Positions 1-40,984 of a stretch of 40,984 bases of DNA are shown here, in pieces. Under the pieces are notes generated by a model. It had not been told where the DNA came from and did not search any database. It saw only the letters and a list, made by a program, of their open reading frames with translations. Each line of letters starts with the position of its first letter. Within the stretch, counting starts at the first letter, position 1. Made by a program: the position numbers and the translations under genes. Source of the stretch: a virus; IMG/VR virus record IMGVR_UViG_3300031758_000174, positions 1 through 40,984 of that record. One strand, 5' to 3'.

Positions 1-288
1 AGCGATCTAGTGTCAACAGTAAAGGCTTTGCAGGCAGAAGTAGAACTTCTTAAGTCTACAAAGGTCGATGTTGATACTGTTAAGGATTCATTTGATGCCG
101 TTGCAAAAGATATTGCAGCAGTAACAACTGAATTTAATGAATTTGGAAAACGAGTAGACGCTGTGGAAGCAGACACCGCATTCCGAAAGTCTGGAGATAT
201 CGGCGATATCTTCCAGTCTCAACCTGAAATGGTTGAAAAATCCCTATGGGGCGGTAGTTTCCTCAAAACAGCCGATCTATTCAAATGA
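1..288 (+). CDS. C-terminal end of scaffold / prohead protease-like protein (partial)
   Basis: The reading frame is open from the first base of the window and ends at a TGA at 286-288, so only the last 95 or so residues are visible. The segment is largely helical and heptad-like (alternating Val/Leu with Lys/Glu/Asp), ending in a short tail with FQSQPEMVEKSLWGG and a terminal LFK. Lying directly before the major capsid gene, it fits the scaffold domain that many phages fuse to the C-terminus of the head maturation protease, or a separate scaffold protein. No catalytic residues are visible here. The GTG at position 10 is an internal codon, not a demonstrated start. The function is inferred from position and coiled-coil character only. 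Confidence 0.5.
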   Translation, partial: SDLVSTVKALQAEVELLKSTKVDVDTVKDSFDAVAKDIAAVTTEFNEFGKRVDAVEADTAFRKSGDIGDIFQSQPEMVEKSLWGGSFLKTADLFK

Positions 289-311
289 ACAAATCACTAG
301 GAGGTGACAAT

Positions 312-1445
312 ATGTCAGAAGAAATAATCAAAAACCAGCCAGGCGCTGCAGGAGATCTAGGTGGAACAGCACCAGGACTTTATCAGGGCCAAGGTGCTTT
401 CGCATCAGGTGGTATTGGTGGAGTAACAAATCCAGGTGCAGATACACTTGGTAACATTCCAACAGCAACGCTAGGAACAACTAGCGGAGCAAATGCTGTT
501 AACCCTAGTGGTTCAGCGGCTTCTGGAATTTTGCGCCCCGAGCAGGCTCGTCGTTTTATCGACTATGTTTGGGACGCTACAGTGTTAGCAAAGGATGGCC
601 GTCGTGTAACAATGAAGGCTAACTCAATGGAACTTGAGAAGATTAACGTAGGTGAGCGTGTAATTCGTGCAGCAGCGCAAGCAGTTGGTAACTACACAAA
701 CACAGGCGCAACCTTCTCCAAGGTCGAACTTACTACCAAGAAGATTCGTCTTGATTGGGAAGTAACTGCAGAATCTTTGGAAGATGGTGTCGAAGGTGAT
801 GCTCTAGAAGATCACTTGGTACGCTTGATGACCAACGCATTCGCAAATGATATCGAAGATCTCGCTATCAATGGTGATGGTACAACAGGAGCATTCTTGT
901 CTATCATGCCAGGCTTTATCAACAAGGTAAAGACAAACGGAGATGCACATGAGTCAGTAGTGACCGTAGCAGATAATGCTTGGACACCTAGCGTCATGCA
1001 GGGCATCATCAATGCAATGCCACGTAAGTACCGTGCACTTAAGAACAATCTTAAGTTCTACGCAGGTACAGACGCATTCGGCGGTATCGTTAAGAATAAC
1101 GGTACACTCGCTGATGCTGTTGCTGAGGCGTTTGCTGGACAAGTTCCAGGAAGCACTCAAGCAAACCGTCAGAACTATCTTGATGGTATCGGACAGACCT
1201 TCGGTGGAGCACGTACAACTCGTGTTCTCGGAATCGAAGTTCAGGAAGTTCCTTACTATCCAGAAGGTTATATCGATTTGACATTCCCTGCCAACCGTGT
1301 ATGGGGATTCCAAAGAGATATTACTGTAAACCGTGAGTACGTAGCGAAGAAGGACACAATTGAATACACAGTATTCGTCCGCTTCGGTATTCAATGGGAA
1401 GAAGAGGATGCAATTGCATTCGCTGACGCTGCTGCAGATGCATAA
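312..1445 (+). CDS. Major capsid protein (HK97-type)
   Basis: This 377-residue protein forms the icosahedral head shell. The start chosen is the ATG at 312, preceded by a strong AGGAGGTGA ribosome binding site at 299-307; an in-frame upstream ATG at 285 lacks one. Residues 1-75 are Gly/Ala/Pro-rich and probably flexible, followed by a helical segment (RPEQARRFIDYVWDAT). The body has the look of HK97-fold capsid proteins of actinophages: a central stretch with KKIRLDWEVTAESLED, then a long helix with ANDIEDLAINGDG. The gene prefers C-ending codons (AAC, ATC, TTC) unlike most of the window, consistent with very high expression. It follows the putative scaffold/protease and is itself followed by a terminator-like hairpin. 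Assignment rests on recognisable motifs, length and gene order. Confidence 0.9.
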   Translation: MSEEIIKNQPGAAGDLGGTAPGLYQGQGAFASGGIGGVTNPGADTLGNIPTATLGTTSGANAVNPSGSAASGILRPEQARRFIDYVWDATVLAKDGRRVTMKANSMELEKINVGERVIRAAAQAVGNYTNTGATFSKVELTTKKIRLDWEVTAESLEDGVEGDALEDHLVRLMTNAFANDIEDLAINGDGTTGAFLSIMPGFINKVKTNGDAHESVVTVADNAWTPSVMQGIINAMPRKYRALKNNLKFYAGTDAFGGIVKNNGTLADAVAEAFAGQVPGSTQANRQNYLDGIGQTFGGARTTRVLGIEVQEVPYYPEGYIDLTFPANRVWGFQRDITVNREYVAKKDTIEYTVFVRFGIQWEEEDAIAFADAAADA

Positions 1446-1466
1446 TCTGTAACAGTAACCTTTAAT

Positions 1467-1496
1467 GGGGGGCGGGAGTTCACTCTCCTGTCCCCC
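1467..1496 (+). terminator. Terminator-like hairpin after the capsid gene
   Basis: A run of five to six G followed by CGGGAG faces CTCTCCTG and five C across a TTCA loop, giving a GC-rich imperfect stem. The downstream sequence TTAATACTTTAG has few consecutive T, so termination may be partial, with read-through into the neck genes. Confidence 0.6.
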
Positions 1497-1508
1497 TTAA
1501 TACTTTAG

Positions 1509-1517
1509 TGATATAAT
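1509..1517 (+). promoter_or_regulatory. Extended -10 promoter for the neck genes
   Basis: TGATATAAT is a TGn extension plus a perfect TATAAT at 1512-1517. No convincing -35 box is visible at the usual distance, where the terminator stem lies. It sits 18 bases before the ATG at 1536, leaving room for the AAGGAGG site at 1524-1530 in a short leader. Confidence 0.65.
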
Positions 1518-1535
1518 ACAAACAAGGAGGATATC

Positions 1536-1991
1536 ATGGAAAATAATGAATATAATAAGCCATTCGTAACAGAAGATGTACAAGAGCCAGTAGTTGTTGA
1601 AACACCAGCAGAACCAATTGTAGAACCAGTTGTAGAGCCTGTTGTAGAAGCACCAGCACCTGTTGTAGAGCCAGTCGTAGAACCTGTTGTAGAGCCAGTC
1701 GTAGAACCTGTTGTAGAGCCAGTTGCAGAACCAGTTCAAGCGCTAGGATTTACAGAAACAGGCGCTATTGGATCAATGGCAGCAGATGGTCCAAAGAAAA
1801 CAACTAAGCCAGAACATCAAAGCGCAGACAAGTTAGCAATCTACTCAACAAAGAATGTTCGTTGGGAAGAGGTAGGGTCTATCTCTAGAGGTTACAATAT
1901 TGTAACAAAAGAGCAAGCAGATAAATGGTTAACTCGTGCACATGTTAGAATTGCAACACCAGAAGAAGTAAAAAAGGCTTTTGGTAATTAA
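1536..1991 (+). CDS. Capsid-associated protein with Pro-Val-Val-Glu repeat linker
   Basis: This 151-residue protein begins at an ATG with a strong AAGGAGG site 5 bases upstream. Residues about 14-68 are almost entirely PVVEP repeats, which should form an extended, acidic, proteolysis-resistant arm. The C-terminal 55 residues look folded (IYSTKNVRWEEVGSISRGYN, then VTKEQADKWLTRAHVRIATPEEV), a domain I recall from small head proteins encoded next to capsid genes in actinophages. Its own promoter and position right after the capsid gene suggest a structural role, such as a decoration or head-fibre protein. The repeat is also visible at DNA level. The function is inferred; I do not recognise a characterised family. 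Confidence 0.6.
   Translation: MENNEYNKPFVTEDVQEPVVVETPAEPIVEPVVEPVVEAPAPVVEPVVEPVVEPVVEPVVEPVAEPVQALGFTETGAIGSMAADGPKKTTKPEHQSADKLAIYSTKNVRWEEVGSISRGYNIVTKEQADKWLTRAHVRIATPEEVKKAFGN
1659..1730 (+). repeat. 24-bp tandem repeat coding for PVVEPVVE
   Basis: Two identical 24-base units (1659-1682 and 1683-1706) are followed by a third, slightly diverged copy (1707-1730). Each unit encodes eight residues, so copy-number changes keep the frame. Degenerate copies extend upstream to about 1600. Confidence 0.85.
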
Positions 1992-1993
1992 GT

Positions 1994-2875
1994 ATGGAGA
2001 TACTGAGAGTTCCGCCATACGCAGAAATACCAGTTATTTATACTGTTCCTTCAGGCATTGCCGATAAGGACGTAACTGTTTTAGTAACTGATATGGCGGA
2101 CCTTTCTGTATCTACACTAGAATTTCCAGAACTTTCTACAGGGGACACTCTAACTATAAACCTTCCTGGAAGGTATGACTCTGAGTATAGGGTAGAAGTA
2201 AAAATTATAGACGATGTTATTATTGACGATACATATGAGGTAACTAGACCGTATGTGGATCCGTCCACAAAGGGAAACACTGCTTCTGACATTGCTGCAT
2301 ATGCAGATAGTGAAGGTATAGCAAGAGCAATAATTGATTCAATTGTTGGAGAAGGTTTTTATTATAAGAAAAAGGTTTTAAATTTTACAGGAACTGGATC
2401 AGACTATTTGCCTATCTGGGATGATGTAAAAAAAGTTTTGTCGGTTTATGAAAATAACAAATTGGTAACAGATAGAGAATATGAAGTAACATCTGATAAA
2501 ACAGCAATTGTTGAAAAGTCAACAGACAATATTAATCGTGCAGAGTCAGCCCCACTTGTTCTGCCAGCAGCGTCTTCGGATTCTTTAGATCCACAATTTA
2601 TTTACAGAGGATTTGGCAAAACATGGGACTACAGAATAACAGTTGAGTACGGTTACTCCAATGTTCCATCAGATATTGTAAAAGCAACTGAGATGCTTGT
2701 TCACGATATAGACTGTGGAAAGTTAGATTATTATAAGAGATTTATTTCTTCGTACAATACAGATCAATATAGAATTCAGTTTGACAAAGGTCTTTTCGAG
2801 GGAACGGGAAATATACTTGTAGACAAGATACTTTCAAAGTATACTAAGTCTATTACAAAACTTGGGGTGTTGTAA
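1994..2875 (+). CDS. Head-tail connector / adaptor protein
   Basis: This 293-residue protein starts two bases after the preceding stop, suggesting translational coupling; no strong ribosome binding site is visible. The N-terminal third is beta-rich (IPVIYTVPSGIADKDVTVLV). The C-terminal part contains VPSDIVKATEMLVHDIDCG followed by a helical stretch, reminiscent of the gp6/gp15-type adaptors that form a ring under the portal. It is longer than a minimal adaptor (about 100 residues), so the N-terminal domain is an addition, perhaps an immunoglobulin-like or decorating domain. Codon use is AT-rich, unlike the capsid gene. Position as first of four small neck genes between capsid and tail tube supports the call; sequence similarity is too weak for me to name a family. 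Confidence 0.5.
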   Translation: MEILRVPPYAEIPVIYTVPSGIADKDVTVLVTDMADLSVSTLEFPELSTGDTLTINLPGRYDSEYRVEVKIIDDVIIDDTYEVTRPYVDPSTKGNTASDIAAYADSEGIARAIIDSIVGEGFYYKKKVLNFTGTGSDYLPIWDDVKKVLSVYENNKLVTDREYEVTSDKTAIVEKSTDNINRAESAPLVLPAASSDSLDPQFIYRGFGKTWDYRITVEYGYSNVPSDIVKATEMLVHDIDCGKLDYYKRFISSYNTDQYRIQFDKGLFEGTGNILVDKILSKYTKSITKLGVL

Positions 2876-3324
2876 TGACAATATGCGAAACCCCAGACTT
2901 CATGTTTCCAATGCAAGCATCTTTGTATCATCCAATAGTTGAGCAAGGTGACTTTGGTGCAATAAAAAAGCAATGGGTTTTAGATAGGGTTATTGCATGT
3001 AACTTTAGTTCTGGTGGAACTGCTTTTAAAGAAGAAGTTAAGCCAAATGTTAATATAACCCAACATTCAATTTTAATTGGAAGAGTAAAATCAGACATAA
3101 GGATGTCATCCAGAGATGCTAAAAATTCTTTAACAAACATACTAATAACAGATATTAAAGATCAAGAGGGCAACCTGATCTACTTAGAAACATCTGGGCC
3201 GAGATCTGGCAAAGGAACACTGTTTGAGATAGCAACATATGAACCATTTGTTGGACCATTCGGAACAGTTGAATCTTACAAGTTAGTTATAAGAAGATCA
3301 GAAAATCAAACAGGTGATGTATGA
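2875..3324 (+). CDS. Head closure / stopper-like neck protein
   Basis: This 149-residue protein overlaps the previous stop by one base (TAATG). It is predicted to be mostly beta, with no signal peptide or membrane segment. Phages of this layout usually encode adaptor, stopper, tail-completion and tail-terminator proteins in that order, and this is the second of the four. The sequence (for example FSSGGTAFKEEVKPNVNITQ) carries no motif I can match with certainty, so the role is inferred from position, size and beta content. Confidence 0.4.
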   Translation: MTICETPDFMFPMQASLYHPIVEQGDFGAIKKQWVLDRVIACNFSSGGTAFKEEVKPNVNITQHSILIGRVKSDIRMSSRDAKNSLTNILITDIKDQEGNLIYLETSGPRSGKGTLFEIATYEPFVGPFGTVESYKLVIRRSENQTGDV

Positions 3325-3998
3325 GAGCCGTATTTAATTCAGCGCAATTTAAAAAAGAAATGAACAATATAGTAGATTATTCTGTGGGATTTTTAGAGGG
3401 CATACAAAGAGGTAAGACAGTATTTCTAAAAACAATAGGAGTAGAAACAGTAGAACTTATGAAAGAGTTTATAGATTCTAACGCTAGGGTTAATCCAGAT
3501 ATGCTTCATCATGTGTATGAGTGGAATCAAACTGGTAGTCCTGGTGCAAGATTATATGATATATCATATACGACCAGTAATCTAGGTTTGTCATTTAGGT
3601 CTTCATTTCGTCAGTCTACTTCAATCAAGAACGGATCTAGAACTCCATTCTACGATAAAGCAAGAATCATGGAAGAAGGCATTCCAGTTATAATTAGACC
3701 AAGAGTGGCACAAGCCTTGGCATTTGAAGATAACGGAGAAACAGTGTTTACAAAAAATGAAGTAAGGGTAGATAATCCTGGAGGAACAGAAGTACAGGGT
3801 GGCTTTGAAAAGGTGTTTGACATGTTCTTTAGCAGATATTTTTCTCAAGCATTTTTAAGAGTAAGCGGTATTGCTAGATATCTTGAGAATCCAATAGTAT
3901 ATAGAAAAGATATGGCAGCAGGCAAAAAACTTGGCAGGTCTAAAGGTTTATCAACAGGCTACCGTTGGATTGCTAACGCAGGAGTTGGTATTCAGTGA
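3321..3998 (+). CDS. Neck / tail-completion protein
   Basis: This 225-residue protein starts at an ATG overlapping the previous stop by four bases (ATGA), a typical coupled start. The first 60 residues are helical and basic, with FKKEMNNIVDYSVGFLEGIQ, like the N-terminal helix of HK97 gp10-type tail-completion proteins. The middle is beta-rich, and the C-terminus has a basic segment (AAGKKLGRSKGLS). Position third among the neck genes fits a protein of the head-tail joint. I cannot identify a specific family from sequence alone. Confidence 0.4.
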   Translation: MRAVFNSAQFKKEMNNIVDYSVGFLEGIQRGKTVFLKTIGVETVELMKEFIDSNARVNPDMLHHVYEWNQTGSPGARLYDISYTTSNLGLSFRSSFRQSTSIKNGSRTPFYDKARIMEEGIPVIIRPRVAQALAFEDNGETVFTKNEVRVDNPGGTEVQGGFEKVFDMFFSRYFSQAFLRVSGIARYLENPIVYRKDMAAGKKLGRSKGLSTGYRWIANAGVGIQ

Positions 3999-4591
3999 GT
4001 GTAGTTATTGATCATCCGCCATCATTTATAAATGCGTTTTTACAACAAAAACTTGGACCAGACTTTGGGGCAATCCCTATGTTCCCAACAGTTCCAACAG
4101 ATATGGCTGGATTGGCTCAAGAGTTTTCCATAAACAATCTAACAGAAGGAACTCCTGGAGTATTTGTGTTTAATGGTAATGCTGCAATATATGATAGAAT
4201 GTTTAAAATGAGAAGAATGCCATTTCCACATATCAAGTGTGAGCAATTACTTTATTATTTTAATGCTTTAGAAGAAAATGCTGTTCCAAATTTAATTAGA
4301 ATAACTCAAAAGATTCAAGACCTTTTAGATCGTGGCGATGAGTCAGCAGAAGACATCAATGAATGGATATTATCAAACCTATCCATAGAAACAGAGCCAG
4401 TTACTTTGCGACCAAAAGCCACAATCCCTGGACACGGAACATTCTATGTGCCATATTTCCATAACTTTAAAATATACCAGTTGGAAGAAACAAGAGATAT
4501 TATTGATTTTGGCACAGCCCGCACCTATGCGGGGAATAAGATGATCATAGACTATGACTGGCATGCTGTATACCCAGACCTAATACCCTAA
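3995..4591 (+). CDS. Tail terminator-like protein
   Basis: This 198-residue protein starts with GTG at 3995, overlapping the preceding stop by four bases (GTGA). It is the last gene before the major tail tube gene, the usual place for the tail terminator, which caps the tube and joins it to the head. N-terminal IDHPPSFINAFLQQKLG and a central amphipathic helix (IRITQKIQDLLDRGDE) are visible but not diagnostic. The function is inferred from position. Confidence 0.4.
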   Translation: MSVVIDHPPSFINAFLQQKLGPDFGAIPMFPTVPTDMAGLAQEFSINNLTEGTPGVFVFNGNAAIYDRMFKMRRMPFPHIKCEQLLYYFNALEENAVPNLIRITQKIQDLLDRGDESAEDINEWILSNLSIETEPVTLRPKATIPGHGTFYVPYFHNFKIYQLEETRDIIDFGTARTYAGNKMIIDYDWHAVYPDLIP

Positions 4592-4600
4592 TAAAAAGGC

Positions 4601-4608
4601 TGTATAAT
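4601..4608 (+). promoter_or_regulatory. Promoter -10 box before the tail tube gene
   Basis: A perfect TATAAT at 4603-4608 is preceded directly by GCTG, the same arrangement (CTGTATAAT) as before the gene at 39392. No clear -35 box is visible. The leader is about 45 bases long and ends in a GAAAGAGGTGAG ribosome binding site. High expression is expected for a tube protein. Confidence 0.6.
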
Positions 4609-4659
4609 TATGGTGAGGAAACAAACCCCCTTTTAATAAAATGAAAGAGGTGAGAATAT

Positions 4660-5322
4660 ATGGCATACAGCCGTGGTTCAAGTAGTAACATCATCGTGGG
4701 TGCAGCAGCACTCTTTACGCATGATGCAGGTCCAATCGGATACGACTCAGCAACTGGAAAGATTACTGACGCACAAGCGTTACTAGATCTTCCAGCAATG
4801 ACCGCATCTTCAACATCCTACAAGGAAACCTTGTCAGATTCCGTAACAGGTGACGGGTACACAAACGTAGGATACACATCGAACGGTCTGGAACTCGCAT
4901 TCCAGCCAGATTTCGGTGAAGTAGCAGTAGATCAACTTCTCGACGTTGCTCGTCTATTCAAGCAAGGTATGACAGTTAATCTAAACACATCATTCGCAGA
5001 AGCAACACTAGAAAATCTTCTAGTTGCAATTGCAGCCGATGATACAGACCTCACAACAGCATCAGGAGTTTCAACACTCAAGATGTCTGCTGGAGATATT
5101 GGTGACGTTCCACTAGAGCGTGGACTAGTAGCAGTAGGACCAGGATCTGGTTCTTCTCTAGAGCCAAAGGAAAGAATCTATGTTGCATACCGTGCACTCT
5201 CAATTGAGAATGTTACAGTATCAGCAAAGCGTGATGAGGCTTCAATGTTTGAAGTATCATTCCGTCTTCTTCCAAACGATAACGCATCATACGGTAAAAT
5301 CGTAGATCGTTCACTCGATTAA
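4660..5322 (+). CDS. Major tail tube protein
   Basis: This 220-residue protein is predicted to form the stacked hexamer rings of the tail tube. It is beta-rich with many Ser, Thr, Ala and Gly (ALLDLPAMTASSTSYKETLS, then VSAKRDEASMFEVSFRLLPN near the C-terminus), as usual for tube proteins. It has its own promoter, a good AGAGGTGAG ribosome binding site, C-ending codons and a strong terminator behind it, all expected for the most abundant tail protein. Position after the neck genes and before the chaperones and tape measure makes the call reliable. Confidence 0.85.
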   Translation: MAYSRGSSSNIIVGAAALFTHDAGPIGYDSATGKITDAQALLDLPAMTASSTSYKETLSDSVTGDGYTNVGYTSNGLELAFQPDFGEVAVDQLLDVARLFKQGMTVNLNTSFAEATLENLLVAIAADDTDLTTASGVSTLKMSAGDIGDVPLERGLVAVGPGSGSSLEPKERIYVAYRALSIENVTVSAKRDEASMFEVSFRLLPNDNASYGKIVDRSLD

Positions 5323-5339
5323 TACAACTTAATAGGACT

Positions 5340-5368
5340 AGCCCAGACCCTTGAAAGTCTGGGCTTTT
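5340..5368 (+). terminator. Rho-independent terminator after the tail tube gene
   Basis: AGCCCAGAC (5340-5348) pairs perfectly with GTCTGGGCT (5357-5365) across an eight-base loop, followed by TTT. It should isolate the abundant tube transcript from the weakly expressed gene that follows. Confidence 0.9.
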
Positions 5369-5373
5369 CCATT

Positions 5374-5382
5374 TGGTATACT
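5374..5382 (+). promoter_or_regulatory. Extended -10 promoter giving a leaderless mRNA
   Basis: TGGTATACT (TATACT at 5377-5382) ends six bases before the ATG at 5389. Transcription would therefore begin at or within a base of the start codon. No ribosome binding site is present, and the upstream side is a terminator. The promoter at 22726 has the same spacing. A second TATAAT overlaps the ATG itself and cannot serve this gene. Confidence 0.6.
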
Positions 5383-5388
5383 TGTATA

Positions 5389-6069
5389 ATGGCAACAAGC
5401 GTATATGAAAAAAAGAACTTTTCTCTTATAGATGGAACAGTCATTGAGGCTGCCCCACTTAAAATAAAATATCTAAGAGAATTTTTAACAAAATTTGAAA
5501 CAATAAAGTCTGCCAAAACAGATGATGAATCAATATCTATTCTAGTGGTTTGTGCTCTTATAACAATGAAACAATATGCACCACATATAAAAACAATTGA
5601 AGACCTTGAAGACAATTTAGATTTGCCAACAATTTATCAAGTTATAGATATTGCAGCAGGTATTAAAATTAATCAAAAATCAGAAGAGCCAGTAAAGTCT
5701 CAAGCAGTAGATAGTGGGTCTTCGTGGGAGACATTAGACTTGGCAAAACTAGAAGCAGAGGCTTTTCTTATCGGTATTTGGAAAGACTATGAAGAACTTG
5801 AAGAATCTTTATCAATGCCAGAATTGACAGCAACTATTAAAGTTAAAAGAGACTTAGACTATAGCGATAAAAAGTTTGCTGCTGCAATGCAAGGTGTTGA
5901 TTTAGATAAAAATTCAGGCAACAGCAATGCTTGGGAAGACATGAAGGCTAGAGTGTTTAGTAAAGGCAAGGCAGAAAATGGAAATGATATTCTTGCCCTG
6001 CAGGGTAAAAACGCAGAACGGGCTGGATTTGGTATTGGCATGGGTCTTGATTATGAGGTTTACGAATAG
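5389..6069 (+). CDS. Long tail assembly chaperone (gpGT-like), leaderless
   Basis: This 226-residue protein probably binds the tape measure protein and tube subunits during tail assembly. Residues 1-95 are clearly paralogous to the next gene (6126-6449): both have LIDGT, PLKI, a KFE helix and (D/N)LPT(I/V)Y at matching positions. Residues about 96-226 are an acidic, helical extension (LAKLEAEAFLIGIWKDYEEL) absent from the short paralogue. Phages usually produce this long form by a -1 or +1 ribosomal frameshift from the short gene; here it is one uninterrupted frame. Codons are AT-rich and no ribosome binding site exists; the start is supported by the leaderless promoter, as the next in-frame ATG is far inside the domain. 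Confidence 0.7.
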   Translation: MATSVYEKKNFSLIDGTVIEAAPLKIKYLREFLTKFETIKSAKTDDESISILVVCALITMKQYAPHIKTIEDLEDNLDLPTIYQVIDIAAGIKINQKSEEPVKSQAVDSGSSWETLDLAKLEAEAFLIGIWKDYEELEESLSMPELTATIKVKRDLDYSDKKFAAAMQGVDLDKNSGNSNAWEDMKARVFSKGKAENGNDILALQGKNAERAGFGIGMGLDYEVYE

Positions 6070-6089
6070 TCAAAAATAACACTCCGCTA

Positions 6090-6098
6090 TGGTATAAT
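6090..6098 (+). promoter_or_regulatory. Extended -10 promoter for the short chaperone and tape measure genes
   Basis: TGGTATAAT (TATAAT at 6093-6098) has no recognisable -35 box. Its leader of about 20 bases includes a strong ATAAGGAGG site (6111-6120) before the ATG at 6126. Confidence 0.65.
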
Positions 6099-6125
6099 TA
6101 ACTTTAACCTTATAAGGAGGAATAA

Positions 6126-6449
6126 ATGGCAACTGCCACAGAAGAAAAAACAGTAACTCTCATCGATGGAACAAAGATCAAGGTAAGACCACTAAAGATC
6201 TCGCTACTTCGTCCGTTTATGAAGAAGTTTGAAGATATCGCCAAGGTCGCAGAAGACAATGAAAAATCCATGACTTTGCTCATGGAGTGTGTACAAATCG
6301 CAATGCAGCAATACAAGCCAGAATTGGCGGAAGATAAGGAAGCCCTAGAAGAAAATATAGATCTTCCTACAGTATATAAGATCGTTGAAGAGGCATCTGG
6401 AATTAGACTTTCAGACGCTACACTCTTAGGCAATCTTGTAAATAATTAA
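6126..6449 (+). CDS. Short tail assembly chaperone (gpG-like)
   Basis: This 107-residue protein matches the N-terminal domain of the preceding gene product, with LIDGTKIKVRPLKISLLRPF and IDLPTVYKIVEEASGI. It is the expected short, abundant tail chaperone just before the tape measure gene. It has a strong ribosome binding site, an upstream promoter and C/G-ending codons (AAGATC, CTTCGT), in contrast to its AT-rich paralogue. I looked for a programmed frameshift near its end: the frame stops at TAA (6447-6449), only 18 bases before the next ATG, leaving no room for an extended frame. The short:long ratio could thus be set by separate promoters and translation signals. Confidence 0.75.
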   Translation: MATATEEKTVTLIDGTKIKVRPLKISLLRPFMKKFEDIAKVAEDNEKSMTLLMECVQIAMQQYKPELAEDKEALEENIDLPTVYKIVEEASGIRLSDATLLGNLVNN

Positions 6450-6467
6450 ATAAAGAGGTGTTAATGG

Positions 6468-9400
6468 ATGGCTGATGTTCAATCCAATATTCATGTAAAT
6501 ATTGATACGTCAGATGCTTTAGCAAGTTTAAAACTGCTGCAGCGTCAGATATCAGCCTTCCATACACAGATGTCAAAGTCTGGCGCAGCAGCGTCAGCGG
6601 TAGCAGCAAATCAAGCACAGAACTTGATGAACAGCATAAATGCTACTGGCAAGTTCCAAGCAACCATGAGAACGGTTGCAACAAGTACAGAGTACTTTAC
6701 TAATGCGCTAGAGAAAAATAAACTAACATCCAGAGAATACTTTAGGTATACTGGAGCAGCAACCAAAACATTCGGAAGACTTTTTAAGTCTGAATTTGAA
6801 ACAATAAATAAGGTTGCACGAGAGCGTGTAAAAGATATACAGACCCAGTATATCAAGATGGGTCGTGGTGCCAATGGAGCACTTCAGGCAATTGCTGTAA
6901 GACCTCTAACGCTAGATATGAAGAATCTAGCAACACAAACACAAATAGCAGCACAGCGTCAACAACTTTTAAATCAACTACTTAAGCAAGGTTCAACTAA
7001 CCTTCTAAACTTTGGTAAGAATACTCAATGGGCTGGCCGCCAGTTAATGGTTGGTTTTACGGTTCCACTCATGCTCCTTGGGTCTACCGCTGCAAAAACC
7101 TTCATGAAACTTGAAGAGCAGGCAATTAGATTTAAGCGTGTTTATGGTGAAATGTTTACCACTCAAGAAGAAACAGATGCAATGGTCAAACAGATACAAA
7201 CGCTTGCAAAAGAATACACAAAGTATGGCGTTGCTGTTGAGAAGACAATGGAAATGGCTGCTAACGCTGCAGCAATGGGTAAGATGGGCGTAGAACTTAC
7301 TGCACAAGTTACAGAAGCGACAAGGCTTGCCGTACTTGGCGGAGTTGAACAAGAGCAAGCATTAGAAACAACAATATCTGTTACAAATGCATTTGGTGTA
7401 GCAGCAGAAGACTTGGCAAAGAAGATTGACTTCCTTAACGCAGTTGAAAACCAAACTGTTGTATCTATTGAAGATTTAACAATTGCAATTCCAAAAGCAG
7501 GACCAGTTGTTCAGCAACTTGGCGGAGATGTTGAGGACTTAGCGTTCTTCCTAACTGCCATGAAAGAAGGCGGTATCAATGCATCAGAAGGTGCCAACGC
7601 ACTTAAGTCTGGTTTAGCATCTTTAATTAACCCATCTGAAAAAGCATCAAAGATGCTTGGTGGTCTTGGTATAAATATCAAGGGTATTGTAGAAGCAAAC
7701 AAGGGAGATGTGGCAGCAACCGTAGTAGGATTTGCACAAGCATTAGATACACTGGATCCACTTAATCGTGCTCGTGCAATTGAGCAATTATTTGGAAAAT
7801 TCCAGTTTTCAAGACTCTCAACACTGTTTCAAAATGTAACCGCACAAGGATCTCAGGCAGCCAGAGTCCTTGGTTTGACAAGAGCAACAACAGAAGAGTT
7901 AGCAATATTGTCACAACGAGAATTAGATAAAATAGAAGATACCACAACATATAAATTTAAAAAAGCAATTGAGGATTTAAAGGTAACTCTTGCTCCAGTG
8001 GGAGAGCAGTTCTTAAAGGCTCTTACCCCAATTGTTGAATTTGCGTCTAAAATTTTAGATAAATTTAATAACTTGGGAGAGGGAAGCAAAAAGTTTTTAA
8101 CTATTCTCACTGTGGCGCTAGGAGCGGTTGGACCTATTGCTCTTATGACCTTCGGCTTGCTTGCTAATGGTCTTGCAAACATAATTAAATTGTTTGCAAC
8201 AATGAAAACTTCGTTTAATCGTGCTGGATCATCAACGCAAATACTTGGTAATCAAACAGATTATTTAACTCAGCAACAACTTGAGGCATCTGCAGTAGCA
8301 GCATCATTAGATCAAGTTCATCAAAAACTTAGACAAACTTTTACTTCTGAGACTTCAGCAGTTAATGCCCTTGCAGCGGCATATCAAAGAGCAATTGCCT
8401 CACAACTAGGATTCACTGGTCCAGTTGGCAGAGGTGGAAAAGGCGGTGGTATTCCGCAAAGCAGAAGATATTCAACAGGTGTTGACAGAGTTCCAGGACC
8501 GATGGGAGCAGGCGACATTGTTCCAGCATTACTTTCTCCTGGCGAAGCAGTTATTCCTGCACAAGCAGCGCAAGATCCAGCAAATAGACCAGTAATTACT
8601 TCTTTGATCAATGATGGAACGGCTGTTCCTAAAACTAAAAAGAAAAGAACTAAACCAGATACAGTTTTTGCACATGCAACCAAACCACAGCAAATGCAAA
8701 CAAGAAATATTTCTGATCAGTTTGGAGATATACGAACCAATCTTGGAGCAAGAGGAATTGAAAGAGCATTAGGATATCGTGGACTTGGGTTTGATATTCC
8801 AGAAGAAGTTCACAAGAAACTTACAAACAATACTTTAGATGTAAGAGAATACGAGGCAGAAATAAGAAAGGCTCGTGCTGTAGAAACAATGACTTCTCAG
8901 TTAATGAAGCCACCTTCTAATTTAACCGCAGACGAGGCTTCAAGAGTAACAAACAAGATTCGTAAAAACTTAATATTATCTTTGCAAAACCTTCCAGATG
9001 GAACAAAAATAGGTGACAGAGTAATATACTCACGAATGGGTAATCTTAAAACAGGAGTAATGGGGGGTCTTGCAAGAGACCCAAGAATTGCACCAGCAAT
9101 TGAAAAGATATTCTCTGTTGCTGGCATCGGCGCTGCATCTGCTTCAACTATAAAGTATGACGCAAAGAAAATGGCTGTTGAAGATCTTATCAAAAATATA
9201 AGAACTTATGCTCCAAACACTAACCCATCTGTTGTTTCTGCAATAGAGGATCTTGCTAAAAAAGCCCCAGGAATAATGCTTGATGTTAAGCGAGATGGTG
9301 ACAAGGTTGTTGCATACGAAAGACCAGAAGTTAGTGGAAAGAAGAAGTCTAAAAATCCAAATGACTGGACATTAACAGATAAAAGAAATAATGGTTCTTT

Positions 9401-12400
9401 AGTACAGGATAAAAACGGAAACTGGGTATTTAAAACTGGAAGATCTGGTGGAGACACTGGTGCAGTAAAGATTGGCGGTACTGCAGGGAAAAAACTTCTT
9501 GAAAAAGCAAGAGCAGCACTACAAGGCTTAACCGCAGAAGACATTGATGGCAGACCAATTACCACATATGGCAAGCAACTTGAAAAGGGTACTGGATACA
9601 GCAATGTTGCTGCTCGTGATGCCTCTGGAGTGTTCCTAACAGAAGACGGCAAAAAAGTTTATGTAAAGCCAATGCCTGATTTGCGAGCAGCGCTTGCAGA
9701 GCAAAGAGCAACAATAATAGCAAGAGATGTTCATGGGCTTGAGGCTCCAAAGCAAGAACTTAGAGTTATTAAGGATCCATACACTGGAAAAACAATGTTT
9801 GCTCTTGAGTCTGCCTATGATCCAAAGTTTACTCCAAAAGAATTGTCAGGCAATTTTAGCAGGGAACAATATTTTAGACAACTAGTTGCAGCAAATCTTC
9901 GTGGTGATGACGACCTAAAGAAAGGAAACTTAGGCGGAAATAGGTTGGTAGATGTTGGCAAGGCTGGTGTACTAGATAGAGCATCTGGAGCAAGAGGTTA
10001 TGCAGAAAGAATGCCGTCAATGCTTGAAATGGCAGAAAAGAATTTAAGCGGAGTTAAGGGTCCAGCAGCAGGTAAATCGCCATTTTGGTTTGGAAATGCA
10101 ACGGCAGACATTGCAAAGAATATGACTCCTGATGAATACCACAAAGCAATGATTGCTGAAATTGATAGAACATTGCCAAAACTAAAAGAAACAATAGCAA
10201 AATTTAATCTTGGACCAGAAGATCAAAAATACTATCAGGCAATGATAGACAGGCTTGAAGAAGGCAAAAAGGTTAACTGGAGACTCGTACACGCAAAGCA
10301 TAATGCTATTCTAGTAAAGCCAGATGAATTAGTTGAAGATGAAGATGGAAAAACAGAAAAGCCAAAAACAAGAAGAAAAACTAGAGGCGTTAAGTCAGGT
10401 AGTCCAAAAGATACAAGAGAAATGAATAAGCCCAAAAAGGGCAAGAGAATCGTCCAAGGTCCTAGAGGTGTAAGGGTTCCTGGTTTTGCAGATGCTCCAG
10501 AATCAAGCAGCGCAATAGGTTCATCAATAGTTGCTGGAGCAAGATCTTCTATAGCAGAGGCTAAGTCAACAGGACAAAAGATTGGTCTAACTATTTCACA
10601 GTCTGCTGCAGCAGCGTCTAGAACTGCTCTATACGGAACAGGACCAGTAGACGCTAATCAAAAATCTATGCGTCGTAAATTAGAAAAATTAGAAAGAGAT
10701 AACAAGAGACTGAGTAAGATAGCAGCACAGGCTCCAGTTCCTCAGCCAGTGGTTGCTGCAAACATGGCACAAGATGGACAAAGAATGACACCATCTGGAA
10801 AACTTAAGTCCTATATTCAAAAGCGAGAAGACAAGAGGGCTGCAAGGGTGGCAGCAGGTAAAGGGCCAGGAATGGGCGTTGGTGGCGCAGCAATGGCTGC
10901 TTCTGGTATTGCAATGCTGGGATCAATGGCTCCAGGAAAAGTTGGAGAGATATCTCAAAAAATAATGATGCCTTTGATGGGCTTGTCTATGATTCTGCCC
11001 ATGCTAAAGAGTCCAGTTATGGCAGTGGTTGCAGGACTAACAGCAACAGTTGGTGCATTTATTGCATTGAGAATGGCATTTAATAATGCTCAAGAAAAGG
11101 TCTTACAAGAAGCAGAAAAGTTTAGAGGATCGTCTTCTGCTATTCAGAGTATAGCAAAGTTTGGCGGTAAGGTAACTGCATCAGAGCAGATGGACTTAAG
11201 AAGAAAAAATTCATTCTCAATGCTTGGACCAGCAACAGGAAAGACAACATATGGAGAAGCATTTGTGCAAACAAAAGAGGGCAAGGCTCTAACTGAAAAT
11301 TTAGCAAAACAGAATGCTGCAGGCAAGGGGGGGCAGGCAGTTTCTGATTTAACTAGCCAACTTTCAACTGCAGTAATGTCTGGAGCAATGGATATTAATC
11401 AAGCAAAGAGTCTTGCAATGAATGCTGCTAAAGAAGCGGGCGATGTGTCTATAGGTCTCAAGGTTATTGCACAGATGGAAAAGGTCCTTGGACCAAACGG
11501 AGAAGATTTAGATAAAAATCCTCTTGAGGTTAGAACAAGAATGATTGCCGAAAATCAAAAGAGAATGCAGTCAAACATGTCAAATATTGAAAATGCTGGC
11601 ATGATTAATAAACTTGCTGGACAAAAGACTATGCAAAAGGTTGGCATAGGTGCAACCGCTGCTGGTGGTGCAGCATTAGGAGCACTTACAGGAATGAAGA
11701 TTGGAACTCTTCTTGGTACAGTTGTCCCTGGTGTTGGAAATGTTGTTGGTGCAATTGTTGGTGGAGGAATTGGAGCAGCAGCAGGAGCAATCGGCGGATA
11801 TTTTGCCTCAAAGAAATTTACTCAACAATCTGCACAACTTGGAGCGGCATATGCAGTAGATGCTAAAATTGCAATGGAGCAAAATAAGCAAATGCTAGAT
11901 TCATTTGATCTATACTATCAAAAGAAAATTGAAGAACTTAGACTTCAAGGCAAAATTAATGAAGCAAATGATATGCAAAATAGGTATATCGAAGAAAGAG
12001 ATAAACTAACGGCAACACAGGCAGCCTTGCAAGAAGATATAGTTAAACAATACAATAGTGCTGGCGGTATGCAAGAGTCAATGATGAGTGGTATGAAAAA
12101 GGCTGCCAAAGCCAGATACAAAGATAATCCAAATGAGATTGCCTACATGGACGTTGTTGGTGCACAGGCTGGAGAACTTCGTAAGTCTGGTGCCATTGAT
12201 AAAGGTCAAGAATTTTTGATTCAAGCAAAAATGGCAAGTGGTGACATTCCTCCATCAGTCTTTAGACAACTTCTTCAGATGGCAACAGATAATAAAGACA
12301 TTGCTCCAAAAATGATGAATATTATTACAAAGTTTAGTGGCGCAACTTCAGAATCAATCGGTGTTGCTGCTCAAAATATTCTTAATGCTAAAGGTGATAT

Positions 12401-15400
12401 TGACAAAACTGTTCAAGCAAAATTTATTACTAAGGTTTCAGCATTTGAAGAAGATTCAGATGCTTTAGATTTTGCTAAGAATATGATTAAGTTAAATAAT
12501 TTAAATGCGGTTATTCCGTCAAATGTCTTAGTAAAATACTATACTGAAAATGACGAGGCATATCAAAAATTAAATACTATGCTTGACGCTATTGAAGGCA
12601 AAAAAGATTTAACAGCAACAATGGTGTATGAAATTATTCCAGAAGTTAAGGGAACAAATGCATTTAATGAAGATTACTTTAATACTTTAACAGAAGACCA
12701 GCAAAAGGTGTATACAACAACAATTGCTTCAGTTATTAATGTTCCAGATCCACAGATTGTTGCAACTGAAGACTACCAGACATGGCTAAAAGAAAACACA
12801 GTAATTGAGGGTAAAACATACGGTGGAGCACAGTATAAGGGTTTGTCTCAGGCTGCAATGATTGCACACTATAAAGAGCAACAAGGATTTAAGGCTGTTA
12901 CAGAGGGTGCTTCTATAAGCACTAATGCTGGAGTACCTGCAAACAATAAAGGTGAAGGAAATAAACCAAAAGCATCACCATTAGACGACCTTCTTAAAAA
13001 ATTAAGAGATGTTCGTAAAAACCAAATTAAAGTTACACAAGGATTTGACGCATCATTTAAATCTTTAAATAAACTCTTTGGCGGAAAAAAGACTATTGAG
13101 GTTTTCAGCGGTATTGAAAATGATATGAGAAAACTAGGAGCAGGAGAAGACCTAATTGAACTTATAGTTGGTATGGATCCTGAAGAGTTTGAAAGACAAA
13201 AAAACAAATTATTTAAAATTAAAAATGGTGAAATTGTTGCATTAAAAGATGGTGCTAAAAGTATTGGTGATGCACTTCAGTCTATTGCGCTTGGAGATTT
13301 TGTTAGCACACAAGATAGAATGGTTAAGAATATAGGAAATCAAAGTGCTGCACTTCAAAGACTTCAGGCAGCAGGTGTTGAGGGGTCAATTGCTTTAGAG
13401 ATGGTTGCTGATGCTTCAACAGCAGCCGCTCTTGCTAATGAGAAATTATCAGACAAGCAACTTAAAAAAATTATAACGTCAGCAAAAAAAGCAACAAAAG
13501 AACAAGAAAGGCTTGCTGCTGTTACAGCCAATATCACAAAATCGAAGCAATTAAAAAATGAGGCAAAAGCATATAGCGAGTTAGTAAAAATTATGGGTCA
13601 GTTTAGTGCAGAACAAATAGAGGCAATTGTTAATAGTTCAGAGTTAATGGAGGCAATAAGAGTAGGATTTGATTCAACAAACACTAGAGAGGACTTTAAT
13701 AAGTTATTAGATCTTTTAATGAAAGATGCAAATAATAAACTTAAACTTAAACTGCTAACTATTTCTGGAATGCAAGAAATATTCGATACTGGTTTTAGTA
13801 ATGCCATGGATGCTTTTGATGTAGAAGAAACAAGACGTAGATTTGAATTTGATGATCGAATGAAGCCATTAAAAGAAGAAATTAAAAAAGCCGAAGAACT
13901 AATTGCTATAAAACAAGAGCAAATTAGAGTTCAAGAAATTGGTTTGAAAGAAATTGAAGACCAAGAAGCCAAGGTTAATGAAAAATATGACGAACGGCTA
14001 AAGGCTCTTGATGAGGTTGAAAAGGCCAATGCCTCTATATCACAACAACAAAAGAGTCAACTAACTCTTGCTGAGGCACTAACATCTGGTGACATTGCTG
14101 CTGCTGCTCGTGCTGCACAGGAAATGAGAGCACAGTCTGCAGCAGATGCTGTAACAAAGCAAAAAGATGCACTAGAAAATTCTAGAGAATATGAACTATC
14201 ACAATTAAAATCTAAAGACGGTAAAAGCAGACCTGAAATTGAAAAAGAAATTAAAAAACTAAAAGATGAAATTTATGAAATTGAACAAAAGAGTCTTGAA
14301 CCAAATAGAGAAACTTTAAGACTTAATGAACTTGCCCTGGAAGAATCAATTAAGGGAATAAAAGTATTAGAAAAAACTAAGGATGAATGGGAAAGAATTA
14401 AAAATCGAGTTGATCAGGCAAGAACTAGTGCTGCTCAATTTGTTAAGCAAATGCAAGATGCTCTTGATGTTGTTGAAAAGTTAATTGCAGCATATAAAAA
14501 TCAAAAGGTTAATACTGGAACAATAGATCCTGCAGGAGAATACGTAGATCCAAAAGGAAGAACAAATCCTTGTGGCGCAGGCTATCATTTAAATCCAGAA
14601 GGAAAATGTGTGCCAGATGCCGCTGGAGTTACAGAATGTGGTCCAGGACTAAAACTAGTAAATGGAAATTGCGTACCAGTTACTTCTGGAGTTACAGAAT
14701 GTGGTCCAGGACTAAAACTAGTAAATGGAAATTGCGTACCAGTTACTTCTGGAGTTACAGAATGTGGTCCAGGACTAAAACTAGTAAATGGAAATTGCGT
14801 ACCAGTTACTTCTGGAGTTACAGAATGTGGTCCAGGACTAAAACTAGTAAATGGAAATTGCGTACCAATTGTTAATAATAATGAAGATGGCAACAAGGAT
14901 GGGTCTGGATTAGATTACACTGGAAGACCAATTAATCAGTGGACACCTTATCTTTTGGATGCAAAAGAACAATATGATATAAGTGTTGCTTCATCTTTAA
15001 AGCCTGGAGCAACACCTAGTGATTTTGGTCACAACCTTGCTGCAAATGATATGAAAGTTTTGAATGCTCTTAGTTTGGTTGATGCACAAAATAAGTATAA
15101 TGAAGATACAAAAAAATCTTTAAAGCCTGGAGCAACACCTAGTGATTTTGGGCATAATTTGTCATCAGGATCTATGCTAATAAGTAATCTAATACCAAAA
15201 GTTATTAATGCCTCAACAATGTCAGCAAAAGAAGCAGCAGAAAAAGAGGCAGCAAAGAAAAAATATGAACAGGGATTAAAGAGTTTTGGTGGTAACAGGC
15301 AGGCATTTGAACAGTTTGGAAATTGGAAGGCCTTGGGAGGACTAATTAAAAGATTTTCTATGGGTGGTTTTGCAAAGGGTACAGACACAGTTCCAGCAAT

Positions 15401-15641
15401 GTTAACTCCAGGAGAATTTATAATGAGTAAATATGCTGTTGATGCATATGGATTAGATACAATGAGGAAAATAAATAATGGAGAATTGTCTGGCGGTTCA
15501 GTGTATAATAATACATATACCTTAACAGTAAATGCTAAGACTGATGCAAATCCAGACGAAATTGCACAGGCTGTAATGGCAACTATTAAGAGGGTTGATG
15601 ACAGAAGAATTAGGGGGGTGGCTATAGGTGGCAGAAGGTGA
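6468..15641 (+). CDS. Tape measure protein, 3057 residues, with kinase-like insert
   Basis: It spans the tail lumen and sets tail length. The start at 6468 has an AGAGGTG site seven bases upstream. Residues about 180-540 look like the TP901-type core (NTQWAGRQLMVGFTVPL; KEYTKYGVAVEKTMEMAANA). Hydrophobic spans lie near 543-580, 1468-1542 and 1723-1783 (glycine zipper). A tape-measure motif D-(I/T)-VPA-(L/M)-L-(S/T)-PGE occurs twice, at 683 and 2973. Residues about 1050-1180 resemble a kinase: YVKP with K1067, E1078 on a following helix, D1149-LKKG-N1154, then D1162-V-G. Residues about 2454-2700 are coiled coil; 2720-2803 hold four Cys-rich repeats. At roughly 1.5 angstrom per residue the tail could approach 450 nm, less if inserted domains do not count. 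Confidence 0.92.
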   Translation: MADVQSNIHVNIDTSDALASLKLLQRQISAFHTQMSKSGAAASAVAANQAQNLMNSINATGKFQATMRTVATSTEYFTNALEKNKLTSREYFRYTGAATKTFGRLFKSEFETINKVARERVKDIQTQYIKMGRGANGALQAIAVRPLTLDMKNLATQTQIAAQRQQLLNQLLKQGSTNLLNFGKNTQWAGRQLMVGFTVPLMLLGSTAAKTFMKLEEQAIRFKRVYGEMFTTQEETDAMVKQIQTLAKEYTKYGVAVEKTMEMAANAAAMGKMGVELTAQVTEATRLAVLGGVEQEQALETTISVTNAFGVAAEDLAKKIDFLNAVENQTVVSIEDLTIAIPKAGPVVQQLGGDVEDLAFFLTAMKEGGINASEGANALKSGLASLINPSEKASKMLGGLGINIKGIVEANKGDVAATVVGFAQALDTLDPLNRARAIEQLFGKFQFSRLSTLFQNVTAQGSQAARVLGLTRATTEELAILSQRELDKIEDTTTYKFKKAIEDLKVTLAPVGEQFLKALTPIVEFASKILDKFNNLGEGSKKFLTILTVALGAVGPIALMTFGLLANGLANIIKLFATMKTSFNRAGSSTQILGNQTDYLTQQQLEASAVAASLDQVHQKLRQTFTSETSAVNALAAAYQRAIASQLGFTGPVGRGGKGGGIPQSRRYSTGVDRVPGPMGAGDIVPALLSPGEAVIPAQAAQDPANRPVITSLINDGTAVPKTKKKRTKPDTVFAHATKPQQMQTRNISDQFGDIRTNLGARGIERALGYRGLGFDIPEEVHKKLTNNTLDVREYEAEIRKARAVETMTSQLMKPPSNLTADEASRVTNKIRKNLILSLQNLPDGTKIGDRVIYSRMGNLKTGVMGGLARDPRIAPAIEKIFSVAGIGAASASTIKYDAKKMAVEDLIKNIRTYAPNTNPSVVSAIEDLAKKAPGIMLDVKRDGDKVVAYERPEVSGKKKSKNPNDWTLTDKRNNGSLVQDKNGNWVFKTGRSGGDTGAVKIGGTAGKKLLEKARAALQGLTAEDIDGRPITTYGKQLEKGTGYSNVAARDASGVFLTEDGKKVYVKPMPDLRAALAEQRATIIARDVHGLEAPKQELRVIKDPYTGKTMFALESAYDPKFTPKELSGNFSREQYFRQLVAANLRGDDDLKKGNLGGNRLVDVGKAGVLDRASGARGYAERMPSMLEMAEKNLSGVKGPAAGKSPFWFGNATADIAKNMTPDEYHKAMIAEIDRTLPKLKETIAKFNLGPEDQKYYQAMIDRLEEGKKVNWRLVHAKHNAILVKPDELVEDEDGKTEKPKTRRKTRGVKSGSPKDTREMNKPKKGKRIVQGPRGVRVPGFADAPESSSAIGSSIVAGARSSIAEAKSTGQKIGLTISQSAAAASRTALYGTGPVDANQKSMRRKLEKLERDNKRLSKIAAQAPVPQPVVAANMAQDGQRMTPSGKLKSYIQKREDKRAARVAAGKGPGMGVGGAAMAASGIAMLGSMAPGKVGEISQKIMMPLMGLSMILPMLKSPVMAVVAGLTATVGAFIALRMAFNNAQEKVLQEAEKFRGSSSAIQSIAKFGGKVTASEQMDLRRKNSFSMLGPATGKTTYGEAFVQTKEGKALTENLAKQNAAGKGGQAVSDLTSQLSTAVMSGAMDINQAKSLAMNAAKEAGDVSIGLKVIAQMEKVLGPNGEDLDKNPLEVRTRMIAENQKRMQSNMSNIENAGMINKLAGQKTMQKVGIGATAAGGAALGALTGMKIGTLLGTVVPGVGNVVGAIVGGGIGAAAGAIGGYFASKKFTQQSAQLGAAYAVDAKIAMEQNKQMLDSFDLYYQKKIEELRLQGKINEANDMQNRYIEERDKLTATQAALQEDIVKQYNSAGGMQESMMSGMKKAAKARYKDNPNEIAYMDVVGAQAGELRKSGAIDKGQEFLIQAKMASGDIPPSVFRQLLQMATDNKDIAPKMMNIITKFSGATSESIGVAAQNILNAKGDIDKTVQAKFITKVSAFEEDSDALDFAKNMIKLNNLNAVIPSNVLVKYYTENDEAYQKLNTMLDAIEGKKDLTATMVYEIIPEVKGTNAFNEDYFNTLTEDQQKVYTTTIASVINVPDPQIVATEDYQTWLKENTVIEGKTYGGAQYKGLSQAAMIAHYKEQQGFKAVTEGASISTNAGVPANNKGEGNKPKASPLDDLLKKLRDVRKNQIKVTQGFDASFKSLNKLFGGKKTIEVFSGIENDMRKLGAGEDLIELIVGMDPEEFERQKNKLFKIKNGEIVALKDGAKSIGDALQSIALGDFVSTQDRMVKNIGNQSAALQRLQAAGVEGSIALEMVADASTAAALANEKLSDKQLKKIITSAKKATKEQERLAAVTANITKSKQLKNEAKAYSELVKIMGQFSAEQIEAIVNSSELMEAIRVGFDSTNTREDFNKLLDLLMKDANNKLKLKLLTISGMQEIFDTGFSNAMDAFDVEETRRRFEFDDRMKPLKEEIKKAEELIAIKQEQIRVQEIGLKEIEDQEAKVNEKYDERLKALDEVEKANASISQQQKSQLTLAEALTSGDIAAAARAAQEMRAQSAADAVTKQKDALENSREYELSQLKSKDGKSRPEIEKEIKKLKDEIYEIEQKSLEPNRETLRLNELALEESIKGIKVLEKTKDEWERIKNRVDQARTSAAQFVKQMQDALDVVEKLIAAYKNQKVNTGTIDPAGEYVDPKGRTNPCGAGYHLNPEGKCVPDAAGVTECGPGLKLVNGNCVPVTSGVTECGPGLKLVNGNCVPVTSGVTECGPGLKLVNGNCVPVTSGVTECGPGLKLVNGNCVPIVNNNEDGNKDGSGLDYTGRPINQWTPYLLDAKEQYDISVASSLKPGATPSDFGHNLAANDMKVLNALSLVDAQNKYNEDTKKSLKPGATPSDFGHNLSSGSMLISNLIPKVINASTMSAKEAAEKEAAKKKYEQGLKSFGGNRQAFEQFGNWKALGGLIKRFSMGGFAKGTDTVPAMLTPGEFIMSKYAVDAYGLDTMRKINNGELSGGSVYNNTYTLTVNAKTDANPDEIAQAVMATIKRVDDRRIRGVAIGGRR
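14625..14867 (+). repeat. Four 63-bp tandem repeats (Cys-rich) in the tape measure gene
   Basis: Units begin at 14625, 14688, 14751 and 14814 and are identical by eye until the last diverges at 14868. Each encodes 21 residues with the pattern TECGPGLKLVNGNCVP, i.e. two cysteines ten residues apart. A diverged fifth unit (CGAGYHLNPEGKCVPD) lies immediately upstream. Identity at synonymous sites indicates recent duplication. Confidence 0.95.
14994..15161 (+). repeat. Pair of 45-bp direct repeats in the tape measure gene
   Basis: Copies at 14994-15038 and 15117-15161, 123 bases apart, both encode SLKPGATPSDFGHNL. They are nearly identical, diverging only in the last dozen bases (GGTCACAACCTT against GGGCATAATTTG). 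The intervening residues differ. Confidence 0.85.
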
Positions 15642-16269
15642 TTTAGATCCTAGGGTAGTTTATGCACAGGGTCGTAGAAAATATTATAGACCAAGCGGAA
15701 TGCTTTGGTCAGAAAATTCTGGCACATTACAAGATGGCCTATATATCCCCTACGGCTATGAGGTTGGTGTTAATCCAGAAAATGTTGAAGATGAATCACT
15801 TTTAGATCAATTTTTATTTTTAACTGATGATAATAGACAGCCAATTGACTTCAAGCAAGACCGAATTGAAAAGCGTGAACGAATGATTAATGGTCGTATG
15901 AGATCTTATCACATTGCAGATAAAACTACAGTAAGTACAAGTTGGGATCTTATTCCTTCTAGATCACATGAGAATGTTCCAAATTTTGATCCAGCAACAG
16001 GTTTATCCCCCTATAAATCATATACAACAGACGGTGGTGCAGGTGGAGCAGATATGCTTGAATGGTATGAATCACACAAGGGATCTTTTTGGGTATTCCT
16101 TACATATGATAGAAAAGGAATATTTAAAGGTACACCAGAGCCATATGATCATCTTCAGCAATATAATCAATTGATTGAAATGTTTATTAGGGATTTTTCT
16201 TTCTCAGTTGAAAAACGAGGAACTAAATTTGATTATTGGAATGTTTCTGTAACACTGGAAGAAGTATAA
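15628..16269 (+). CDS. Distal tail / minor tail protein
   Basis: This 213-residue protein starts at GTG (15628), overlapping the tape measure gene by 14 bases, with a GGGGGTGG stretch upstream as a plausible ribosome binding site. In siphovirus gene order, the gene after the tape measure normally encodes the distal tail protein joining tube to tail tip. Visible features include GLYIPYGYEVGVNPENVEDE, an aromatic stretch (WVFLTYDRKGIF) and a C-terminal beta segment (FSFSVEKRGTKFDYWNVSV). No signal peptide or enzyme motif is seen. The assignment depends mainly on position and beta character. Confidence 0.55.
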   Translation: MAEGDLDPRVVYAQGRRKYYRPSGMLWSENSGTLQDGLYIPYGYEVGVNPENVEDESLLDQFLFLTDDNRQPIDFKQDRIEKRERMINGRMRSYHIADKTTVSTSWDLIPSRSHENVPNFDPATGLSPYKSYTTDGGAGGADMLEWYESHKGSFWVFLTYDRKGIFKGTPEPYDHLQQYNQLIEMFIRDFSFSVEKRGTKFDYWNVSVTLEEV

Positions 16270-19200
16270 TGTTTGAAGACAAAGACCTGCAGACATTTTT
16301 GGAGACATCTCCAACTATTAGAAATAAATCAGTTATTACTGCAGAATGGAACATGAATGTACCAACTAATATAAAACATATTGGTAATTATAGATATAGG
16401 CCAACACAGACATCTTCTATTTATTCTTCATTACCAACTAGTTTTGATATTAACGACGCTGGAAATTTTTATACTGGGGCAACGGATGCAGATGTAACCG
16501 TTGATGGATCATTTGACAACAATGATATTCCAACAATATTTTTAACTAAAAAAGAAAAACTACAAACGATTTATTCTTTAGAAGATTGTTTTAGTCAATT
16601 TAGACCTAGGTCTGGAATTAATAAAGCAGTATTTTTTGAAAATGGAAAACTTCATCATCCTAATTTATTTATGGCAGATAGGCCCAGATACTATATGCCA
16701 GATAAAAATGACATATTCAAGTATTGGACATCATACAGAACTGAGGGTGGACAAGAGTATGGTGTTGCTTCTAAGGTAAGAGGATCTCAGTATGACATTG
16801 AAGATGCTTGTCCATTTGTTGTTTATAAAGAAAAAGTTCCTACAAATAGAATTGTTATTAAAATGCAGACTCATGTTGGCACAGAAAATTTGGGTCCATT
16901 TTCTTCTTCAACTGGATCTTTTGCAGATCCATTTTTTGGAGAATTAAGTCAAAAAACTCCAAGCAAATGGAAAATTCAAGTTTTAAAAGATAATAATTGG
17001 CAAGACCTCATATCTTTTGATCCGTCAAAAAGAAGAAGAGATGGATCTGCAATTATTAAAAGTGATGGGTATGTTGAAATTGCCTATGGATTAATAGTTC
17101 CAGAAGAGTGGAGACCGAATTTTGTTTTTGCAGAAACATATTCAACTGTATTATTGTTGCCAGACAAGTCGGTAGTTGGATACGCATATCTAATTAAAGA
17201 AAATGAAAATGACATTGGCGAATATCATATATGGAATGGAGAGGATTATACTGTAATAACGCCAAAATATGGCTGGTACATTCAAGATGAAACTGTTGAT
17301 AGGTTAACCAACTTTGTAGTAGATGCAACTTCTCCAAACTATTTTACTAGAACGCTTGATGGAAAAACTCAATATAGAGAATTTGAATACATTTCTGGAA
17401 TAAGAATTGCTGTAGAAACAATGACTGTAAAAGACTCAACATTTGATTTAATTGAAATATCTCCAAGACTTGTAATGAATTTATCAGATAAAACACTAGA
17501 CTATTCAATAAACAAGAGCGCTTCAGATCTTGGCATAAGTGGGCTTCCAGTTGGACAATTAGTTGCATCAAATGGTTCAATTAATATATTTGATTATGAC
17601 CAGGCATTTAATGAAAACAACTCTTCAAGCATAATTAGTAAATATGTTAATAGACATATACAGTTTAAATTTTATGAAGTGATAGTAGATGTAGATGGCT
17701 GGGATTATTGGATTCCACTAAAAACACTTTACTCTGATTCCTTTCCAAAAGCAGATAATATGAATAAAACAATCTCCATGTCTTTAAGAGATTTATATTG
17801 GTATCTTGAGTCAATTACAGCACCACAAATATTAATGACAGAAGTTTCTTTAAGTTCTGCAGTTTCATTATTGCTTGATTATATAGGATTTTCTAACTAT
17901 ACATTTAAAAGAGTTAAAGATGAAAAAGAAATAATAATTCCATATTTTTTTATTGCACCAGATAAAAGTATTGCAGAAATTCTTCAAGACCTAGCAGTAT
18001 CTACACAAACAGCAATGTTTTTTGATGAGTATAATAATTTTGTCATGATGAGTAAAAACTATATAATGCCAAACAAAGATCAAAGACCAACAACATTTGC
18101 TTTAAAAGGAAGTAGCGACCTAGTTCAACAAGAAAGAATAAAAAATAAAACATTAACAAATACAAAGATTGCTAACATTATTTCTGTTTCGGCTCAGGCA
18201 AACAGTGTATATAATGATGGAGTAATTAACTATACACCAAAGCATATACAAAGATCAATAGGGTCTATAAAGCAGGCCAGTCTTTTAGATGAAGAAAGAT
18301 ATTATGTTTATAAGCCAGCACTGCTATGGGAGGTATCTGGAACCGAAAATACAAAATCTTTAAATAATGAAATTGGAACACAGTCATCATACTTACTTAC
18401 CGCAATACCGCTAAACTCTGATCTTTCTGCAGATGTTCCAACAGTAAAAAATGGCATTGTTATTAACAATACTTTTAGTTTAGGTGAGGCAGTATTTTGG
18501 ATTGCTAGGTATAATGGATATTTTTATTCACAGGGAGAAATTATAAAATACGATGCTGTTCAACATAATGTAACTGGTTTTGGTAATGTTTGGATTACTT
18601 CCATTGAAGATTATCAAAACTATTTTTCAAAGTTACCATTTAATGGAAAAATATATCCAACAGGATTAGTTAGAATATACTCAGAACCAAAATATTTTGA
18701 ACAGGGTGGTATAGTAAAATTACAAAATGGTCCAGTTGTTAAACATGGCCGTGGACAATTTGGAACAACTATAGTAGCGCATTCTGCGGGCATTTCAGAA
18801 TATTGGAAATCAGATGACAATGTAAAAGGTTGCTATATGGCGTCTGAATATTTATTTGATAACAAAACCCCATTGCCAACAACTACGATCTCTTCTGCTG
18901 GTAAAGCAACAGATGTTGGAACATCGGCTGATGCAATAGGAAGAACGTCTTCAAGAACTGGACTTATTAAAAACTTTCTTTCAACCACCATGGTTGGAGA
19001 AATAACAACAAAAACACAGCAACAGCCAGGATCTATTCAATCTTCTGCACTTTCTATTACTGGTCCAAACTTTACGACAAAAGAAAAACCTAGAAACTTT
19101 ATTTCTTATGTTCATAAATCTTTAGAAAATAAAAAATATAAACATTTTGGAACTAGAATGAGAATTGTTGGTAAAATAGAAAATAATCAAGATAGAGGAC

Positions 19201-20561
19201 AAACGTCAAATGGTTCATCAACATACTTTGTTGTCAATGGATCAACTCCAGATAAAAATATAAATATAGCAGGAGGATCTGCTGGATTAGCAATAATGTT
19301 AAATCCAACAACAAATGTTGGATATTATTTTGAAATAGCAGCATTGGGATTGGGAAAACTGTCAGATACAGAAAAACAGGGCGTTAGCAATGTATTTTTT
19401 TATAAAGTAAAGTCTGACAATGGGACCGCAATTCCGATCAAACTTTGGAGTGGCTTAGGACAAATTACAGTTGATGATGGAAAATTTACAGGCCAATCAA
19501 GAAGTTTTGCTGAGGAAAATCCGACGGTATATGACTTAGCAGTAGAGTACGAAGATATAGGAAAGACAAGAAGATTTTATTTATATTTAAATGGAGTAAT
19601 GATAAAGGCTGTAGATGATAGCGATCCACTACCAGCATATTCCAACATAGCATTATTTGCTAGAGGGTCTTCTAGGGCTATGTTTGAAAATGTATACGCT
19701 TTATGCAATAATTATTCTCAGAATACGTCTTTCAGTCTTGGTGCCCCAGTTAATTCAGTTTTTGGAGATTCTGAAATAGATGCAAATGAATCATTTAGAA
19801 AATATTCAATTAGTGGTTTAATACAAAACACATATCTAACTGGCATCGGATCTTCAGAACCACCAAAATATGATATTTATTTTGAAGAGTTTGGCAGCAT
19901 TATGAGAGAACTTGCAGCATTTAATTTTAAATACGACAAGGCGTACCCAGCATTAAGTGCAAAAATATCTCCAACATTTAATAAGATGAAGGGGTATTCA
20001 ATTTCTGGATTTAGGGCTGGTTCATATGGAGCAGAATTTTTGGTATTTAATACAACAGACGCACCATTATCATTAGATGAAACTAGTGGAAACTATTTAA
20101 GAGTACAGGGTATTACATTTACACAACAATCTGATAATAATCTTACCGTTGATGAATATTTTAATAAAAATAGTCTTACTTCAAACCCTCAATTTATTGC
20201 AGATCAACTTATATCAAATCCATATAAATTTAAACAAGATTATCAAGATATTAAACTTAGTAGAATGACATACGGCAAAAAAGATTTTGCAATAGATACA
20301 ACATATATACAATCACAAGACGAGGCTACAAACCTTATGAAATGGTTAATTGAAAAAGTTACAAAACCAAGGACATCTCTAGGGGTTCAAATATTCTCAA
20401 TACCAACAATTCAACTTGGCGATATAGTTAGTGTAGACTATAAAGAAAATAACATAAGCATGGCGACAAATCCAGAAAATAGATTTGTCGTATATAATAT
20501 TGAATTTTCAAGAAGTTCAGATGGTCCTTCAATGACTTTATTTTTAAGTGAGGTAGTTTGA
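16269..20561 (+). CDS. Baseplate hub / tail-tip protein with lectin-like insertion
   Basis: This 1430-residue protein starts at the ATG at 16269, overlapping the previous stop by one base; an in-frame ATG at 16236 lies inside the upstream gene and is unlikely. Residues about 460-700 resemble hub proteins (KTISMSLRDLYWYL, SIAEILQDLAVSTQTAMFFD), and the C-terminal 100 residues (LGVQIFSIPTIQLGDIVSVD) look like the end of the hub fold. Between them, residues about 944-1144 have the pattern of a concanavalin A/LamG-like lectin domain (LAIMLNPTTNVGYYFEI, RFYLYLNGVMIKAVDD, YSNIALFARG). A sugar-binding insertion in the tail tip suggests contact with host cell-wall glycans. No peptidase or hydrolase signature was recognised. 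AT-rich codons suggest low copy number. Confidence 0.7.
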   Translation: MFEDKDLQTFLETSPTIRNKSVITAEWNMNVPTNIKHIGNYRYRPTQTSSIYSSLPTSFDINDAGNFYTGATDADVTVDGSFDNNDIPTIFLTKKEKLQTIYSLEDCFSQFRPRSGINKAVFFENGKLHHPNLFMADRPRYYMPDKNDIFKYWTSYRTEGGQEYGVASKVRGSQYDIEDACPFVVYKEKVPTNRIVIKMQTHVGTENLGPFSSSTGSFADPFFGELSQKTPSKWKIQVLKDNNWQDLISFDPSKRRRDGSAIIKSDGYVEIAYGLIVPEEWRPNFVFAETYSTVLLLPDKSVVGYAYLIKENENDIGEYHIWNGEDYTVITPKYGWYIQDETVDRLTNFVVDATSPNYFTRTLDGKTQYREFEYISGIRIAVETMTVKDSTFDLIEISPRLVMNLSDKTLDYSINKSASDLGISGLPVGQLVASNGSINIFDYDQAFNENNSSSIISKYVNRHIQFKFYEVIVDVDGWDYWIPLKTLYSDSFPKADNMNKTISMSLRDLYWYLESITAPQILMTEVSLSSAVSLLLDYIGFSNYTFKRVKDEKEIIIPYFFIAPDKSIAEILQDLAVSTQTAMFFDEYNNFVMMSKNYIMPNKDQRPTTFALKGSSDLVQQERIKNKTLTNTKIANIISVSAQANSVYNDGVINYTPKHIQRSIGSIKQASLLDEERYYVYKPALLWEVSGTENTKSLNNEIGTQSSYLLTAIPLNSDLSADVPTVKNGIVINNTFSLGEAVFWIARYNGYFYSQGEIIKYDAVQHNVTGFGNVWITSIEDYQNYFSKLPFNGKIYPTGLVRIYSEPKYFEQGGIVKLQNGPVVKHGRGQFGTTIVAHSAGISEYWKSDDNVKGCYMASEYLFDNKTPLPTTTISSAGKATDVGTSADAIGRTSSRTGLIKNFLSTTMVGEITTKTQQQPGSIQSSALSITGPNFTTKEKPRNFISYVHKSLENKKYKHFGTRMRIVGKIENNQDRGQTSNGSSTYFVVNGSTPDKNINIAGGSAGLAIMLNPTTNVGYYFEIAALGLGKLSDTEKQGVSNVFFYKVKSDNGTAIPIKLWSGLGQITVDDGKFTGQSRSFAEENPTVYDLAVEYEDIGKTRRFYLYLNGVMIKAVDDSDPLPAYSNIALFARGSSRAMFENVYALCNNYSQNTSFSLGAPVNSVFGDSEIDANESFRKYSISGLIQNTYLTGIGSSEPPKYDIYFEEFGSIMRELAAFNFKYDKAYPALSAKISPTFNKMKGYSISGFRAGSYGAEFLVFNTTDAPLSLDETSGNYLRVQGITFTQQSDNNLTVDEYFNKNSLTSNPQFIADQLISNPYKFKQDYQDIKLSRMTYGKKDFAIDTTYIQSQDEATNLMKWLIEKVTKPRTSLGVQIFSIPTIQLGDIVSVDYKENNISMATNPENRFVVYNIEFSRSSDGPSMTLFLSEVV

Positions 20562-21133
20562 TGTCTAGTCCAATACAATCAGTAGATCCAAAATATATTG
20601 ATGCTGTTGCAGCAATTCCAAAACCTTCCGAAAAGAAAGAAGACGATTCTATAAAGATTGCAACACCAGACTTAATATTGTCAAATGACGAAACAATGTC
20701 AATAGAAATAATGACAGACCTAATATTTGAAGATATAGGCGGGTATGAACTTGCAACTATATCTAGGCACGACCTGGTAAATGGCCAAAAGGTTATTTAT
20801 GCACCAATTAAAAACTTAACGGATCTTTACTTGCAGTATAATCCAAACAATGTTCTAAGGCTTCAGGCTTCTGATTCATATTTTAAGTCTTTATCTTTAT
20901 CTATTTTAGACCGACTTCCAATATGTGGGACTGGCTATGATTTACAGGGCACTGACCCAGACTTAACAAAAAGAACCAAGATTCCGAACTGTAAGTCTAT
21001 ATACATAGATCCAATAACTGGAGATCTTATAATTAATCTTATCAATATGAAAGAGGGAGAACAGGTAGAGGTAGAAATATTAACTGCTGGAAATATTTTT
21101 GATGATACAATATACTATGGGAGTAGCCAATGA
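20561..21133 (+). CDS. Minor tail protein, unknown function
   Basis: This 190-residue protein starts at ATG 20561, overlapping the previous stop by one base, with GAGGT six bases upstream; an in-frame TTG at 20558 is less likely. The first 40 residues are polar and Lys/Asp-rich, the rest appears beta-rich. Residues LPICGTGYDLQGTDPDL and CKSIYIDPITGDLIINLINM are the most distinctive segments. Its place between hub and fibre-like genes suggests a tail-tip component. I do not recognise a family. Confidence 0.5.
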   Translation: MSSPIQSVDPKYIDAVAAIPKPSEKKEDDSIKIATPDLILSNDETMSIEIMTDLIFEDIGGYELATISRHDLVNGQKVIYAPIKNLTDLYLQYNPNNVLRLQASDSYFKSLSLSILDRLPICGTGYDLQGTDPDLTKRTKIPNCKSIYIDPITGDLIINLINMKEGEQVEVEILTAGNIFDDTIYYGSSQ

Positions 21134-22293
21134 TAACTAATATAGGAAAAAATCTTTTAGCAAAATACCTTGTTGGGCAGACGCCATCGTATGCGTCCCA
21201 CATTGCAGTAGGCTGTGGATCCAAGCCAGTTGTTTCTGATTACACATTTACATCTCAAGAATTAACAGATTTAAAAAATAAAGAATCTTTAGATTTTGAA
21301 ATGTTTCGTTCTCCAATTATTTCAAGGGGCTTTGTAAATGAAAATGGACTATCAAAAGTTGTATTGACTGCAGAACTACCGACAGAAGAAAGATATGAGA
21401 TTACTGAGGTAGGAATATTTTCTGCAGGATCAAACCCAGTTGCTGGATCATTTGATAGCAGAGTTGTTTATTCATTTGCAGATACAGATAATTGGAAATA
21501 CAATCCAGCAGGATTATCTCCAGTAGATATACCAATAAAATATACTCCATTAGATGGTGAAACTCAAAATGGAACAATCAACCAAACAGAAAAGGTATTT
21601 TTAACAAATGCTGATAATAGAATTTTCACACAAAGTGACAGAGTTGCAAGAAACGAAAGATGTAGATTTTTAAATAATATAATTGCAATGGTAGGAAATA
21701 CATCTACAATAACTATAGATTCTGATGGAGTTATGCAGGCAACCAGTAATTCAAATTATATAAGGCTAGATGAAACTTCGGTTAATTTTACAAAAAATAG
21801 TCCAATGGATGAATTAAGGCTTGCATTTTCAATTGTTAGCAAGGTTGCAAATTCTATTACTGTTCCAGATAATGTTAAAATTTTATTAGAGTTTTCACAC
21901 ACTGGGCCAAATTCAAGTCAGGAATATGCAAAATTTCAAGTTAATATTGACGATGTATCATATACAGCAGGAACTGCAGAAAAAGAAAACAATTTTGCAA
22001 ATAACAGATACATAGTATCAACTAAAACTTTTCAAGATTTAAAAAAGAGTGCCAACTTTAACTGGGCCGATGTTTCAACTGCAAAAATATATACATCCGT
22101 TATTAAAAATAATTTGCCATCTGATTCATTCTATGTTTGTTTAGATGCTTTAAGAGTTGAAAATACAACGTCTACAAACTCTTTATATGGACTAACTGGA
22201 TATTCTGTAATTAAAAATGTACAGGCTAGGCCAATTATTAAATCAGCAAATACAACAAACTATATAGAGTTTAGATTTGTTTTGGATGTTTAA
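21130..22293 (+). CDS. Tail fibre-like protein
   Basis: This 387-residue protein overlaps the preceding gene by four bases (ATGA). The N-terminus (NIGKNLLAKYLVGQTPSYAS, then HIAVGCGSKP) and the later EITEVGIFS segment match a pattern I know from N-terminal attachment domains of tail fibre and minor tail proteins in actinophages and cyanophages. Residues about 180-387 are beta-rich with hydrophobic-polar alternation, as in jelly-roll or carbohydrate-binding modules (RLAFSIVSKVANSITVPDN). It probably contributes to host recognition. The family match is from memory and the role inferred from position downstream of the hub. Confidence 0.55.
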   Translation: MITNIGKNLLAKYLVGQTPSYASHIAVGCGSKPVVSDYTFTSQELTDLKNKESLDFEMFRSPIISRGFVNENGLSKVVLTAELPTEERYEITEVGIFSAGSNPVAGSFDSRVVYSFADTDNWKYNPAGLSPVDIPIKYTPLDGETQNGTINQTEKVFLTNADNRIFTQSDRVARNERCRFLNNIIAMVGNTSTITIDSDGVMQATSNSNYIRLDETSVNFTKNSPMDELRLAFSIVSKVANSITVPDNVKILLEFSHTGPNSSQEYAKFQVNIDDVSYTAGTAEKENNFANNRYIVSTKTFQDLKKSANFNWADVSTAKIYTSVIKNNLPSDSFYVCLDALRVENTTSTNSLYGLTGYSVIKNVQARPIIKSANTTNYIEFRFVLDV

Positions 22294-22295
22294 CT

Positions 22296-22733
22296 ATGAG
22301 CAAAACTCCAGATAAGGGAATAAAAAATGTTGTTATTAAAAGAGACGCTCTTGGTAAGGTAACTAGCAAAAACTCTGTAGTTTTAAGATTTAGGATAGTA
22401 TCAGAAGATAAAAATAGAAAATCTGCATATTCTCAAATATTTGTTGCTGAGTCTGGAGAGGTTTTTCTTGGTGTTGGAGATATAAATCTTCTTGGAAATA
22501 CTATTATGGTCAACTGGTCTGCTGGAGAAATATCAACACAAATAGTGTATGACGTATTTGTTGGATTTGACTCTGCTACTCCAACATTTAAAATTTCCAC
22601 TGGATCATCTAATTATTCATTTTTAAAAACTGGAACAACATCTGTTCGTGTAGTAGTTCAGGCATCATCCATTAATCCAGTGTTGAATAATGATTTAAAG
22701 ATATATGATTCTGGAATAGTGAATCTGGTATAA
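22296..22733 (+). CDS. Tail-tip protein with fibronectin III-like fold
   Basis: This 145-residue protein starts three bases after the previous stop. After a basic N-terminus it has VVLRFRIVSEDKNRKSAYSQ, later IMVNWSAGEISTQIVYDVFV and TTSVRVVVQASS, a strand pattern like a fibronectin type III or immunoglobulin-like domain of the kind often found in siphovirus tails. Its stop codon TAA (22731-22733) lies inside the -10 box of the next promoter. The fold is inferred by eye. Confidence 0.5.
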   Translation: MSKTPDKGIKNVVIKRDALGKVTSKNSVVLRFRIVSEDKNRKSAYSQIFVAESGEVFLGVGDINLLGNTIMVNWSAGEISTQIVYDVFVGFDSATPTFKISTGSSNYSFLKTGTTSVRVVVQASSINPVLNNDLKIYDSGIVNLV

Positions 22734-22734
22734 T
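22726..22734 (+). promoter_or_regulatory. Extended -10 promoter giving a leaderless mRNA
   Basis: TGGTATAAT (TATAAT at 22729-22734) ends six bases before the ATG at 22741, so transcription should start at the initiation codon. No Shine-Dalgarno sequence is present upstream. The box overlaps the stop codon of the previous gene. Confidence 0.7.
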
Positions 22735-22740
22735 TATATT

Positions 22741-23184
22741 ATGGCAATTCTACCTTTACCCGAAAGAGGGCAGCCGTTAGACGTAACATATCTTTATCAG
22801 ATAGTTAAGGCTCTTAATGAACTTTCTACCCAGGCATCAACATCAATATATAAGTATGTTACAGTAGACACGCCAAATGCTGGTAAGCAGAGTGTCAAAA
22901 CATCAGAAGCAAGAATTATCGGTGGATATGTTCAAGTAACATCTGGATCAACTCAAACTGCAGGATCCTCACAATCATTTTCATATAGTCTACCTAGCGA
23001 ATTTAAGTTTCCTCCAGTTGTTACAGCAACACCAATCAATATTGGAAATACTGATGCTGGAAAAGATGTTACAGTTACTTTATTAAGTATTTCAACTTCA
23101 AAAATTGAAGGCACTGTAAAGTTTAATGTTGGTGGAGATACTACTGTAGGTGTTAATCTATTGATAGTAGGAATACCCAACTAA
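22741..23184 (+). CDS. Small tail-tip / fibre protein, leaderless
   Basis: This 147-residue protein begins with PLPERGQPLDVTYLYQIVKA, a short helical attachment segment, followed by a Ser/Thr-rich beta region (SGSTQTAGSSQSFSYSLPS) ending in KFNVGGDTTVGVNLLIVGIP. The pattern resembles small receptor-binding or tail-tip domains. It is the last recognisable structural gene before the regulatory and replication genes. Start choice follows from the leaderless promoter and the lack of a better in-frame start. Function is inferred from position and composition. Confidence 0.5.
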   Translation: MAILPLPERGQPLDVTYLYQIVKALNELSTQASTSIYKYVTVDTPNAGKQSVKTSEARIIGGYVQVTSGSTQTAGSSQSFSYSLPSEFKFPPVVTATPINIGNTDAGKDVTVTLLSISTSKIEGTVKFNVGGDTTVGVNLLIVGIPN

Positions 23185-23375
23185 TGATTTTTTGTAAAAA
23201 ATGTAAGGGAAGAATGTTTGTTGATAGGCAGTATTCACAAATAAATAATCTTGAAATATATTGTATGTCTTGTGGATCAAGAACATTTTTTCATCCACCA
23301 AGCAATTCACAGGAGGGTTTGTGGCTGTTAAAAAGGGAACAATTGAGAGCGAAGGCTACAATGTCCTCCCTGTAA
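23184..23375 (+). CDS. Small zinc-ribbon protein
   Basis: This 63-residue protein overlaps the previous stop by one base (TAATG). C4-KK-C7 and C27-MS-C30 form a four-cysteine zinc ribbon, the usual metal-binding module of small nucleic-acid or protein-binding factors. Its last 55 bases overlap the next gene, whose ribosome binding site lies within it. No further function can be read from the sequence. It may act as a transcription or host-takeover factor, but that is speculation. Confidence 0.6.
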   Translation: MIFCKKCKGRMFVDRQYSQINNLEIYCMSCGSRTFFHPPSNSQEGLWLLKREQLRAKATMSSL

Positions 23376-23863
23376 TTTCGGGGAATAAAAAAGTCTGGTT
23401 CTTAAATGGTGATCTTGTTAGAATTCATCATTTAAATAAATCTAATGGAATAATGTCTGTTTATAATATTAATAAAGATAGAATTGAAAGTTGTTTAATT
23501 AGTGATTTTAAAAAGAATAGAGAACGAGCATACACAGTTGGCGAGACTGCTAATTTAGTTAATCGTCATAAAAAGTATATGCCATCGCTTATGCGTAGAG
23601 GTATTATTCCATTTCCAAAAGGTTCTCAGAAGGGTGGAGAGCGAGGTTTCAGGGTTAGATCATATTATTCAGAATCGCAAGTAAAAGAGATTCGTGATAT
23701 ACTGGCTACATACCATATTGGCAGACCAAGAAAAGATGGATTAATAACAAATGATATTACGCCCAGCAAGCAAGAGTTGACAAGAAGAATGGGCGATGGT
23801 ATACTTACATATACGAAAACAGAAGATGGGCGATTTATTCCTGTGTGGAGTGAATCTATTTAG
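23321..23863 (+). CDS. MerR-like DNA-binding protein
   Basis: This 180-residue protein is best started at GTG 23321, preceded by AGGAGGG at 23311-23317; the longer frame from ATG 23261 has no ribosome binding site. Residues about 65-130 (AYTVGETANLVNRHKKYMPS, LMRRGIIPFP, then FRVRSYYSESQVKEIRDIL) have the layout of a winged-helix domain of the MerR/excisionase type: helix-turn-helix, a Lys/Arg-rich wing, and a third helix after YY. It lies between the structural and replication blocks, so it may control switching between late and early genes. The N-terminal part (VWFLNGDLVRIHHLNKSNG) is a small beta region of unknown role. No effector domain is visible. Confidence 0.6.
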   Translation: MAVKKGTIESEGYNVLPVISGNKKVWFLNGDLVRIHHLNKSNGIMSVYNINKDRIESCLISDFKKNRERAYTVGETANLVNRHKKYMPSLMRRGIIPFPKGSQKGGERGFRVRSYYSESQVKEIRDILATYHIGRPRKDGLITNDITPSKQELTRRMGDGILTYTKTEDGRFIPVWSESI

Positions 23864-23877
23864 CGAAGGGTATAAGA

Positions 23878-24087
23878 ATGGAAAATGAAGCAACAAAGGT
23901 ATCTGTAACACTTGGATACACATTAAATCTAGGCAACTTTCAATCACTAAGACTAGATCTTGGTGTAACCGATTCAAAGCGAGATGGCGAAAACACAGAT
24001 CAAGCATTTGAGCGTGTTTATAAGTTTGTTGAAGATAAACTTACAGCAAAGATTTTAGAAGCACAGACTGAAGCCGAAGCGAAATAA
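23878..24087 (+). CDS. Small conserved phage protein, unknown function
   Basis: This 69-residue acidic protein is preceded by a GAAGGG site eight bases before its ATG. It shows a beta-strand pair (VSVTLGYTLNLGNFQSLRLD) followed by a helix (AFERVYKFVEDKLTAKI). I recall similar small proteins in many phages next to replication genes, without a known role. It uses some C-ending codons and may be well expressed. Confidence 0.6.
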   Translation: MENEATKVSVTLGYTLNLGNFQSLRLDLGVTDSKRDGENTDQAFERVYKFVEDKLTAKILEAQTEAEAK

Positions 24088-24395
24088 TGGCAGAACGCAA
24101 AGACCGTATGGCTTTGCTTAGTCGTTATAGTAAACTGCATACTCAGCGATATGAGCAGAAGCCATCTCTCAATCTTAACGTAGAGCAATGGGCTGCAGAT
24201 GCATTGGTTGAGTCTTACGGCATTTCAGTATGCTATGAATTATTAGATTTTTATTTTCAAGTTTCCAGCAGTCCATCGTGGAACACATTTGCTTACAAGG
24301 CTCAGGCTTTACTTGATAGCAAAAATGAAATAAAAAGAGATATGGACGAAAGAGCAAGTCGTAGACAAAAGGCTAGGGAGTGGCTAAGTGAATAA
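24087..24395 (+). CDS. Hypothetical protein next to helicase, possible loader
   Basis: This 102-residue, mainly helical, charged protein overlaps the preceding stop by one base and the helicase start by eight bases. Features are LLSRYSKLHTQRYEQKPSLN at the start and a highly charged C-terminus (DMDERASRRQKAREWLSE). Small helical proteins encoded directly before a DnaB-type helicase are often helicase loaders or accessory factors. I see no specific motif, so that role is only a suggestion from context. Confidence 0.5.
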   Translation: MAERKDRMALLSRYSKLHTQRYEQKPSLNLNVEQWAADALVESYGISVCYELLDFYFQVSSSPSWNTFAYKAQALLDSKNEIKRDMDERASRRQKAREWLSE

Positions 24396-25608
24396 TACAG
24401 AGTCAAAATTAATAACTGCTGTATTACAAGATAAACAAATCCATGTTCTCTTGCAGGCAAATGTTGAAAATCTTTTAAGAACCCACGGAGATATTTGGAA
24501 TTTCATAAGGTTGTATTTTGAGAACAACTCTTCCTTGCCACCAAGCGATTTAGTTAGAGAAAAGTTTAGAGACTTTGATCCAGTTCCAGGCGTTGGAGCA
24601 ACAAAGCATCACCTTGAAGAATTACAAGGTGAATATTTAAGGGATAGTCTAAAAGATATTCTTAGGTCTGCTGCCACTGATGTTCAACAGGGTGAAGGTA
24701 ACAAGGCATTAGAAAACTTGATTACTAAAACATCAGAATTAAAAAAGAATACTGCTGCTATTAGAGATATTGATGTAACAGACCTAGAGTCTGCCATTGC
24801 ATATTTTGAAAATGTAAAGAAGCAACAAGAACTTGGTCATATTGGAATCAAGACTGGTCTTCCAGGGTTTGACAACTACTTACCTTCTGGAATCATGCCA
24901 GGGCAGTTGGGAGTGTTCCTTGCATATCCAGGTATTGGAAAGTCGTGGTTGGCTCTCTATTTCGCTGTACAGGCCTGGAAACAGGGTCGTAGCCCACTAG
25001 TCATAAGTCTTGAAATGAGCGAGACAGAAGTTCGCAATCGTGTGTTTACTATTATGGGTGAGGGCCGCTGGTCCCATAGAAAACTTAGCAATGGAGAAAT
25101 TGAACTGGAGATGCTAAAAGATTGGCATGGCAAAAATCTACAAGGCAAGCCAGAGTTTCATATTATTTCAAACGATCAGGGTGGAGAGATTAACCCATCT
25201 GTCCTTCGTGGAAAGATAGACCAGTATAAGCCAGACTTTGTAATTGTTGACTATCTACAGTTAATGTCTCCAAACCAAAAGTCTGAAAATGAGACGGTAC
25301 GAATGAAAAACTTATCTCGTGAACTTAAACTTATGGCTATTGGTGAAGAGGTTCCTATTATTGCTATTTCATCTGCTACCCCCGATGATGTGAGTGATTT
25401 ATCAACTGTCCCAACACTTGGTCAAACAGCATGGTCAAGGCAGATTGCATACGATGCTGACTGGGTTCTGGCCCTGGGTCGTGGTACTAATAGTGATATT
25501 ATTGAGTGTGCCTTTAGAAAGAACCGAAATGGATTTATGGGCGATTTTCTAGTACAGTGTGATTTTGATAAGGGGTATTATAGGTATAAAGACTTTGAAG
25601 ATAAGTAG
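24388..25608 (+). CDS. Replicative DNA helicase, DnaB/RecA-fold type
   Basis: This 406-residue protein unwinds DNA ahead of the phage polymerase. The start is GTG at 24388, overlapping the previous gene by eight bases. The N-terminal half is helical. The ATPase core begins near residue 150 (IKTGLPGFDNYLPSGIMPGQ). Walker A is G182-I-G-K185-S186 within YPGIGKSW, and Walker B is VIVDYLQLMSP near residue 286, a DnaB-family signature. GLPGFDNYLPSGI also recalls the start of KaiC/RadA-like domains, but gene context favours the replicative helicase. At 406 residues it is close to the usual 430-470. It should act with the primase encoded just downstream. Confidence 0.88.
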   Translation: MNNTESKLITAVLQDKQIHVLLQANVENLLRTHGDIWNFIRLYFENNSSLPPSDLVREKFRDFDPVPGVGATKHHLEELQGEYLRDSLKDILRSAATDVQQGEGNKALENLITKTSELKKNTAAIRDIDVTDLESAIAYFENVKKQQELGHIGIKTGLPGFDNYLPSGIMPGQLGVFLAYPGIGKSWLALYFAVQAWKQGRSPLVISLEMSETEVRNRVFTIMGEGRWSHRKLSNGEIELEMLKDWHGKNLQGKPEFHIISNDQGGEINPSVLRGKIDQYKPDFVIVDYLQLMSPNQKSENETVRMKNLSRELKLMAIGEEVPIIAISSATPDDVSDLSTVPTLGQTAWSRQIAYDADWVLALGRGTNSDIIECAFRKNRNGFMGDFLVQCDFDKGYYRYKDFEDK

Positions 25609-25609
25609 G

Positions 25610-25615
25610 TATAAT
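25610..25615 (+). promoter_or_regulatory. -10 box giving a probable leaderless mRNA
   Basis: A perfect TATAAT two bases after the helicase stop ends five bases before the ATG at 25621. No Shine-Dalgarno sequence intervenes. The TG extension is absent (GTAGG instead) and no -35 is evident. Confidence 0.55.
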
Positions 25616-25620
25616 ATGGT

Positions 25621-25974
25621 ATGTCAAAAAATAGGGAGAATATTCCACCAGATTTCTACCATCATAAGCCTTTAAGGAAGTTTTTTATTGATGGTGTTAT
25701 TCAGGATGAGGCTCTTTTAGGAAGATTAAAAATTGAATATATAAGATTGCTAGTCTCAGAAATGAGACTGTGTGGGTATGTACCAAGGTTTGATATTGAC
25801 CCAGACTTCACAATAAGGTATAATGAGATAAAAGGGTTTTTTGAATTTGAATTATCTATACACGGAGTTTACGCAGGGAAAAGGAAGAGCGAATGGATAG
25901 CAGGGGTAGACGGAACCAATCCAATTCCTATACAGCAGAACAGGTCAAGCGAGTCCTTGCAGGGTCGGGCGTAA
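25621..25974 (+). CDS. Hypothetical protein overlapping the primase gene
   Basis: This 117-residue protein starts at an ATG with no ribosome binding site, just after a TATAAT, so it is probably translated from a leaderless mRNA. It has NIPPDFYHHKPLRKFFIDGV and IEYIRLLVSEMRLCGYVPRF, suggesting a compact alpha/beta fold, and a polar tail. Its last 82 bases overlap the primase gene in another frame. I do not recognise a family; the location between helicase and primase suggests a replication accessory role. Confidence 0.55.
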   Translation: MSKNRENIPPDFYHHKPLRKFFIDGVIQDEALLGRLKIEYIRLLVSEMRLCGYVPRFDIDPDFTIRYNEIKGFFEFELSIHGVYAGKRKSEWIAGVDGTNPIPIQQNRSSESLQGRA

Positions 25975-26837
25975 GCGTAGAGTCTGAACTAGATGCTGAC
26001 TTTATAATATTTTGTCCGTTTCATAATAATCACAGAACGCCAGCAGGAGAAGTTCAAAAAAATAGTGGAATGTTCTTTTGTTTTTCTTGTCAAAAATCTG
26101 CAGATCTTACAGAATTAGTAATGCACACTTCTGGCAGAACATATTTTGAGGCAGCAAGATTTATAAAAAGTAAAGAGAAGGTTAGCAATCTTGCAATAGA
26201 AATTGATCGTGCATTGGTTGATGAAGAAAAATATAAGCCGTTTGATGAGTTGATAATTAAACGTTTACATAATAATCTTGTTTCTTCAGATAGGCCTAAA
26301 AACTATTTTACATATCGTAAAATAACACAGAACTCTTGGATTAAATTCTCTTTAGGATATTCAGAAAAACAAGACATGGTAATTGTTCCAATTCATAGTC
26401 CAGATGGAGTCTTATTGGGATTTGTTGGAAGATCTGTTGAAGGAAAAGATTTTAAGAATACGCCAGGACTACCAAAAAGCAAAACCCTTTTTAATTTGCA
26501 TCGTGTAAAGAAGTCTGATAAAGTATATATAGTTGAGTCTTCTTTTGACGCTATAAGACTAGACCAACTAGGAATTCCTGCAGTCGCAACCTTGGGAGCG
26601 AATGTATCGAATAAACAAATAGAATTGCTTCAAAAATATTTTAATAACATTATTGTTATTGCAGATAATGATGAAGCAGGAGGAAACATGAAAGACAGAA
26701 TAGTTGAAAGACTTGGTTCTCGTGTTTCTGTTATTAAAATAAATAAACAATATAAAGACATAGGTGATATGCCAGACGAAGAGATTCAAAGTTTAGGATT
26801 TTCGTTTGACAAAAGCATAGAGTCTATGCTAAACTAA
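25893..26837 (+). CDS. DNA primase, DnaG-type
   Basis: This 314-residue protein makes RNA primers for lagging-strand synthesis. The start ATG at 25893 is preceded by AAGGAAGAG. An N-terminal CHC2-type zinc site is C41-x2-H44 and C63-x2-C66 (CPFH ... CFSC). The TOPRIM domain follows with its glutamate in VYIVESSFDAIR, the glycine-rich ATLGANVS, and the acidic motif VIADNDEAGG. It is much shorter than bacterial DnaG (about 600 residues) because it lacks the C-terminal helicase-interaction domain, as is common in phages. It lies next to the helicase and before the ssDNA-binding and polymerase genes. Confidence 0.88.
   Translation: MDSRGRRNQSNSYTAEQVKRVLAGSGVSVESELDADFIIFCPFHNNHRTPAGEVQKNSGMFFCFSCQKSADLTELVMHTSGRTYFEAARFIKSKEKVSNLAIEIDRALVDEEKYKPFDELIIKRLHNNLVSSDRPKNYFTYRKITQNSWIKFSLGYSEKQDMVIVPIHSPDGVLLGFVGRSVEGKDFKNTPGLPKSKTLFNLHRVKKSDKVYIVESSFDAIRLDQLGIPAVATLGANVSNKQIELLQKYFNNIIVIADNDEAGGNMKDRIVERLGSRVSVIKINKQYKDIGDMPDEEIQSLGFSFDKSIESMLN
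26806..26835 (+). promoter_or_regulatory. Strong promoter with -35 and extended -10 before the SSB-like gene
   Basis: A perfect -35 TTGACA (26806-26811) is followed after 18 bases by TAAACT (26830-26835), with a TGc extension at 26827-26829. It lies in the last codons of the primase gene. The transcript leader carries AAAGGAG just before the ATG at 26859. Confidence 0.75.
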
Positions 26838-26858
26838 TACAAACACAAAGGAGAAAAT

Positions 26859-27515
26859 ATGAGCATTGTAAAGGGAATCAAAAACATTAATGCCCTGCTC
26901 GACAGACCAAAGTACGAAAATGATGGACCAAAGGTAAAGTGGCTAAAACTTGCAGATGGACAGTCTGTAAAAATTCGCTTTATTGAAGAATTAGATGAAG
27001 ATTCTGCAAACTATAGTGATAAGCGTGGACTAGCACTTGTTGTTAAGGAACATGTTAATCCAAAAGACTACAAGCGCAAGGCTGTAGACACTATGGAATC
27101 AGAAGGCCGTGACTGGGCAGAAGAAATGCATCGCAAAGATCCAAAGGCTGGATGGCGTGGCCGTCTTCGCTTTTATTGTAACGTCCTAGTAGACGATGGT
27201 ATTGAAGCACCATATGTTGCTATCTGGTCAATGGGTATCAGCAAGCAATCATCATTTAACACAATTCGTGAGTATGCTCTTGAAACAGGAAGCATCTCAA
27301 ATGTAGTATGGAAGTTAAAGCGTAATGGCCAGGGAACTGAAACTAATTACACACTAATTCCATCAGCACCAGATAAGGAGCCATTCGATTGGAAAGATGT
27401 TGAACCTTATCCATTGGAGTCAGCATTAAAGAAAATTCCATATGCGGAACAAGAAGCGTTCTACCTGGGCTTTGACAGCCCATCCGTAACATCGTCTACC
27501 AACACTGATTGGTAA
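26859..27515 (+). CDS. Single-stranded DNA-binding protein (phage type, probable)
   Basis: This 218-residue protein starts behind a good AAAGGAG site and a strong promoter. It begins with VKGIKNINALLDRPKY, then a beta-rich core (VKWLKLADGQSVKIRFIEEL, LRFYCNVLVDDGIEAPYVAI) and ends in a Ser/Thr/Asp tail finishing with DW. The layout resembles phage ssDNA-binding proteins of the T4 gp32/T7 gp2.5 functional class, and placement between primase and polymerase fits. Codon choice (CGC, GGC, AAG) suggests high expression, needed for a coating protein. The acidic C-terminal tail is weaker than in typical SSBs. A different nucleoprotein role is possible. Confidence 0.65.
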   Translation: MSIVKGIKNINALLDRPKYENDGPKVKWLKLADGQSVKIRFIEELDEDSANYSDKRGLALVVKEHVNPKDYKRKAVDTMESEGRDWAEEMHRKDPKAGWRGRLRFYCNVLVDDGIEAPYVAIWSMGISKQSSFNTIREYALETGSISNVVWKLKRNGQGTETNYTLIPSAPDKEPFDWKDVEPYPLESALKKIPYAEQEAFYLGFDSPSVTSSTNTDW

Positions 27516-27516
27516 G

Positions 27517-30500
27517 ATGAACTACGTAGGCTTACATGTCCATACCCATTTTAGTCTTTTTGATGGGATTGCTACTCCAGAAGAATTAGTAAACCGAGCA
27601 GTTGAACTTGGTATGCCAGCATTGGCTATCACGGATCACGGAACATTATCTGGGCATAGAGAACTGTATCGAGTTGCAAAAGCAAAGGGCATTAAGCCAA
27701 TTCTTGGTCTAGAAGGATACATGTGTGCAGACATATCTGATAAAAGAGATAAGTCTGAAAGGCAGGGTCAGCAAGATCTTGTTTATAACCATATTATCCT
27801 TCTAGCCAAGAATAAAATAGGTCTAGAAAACTTAAACAAAATTAGCGAATTAGCATGGACAGATGGCTTTTTTAAAAAGCCAAGATTTGATTTTAAGGTA
27901 TTAGAAAAATATAAAGAAGGCATTATAGTTTCATCTGCATGTCCAAGTAGCGTTTTAGTAAAAGCATTAGAAGAAGAAGAGTTTGCCCTCGCTAAGAAGT
28001 ACATAACATGGTTTAAGGATCAGTTTGGCAGTGATTATTATATTGAAGTAATGCCACACAATGAAGCACATATAAACAAATATCTACTTGATTTGGCCGA
28101 TGAGTTTAATATTAAGGCTATCGTGACTCCAGACTGTCATCATTCACACCCAGGACAAAAAGAAATTCAAGAGTTTAAACTTATCATGAATACTCACGCA
28201 AAGGTTTCAAAGGATGTTTCTTATGCGAAGTCAGCAAAGTGTTCAGACATGATGGATAGGCTGGATTTATTATATGGTAAAGACAGAGAGATAACATTTA
28301 ACAAGTTTGATATACATTTGTTGTCTTATGAAGAAATGAAAACAGCCATGAAATCTCAGGGTATAGATAGAGAAGATATATACTCAAATACAATAGAATT
28401 GGCAGACACAGTAGAAGATTACGGCATACAAGAAGGTTTGAATCTTTTGCCAGTGCAATATAAAAGTCCTGATAAAGAACTTGCAAGAGTAGCACTTGAA
28501 GGTTTGCAGCAAAGAGGTTTGGCAGATAATAAGATCTATATTGATAGACTTAATGAAGAACTTGATATTATTAAAGACAAAAAATTTGCTCCATACTTTT
28601 TGGTTGTTAGCAATATGATTAACTGGGCAAAGAAAGAAGACATTCTAGTTGGTCCAGGTAGAGGTTCTTCTGCTGGATCCTTGGTTTGCTATGCACTAAA
28701 AATTACTGACATTGATCCAATAGAACATAATCTTTTGTTCTTCCGTTTTATTAATCCTGAGCGTAACGATTTTCCAGATATTGATACAGATATTCAAGAT
28801 ACTCGTCGTGAAGAAGTAAAAGATTATCTTGTAAGACAATACAGGCATGTTGCTTCTATTGCTACATTTTTACAGTTTACTGGAAAAGGAATAGTAAGAG
28901 ATGTTGCTAGAGTTTTAAATATACCGTTGTCAGATGTAAACAAAGTATTAAAAACTGTTGATTCTTGGGATGATTACTGTACATCAAAATCAACATTAGA
29001 GTTCCGTGAAAAGTATCCAGAAGTGGAGATATATGGAGAGCAACTTCGAGGTCGTATTAGGGGCACTGGCATTCATGCTGCTGGTGTGGTTACTAGTAAG
29101 GATCCAATCTTTAGGTATGCGCCATTGGAGACTCGCTCTTCTACTGGATCTGATGATCGCATTCCAGTGGTTGGTGTTGACATGGAAGAGGCAGAAAAAA
29201 TTGGCCTTATTAAAATTGATGCATTAGGTCTTAAAACATTGTCTGTTTTAAAAGATACGATTGATATTATTAAAGATAGACATGGCAAAAAAATAGACCT
29301 TCTTAAAATAAAAATGGATGATGCTAATGTTTATCAAATGCTATCTGATGGCTATACAAAGGGCGTGTTCCAGTGTGAAGCAGCCCCATATACAAATCTT
29401 TTAGTTAAGATGGGTGTAAAAAATCTATCAGAACTTGCTGCATCTAATGCTCTTGTGCGTCCAGGCGCTATGAATACAATTGGAAAAGATTATGTTGATC
29501 GCAAACATGGAAGACAAAATATATCCTATATTCATCAAATATTAAAAGAGTTTACGGAAGATACATATGGTTGTATTCTTTACCAGGAACAAGTCATGCA
29601 AGCATGCGTACACCTTGGTGGTATGTCAATGTCAGAAGCAGACAAGGTTCGTAAAATCATCGGCAAGAAAAAAGACGCTAAAGAATTTGATCAGTTTAAA
29701 GAAAAGTTCGTAGAAGGTGCATCCCAATATATTACTCCACACGCTGCCTTGGACTTATGGCATGACTTTGAGGCTCATGCAGGATATTCATTTAATAAGT
29801 CTCACGCAGTAGCATATTCAACATTATCATATTGGACTGCATGGTTAAAGTACTATTACCCACTTGAATTTATGTACTCAGTGCTTAAAAATGAAGGGGA
29901 TAAAGATGCGAGAACTGAATATCTTATTGAAGCGAAAAGAATGGGTATTAGCGTTAAACTACCTCACATTAATGATTCGGATATTGATTTTAAAATTGAG
30001 GGTAAGGGTATTCGGTTCGGACTCACGGCAATCAAATTTATCTCTGATAAGATTGCAGAACGATATATACAGGCACGACCTTTTAACTCTTATGCAGAAC
30101 TTGAAGCGTTCACATTTACTAAGGGAAATGGTGTAAACAGTAGAGCACTACAGGCACTAAGGGCTATTGGCGCAGCAACATTTCCAGATAATCCTAGAAA
30201 TGATCAAGAGATTAAAGAAAATTTGTATGAATACCTAAACCTTCCAGAGTTCAATATCACAATTCCTTCTCACTATTATGCCTTTATTCAAGACATTATA
30301 GATTTTGAAGAAAAGGGTTCATACATTTTTATGGGTATGGTAAAATCTATTAAAAGGGGAACAGGATGGTCACGAGTTGAAATTTTGGATAAGACTGGGT
30401 CTGTCGGTATATTTGATGATGAAAATACGACTATTGAGACTGGTCGTTCTTACTTGGTTCTTTGTAATGACAACAGGATTGTTTCTTTCATTCCTTCTGA

Positions 30501-30792
30501 GGAAATAAAAGAATCATCTCATGCTCTTGTTAAGTTTTTAGGATATAAGCAGTTGCCATTTAAAGATGAGGAAATGTTTGTTGTCTCATTTAAACCTAGA
30601 ATTACAAAGGCTGGAAAGAAGATGGCATCTCTTACGTTGGCAGACACCAAGAGAGATCTTCATTCTGTTACAGTATTTCCAACATCATTTGCAAAAGCAT
30701 ATATGCATATTGAAGAAGGAAAGTATTATAAATTTGATTTTGGAAAAACAAAAGACGGAACCGTAACATTGGAGGATGTACATGTCAGTTAG
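27517..30792 (+). CDS. DNA polymerase III alpha subunit-like (C-family) replicative polymerase
   Basis: This 1091-residue enzyme is the phage's replicative DNA polymerase. An N-terminal PHP domain has H7-V-H9 (LHVHTHFSLFDG), ITDHGTLSG, EGYM, SSACPS and TPDCHH, so the metal ligands of a proofreading PHP exonuclease appear intact. The palm has the GPGRGSSAGS motif, the catalytic D421-I-D423-T-D425 and a third candidate Asp at 568 (IKIDALGL). The tail has an OB-fold-like segment (near 950-1090). Q1012-LPF loosely resembles a sliding-clamp binding motif, but I see no clamp or loader gene here, so the host clamp would be used. It is slightly shorter than bacterial DnaE (about 1160). No intein was seen. 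Confidence 0.95.
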   Translation: MNYVGLHVHTHFSLFDGIATPEELVNRAVELGMPALAITDHGTLSGHRELYRVAKAKGIKPILGLEGYMCADISDKRDKSERQGQQDLVYNHIILLAKNKIGLENLNKISELAWTDGFFKKPRFDFKVLEKYKEGIIVSSACPSSVLVKALEEEEFALAKKYITWFKDQFGSDYYIEVMPHNEAHINKYLLDLADEFNIKAIVTPDCHHSHPGQKEIQEFKLIMNTHAKVSKDVSYAKSAKCSDMMDRLDLLYGKDREITFNKFDIHLLSYEEMKTAMKSQGIDREDIYSNTIELADTVEDYGIQEGLNLLPVQYKSPDKELARVALEGLQQRGLADNKIYIDRLNEELDIIKDKKFAPYFLVVSNMINWAKKEDILVGPGRGSSAGSLVCYALKITDIDPIEHNLLFFRFINPERNDFPDIDTDIQDTRREEVKDYLVRQYRHVASIATFLQFTGKGIVRDVARVLNIPLSDVNKVLKTVDSWDDYCTSKSTLEFREKYPEVEIYGEQLRGRIRGTGIHAAGVVTSKDPIFRYAPLETRSSTGSDDRIPVVGVDMEEAEKIGLIKIDALGLKTLSVLKDTIDIIKDRHGKKIDLLKIKMDDANVYQMLSDGYTKGVFQCEAAPYTNLLVKMGVKNLSELAASNALVRPGAMNTIGKDYVDRKHGRQNISYIHQILKEFTEDTYGCILYQEQVMQACVHLGGMSMSEADKVRKIIGKKKDAKEFDQFKEKFVEGASQYITPHAALDLWHDFEAHAGYSFNKSHAVAYSTLSYWTAWLKYYYPLEFMYSVLKNEGDKDARTEYLIEAKRMGISVKLPHINDSDIDFKIEGKGIRFGLTAIKFISDKIAERYIQARPFNSYAELEAFTFTKGNGVNSRALQALRAIGAATFPDNPRNDQEIKENLYEYLNLPEFNITIPSHYYAFIQDIIDFEEKGSYIFMGMVKSIKRGTGWSRVEILDKTGSVGIFDDENTTIETGRSYLVLCNDNRIVSFIPSEEIKESSHALVKFLGYKQLPFKDEEMFVVSFKPRITKAGKKMASLTLADTKRDLHSVTVFPTSFAKAYMHIEEGKYYKFDFGKTKDGTVTLEDVHVS

Positions 30793-31798
30793 TATAGAGG
30801 AAGCATTAGCACAGTTAGACCCTAAATTAAGAAAAAGATTAGGTAGTGGGGTAGGTGTCAACTATGAATATCAGCCAACACCAAGTTATGGTCTAAATAG
30901 AGCATTGGGTGGTGGTTTGCCTTACGGTAGACAGGTTCTTATCTGGGGATCAAAGTCATCTGCAAAGTCCTCTATGTGCCTTCAAATGATTGCTTTAGCA
31001 CAGGCAGAGGGTAAGTTGTGTGCATGGATCGATTCTGAAATGTCTTATTCAGAAGACTGGGCTCGTAAAATGGGGGTAGATCCAGAGAAACTAATCTACT
31101 CACAGGCTAGAACTATTAGTGATATGGTCGATGTTGGCGTGGCACTTATGAATGCTGGTGTTGATTTAATTGTGGTAGACTCTATTACATCAATGCTTCC
31201 TGCAATTTATTTTGAAAAGGACACTGATGAAATGAAGGCTTTGGAAAACACAAAGCAGATTGGAGCAGAGTCTCGTGACTTTAGTAACGCATGGAAAATG
31301 CTTAACTATGCAAACAATAAAGTTAAGCCAACTTTGCTTGTTCTTATTTCTCAGTCTCGTAACAATATCAATGCTATGTATACTAGCCAGCAGCCTTCTG
31401 GTGGTCAGGCTACTAAGTTTTATTCCTCATGTATTATTAAACTCTTTTCTTCAGAGTCAGACAATCAGGCGATTAAAGGAAAGATTAAGGTAGGGGATAA
31501 GTTGATTGAAGAAAAGATTGGTAGAACTGTGAGATGGGAATTGCAATTTTCAAAAACATCTCCAGGTTTTCAGTCTGGAGAATATGATTTTTATTTCAGA
31601 GGAGACAATGTTGGGCTAGATACTATTGGAGATTTAGTCACTACAGCAGAGTTAAACGGAATTGTAGAGCGTACAGGAGCATGGTATCTTTTGCCAGATG
31701 GCACAAAGGTCCAGGGGAAAGAAGCATTTGTTAATCGTGTAAGAGAGGATCTTGACTTGCAAGAATTTATCAAGAATAAACTAAATGGCCAACTATAG
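30782..31798 (+). CDS. RecA/UvsX-like recombinase
   Basis: This 338-residue protein forms filaments on ssDNA and catalyses strand exchange. The start chosen is ATG 30782, six bases after GGAGG; ATG 30776 abuts that site and is too close. RecA features: GLNRALGGGLPYGRQVLIWG, Walker A at residues 56-63 (GSKSSAKS), LCAWIDSEMSYS, Walker B LIVVDSITSMLP, and the loop region with SQSRNNIN. Walker A has Ala61 where bacterial RecA has Gly, a deviation shared in kind by T4 UvsX as I recall it. The C-terminal domain is short. It overlaps the polymerase gene by 11 bases. Confidence 0.9.
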   Translation: MSVSIEEALAQLDPKLRKRLGSGVGVNYEYQPTPSYGLNRALGGGLPYGRQVLIWGSKSSAKSSMCLQMIALAQAEGKLCAWIDSEMSYSEDWARKMGVDPEKLIYSQARTISDMVDVGVALMNAGVDLIVVDSITSMLPAIYFEKDTDEMKALENTKQIGAESRDFSNAWKMLNYANNKVKPTLLVLISQSRNNINAMYTSQQPSGGQATKFYSSCIIKLFSSESDNQAIKGKIKVGDKLIEEKIGRTVRWELQFSKTSPGFQSGEYDFYFRGDNVGLDTIGDLVTTAELNGIVERTGAWYLLPDGTKVQGKEAFVNRVREDLDLQEFIKNKLNGQL

Positions 31799-31964
31799 TG
31801 TTTATGAAGGAAAATTTCCTTGTAAGACTTGCAAGAAAGAAGTAAAAACAATAAGAGTTTATTTAGATACAGGCATGGCATCTTGGATGTGTTCAGATAA
31901 GCATTTGTCTGAATGTCATTTATTTAAGGCTGGATATAAAACAAAGAAGAAAAAAGATGAGTGA
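31785..31964 (+). CDS. Small zinc-ribbon-like protein
   Basis: This 59-residue frame starts at ATG 31785, overlapping the RecA-like gene by 14 bases, and ends in TGA overlapping the next start (ATGAGTGA). C13-KT-C16, C36 and C44 could form a zinc site, followed by a Lys-rich tail (YKTKKKKDE). The tight overlaps on both sides and AT-rich coding style like its neighbours argue that it is a real gene. Its placement in the recombination block suggests nucleic acid binding. Confidence 0.6.
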   Translation: MANYSVYEGKFPCKTCKKEVKTIRVYLDTGMASWMCSDKHLSECHLFKAGYKTKKKKDE

Positions 31965-32238
31965 GAAAAGCGAGAGCAAAAGAATAGGCGCAAGACAGCA
32001 TAAAAACTCTGGGCGTAATACTCAGAAAGGCGATGCGTCTTGGAATAATTTCGTTCTAGACTTTAAAGAGGTTGGAAAATCTTTTACCTTGAATAAAGAG
32101 GTTTGGGCTAAGGCTACTACAGATGCCATAAAGAATGGCAAAGATCCAGCCATAGTGGTAGTAATAGGCGAGGGTAATGCAAAGGTAAGACTTGCTATAA
32201 TTGAGATGAGCATACTAGAAGATATGATGGAGGAATAA
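31957..32238 (+). CDS. PD-(D/E)XK nuclease-like protein, possible Holliday junction resolvase
   Basis: This 93-residue protein overlaps its upstream neighbour by eight bases and the next gene by one. The sequence IGARQHKNSGRNTQKGD followed by FVLDFKEVGKSF has the order of a PD-(D/E)XK core: basic and Ser/Gly segment, D26 in KGD, then D35-x-K37 in a hydrophobic strand. This recalls archaeal Hjc-type resolvases (SG ... GD ... E-x-K). It follows the RecA-like gene and precedes another nuclease. The size is below a typical Hjc (about 130), so it may be a minimal core. The call is by motif only. Confidence 0.5.
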   Translation: MSEKSESKRIGARQHKNSGRNTQKGDASWNNFVLDFKEVGKSFTLNKEVWAKATTDAIKNGKDPAIVVVIGEGNAKVRLAIIEMSILEDMMEE

Positions 32239-32543
32239 TGGAACAGCAGCAAACAACAATAGACATGGTAAATGGTTTATCCGAAATTGCAGAATACATG
32301 CAGGATGAGGAGTTGACTACAGCCCTTACCTTTATCGCTAAGATTATTATCAAACCAGATATACCTTTAAATGTAGCCACAGTAGAGATCGTTCGTCTAC
32401 AGGCTATTGCTGCCAAAATGTCCTTAAAAGCAACATGGATGGCCAATGTTGACAAATCAGACAGAGGAAAGAAGAATCTTTACTATACAGCAGCAGAGTC
32501 AATTAACAATCTTGTTTCTGCCTTAAAGTACATAATCCGATAA
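32238..32543 (+). CDS. Hypothetical helical protein
   Basis: This 101-residue protein overlaps the preceding stop by one base (TAATG), with GGAGG just upstream. It is almost entirely helical (GLSEIAEYMQDEELTTALTF, IVRLQAIAAKMSLKATWM, AAESINNLVSALKYII) and ends with a helix. No motif is recognised. Its place between two nuclease-like genes suggests a recombination accessory protein, without direct support. Confidence 0.55.
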   Translation: MEQQQTTIDMVNGLSEIAEYMQDEELTTALTFIAKIIIKPDIPLNVATVEIVRLQAIAAKMSLKATWMANVDKSDRGKKNLYYTAAESINNLVSALKYIIR

Positions 32544-32545
32544 TC

Positions 32546-32560
32546 TGCTATACTTATACT
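32546..32560 (+). promoter_or_regulatory. Extended -10 promoter with duplicated TATACT
   Basis: TGCTATACT (32546-32554) is followed immediately by a second TATACT (32555-32560). A leader of roughly 15 bases leads to the ATG at 32578, with only a weak GAGAAACGAG as ribosome binding site. No -35 box was seen. Confidence 0.5.
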
Positions 32561-32577
32561 AAGAGAAACGAGAAATA

Positions 32578-33393
32578 ATGACAAAAAATTTACTACATAC
32601 GGTTATGATAAAAGCAGAAGAAAAACAGATACATCCTATGAACATTGCTGAACTAGAAGCAAAAATCAAAGAAGGATATACGATTAATCGTGTAGACAAG
32701 CATACAGTCAAAAAGACTTTTGCTCCTTCTACAATTGCATATGGACATGGAGAGTGTGCTAGATATTGGTACCTAGCATTTGATGGCCAGGTATTTGAGG
32801 ATAATGCTGACGCATATGCTGCAGCAAATATGACTGCTGGAACATTATCTCATGCTAGAATTCAATCAGCAATGATGAATTCTGGAGTAGCAAAAATTTA
32901 TCGTAATGATGATAATGAGACAACTACTGAATTTAAGATTACGCACAGCGATCCCCCAATCTTCGGGTATGGAGATGTAATGCTTGATTGGCAAGGGGAA
33001 GAACTCATTGGTGAAATTAAAACAATGATGAATGAAGGCTTTGAGTATAGAAAAGCATCAGGTAAAGCAAAGACTGGCCACCTAATGCAATTGCTTATAT
33101 ATATGAAGATTTTAAAGAGGCCAAAGGGTGTTATGATTTATGAGAATAAAAATAATCATGAACTTCTTTTGATTCCTGTAGAAGTAAACGATCATTACCG
33201 TCGGTGGGTAGACCAGGCATTTGATTGGATGAGGACAGTTAGAAAGGCTTGGCAAGATAAAACTTTGCCAGTTAAAAACTATAGATCTAATTCCAAGATA
33301 TGCAAGTCATGCCCAATTAAAAAAGCATGTGAGTCTGCAGGGACAGGCGTAGTTAAAATACCGCCCCTGGAGATTCTTAGTGAGACATTGTAA
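32578..33393 (+). CDS. Cas4/RecB-like PD-(D/E)XK exonuclease with predicted Fe-S cluster
   Basis: This 271-residue protein is probably a single-strand DNA exonuclease that feeds the RecA-like recombinase. The nuclease core shows H92, D133 in YGDVML, E146-I-K148 (LIGEIKT) and Q171 in HLMQLLIYM, the order seen in RecB/Cas4 family enzymes. One early cysteine, C60 (GECARYW), and a late cluster, C242-x2-C245-x5-C251 (CKSCPIKKAC), match the four ligands of the Cas4/AddB [4Fe-4S] cluster. No cas1, cas2 or CRISPR array is present in the window, so a role in phage recombination or DNA processing is more likely than adaptation. It has its own promoter and overlaps the next gene by 14 bases. Confidence 0.8.
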   Translation: MTKNLLHTVMIKAEEKQIHPMNIAELEAKIKEGYTINRVDKHTVKKTFAPSTIAYGHGECARYWYLAFDGQVFEDNADAYAAANMTAGTLSHARIQSAMMNSGVAKIYRNDDNETTTEFKITHSDPPIFGYGDVMLDWQGEELIGEIKTMMNEGFEYRKASGKAKTGHLMQLLIYMKILKRPKGVMIYENKNNHELLLIPVEVNDHYRRWVDQAFDWMRTVRKAWQDKTLPVKNYRSNSKICKSCPIKKACESAGTGVVKIPPLEILSETL

Positions 33394-33664
33394 TTATTGT
33401 GATAAGCAGTTTGAGCAGTCGGTATCATATCAAATATACTGTTCTGTTGATTGTAGGGACCTTGCAACAAAAGAAAAAATTGCTGCAAGGTATCTTCAAT
33501 CTAAAAGATTAAAAAGAAAGGGCAAGGTAAGGCCTTGTAAGTCGTGCTCTATGCCACTATCAATATATAATGATAATCCTATATGTAATACATGCTCTGT
33601 AAATCCAGATGCAGTTGCTAAAGCAATTAAAAAAATAAAGGATAAGACTAATGGCAAAAAATAA
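33380..33664 (+). CDS. Double zinc-ribbon protein
   Basis: This 94-residue protein starts at GTG 33380, seven bases after GGAG, inside the 3' end of the previous gene. It has two four-cysteine sites: C4-x2-C7 with C21-x3-C25, and C53-x2-C56 with C69-x2-C72. A basic helix (IAARYLQSKRLKRKGKVR) links them, and the C-terminus is Lys-rich. Such an arrangement suggests nucleic acid binding. It sits between two nuclease genes and overlaps the RuvC-like gene by 14 bases. Confidence 0.65.
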   Translation: MRHCNYCDKQFEQSVSYQIYCSVDCRDLATKEKIAARYLQSKRLKRKGKVRPCKSCSMPLSIYNDNPICNTCSVNPDAVAKAIKKIKDKTNGKK

Positions 33665-34229
33665 ATGGGGCATAGAAGTAAAACCTCATAAAATTTGTTC
33701 TATAGATGCCAGTACGAATAGTCTTGCTTTTGCTCTTTTTGAGGGAGATGACTTAAAATCAGTAGGTAAAATTAGTTTTGAAGGCAATGATATATATCAA
33801 AAAGTGATTGATGCTAGTAAAAAGGTAAAAGCGTTTTTTGATATATATAACGGATTTGAAGCAATAGTTATAGAGCATACTGTTTTCATGAATAGCCCCA
33901 AAACCGCTGCAGACCTTGCACTTGTACAGGGGGCAATTCTAGGCGCTGCAGGACAAACTGGAACAAAGGTCATAGGCAAAGTATCTCCAATAACATGGCA
34001 AAACTATATAGGTAATAAAAAAATATCAAAAGATGAACAGTTATATATTAGGTCACAAAATCCAGGAAAATCAGAATCTTGGTACAAGACATATGAAAGA
34101 AACTTAAGAAAAGAAAGAACTATAAAGTTTATCAATACAATATACGACAGATCTATCAAAGATAACGATGTAGCAGATGCATGCGGAATTGGACACTGGG
34201 CAATTAACAATTGGAGTAAAGCATTATGA
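33651..34229 (+). CDS. RuvC-like Holliday junction resolvase
   Basis: This 192-residue protein should cut four-way junctions produced by recombination or replication before packaging. An RNase H fold with the RuvC acidic set is visible: D19 in CSIDASTNS, a glutamate in AIVIEHTVF near residue 75, and the final aspartates in DNDVADACGIG near residues 171-177. ALVQGAILGAAG corresponds to the central helix region. The length is near the typical 170-190. A PD-(D/E)XK resolvase candidate is encoded 1.4 kb upstream, so the phage may carry two enzymes for this step. Confidence 0.82.
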   Translation: MAKNKWGIEVKPHKICSIDASTNSLAFALFEGDDLKSVGKISFEGNDIYQKVIDASKKVKAFFDIYNGFEAIVIEHTVFMNSPKTAADLALVQGAILGAAGQTGTKVIGKVSPITWQNYIGNKKISKDEQLYIRSQNPGKSESWYKTYERNLRKERTIKFINTIYDRSIKDNDVADACGIGHWAINNWSKAL

Positions 34230-35281
34230 AGATACTGGTATCAATAATATCTTATAAAGAAGCAGATTTAAAAGGAACAGTTTTAGACTGTTATTCAAAA
34301 GCAAAAGATAAAAATGGTTTATTTTTTTCCATTGTAGAGGAACATTTTCCAGAATTTTATTCTGATTTAAGTTTTATACCAGAAGAGCAGATTCTGTATA
34401 GAAAATTTGATTTGTCAGAGTATCGTGGAATCCTTTGGGCTAGAGACCTTACAACAAAAAATATACCAGTTGATTTTGATTATGTGCTTTATATTTGTGG
34501 CCATACAAGATTTGAACAAGACTGGGATATAACATGCCTACAAGAATACGTAAAAGCAAAAGCAAAGTCTGAAACTGGGAAAGCCGTTTTAACTTTTTGT
34601 CCACCCGACTTTGAGTACAACGATGATTGGTCTATTAAATATAAGAATGATGTAAAGACTAACCTTTATCATCCTTCTATTACTGGATGGGATCCAATAA
34701 AGCGAGAGGTTGCAGACTTTGTTCCAGGATATTGGTTTCCAATTGGAAATGTGCCGCCAGAAGACGACGATGTTCATGAAAATTATTGGGTACACTTTAC
34801 ATGGTGCTTTGCAGAAAAATTATATATTGATGAAGTTCCATTAGATCCAGAAATGAATTTTAATGGAGAAGAGCCTTATGTGTCTTTACAGTCTTGGGGC
34901 AGGGGTTGGAGAATGTTTGCAACATCAAAAATTTTTTCATATCATCATCTTTCAAGAAAATATCCAGGAGAAAAATTAAGTAGATATGACACCGCCAGGC
35001 CTTGGGCAGATGACAAGAAAAAAGATCATTGGGAGCATTCAAGAAAAGCAATGTTAAAACTTAATTTGCTTTTTTCTGGAAGATTGACTGGAGTCTACGG
35101 AAATATTCCTTTAGAAGTTACTCAAGAGTATTGCAGAAAAAGTGGTATTCCTTTAGGAATGACAAGATACAATGCAAATTATGATAAAATTGATAGGTAT
35201 CAGCATCATGTTCTTAATAAAGATAAACCACCAGTAAAAAGAGAAGATTTAGACTGGAAAATACCAGGAGTTGACAAATAA
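34226..35281 (+). CDS. GlcNAc-transferase-like glycosyltransferase (GT60-like)
   Basis: This 351-residue protein overlaps the previous gene by four bases (ATGA). It begins with ILVSIISYKEADLKGTVLDC, as in GT-A nucleotide-sugar enzymes. EYRGILWARDL (65-75), then YVLYICGHTRFEQDWD, and later FNGEEPYVSLQSWGRGWRMF with IFSYHHLSR match the layout I know from the GlcNAc transferase family related to Dictyostelium Skp1 GlcNAc transferase. In that family the metal site reads roughly D-S-H before MRF; here it is C91-G-H93, so the first acid is missing, which may affect metal binding. Acceptor unknown: a virion protein, phage DNA or host wall glycan are possible. No signal peptide, so it acts in the cytoplasm. 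Confidence 0.75.
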   Translation: MKILVSIISYKEADLKGTVLDCYSKAKDKNGLFFSIVEEHFPEFYSDLSFIPEEQILYRKFDLSEYRGILWARDLTTKNIPVDFDYVLYICGHTRFEQDWDITCLQEYVKAKAKSETGKAVLTFCPPDFEYNDDWSIKYKNDVKTNLYHPSITGWDPIKREVADFVPGYWFPIGNVPPEDDDVHENYWVHFTWCFAEKLYIDEVPLDPEMNFNGEEPYVSLQSWGRGWRMFATSKIFSYHHLSRKYPGEKLSRYDTARPWADDKKKDHWEHSRKAMLKLNLLFSGRLTGVYGNIPLEVTQEYCRKSGIPLGMTRYNANYDKIDRYQHHVLNKDKPPVKREDLDWKIPGVDK

Positions 35282-35285
35282 AGTT

Positions 35286-35441
35286 ATGGCTGCTAAACTA
35301 TATACAAGCGAGGCTTTTATGCGTAAGCGTTATGTTATGGATAAAAAGACTCCAGAGGAAATTGCAAAGGAGTGTGGGGTAAGCGTGGAAACTATTTATG
35401 TGTACCTTGCTAAATTTGGATTAAGGAAATCAAAGAGATGA
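35286..35441 (+). CDS. Small helix-turn-helix protein
   Basis: This 51-residue protein starts at ATG 35286, four bases after the previous stop. Residues 20-48 (KTPEEIAKECGVSVETIYVY, then LAKFGLRK) form a classic helix-turn-helix like those in resolvases, transposases and small phage regulators. It overlaps the following gene by four bases (ATGA), which supports its reality. It is likely a DNA-binding regulator or a small subunit for DNA recognition. It has no other domain. Confidence 0.6.
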   Translation: MAAKLYTSEAFMRKRYVMDKKTPEEIAKECGVSVETIYVYLAKFGLRKSKR

Positions 35442-35575
35442 AAAAGATACTGTTGCCTATCGTTGTATTTATTGGCGTGTTTTCATCATTGACAGGTATA
35501 GCGCTAATTAGATTGTCAAAAAGCATGGAAGACTGGGAAGCGTCTTGGGAAGAAGAGGATGAAAGTGAGTTCTGA
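35438..35575 (+). CDS. Small single-pass membrane protein
   Basis: This 45-residue protein starts at ATG 35438, overlapping both neighbours (ATGA upstream, 17 bases downstream). Residues 4-25 (ILLPIVVFIGVFSSLTGIAL) form one transmembrane helix after MKK, and the tail is strongly acidic and Trp-containing (SMEDWEASWEEEDESEF). It could be a signal-anchor protein with a cytoplasmic or exterior acidic tail. A holin-like or superinfection role is imaginable but unsupported. A short membrane protein with a charged tail can be a holin, yet no endolysin is nearby. Confidence 0.5.
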   Translation: MKKILLPIVVFIGVFSSLTGIALIRLSKSMEDWEASWEEEDESEF

Positions 35576-35837
35576 AACACAGTTTACAATTGCTCAAGTT
35601 TGTGACGAAATTAAAGAAATGCTTATTGCAAAAAATAAATCATACGGAGATTCTGCTTTAAATCCAGTTAGAATTTTTGCTACATCTGATAGTGTGGAGC
35701 AACTTCATGTTCGTATTGATGACAAGTTATCAAGAATAACTAGGGGCGGATCTTATATTGGAGATAATGATATAGATGATCTTATTGGATATTTGATACT
35801 TTTAAAAATTGCAAGGGAATTAAATAATGTCAACTGA
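35559..35837 (+). CDS. MazG-like / DUF1599-type nucleotide-associated protein
   Basis: This 92-residue protein is helical, with MLIAKNKSYGDSALNPVRIF, then VRIDDKLSRI and DNDIDDLIGYLILLKIA. K-x3-YG followed by a DKL-x-RI helix and DD-x-IGYL is the layout of the DUF1599 (nucleotide modification associated domain 1) family, related to all-alpha NTP pyrophosphatases such as MazG. The acidic residues could bind Mg and a nucleotide. It may cleave or sense nucleotides during infection. Together with the nearby glycosyltransferase it raises, without proving, the idea of modified nucleotides in phage DNA. Confidence 0.6.
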   Translation: MKVSSETQFTIAQVCDEIKEMLIAKNKSYGDSALNPVRIFATSDSVEQLHVRIDDKLSRITRGGSYIGDNDIDDLIGYLILLKIARELNNVN

Positions 35838-36360
35838 AGATGATTTAGTTAAACATCTTGATCAGGTAAATCAAGTAGTAGAAGAATACCTAAAAGGTAA
35901 TGACCCCACGGTAATTTCAAAGCAACTTGCCATACCAAGACAAAAAGTAGTAACACTTATTAATGAGTGGAAAGTTATGGCTTCTGCCAATGATGCAATT
36001 CGTGCTCGTGCTAAAGAGGCACTTGCTGCAGCAGACACACATTATAGTAAACTGGTATCTCGTACATACGAGGTTATTGATGAAGCATCAATGACAAATA
36101 ATCTTAGTGCAAAGACTGCTGCTATCAAACTTGTAATGGACATTGAGTCTAAAAGAATTGATATGCTACAAAAGGCTGGTCTTCTTGAGAACAAAGAACT
36201 AGCAGAAGAAATGATTCAGATAGAAAGACGGCAAGAGGTTTTGATGGGAATTCTTCGTGACATAGCGTCTGAGTATCCGCAGATACGAGATGAGATTATG
36301 CGTAGACTTTCTGATATTGCCAAGAAAGATGAAGTGATTACAATTGTCCATGATGTTTGA
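35827..36360 (+). CDS. terS: Terminase small subunit
   Basis: This 177-residue protein recognises phage DNA for packaging. It overlaps the upstream gene by 11 bases. Residues about 20-50 (VEEYLKGNDPTVISKQLAIP, RQKVVTLINEW) form an N-terminal helix-turn-helix. A helical oligomerisation region follows (LAAADTHYSKLVSRTYEVID, KTAAIKLVMDIESKRIDML), as usual for small terminases. It directly precedes and overlaps the large subunit gene. The family is diverse in sequence; the call relies on position plus this domain layout. Confidence 0.78.
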   Translation: MSTEDDLVKHLDQVNQVVEEYLKGNDPTVISKQLAIPRQKVVTLINEWKVMASANDAIRARAKEALAAADTHYSKLVSRTYEVIDEASMTNNLSAKTAAIKLVMDIESKRIDMLQKAGLLENKELAEEMIQIERRQEVLMGILRDIASEYPQIRDEIMRRLSDIAKKDEVITIVHDV

Positions 36361-38128
36361 TGATTTCTTAGAAGCGCTTAAAGATAATCATTTTGAAGAG
36401 ACACCAGTCGACGCAAAAACATTTGTTGAATCTCCAGATTATTTGGGACAGCCAGGGTTATCAGATATTCAATATGATATTGTTCAAGCAATGAGTCAGA
36501 TTTATCGTAAAGAAGATTTACAGCAATTGATGGGTGAAGAAGAAGGTGCACGGTATTATGAAAAGTATACTAAGAATGAAATTATCCTACAACTTGGCAA
36601 GGGTAGTGGAAAAGATTTTACTTCTACTGTTGCCTGTGCTTATATTGTATATAAGTTATTATGCCTTAAGGATCCAGCCAGATATTTCGGCAAACCATCT
36701 GGAGATGCCATAGACTTAATTAATGTTGCTATTAACGCACAGCAGGCAAAGAATGTTTTCTTTAAAGGCTTTAAAACAAAGATTGAAAAGTCCCCTTGGT
36801 TTGCGGGTAAATATGAGGCAAAAGTAGATTCAATAGGATTTAATAAATCAATTACTGTCTACTCTGGACACTCAGAAAGAGAATCTCACGAGGGTCTAAA
36901 TCTTTTGCTTGCGGTTCTTGATGAGATCTCTGGGTTTGCTTCTGAGGTTGGAACAGGCAATGAGCAGGGAAAGACTGCTGACAATATATATAAAGCATTC
37001 CGTGGATCTGTGGATTCTCGTTTTCCAGATCTTGGAAAAGTTGTTTTGCTTTCATTCCCAAGGTATCCAGGAGACTTTATTTCTGAGAGATATGAGTCTG
37101 TTATTGCAGAAAAAGAAGTTATAGAAAGAACTCACGAGTTTGTGATTAATCCACTTCTACCAGATACTGAGGCAGACAATAAATTTGAAATATATTGGGA
37201 AGAAGATCAGATTACTTCATACAAATATCCTGGAGTATTTGCATTAAAGAGACCTACATGGGAAGTTAATCCAACCAGAAAAATTGATGACTTCAAGATT
37301 GCTTTTATGACAGACCTTGGAGATGCAATGATGCGTTTTGCATGTGTACCAACTTTTGCATCAGATGCATTTTTTAAGCAGGCAGAAAAAGTAAGAGCCT
37401 GCATGACACTTAGAAACCCAATAGATACCTTTAAAAGGTTTGATGAATCGTTTAAACCAGATCCAAATAAAAAATACTATGTCCATGCTGACCTTGCACA
37501 GAAACACGACAAGTGTGCAGTTGCGATTGCTCATGTGGAAAAGTGGGTAAACATTCAAGTAATTAATAATTACGAACAGGTTGCTCCAGTTGTTGTTGTA
37601 GATGCAGTAGCATGGTGGGAACCGAAGGTAGAAGGACCAGTTAATCTTTCAGAGGTAAAGCAATGGATACAAAACCTTAGAAGAATAGGGTTTGATATAG
37701 GCATGGTATCTTTTGACCGTTGGCAGTCATTTGATATTCAAAATGAGTTAAATCAGGTAGGAATGAAAACTGATACTGTTTCTGTTGCTAAAAAACATTA
37801 TGAGGATATGGCTATGTTGGTATATGAAGAAAGGCTTGTTATGCCAGCAATAGAGTTATTGTTTGAAGAATTAACCCAGTTAAAAATTATGAAAAATGAT
37901 AAAGTTGATCACCCCAGGAAAAAATCTAAAGACTTGGCCGATGCTGTTTGTGGTGCTATTTTTGGTGCTATATCTCACACTCCTAAGAATGTAGACTCTG
38001 AAGTAGAGGTTCATACTTTTAGGGATAGGCCACGCCAGGTTGACGAACTACCTGCAAACGTGATACAATATAAACCTAGTCAAATAGAAGAAATTAAAGA
38101 CTATTTGGATAGACTAAAAACAATATAA
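36350..38128 (+). CDS. terL: Terminase large subunit
   Basis: This 592-residue motor-nuclease packages DNA into the prohead. The start chosen is ATG 36350 (ATG 36353 and TTG 36344 are alternatives; none has a clear ribosome binding site). The ATPase has Walker A G83-KGS-G87-K88-D89 and Walker B ending in D191-E192 (LLLAVLDEIS). The nuclease domain begins with D381 (VHADLAQKHDK), then SFDRWQS and a final acidic segment KSKDLADAVCGAIFGA. The residue after the Walker A lysine is Asp instead of Ser/Thr. It overlaps the small subunit by 11 bases. A promoter for the next gene lies in its last 90 bases. Confidence 0.93.
   Translation: MMFDDFLEALKDNHFEETPVDAKTFVESPDYLGQPGLSDIQYDIVQAMSQIYRKEDLQQLMGEEEGARYYEKYTKNEIILQLGKGSGKDFTSTVACAYIVYKLLCLKDPARYFGKPSGDAIDLINVAINAQQAKNVFFKGFKTKIEKSPWFAGKYEAKVDSIGFNKSITVYSGHSERESHEGLNLLLAVLDEISGFASEVGTGNEQGKTADNIYKAFRGSVDSRFPDLGKVVLLSFPRYPGDFISERYESVIAEKEVIERTHEFVINPLLPDTEADNKFEIYWEEDQITSYKYPGVFALKRPTWEVNPTRKIDDFKIAFMTDLGDAMMRFACVPTFASDAFFKQAEKVRACMTLRNPIDTFKRFDESFKPDPNKKYYVHADLAQKHDKCAVAIAHVEKWVNIQVINNYEQVAPVVVVDAVAWWEPKVEGPVNLSEVKQWIQNLRRIGFDIGMVSFDRWQSFDIQNELNQVGMKTDTVSVAKKHYEDMAMLVYEERLVMPAIELLFEELTQLKIMKNDKVDHPRKKSKDLADAVCGAIFGAISHTPKNVDSEVEVHTFRDRPRQVDELPANVIQYKPSQIEEIKDYLDRLKTI
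38040..38069 (+). promoter_or_regulatory. Strong promoter inside the 3' end of the large terminase gene
   Basis: TTGACG (38040-38045) and TACAAT (38064-38069) are separated by 18 bases, with a TGa extension at 38061-38063. Each box matches consensus in five of six positions. It would give an approximately 80-base leader to the secreted protein gene at 38156. A lone TATAAA at 38124 is a weaker alternative. Confidence 0.7.
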
Positions 38129-38155
38129 ACCAAATGAATAATAACAAGGAGAAAA

Positions 38156-39283
38156 ATGAATTCATTTAAAAAGATCGCCATTGCATCGGTTGCAGCCATG
38201 CTTGGCTCATTTATCGTAGTGACACCTGCAAGTGCCAATACCGTTTCTGTGGACGTAACAACAGAAATTTCTGGCGCAGGTACTGCAGCCTCACCATTTA
38301 CAGTTAAGGTTCCATCTGATAACGTCGTAAGCGTTGCAGATACTTCAACTGTTACAAACAACGAAGCCCTTCTTATCACCGCTACAGTTGTTGCTGGAAC
38401 ACCAGTAACATTTACTGCAGTTGGTGCTGGAACACGCCTCGTCTCTGCAATTGGTTCAACAGTTAATGCATCTGCTGGATCCTCATCAATCACAGTCACA
38501 CCTGCTTCAACAACAGCGACTGTATATGCATATACAACAACTACTGCTGCATCTGCGGTTACAGTTTCTGTAACTGGTGCAAGCACAACAATTTATCTTA
38601 AGGGTGTTGCAGGTCCTGCATACGAACTTAAGATGTCAATCCCTGCTTCAGGAAATATTTCTGGCAAGGTAACTGCAACTCTTGATGTAGCAGATATTTT
38701 CGGCAACGCTGTTGCTGATACAGTAACTGTTACCACTCTTGGTGGCGCAACTGCTGGAACTGTAACTGCTGATGCTCTTGTAACAGGTCGTTACACATCA
38801 GAGATTTCGCTTCCTGCAACTGCTGGAACTGTTGCTGTTGGAGCATCTATTACTGCACCAACATCTGTTCCAACAATTAAGTTGGCAACAACTTCTCAGA
38901 CTGCAATCGTAACAGTATCTGATCTTGCAACTGCACTTGCTGCAGAAAAGGCTGCTCGTGCTGCTGATAAGGCTGCTGCTGATCAAGCACTTTCTGCTGC
39001 TCTAGCAAAGGCTGCTGCTGATGCTGCAACTGCTAAGGCTGCTGCTGATGCTGCTGCTATTACTGCTGCTGCAGAAATTGCTAAGTTAAAGGCTGATGCT
39101 GTAACTGCTAAGGTTGCTGCAGATAAGGCTCTTGCTGATGCAACTGCTGCACACGCTGCTGAACTTGCAAAGGTTAAGGCAGATAATGCTGCTGCAATCG
39201 CTGCAATGAAGAAGGCATTCAATGATCTTGCTAAGAAGTGGAACAAGAAGAACCCTTCTGCAAAGGTTACACTTGTTAAGTAA
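38156..39283 (+). CDS. Secreted surface-type protein with Ala-rich coiled coil
   Basis: This 375-residue protein starts behind an AAGGAG site. A Sec signal peptide is clear: FKK, a hydrophobic core (IAIASVAAMLGSFIVV) and a TPASA cleavage site near residue 27. Residues 28-240 are Thr/Val/Ala-rich beta segments, possibly two immunoglobulin-like repeats. Residues about 257-350 are an Ala/Lys/Asp coiled coil. The end (AFNDLAKKWNKKNPSAKVTL) resembles C-termini I recall from secreted proteins of aquatic Actinobacteria. Codons favour GCT and AAG and differ from the flanking phage genes. It has its own promoter and terminator, between terminase and the missing portal gene. It could coat the cell or virion, or block superinfection; a host origin is plausible but unproven. 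Confidence 0.75.
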   Translation: MNSFKKIAIASVAAMLGSFIVVTPASANTVSVDVTTEISGAGTAASPFTVKVPSDNVVSVADTSTVTNNEALLITATVVAGTPVTFTAVGAGTRLVSAIGSTVNASAGSSSITVTPASTTATVYAYTTTTAASAVTVSVTGASTTIYLKGVAGPAYELKMSIPASGNISGKVTATLDVADIFGNAVADTVTVTTLGGATAGTVTADALVTGRYTSEISLPATAGTVAVGASITAPTSVPTIKLATTSQTAIVTVSDLATALAAEKAARAADKAAADQALSAALAKAAADAATAKAAADAAAITAAAEIAKLKADAVTAKVAADKALADATAAHAAELAKVKADNAAAIAAMKKAFNDLAKKWNKKNPSAKVTLVK

Positions 39284-39302
39284 TTAACAAATTAAAAGAT
39301 TT

Positions 39303-39332
39303 GGGAGTCAGGAAACTGGCTCCCTTTTCTTT
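39303..39332 (+). terminator. Rho-independent terminator after the secreted protein gene
   Basis: GGGAGTCA (39303-39310) pairs with TGGCTCCC (39317-39324), eight pairs with one G-U, across a GGAAAC loop. It is followed by TTTTCTTTT. It separates the two secreted protein genes. Confidence 0.9.
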
Positions 39333-39346
39333 TGTCTAAAATTAAC

Positions 39347-39354
39347 TGTATAAT
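39347..39354 (+). promoter_or_regulatory. Promoter -10 box for the second secreted protein gene
   Basis: TGTATAAT, with TATAAT at 39349-39354 preceded by CTG, is the same arrangement as before the tail tube gene. The predicted transcription start near 39361 coincides with the first base of a palindrome. No -35 box is clear. Confidence 0.6.
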
Positions 39355-39360
39355 AACCTT

Positions 39361-39377
39361 ATTAGACATTGTCTAAT
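39361..39377 (+). promoter_or_regulatory. Perfect inverted repeat at the predicted transcript 5' end
   Basis: ATTAGAC and GTCTAAT form seven-base perfect arms around an ATT loop. The half-site TTGTCTAA occurs here (39369-39376) and again upstream of the -10 box (39332-39339). It could be an operator for a dimeric repressor, or a 5' hairpin protecting the mRNA just before the GGAGG site. Confidence 0.55.
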
Positions 39378-39391
39378 TCGGAGGTCAGGAG

Positions 39392-40984
39392 ATTAAAAAA
39401 TTAATAAGAATATTGTCAGCATCTTTACTGGCTCTTGGCTTCAACCTGTGGATTCCAGAAAACGCTAACGCAACCTGTGTAAACTTTATACAATCACAAA
39501 CCATAGCAGCAGCATACGAAGGCGATGCCGAACCTACAGTGCATCATATGGACACTTGCTCAGGTGACGACATATCTTATCAAATACCAATCGCAACTAC
39601 CGTGACTTTTGACGGGGTACAGTATGAAAACATTTACGCTACAACTAACTCAGTAATTACCTTTGGTCAACCTGATCCTACATACTGGGCATATCCTAAT
39701 ACACCATCTATCTCCTTATATTCAATGGACTGGTTTCCAGGAGTAAGCGGAACATCTGGTTTGGACATATATTATTCTGAAGGTGGGTTTCAAATGAACC
39801 TCAACATGGTTCCTTTTGGTAACTATGGGGCACAACCAAGTACGGTAAATATACTTGTGGCTATCACTAACACTGGAGGTTTAGCAGTATCCTATAGTTA
39901 TCAAGGTCCTGAATATCAAAATCTTAGAACAGGAGTAAGGCTTCATAATGGAGATATTGTTTCTCTTGAGGCTTGGGGTGCTACACAGGTTTCTCCTAAT
40001 TCTCCTGCCCCTACATTGCAGGCAGAGCCTATTCCAGAGCCTTCTCCTACTCCTACCCAGCAGCCATCTCCAGAACCCTCTCCAACGCCCACAGAAGCCC
40101 CTATAACGCCTGAAGAGCAGCAAGAGCAGGTGGCAGAGGCAGCACAGTTGGCTGGAGAAATATCGGACCTTAATAATCTTATTGCTTCTATTAATGGGGA
40201 CATATTAAGTGAGCCAGACCCAGAACTACCATTGCCTATTGATCCGAGTCCAGAGCCAAGTCCTGAGTCTACAAATGAAACAGATTTGCCTGACCCTGAT
40301 GTTGAGGTTGACCCAGAAATTATTACGCCAGAGGATCCAAGATTCCCTGATGGTGAAGAGCAAACTGAGCCAGAAGATCCCACTCCTTCTCCAAGCCCTG
40401 ATACAACAGGTGGGGCAGATGAAGAGACTGATCCAACTCCAGAGCCTTCAGAAGAGCCTTCACCTCAGCCAACGGATATAGATCCAACTCAAGAGCCTGA
40501 ACCTGAGCAACCTGCTGACGAAGATTCTGTAGTAGCACCAGACAATGATAGCACTGACGGTAATCCAATTTCAGCAGATGAACTTAATAAGTTAAATAAA
40601 TTAATCGGACAAAATGATGCTAAATTGGCTGCAGAACTATCAAATATGCTGACAGAACTATCTCCATCTGAAGAAAAGGCATTGGCTAACGATTTGGGTA
40701 TTAAAGAAGAAGATGTAGAAGCACTTTCTGAATTGATTAAAGATGATCCTAAAATAGCAGTAGCCTTTGTAGAGTTTGCGGACAGAGCAGAAGAAAATGC
40801 AGATGCTCCTATGCCATATACATTAGCAGATGCTGTTACTGAAGTACAGACAGAGGCATTCTTAGCAGACCCACTTGGAGCAGTATTCAATGTGGATGTT
40901 ACAGAACTCCTATCTAATTTCTCTGAGTTAGGTATGGATATGACAGATGATCAGAGAGAAAAAGCACAGGAAGTAATTATCCCA
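39392..40984 (+). CDS. Large secreted/surface protein, probable ATT start (partial)
   Basis: The frame is open to the window end (531 codons visible). No ATG, GTG or TTG lies at the expected place. An in-frame TAA at 39374 is followed by GGAGG (39380-39384) and, seven bases later, ATT (39392), which yields a complete signal peptide: KKLIRILSASLLALGFNLWI with a cleavage site near ENANA. TTG 39413 would remove the basic n-region. Residues about 30-190 are a beta domain (DGVQYENIYATTNSVITFG, SISLYSMDWFPG). A Pro/Glu/Ser/Thr-rich linker follows (PEPSPTPTQQPSPEPS), to about residue 385, then a helical acidic part (LSPSEEKALANDLGIKEEDV). It resembles a wall-spanning or adhesin-like protein. A sequencing error (ATG to ATT) remains possible. 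Confidence 0.7.
   Translation, partial: MKKLIRILSASLLALGFNLWIPENANATCVNFIQSQTIAAAYEGDAEPTVHHMDTCSGDDISYQIPIATTVTFDGVQYENIYATTNSVITFGQPDPTYWAYPNTPSISLYSMDWFPGVSGTSGLDIYYSEGGFQMNLNMVPFGNYGAQPSTVNILVAITNTGGLAVSYSYQGPEYQNLRTGVRLHNGDIVSLEAWGATQVSPNSPAPTLQAEPIPEPSPTPTQQPSPEPSPTPTEAPITPEEQQEQVAEAAQLAGEISDLNNLIASINGDILSEPDPELPLPIDPSPEPSPESTNETDLPDPDVEVDPEIITPEDPRFPDGEEQTEPEDPTPSPSPDTTGGADEETDPTPEPSEEPSPQPTDIDPTQEPEPEQPADEDSVVAPDNDSTDGNPISADELNKLNKLIGQNDAKLAAELSNMLTELSPSEEKALANDLGIKEEDVEALSELIKDDPKIAVAFVEFADRAEENADAPMPYTLADAVTEVQTEAFLADPLGAVFNVDVTELLSNFSELGMDMTDDQREKAQEVIIP

Follow-up and report, generated by a model that had tools for sequence, protein, structure and literature searches.

Two tandem genes in the window, as we call the whole 40,984-base stretch of viral DNA analyzed here (IMG/VR record IMGVR_UViG_3300031758_000174), probably constitute a tail assembly chaperone locus of the gpG/gpGT type in which a duplication has replaced a −1 frameshift. 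The long and the short form of the chaperone would then be encoded by separate genes, and their ratio would be set by initiation. A more detailed version of this proposal, according to which one lineage swapped the frameshift for a duplication and the mode of initiation sets the ratio, with a leaderless gene for the minor long form and a gene preceded by a Shine-Dalgarno (SD) sequence for the major short form, has in our view about an even chance of being correct.

The two chaperone genes and their neighbours

The chaperone pair sits between the gene for the major tail (tube) protein (MTP) and that for the tape measure protein (TMP). The coding features of this region are the following:

4660..5322, + strand: MTP gene, the upstream neighbour (phrog_2175, 'protein with Ig domain', E=1.2e-30)
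5389..6069, + strand: long tail assembly chaperone, 226 aa, N-domain and C-domain in one frame, no SD
5776..6042, + strand: C-terminal domain of the long form, residues 130-218 (phrog_10474, E=1.8e-17)
6126..6449, + strand: short tail assembly chaperone, 107 aa, N-domain only
6468..15641, + strand: TMP gene, 3057 aa (phrog_10030, E=4e-98; PF10145, E=3.3e-23)

The initial annotation, which was made from the letters of the DNA, had described the two chaperone reading frames (5389-6069, 226 aa, and 6126-6449, 107 aa), a common N-terminal domain and a C-terminal extension confined to the longer product, and all three were recovered. BLASTP aligned residues 1-95 of the long protein with residues 1-96 of the short one (44 of 97 columns identical, 45%; E=4e-26), with the LIDGT, PLKI and DLPT-Y motifs in register, and both proteins matched phrog_10504 (E=2.5e-20 for the long and 5.1e-20 for the short form). 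The family that bears the name tail assembly chaperone, phrog_1442, matched the short protein at E=0.26. Residues 130-218, present in the long form only, belong to a family of their own, phrog_10474. That the long protein matches two separate PHROG families gave a first hint that its parts are separate reading frames in other phages.

The product of the upstream gene (4660-5322) also gave a weak match, below the Pfam cut-off, to PF25681 (Phage_TTP_17). Its homologue at the equivalent place is annotated as 'major tail protein' in four of five Streptomyces phages and as 'protein with Ig domain' in the fifth. Near the C-terminal end of the 3057-residue TMP there are four near-identical direct repeats of about 20 residues (CGPGLKLVNGNCVPVTSGVTE; window positions 14570-14890).

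In phage lambda the genes for gpG and gpGT are located before the tape measure gene, and the two proteins are, by description, a short and a long form with a common N-domain, as here. Several features of such loci were found in the window, namely the position between the MTP and TMP genes, the common N-domain with a C-domain on the long form only, and homology to annotated chaperones. The long form itself is encoded here by one in-frame ORF and not by a frameshift.

Structure prediction gave a model of the short protein with a pLDDT of 74, consisting of a beta hairpin and helices. When this model was compared by Foldseek with 350,542 chains, the first match was the HK97 tail assembly chaperone 2ob9, a weak one (E=1.1, probability 0.38), and VIA-align placed the HK97 chaperone in the fifth row with a Z of 4.1. 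The model of the long protein had a pLDDT of 67.7, with values mostly below 70 in the C-domain, a quality considered insufficient for comparing folds. A profile search of solved structures produced two matches only, both unrelated and with E above 0.7. Structural similarity, which the initial annotation had put forward as a check, is at most weak here, the best match of the short model being the HK97 chaperone at E=1.1; this match fits the chaperone assignment of the modelled protein but does not prove it.

Two layouts among related phages

A tblastn search with the window's chaperone found 128 phage records, 127 from Streptomyces phages and one from a Rhodococcus phage. All 60 listed records, a spread sample of these matches, showed a two-piece match at one place, and many of the listed matches are tail assembly chaperones by annotation. 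No second copy of the N-domain was detected in these cultured relatives, the short protein as query giving 124 places in 124 records. Five Streptomyces phage loci (L161-L165) have the same gene order as the window; their N-domain gene is single, and the C-domain comes after it in the −1 frame. A joined CDS is annotated in TunaTartare and Sham. The C-domain of the window (5776-6042) is homologous to the −1 frame ORF of the relatives. Thus, the Streptomyces phages Coruscant, TunaTartare, MulchMansion and Sham (Stanwilliamsviridae), together with KentuckyRacer, resemble the window in having homologous N- and C-domains in the same order between the MTP and TMP genes; they differ from it in that a single gene carries the C-domain in the −1 frame and a second N-domain place was not found. 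Homology of the tail tube and tape measure proteins to those of the window was measured for L161 and L162.

Uncultured loci fell into the same two layouts, which were called with profiles of the N-domain and the C-domain on every fetched locus; these loci are samples, the best 80 per query, and some contigs were obtained in more than one scan. On the two-gene side, three scans of the window type yielded 240 IMG/VR loci (repeats included), in 233 of which an in-frame long gene is followed by a short gene. The remaining seven consist of one locus with a shortened long gene (L006) and six that are cut by contig ends. On the frameshift side, 130 loci came from two scans of the Streptomyces type and from the five phage records; 125 of them have the C-domain in the −1 frame, and contig ends cut the other five. 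No third layout was found among the fetched loci. Removal of duplicates left 110 distinct two-gene regions and 93 distinct frameshift regions, or 92 of the latter under another key and a start filter. The shortened long gene of L006 (3483-3944) has 153 codons and a C-domain in two matches, perhaps owing to an in-frame deletion or an assembly error.

The heptamer CCCAAAC or CCCAAAT is present in phase before the stop of the N-frame in 74 of the 92 distinct frameshift loci; it was not found in phase in either gene of any of the 110 distinct two-gene regions. In the other 18 frameshift loci (L161, L163, L164, L248-L254, L328, L329, L331-L334, L340 and L341) CCCAAAY is lacking though the −1 frame is open; L161 and L163, both Boydwoodruffvirinae, are among these. 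Reading through in the −1 frame at the heptamer gave predicted products of mostly 215-225 residues for the 74 loci, ten of which were aligned with the long protein of the window. Five of them (L257, L280, L283, L298 and L316) are colinear with it throughout, at 50-55% identity, and at the junction their linker is several residues shorter than that of the window's protein. In the remaining five the identity is 40-42%, and the Streptomyces-type products lack part of the C-terminal end. The colinearity of the read-through products indicates that the long gene encodes in one frame what in the relatives is the predicted frameshift product. The relatives thus appear to use frameshifting, by prediction or by annotation, and the uncultured loci L257, L280, L283, L298 and L316, the nearest frameshift relatives of the window, differ from it in having CCCAAAY and a −1 frame instead of two genes. 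The proposal of the initial annotation that the long form is a single in-frame gene, and that duplication takes the place of frameshifting, is in agreement with these comparisons, that is, with the colinear products, the −1 layout and heptamer of the relatives, and the clades described below.

Heptamers of other kinds do occur on the two-gene side, and they could be taken as a sign that one or the other gene still undergoes frameshifting. In 21 of the 110 two-gene regions (within L132-L231) TTTAAAC or TTTAAAT lies in phase a few codons before the stop of the short gene, and the junction part of the long gene contains TTTTTTA or TTTTTTG in 18 and AAAAAAA or AAAAAAG in 13. The −1 frame after TTTAAAC/T ends, however, within about 15 codons and contains no C-domain, no heptamer is conserved across the two-gene regions, and in the window the short gene has no in-phase XXXYYYZ while the long gene has only AAAAAAG, at codon 7. 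Residual frameshifting is for these reasons very improbable.

Initiation signals, codon usage and selection

The putative expression signals of the two chaperone genes in the window are the following:

5340..5365, + strand: terminator-like hairpin between the tail tube gene and the long gene (9 pairs, then TTTCC)
5374..5382, + strand: TGGTATACT, extended −10 element of the long gene, 6 nt ahead of its start codon (predicted transcript start: the A of the ATG, 5389)
6090..6098, + strand: extended −10 element TGGTATAAT of the short gene
6114..6120, + strand: SD of the short gene, AAGGAGG (unchanged in 73 of 73 distinct closer regions)

The first two of these, the hairpin at 5340-5365 and the long gene's own extended −10 element at 5374-5382, had been missed in the initial annotation. 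By a home-made criterion, 105 of 108 distinct loci have a terminator-like hairpin in the 110 nt that precede the long gene; the corresponding stretch before the short gene has one in 0 of 110, and that before the frameshift gene in 53 of 92. Starts of the long gene were counted in 109 of the 110 distinct regions, one being dropped because its start lies less than 60 nt from the end of the locus. TATA[AC]T ends exactly 6 nt before the start, with its first T at −12, in 106 of these 109; at the other ATGs of the same loci an equivalent box at 6 nt was present in 8 of 17,043. As to the three exceptions, the spacing is 5 nt in L232, and L233 and L235 have no box at that spacing. The last two loci, in which the long gene starts at 3250, contain a TGGTAGACT box 14-15 nt before the ATG and likewise no SD. 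Within the closer set TTTG and TATACTT are invariant (72 of 72), and the letters of the hairpin and the bases nearest to the ATG are variable; in divergent loci the flanks change and the 6-nt spacing is kept. No match of at least 4 nt to AAGGAGGT was found at −18 to −4 in any of the 109 long genes.

A published criterion for leaderless genes is a TANNNT whose first T lies about 12 bp upstream of the start codon (PMC3160421). At the long gene this spacing was found in 106 of 109 loci and absence of an SD in all 109. The claim that the long gene has no ribosome binding site therefore holds as far as the SD is concerned, and it is better read as reflecting a probable leaderless promoter with a −10 element. 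Such a promoter, predicted here, is not necessarily weak: leaderless genes are described as common in actinobacteria (PMC3160421), so that leaderless need not mean weak.

The split into two genes could also be real and the long gene not leaderless. It would then be translated without an SD from transcripts that read through the terminator, or the transcripts starting from another box, TATAAT at 5385-5390, would serve the short gene only. In favor of this, the second −10-like sequence overlaps the ATG of the long gene in the window, the hairpin at 5340-5365 has only the short T run of TTTCC behind it, and ATGs with a −10 box 6 nt ahead of them are no commoner in the window by itself than in shuffles (two found and 1.59 expected). 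The upstream TATACT is, however, invariant in 72 of 72 regions and the overlapping box varies (A/G at −5, T/G at −4, T/C at −2 and A/T/C at −1), and the 6-nt spacing persists in divergent loci while the flanks change. We consider the alternative unlikely, though by no means negligible, and favor leaderless initiation at the long gene.

The only other match to TATAMT-N6-ATG in the window (1.59 expected by chance) belongs to the gene at 22741, where TGGTATAAT ends 6 nt before the ATG (22726-22743) and no SD is present. Its product had no PHROG match at E 0.001 and no Pfam match at E 0.01.

The short gene starts in a different manner. Every column of the sequence TATGGTATA upstream of it is kept in at least 71 of 73 regions, and all 110 distinct loci have both a −10 box at 22-33 nt from the start, the extended box lying at 24-33 nt, and an SD match 5-7 nt long. 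TGGTATAMT occurs four times in the window, against 0.86 expected. Of the 92 frameshift loci, all have an SD match of 4-7 nt before the chaperone gene and 73 have a −10 box at 22-33 nt; a leader with promoter and SD was seen for L257 and L280. Because short and frameshift genes have the same type of leader, the start of the short gene looks ancestral and that of the long gene derived and of the leaderless type. A generic sigma-70 scan listed neither chaperone promoter, and no −35 box is evident; the −10 signals, for which the window alone is insufficient, are credible because they are conserved across distinct loci. The strong ribosome binding site ascribed to the short gene is thus borne out by AAGGAGG at 6114-6120, and its strong promoter in part: the extended −10 element at 6090-6098 is there, but the sigma-70 scan did not list it and a −35 box is not evident.

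Codon usage points in the same direction as the initial annotation had suggested, with one qualification. The codons of the long gene are indeed AT-rich, GC3 being 0.230 as compared with 0.374 in the short gene. In an index that takes as reference the capsid and tail tube genes of the window, which are assumed to be highly expressed, the short gene averaged 0.651 and the N-domain part of the long gene 0.488, and in each of the 73 regions the short gene was the nearer to the reference. The 'optimized' codons of the short gene hold in this relative sense; the window's own short gene is only moderately adapted, with an index of 0.592, as against 0.696 for the capsid gene and 0.739 for the tail tube gene.

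Divergence was analyzed in the 32 of 73 regions with matching register, using only pairs with a dS of 0.15-2 (421 pairs for the long N-domain, 376 for the long C-domain and 473 for the short gene). The median dN/dS was 0.119, 0.070 and 0.047, respectively. The median dS was 0.57 for the short gene as compared with 1.14 and 1.32 for the two parts of the long gene, so that the short gene has about half the synonymous divergence. Judged from these ratios, both chaperone genes are under purifying selection. An assembly artefact, or chance similarity of two small helical proteins, was considered as well and rejected: nothing speaks for it beyond the metagenomic origin of the DNA, and the same layout occurs in 110 distinct regions with a dN/dS far below 1 in both genes.

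Together these signals suggest how the two forms might be produced. The upstream copy, fused in frame to the C-domain, would make the long form only, and would do so from a leaderless mRNA, using its own promoter downstream of the tail tube gene's terminator. The downstream copy, which has no C-domain, would make the short form only; it would be translated via its strong SD on the transcript from the long promoter, no terminator-like hairpin having been found before the short gene in any of the 110 distinct loci, and also on mRNAs initiated at the short promoter, and its codon usage is nearer to that of the structural genes. The short form would coat the TMP and the long form would bridge the TMP to the tail tube protein. 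A long transcript that carries the SD-bearing short gene, plus an extra promoter for the short gene, would give an excess of the short form with no frameshifting. This excess follows if leaderless initiation is not unusually strong; we infer the ratio, the interactions and the transcript starts alike.

Evolutionary history and relation to known systems

In a tree of the N-domain (105 columns, 67 rows, midpoint root) the long copies grouped in a single clade (100/98), and so did the short copies (100/99), whose clade adjoins the frameshift genes of L257 and L295 (99/92) and of L280 (97/86). The long clade is not sister to that of the short copies; it branches, on a long stem, outside the short copies and the nearest frameshift genes. 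Forcing long and short copies together costs 12.2 log-likelihood units and was not rejected (AU p=0.152), which means that one local duplication is allowed although the copies are not sisters in the N-domain tree. The long C-domain adjoins that same frameshift group (the side of L257, L295 and L280) in the C-domain tree. There a branch separated the two-gene loci from all others in 36% of 200 bootstrap trees, and the tree in which they are held together was 1.5 units above the free search (AU p=0.55). In the tree of the tail tube protein three frameshift loci lie in an unresolved fork with the two-gene loci. The nearest frameshift relatives are 58-64% identical to the window in the tail tube protein and 52-62% identical to its short protein in the N-domain, and the tail tube proteins of the two-gene relatives L195, L228 and L233 are 58-66% identical to that of the window. 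Since the tail tube protein of the frameshift relatives is as close as that of some two-gene relatives, the tail module looks inherited in place. The simplest history for these sequences, though not a proven one, is that a single local duplication took place and the long N-domain then changed fast; the long copy may instead have been acquired from another lineage.

The long stem raises the question of whether the long paralogue has another job, for instance in tail tip assembly or tail tube folding, with the short protein alone acting as chaperone. The long N-domain is less conserved than the short protein, and some distant long proteins have lost the DLPT motif. Against such a role, it is the C-domain that is better conserved within the long protein (dN/dS 0.070), and this domain corresponds to the portion of the lambda protein that binds the tail shaft protein (PMC5009743); in addition, the long protein is colinear over its whole length with the read-through products predicted for the nearest relatives. 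A separate function is in our judgment quite unlikely, and we retain the reading of the two genes as the long and short chaperone.

The long form of the lambda chaperone is made by −1 frameshifting at a reported molar ratio of 30:1, and its T part binds the tail shaft protein (PMC5009743). In the window a separate in-frame gene encodes the long form. Among long-tailed phages, the use of frameshifting for tail chaperones is reported to be widely conserved (PMC5009743). Departures from it have been described. Some T4-like phages have one short gene and one long fusion gene (PRFect paper, PMC10885494, citing Vladimirov et al. 2022), which by description resembles the separate short gene and in-frame long fusion gene of the window; what that paper says of these phages, in the portion drawn on here, includes no mention of leaderless initiation or of a frameshifting sister. 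In cluster EA of the Microbacterium phages, related subclusters occur with and without an evident frameshift, and the available portion of that account (PMC7302621) does not describe an in-frame long copy with a short copy. Within the literature covered, in part and largely without subscription papers, we found no account of this lineage's chaperone pair, nor one of a leaderless chaperone gene or of in-frame pairs that have a frameshifting sister lineage. The two-gene principle thus has a T4-like precedent; the lineage and the leaderless arrangement look new.

The related lineages, with homologous tail modules and two solutions, offer a natural comparison of ways to set a protein ratio. Whether frameshifting is kept for the ratio or for other reasons, such as the coupling of both forms to one transcript, is hard to test, and would be testable here. 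A similar excess of the short form in the two-gene lineage would mean that the frameshift could be explained by the ratio alone; without such an excess, the ratio would be less critical than lambda suggests. Should the proposal be true, the window and its frameshifting sister would form a natural before-and-after pair in which a virus dispenses with recoding, and leaderless translation would be linked to the control of stoichiometry. For annotators it would mean that two N-domain genes in a tail module can be both forms of the chaperone and not a frameshift error.

The host of this group of uncultured phages is probably an actinobacterium, as are the hosts of the cultured relatives. A scan of bacterial genome contigs with the chaperone profile found no relatives of the chaperone. 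A scan of genome contigs with the capsid protein found one relative, 77% identical, on a contig labelled as belonging to an Actinomycetota MAG; such co-binning gives no more than a hint of the host. Elsewhere in the window, positions 34226-35281 contain a gene for a GlcNAc-type glycosyltransferase (PF11397, E=1.3e-20).
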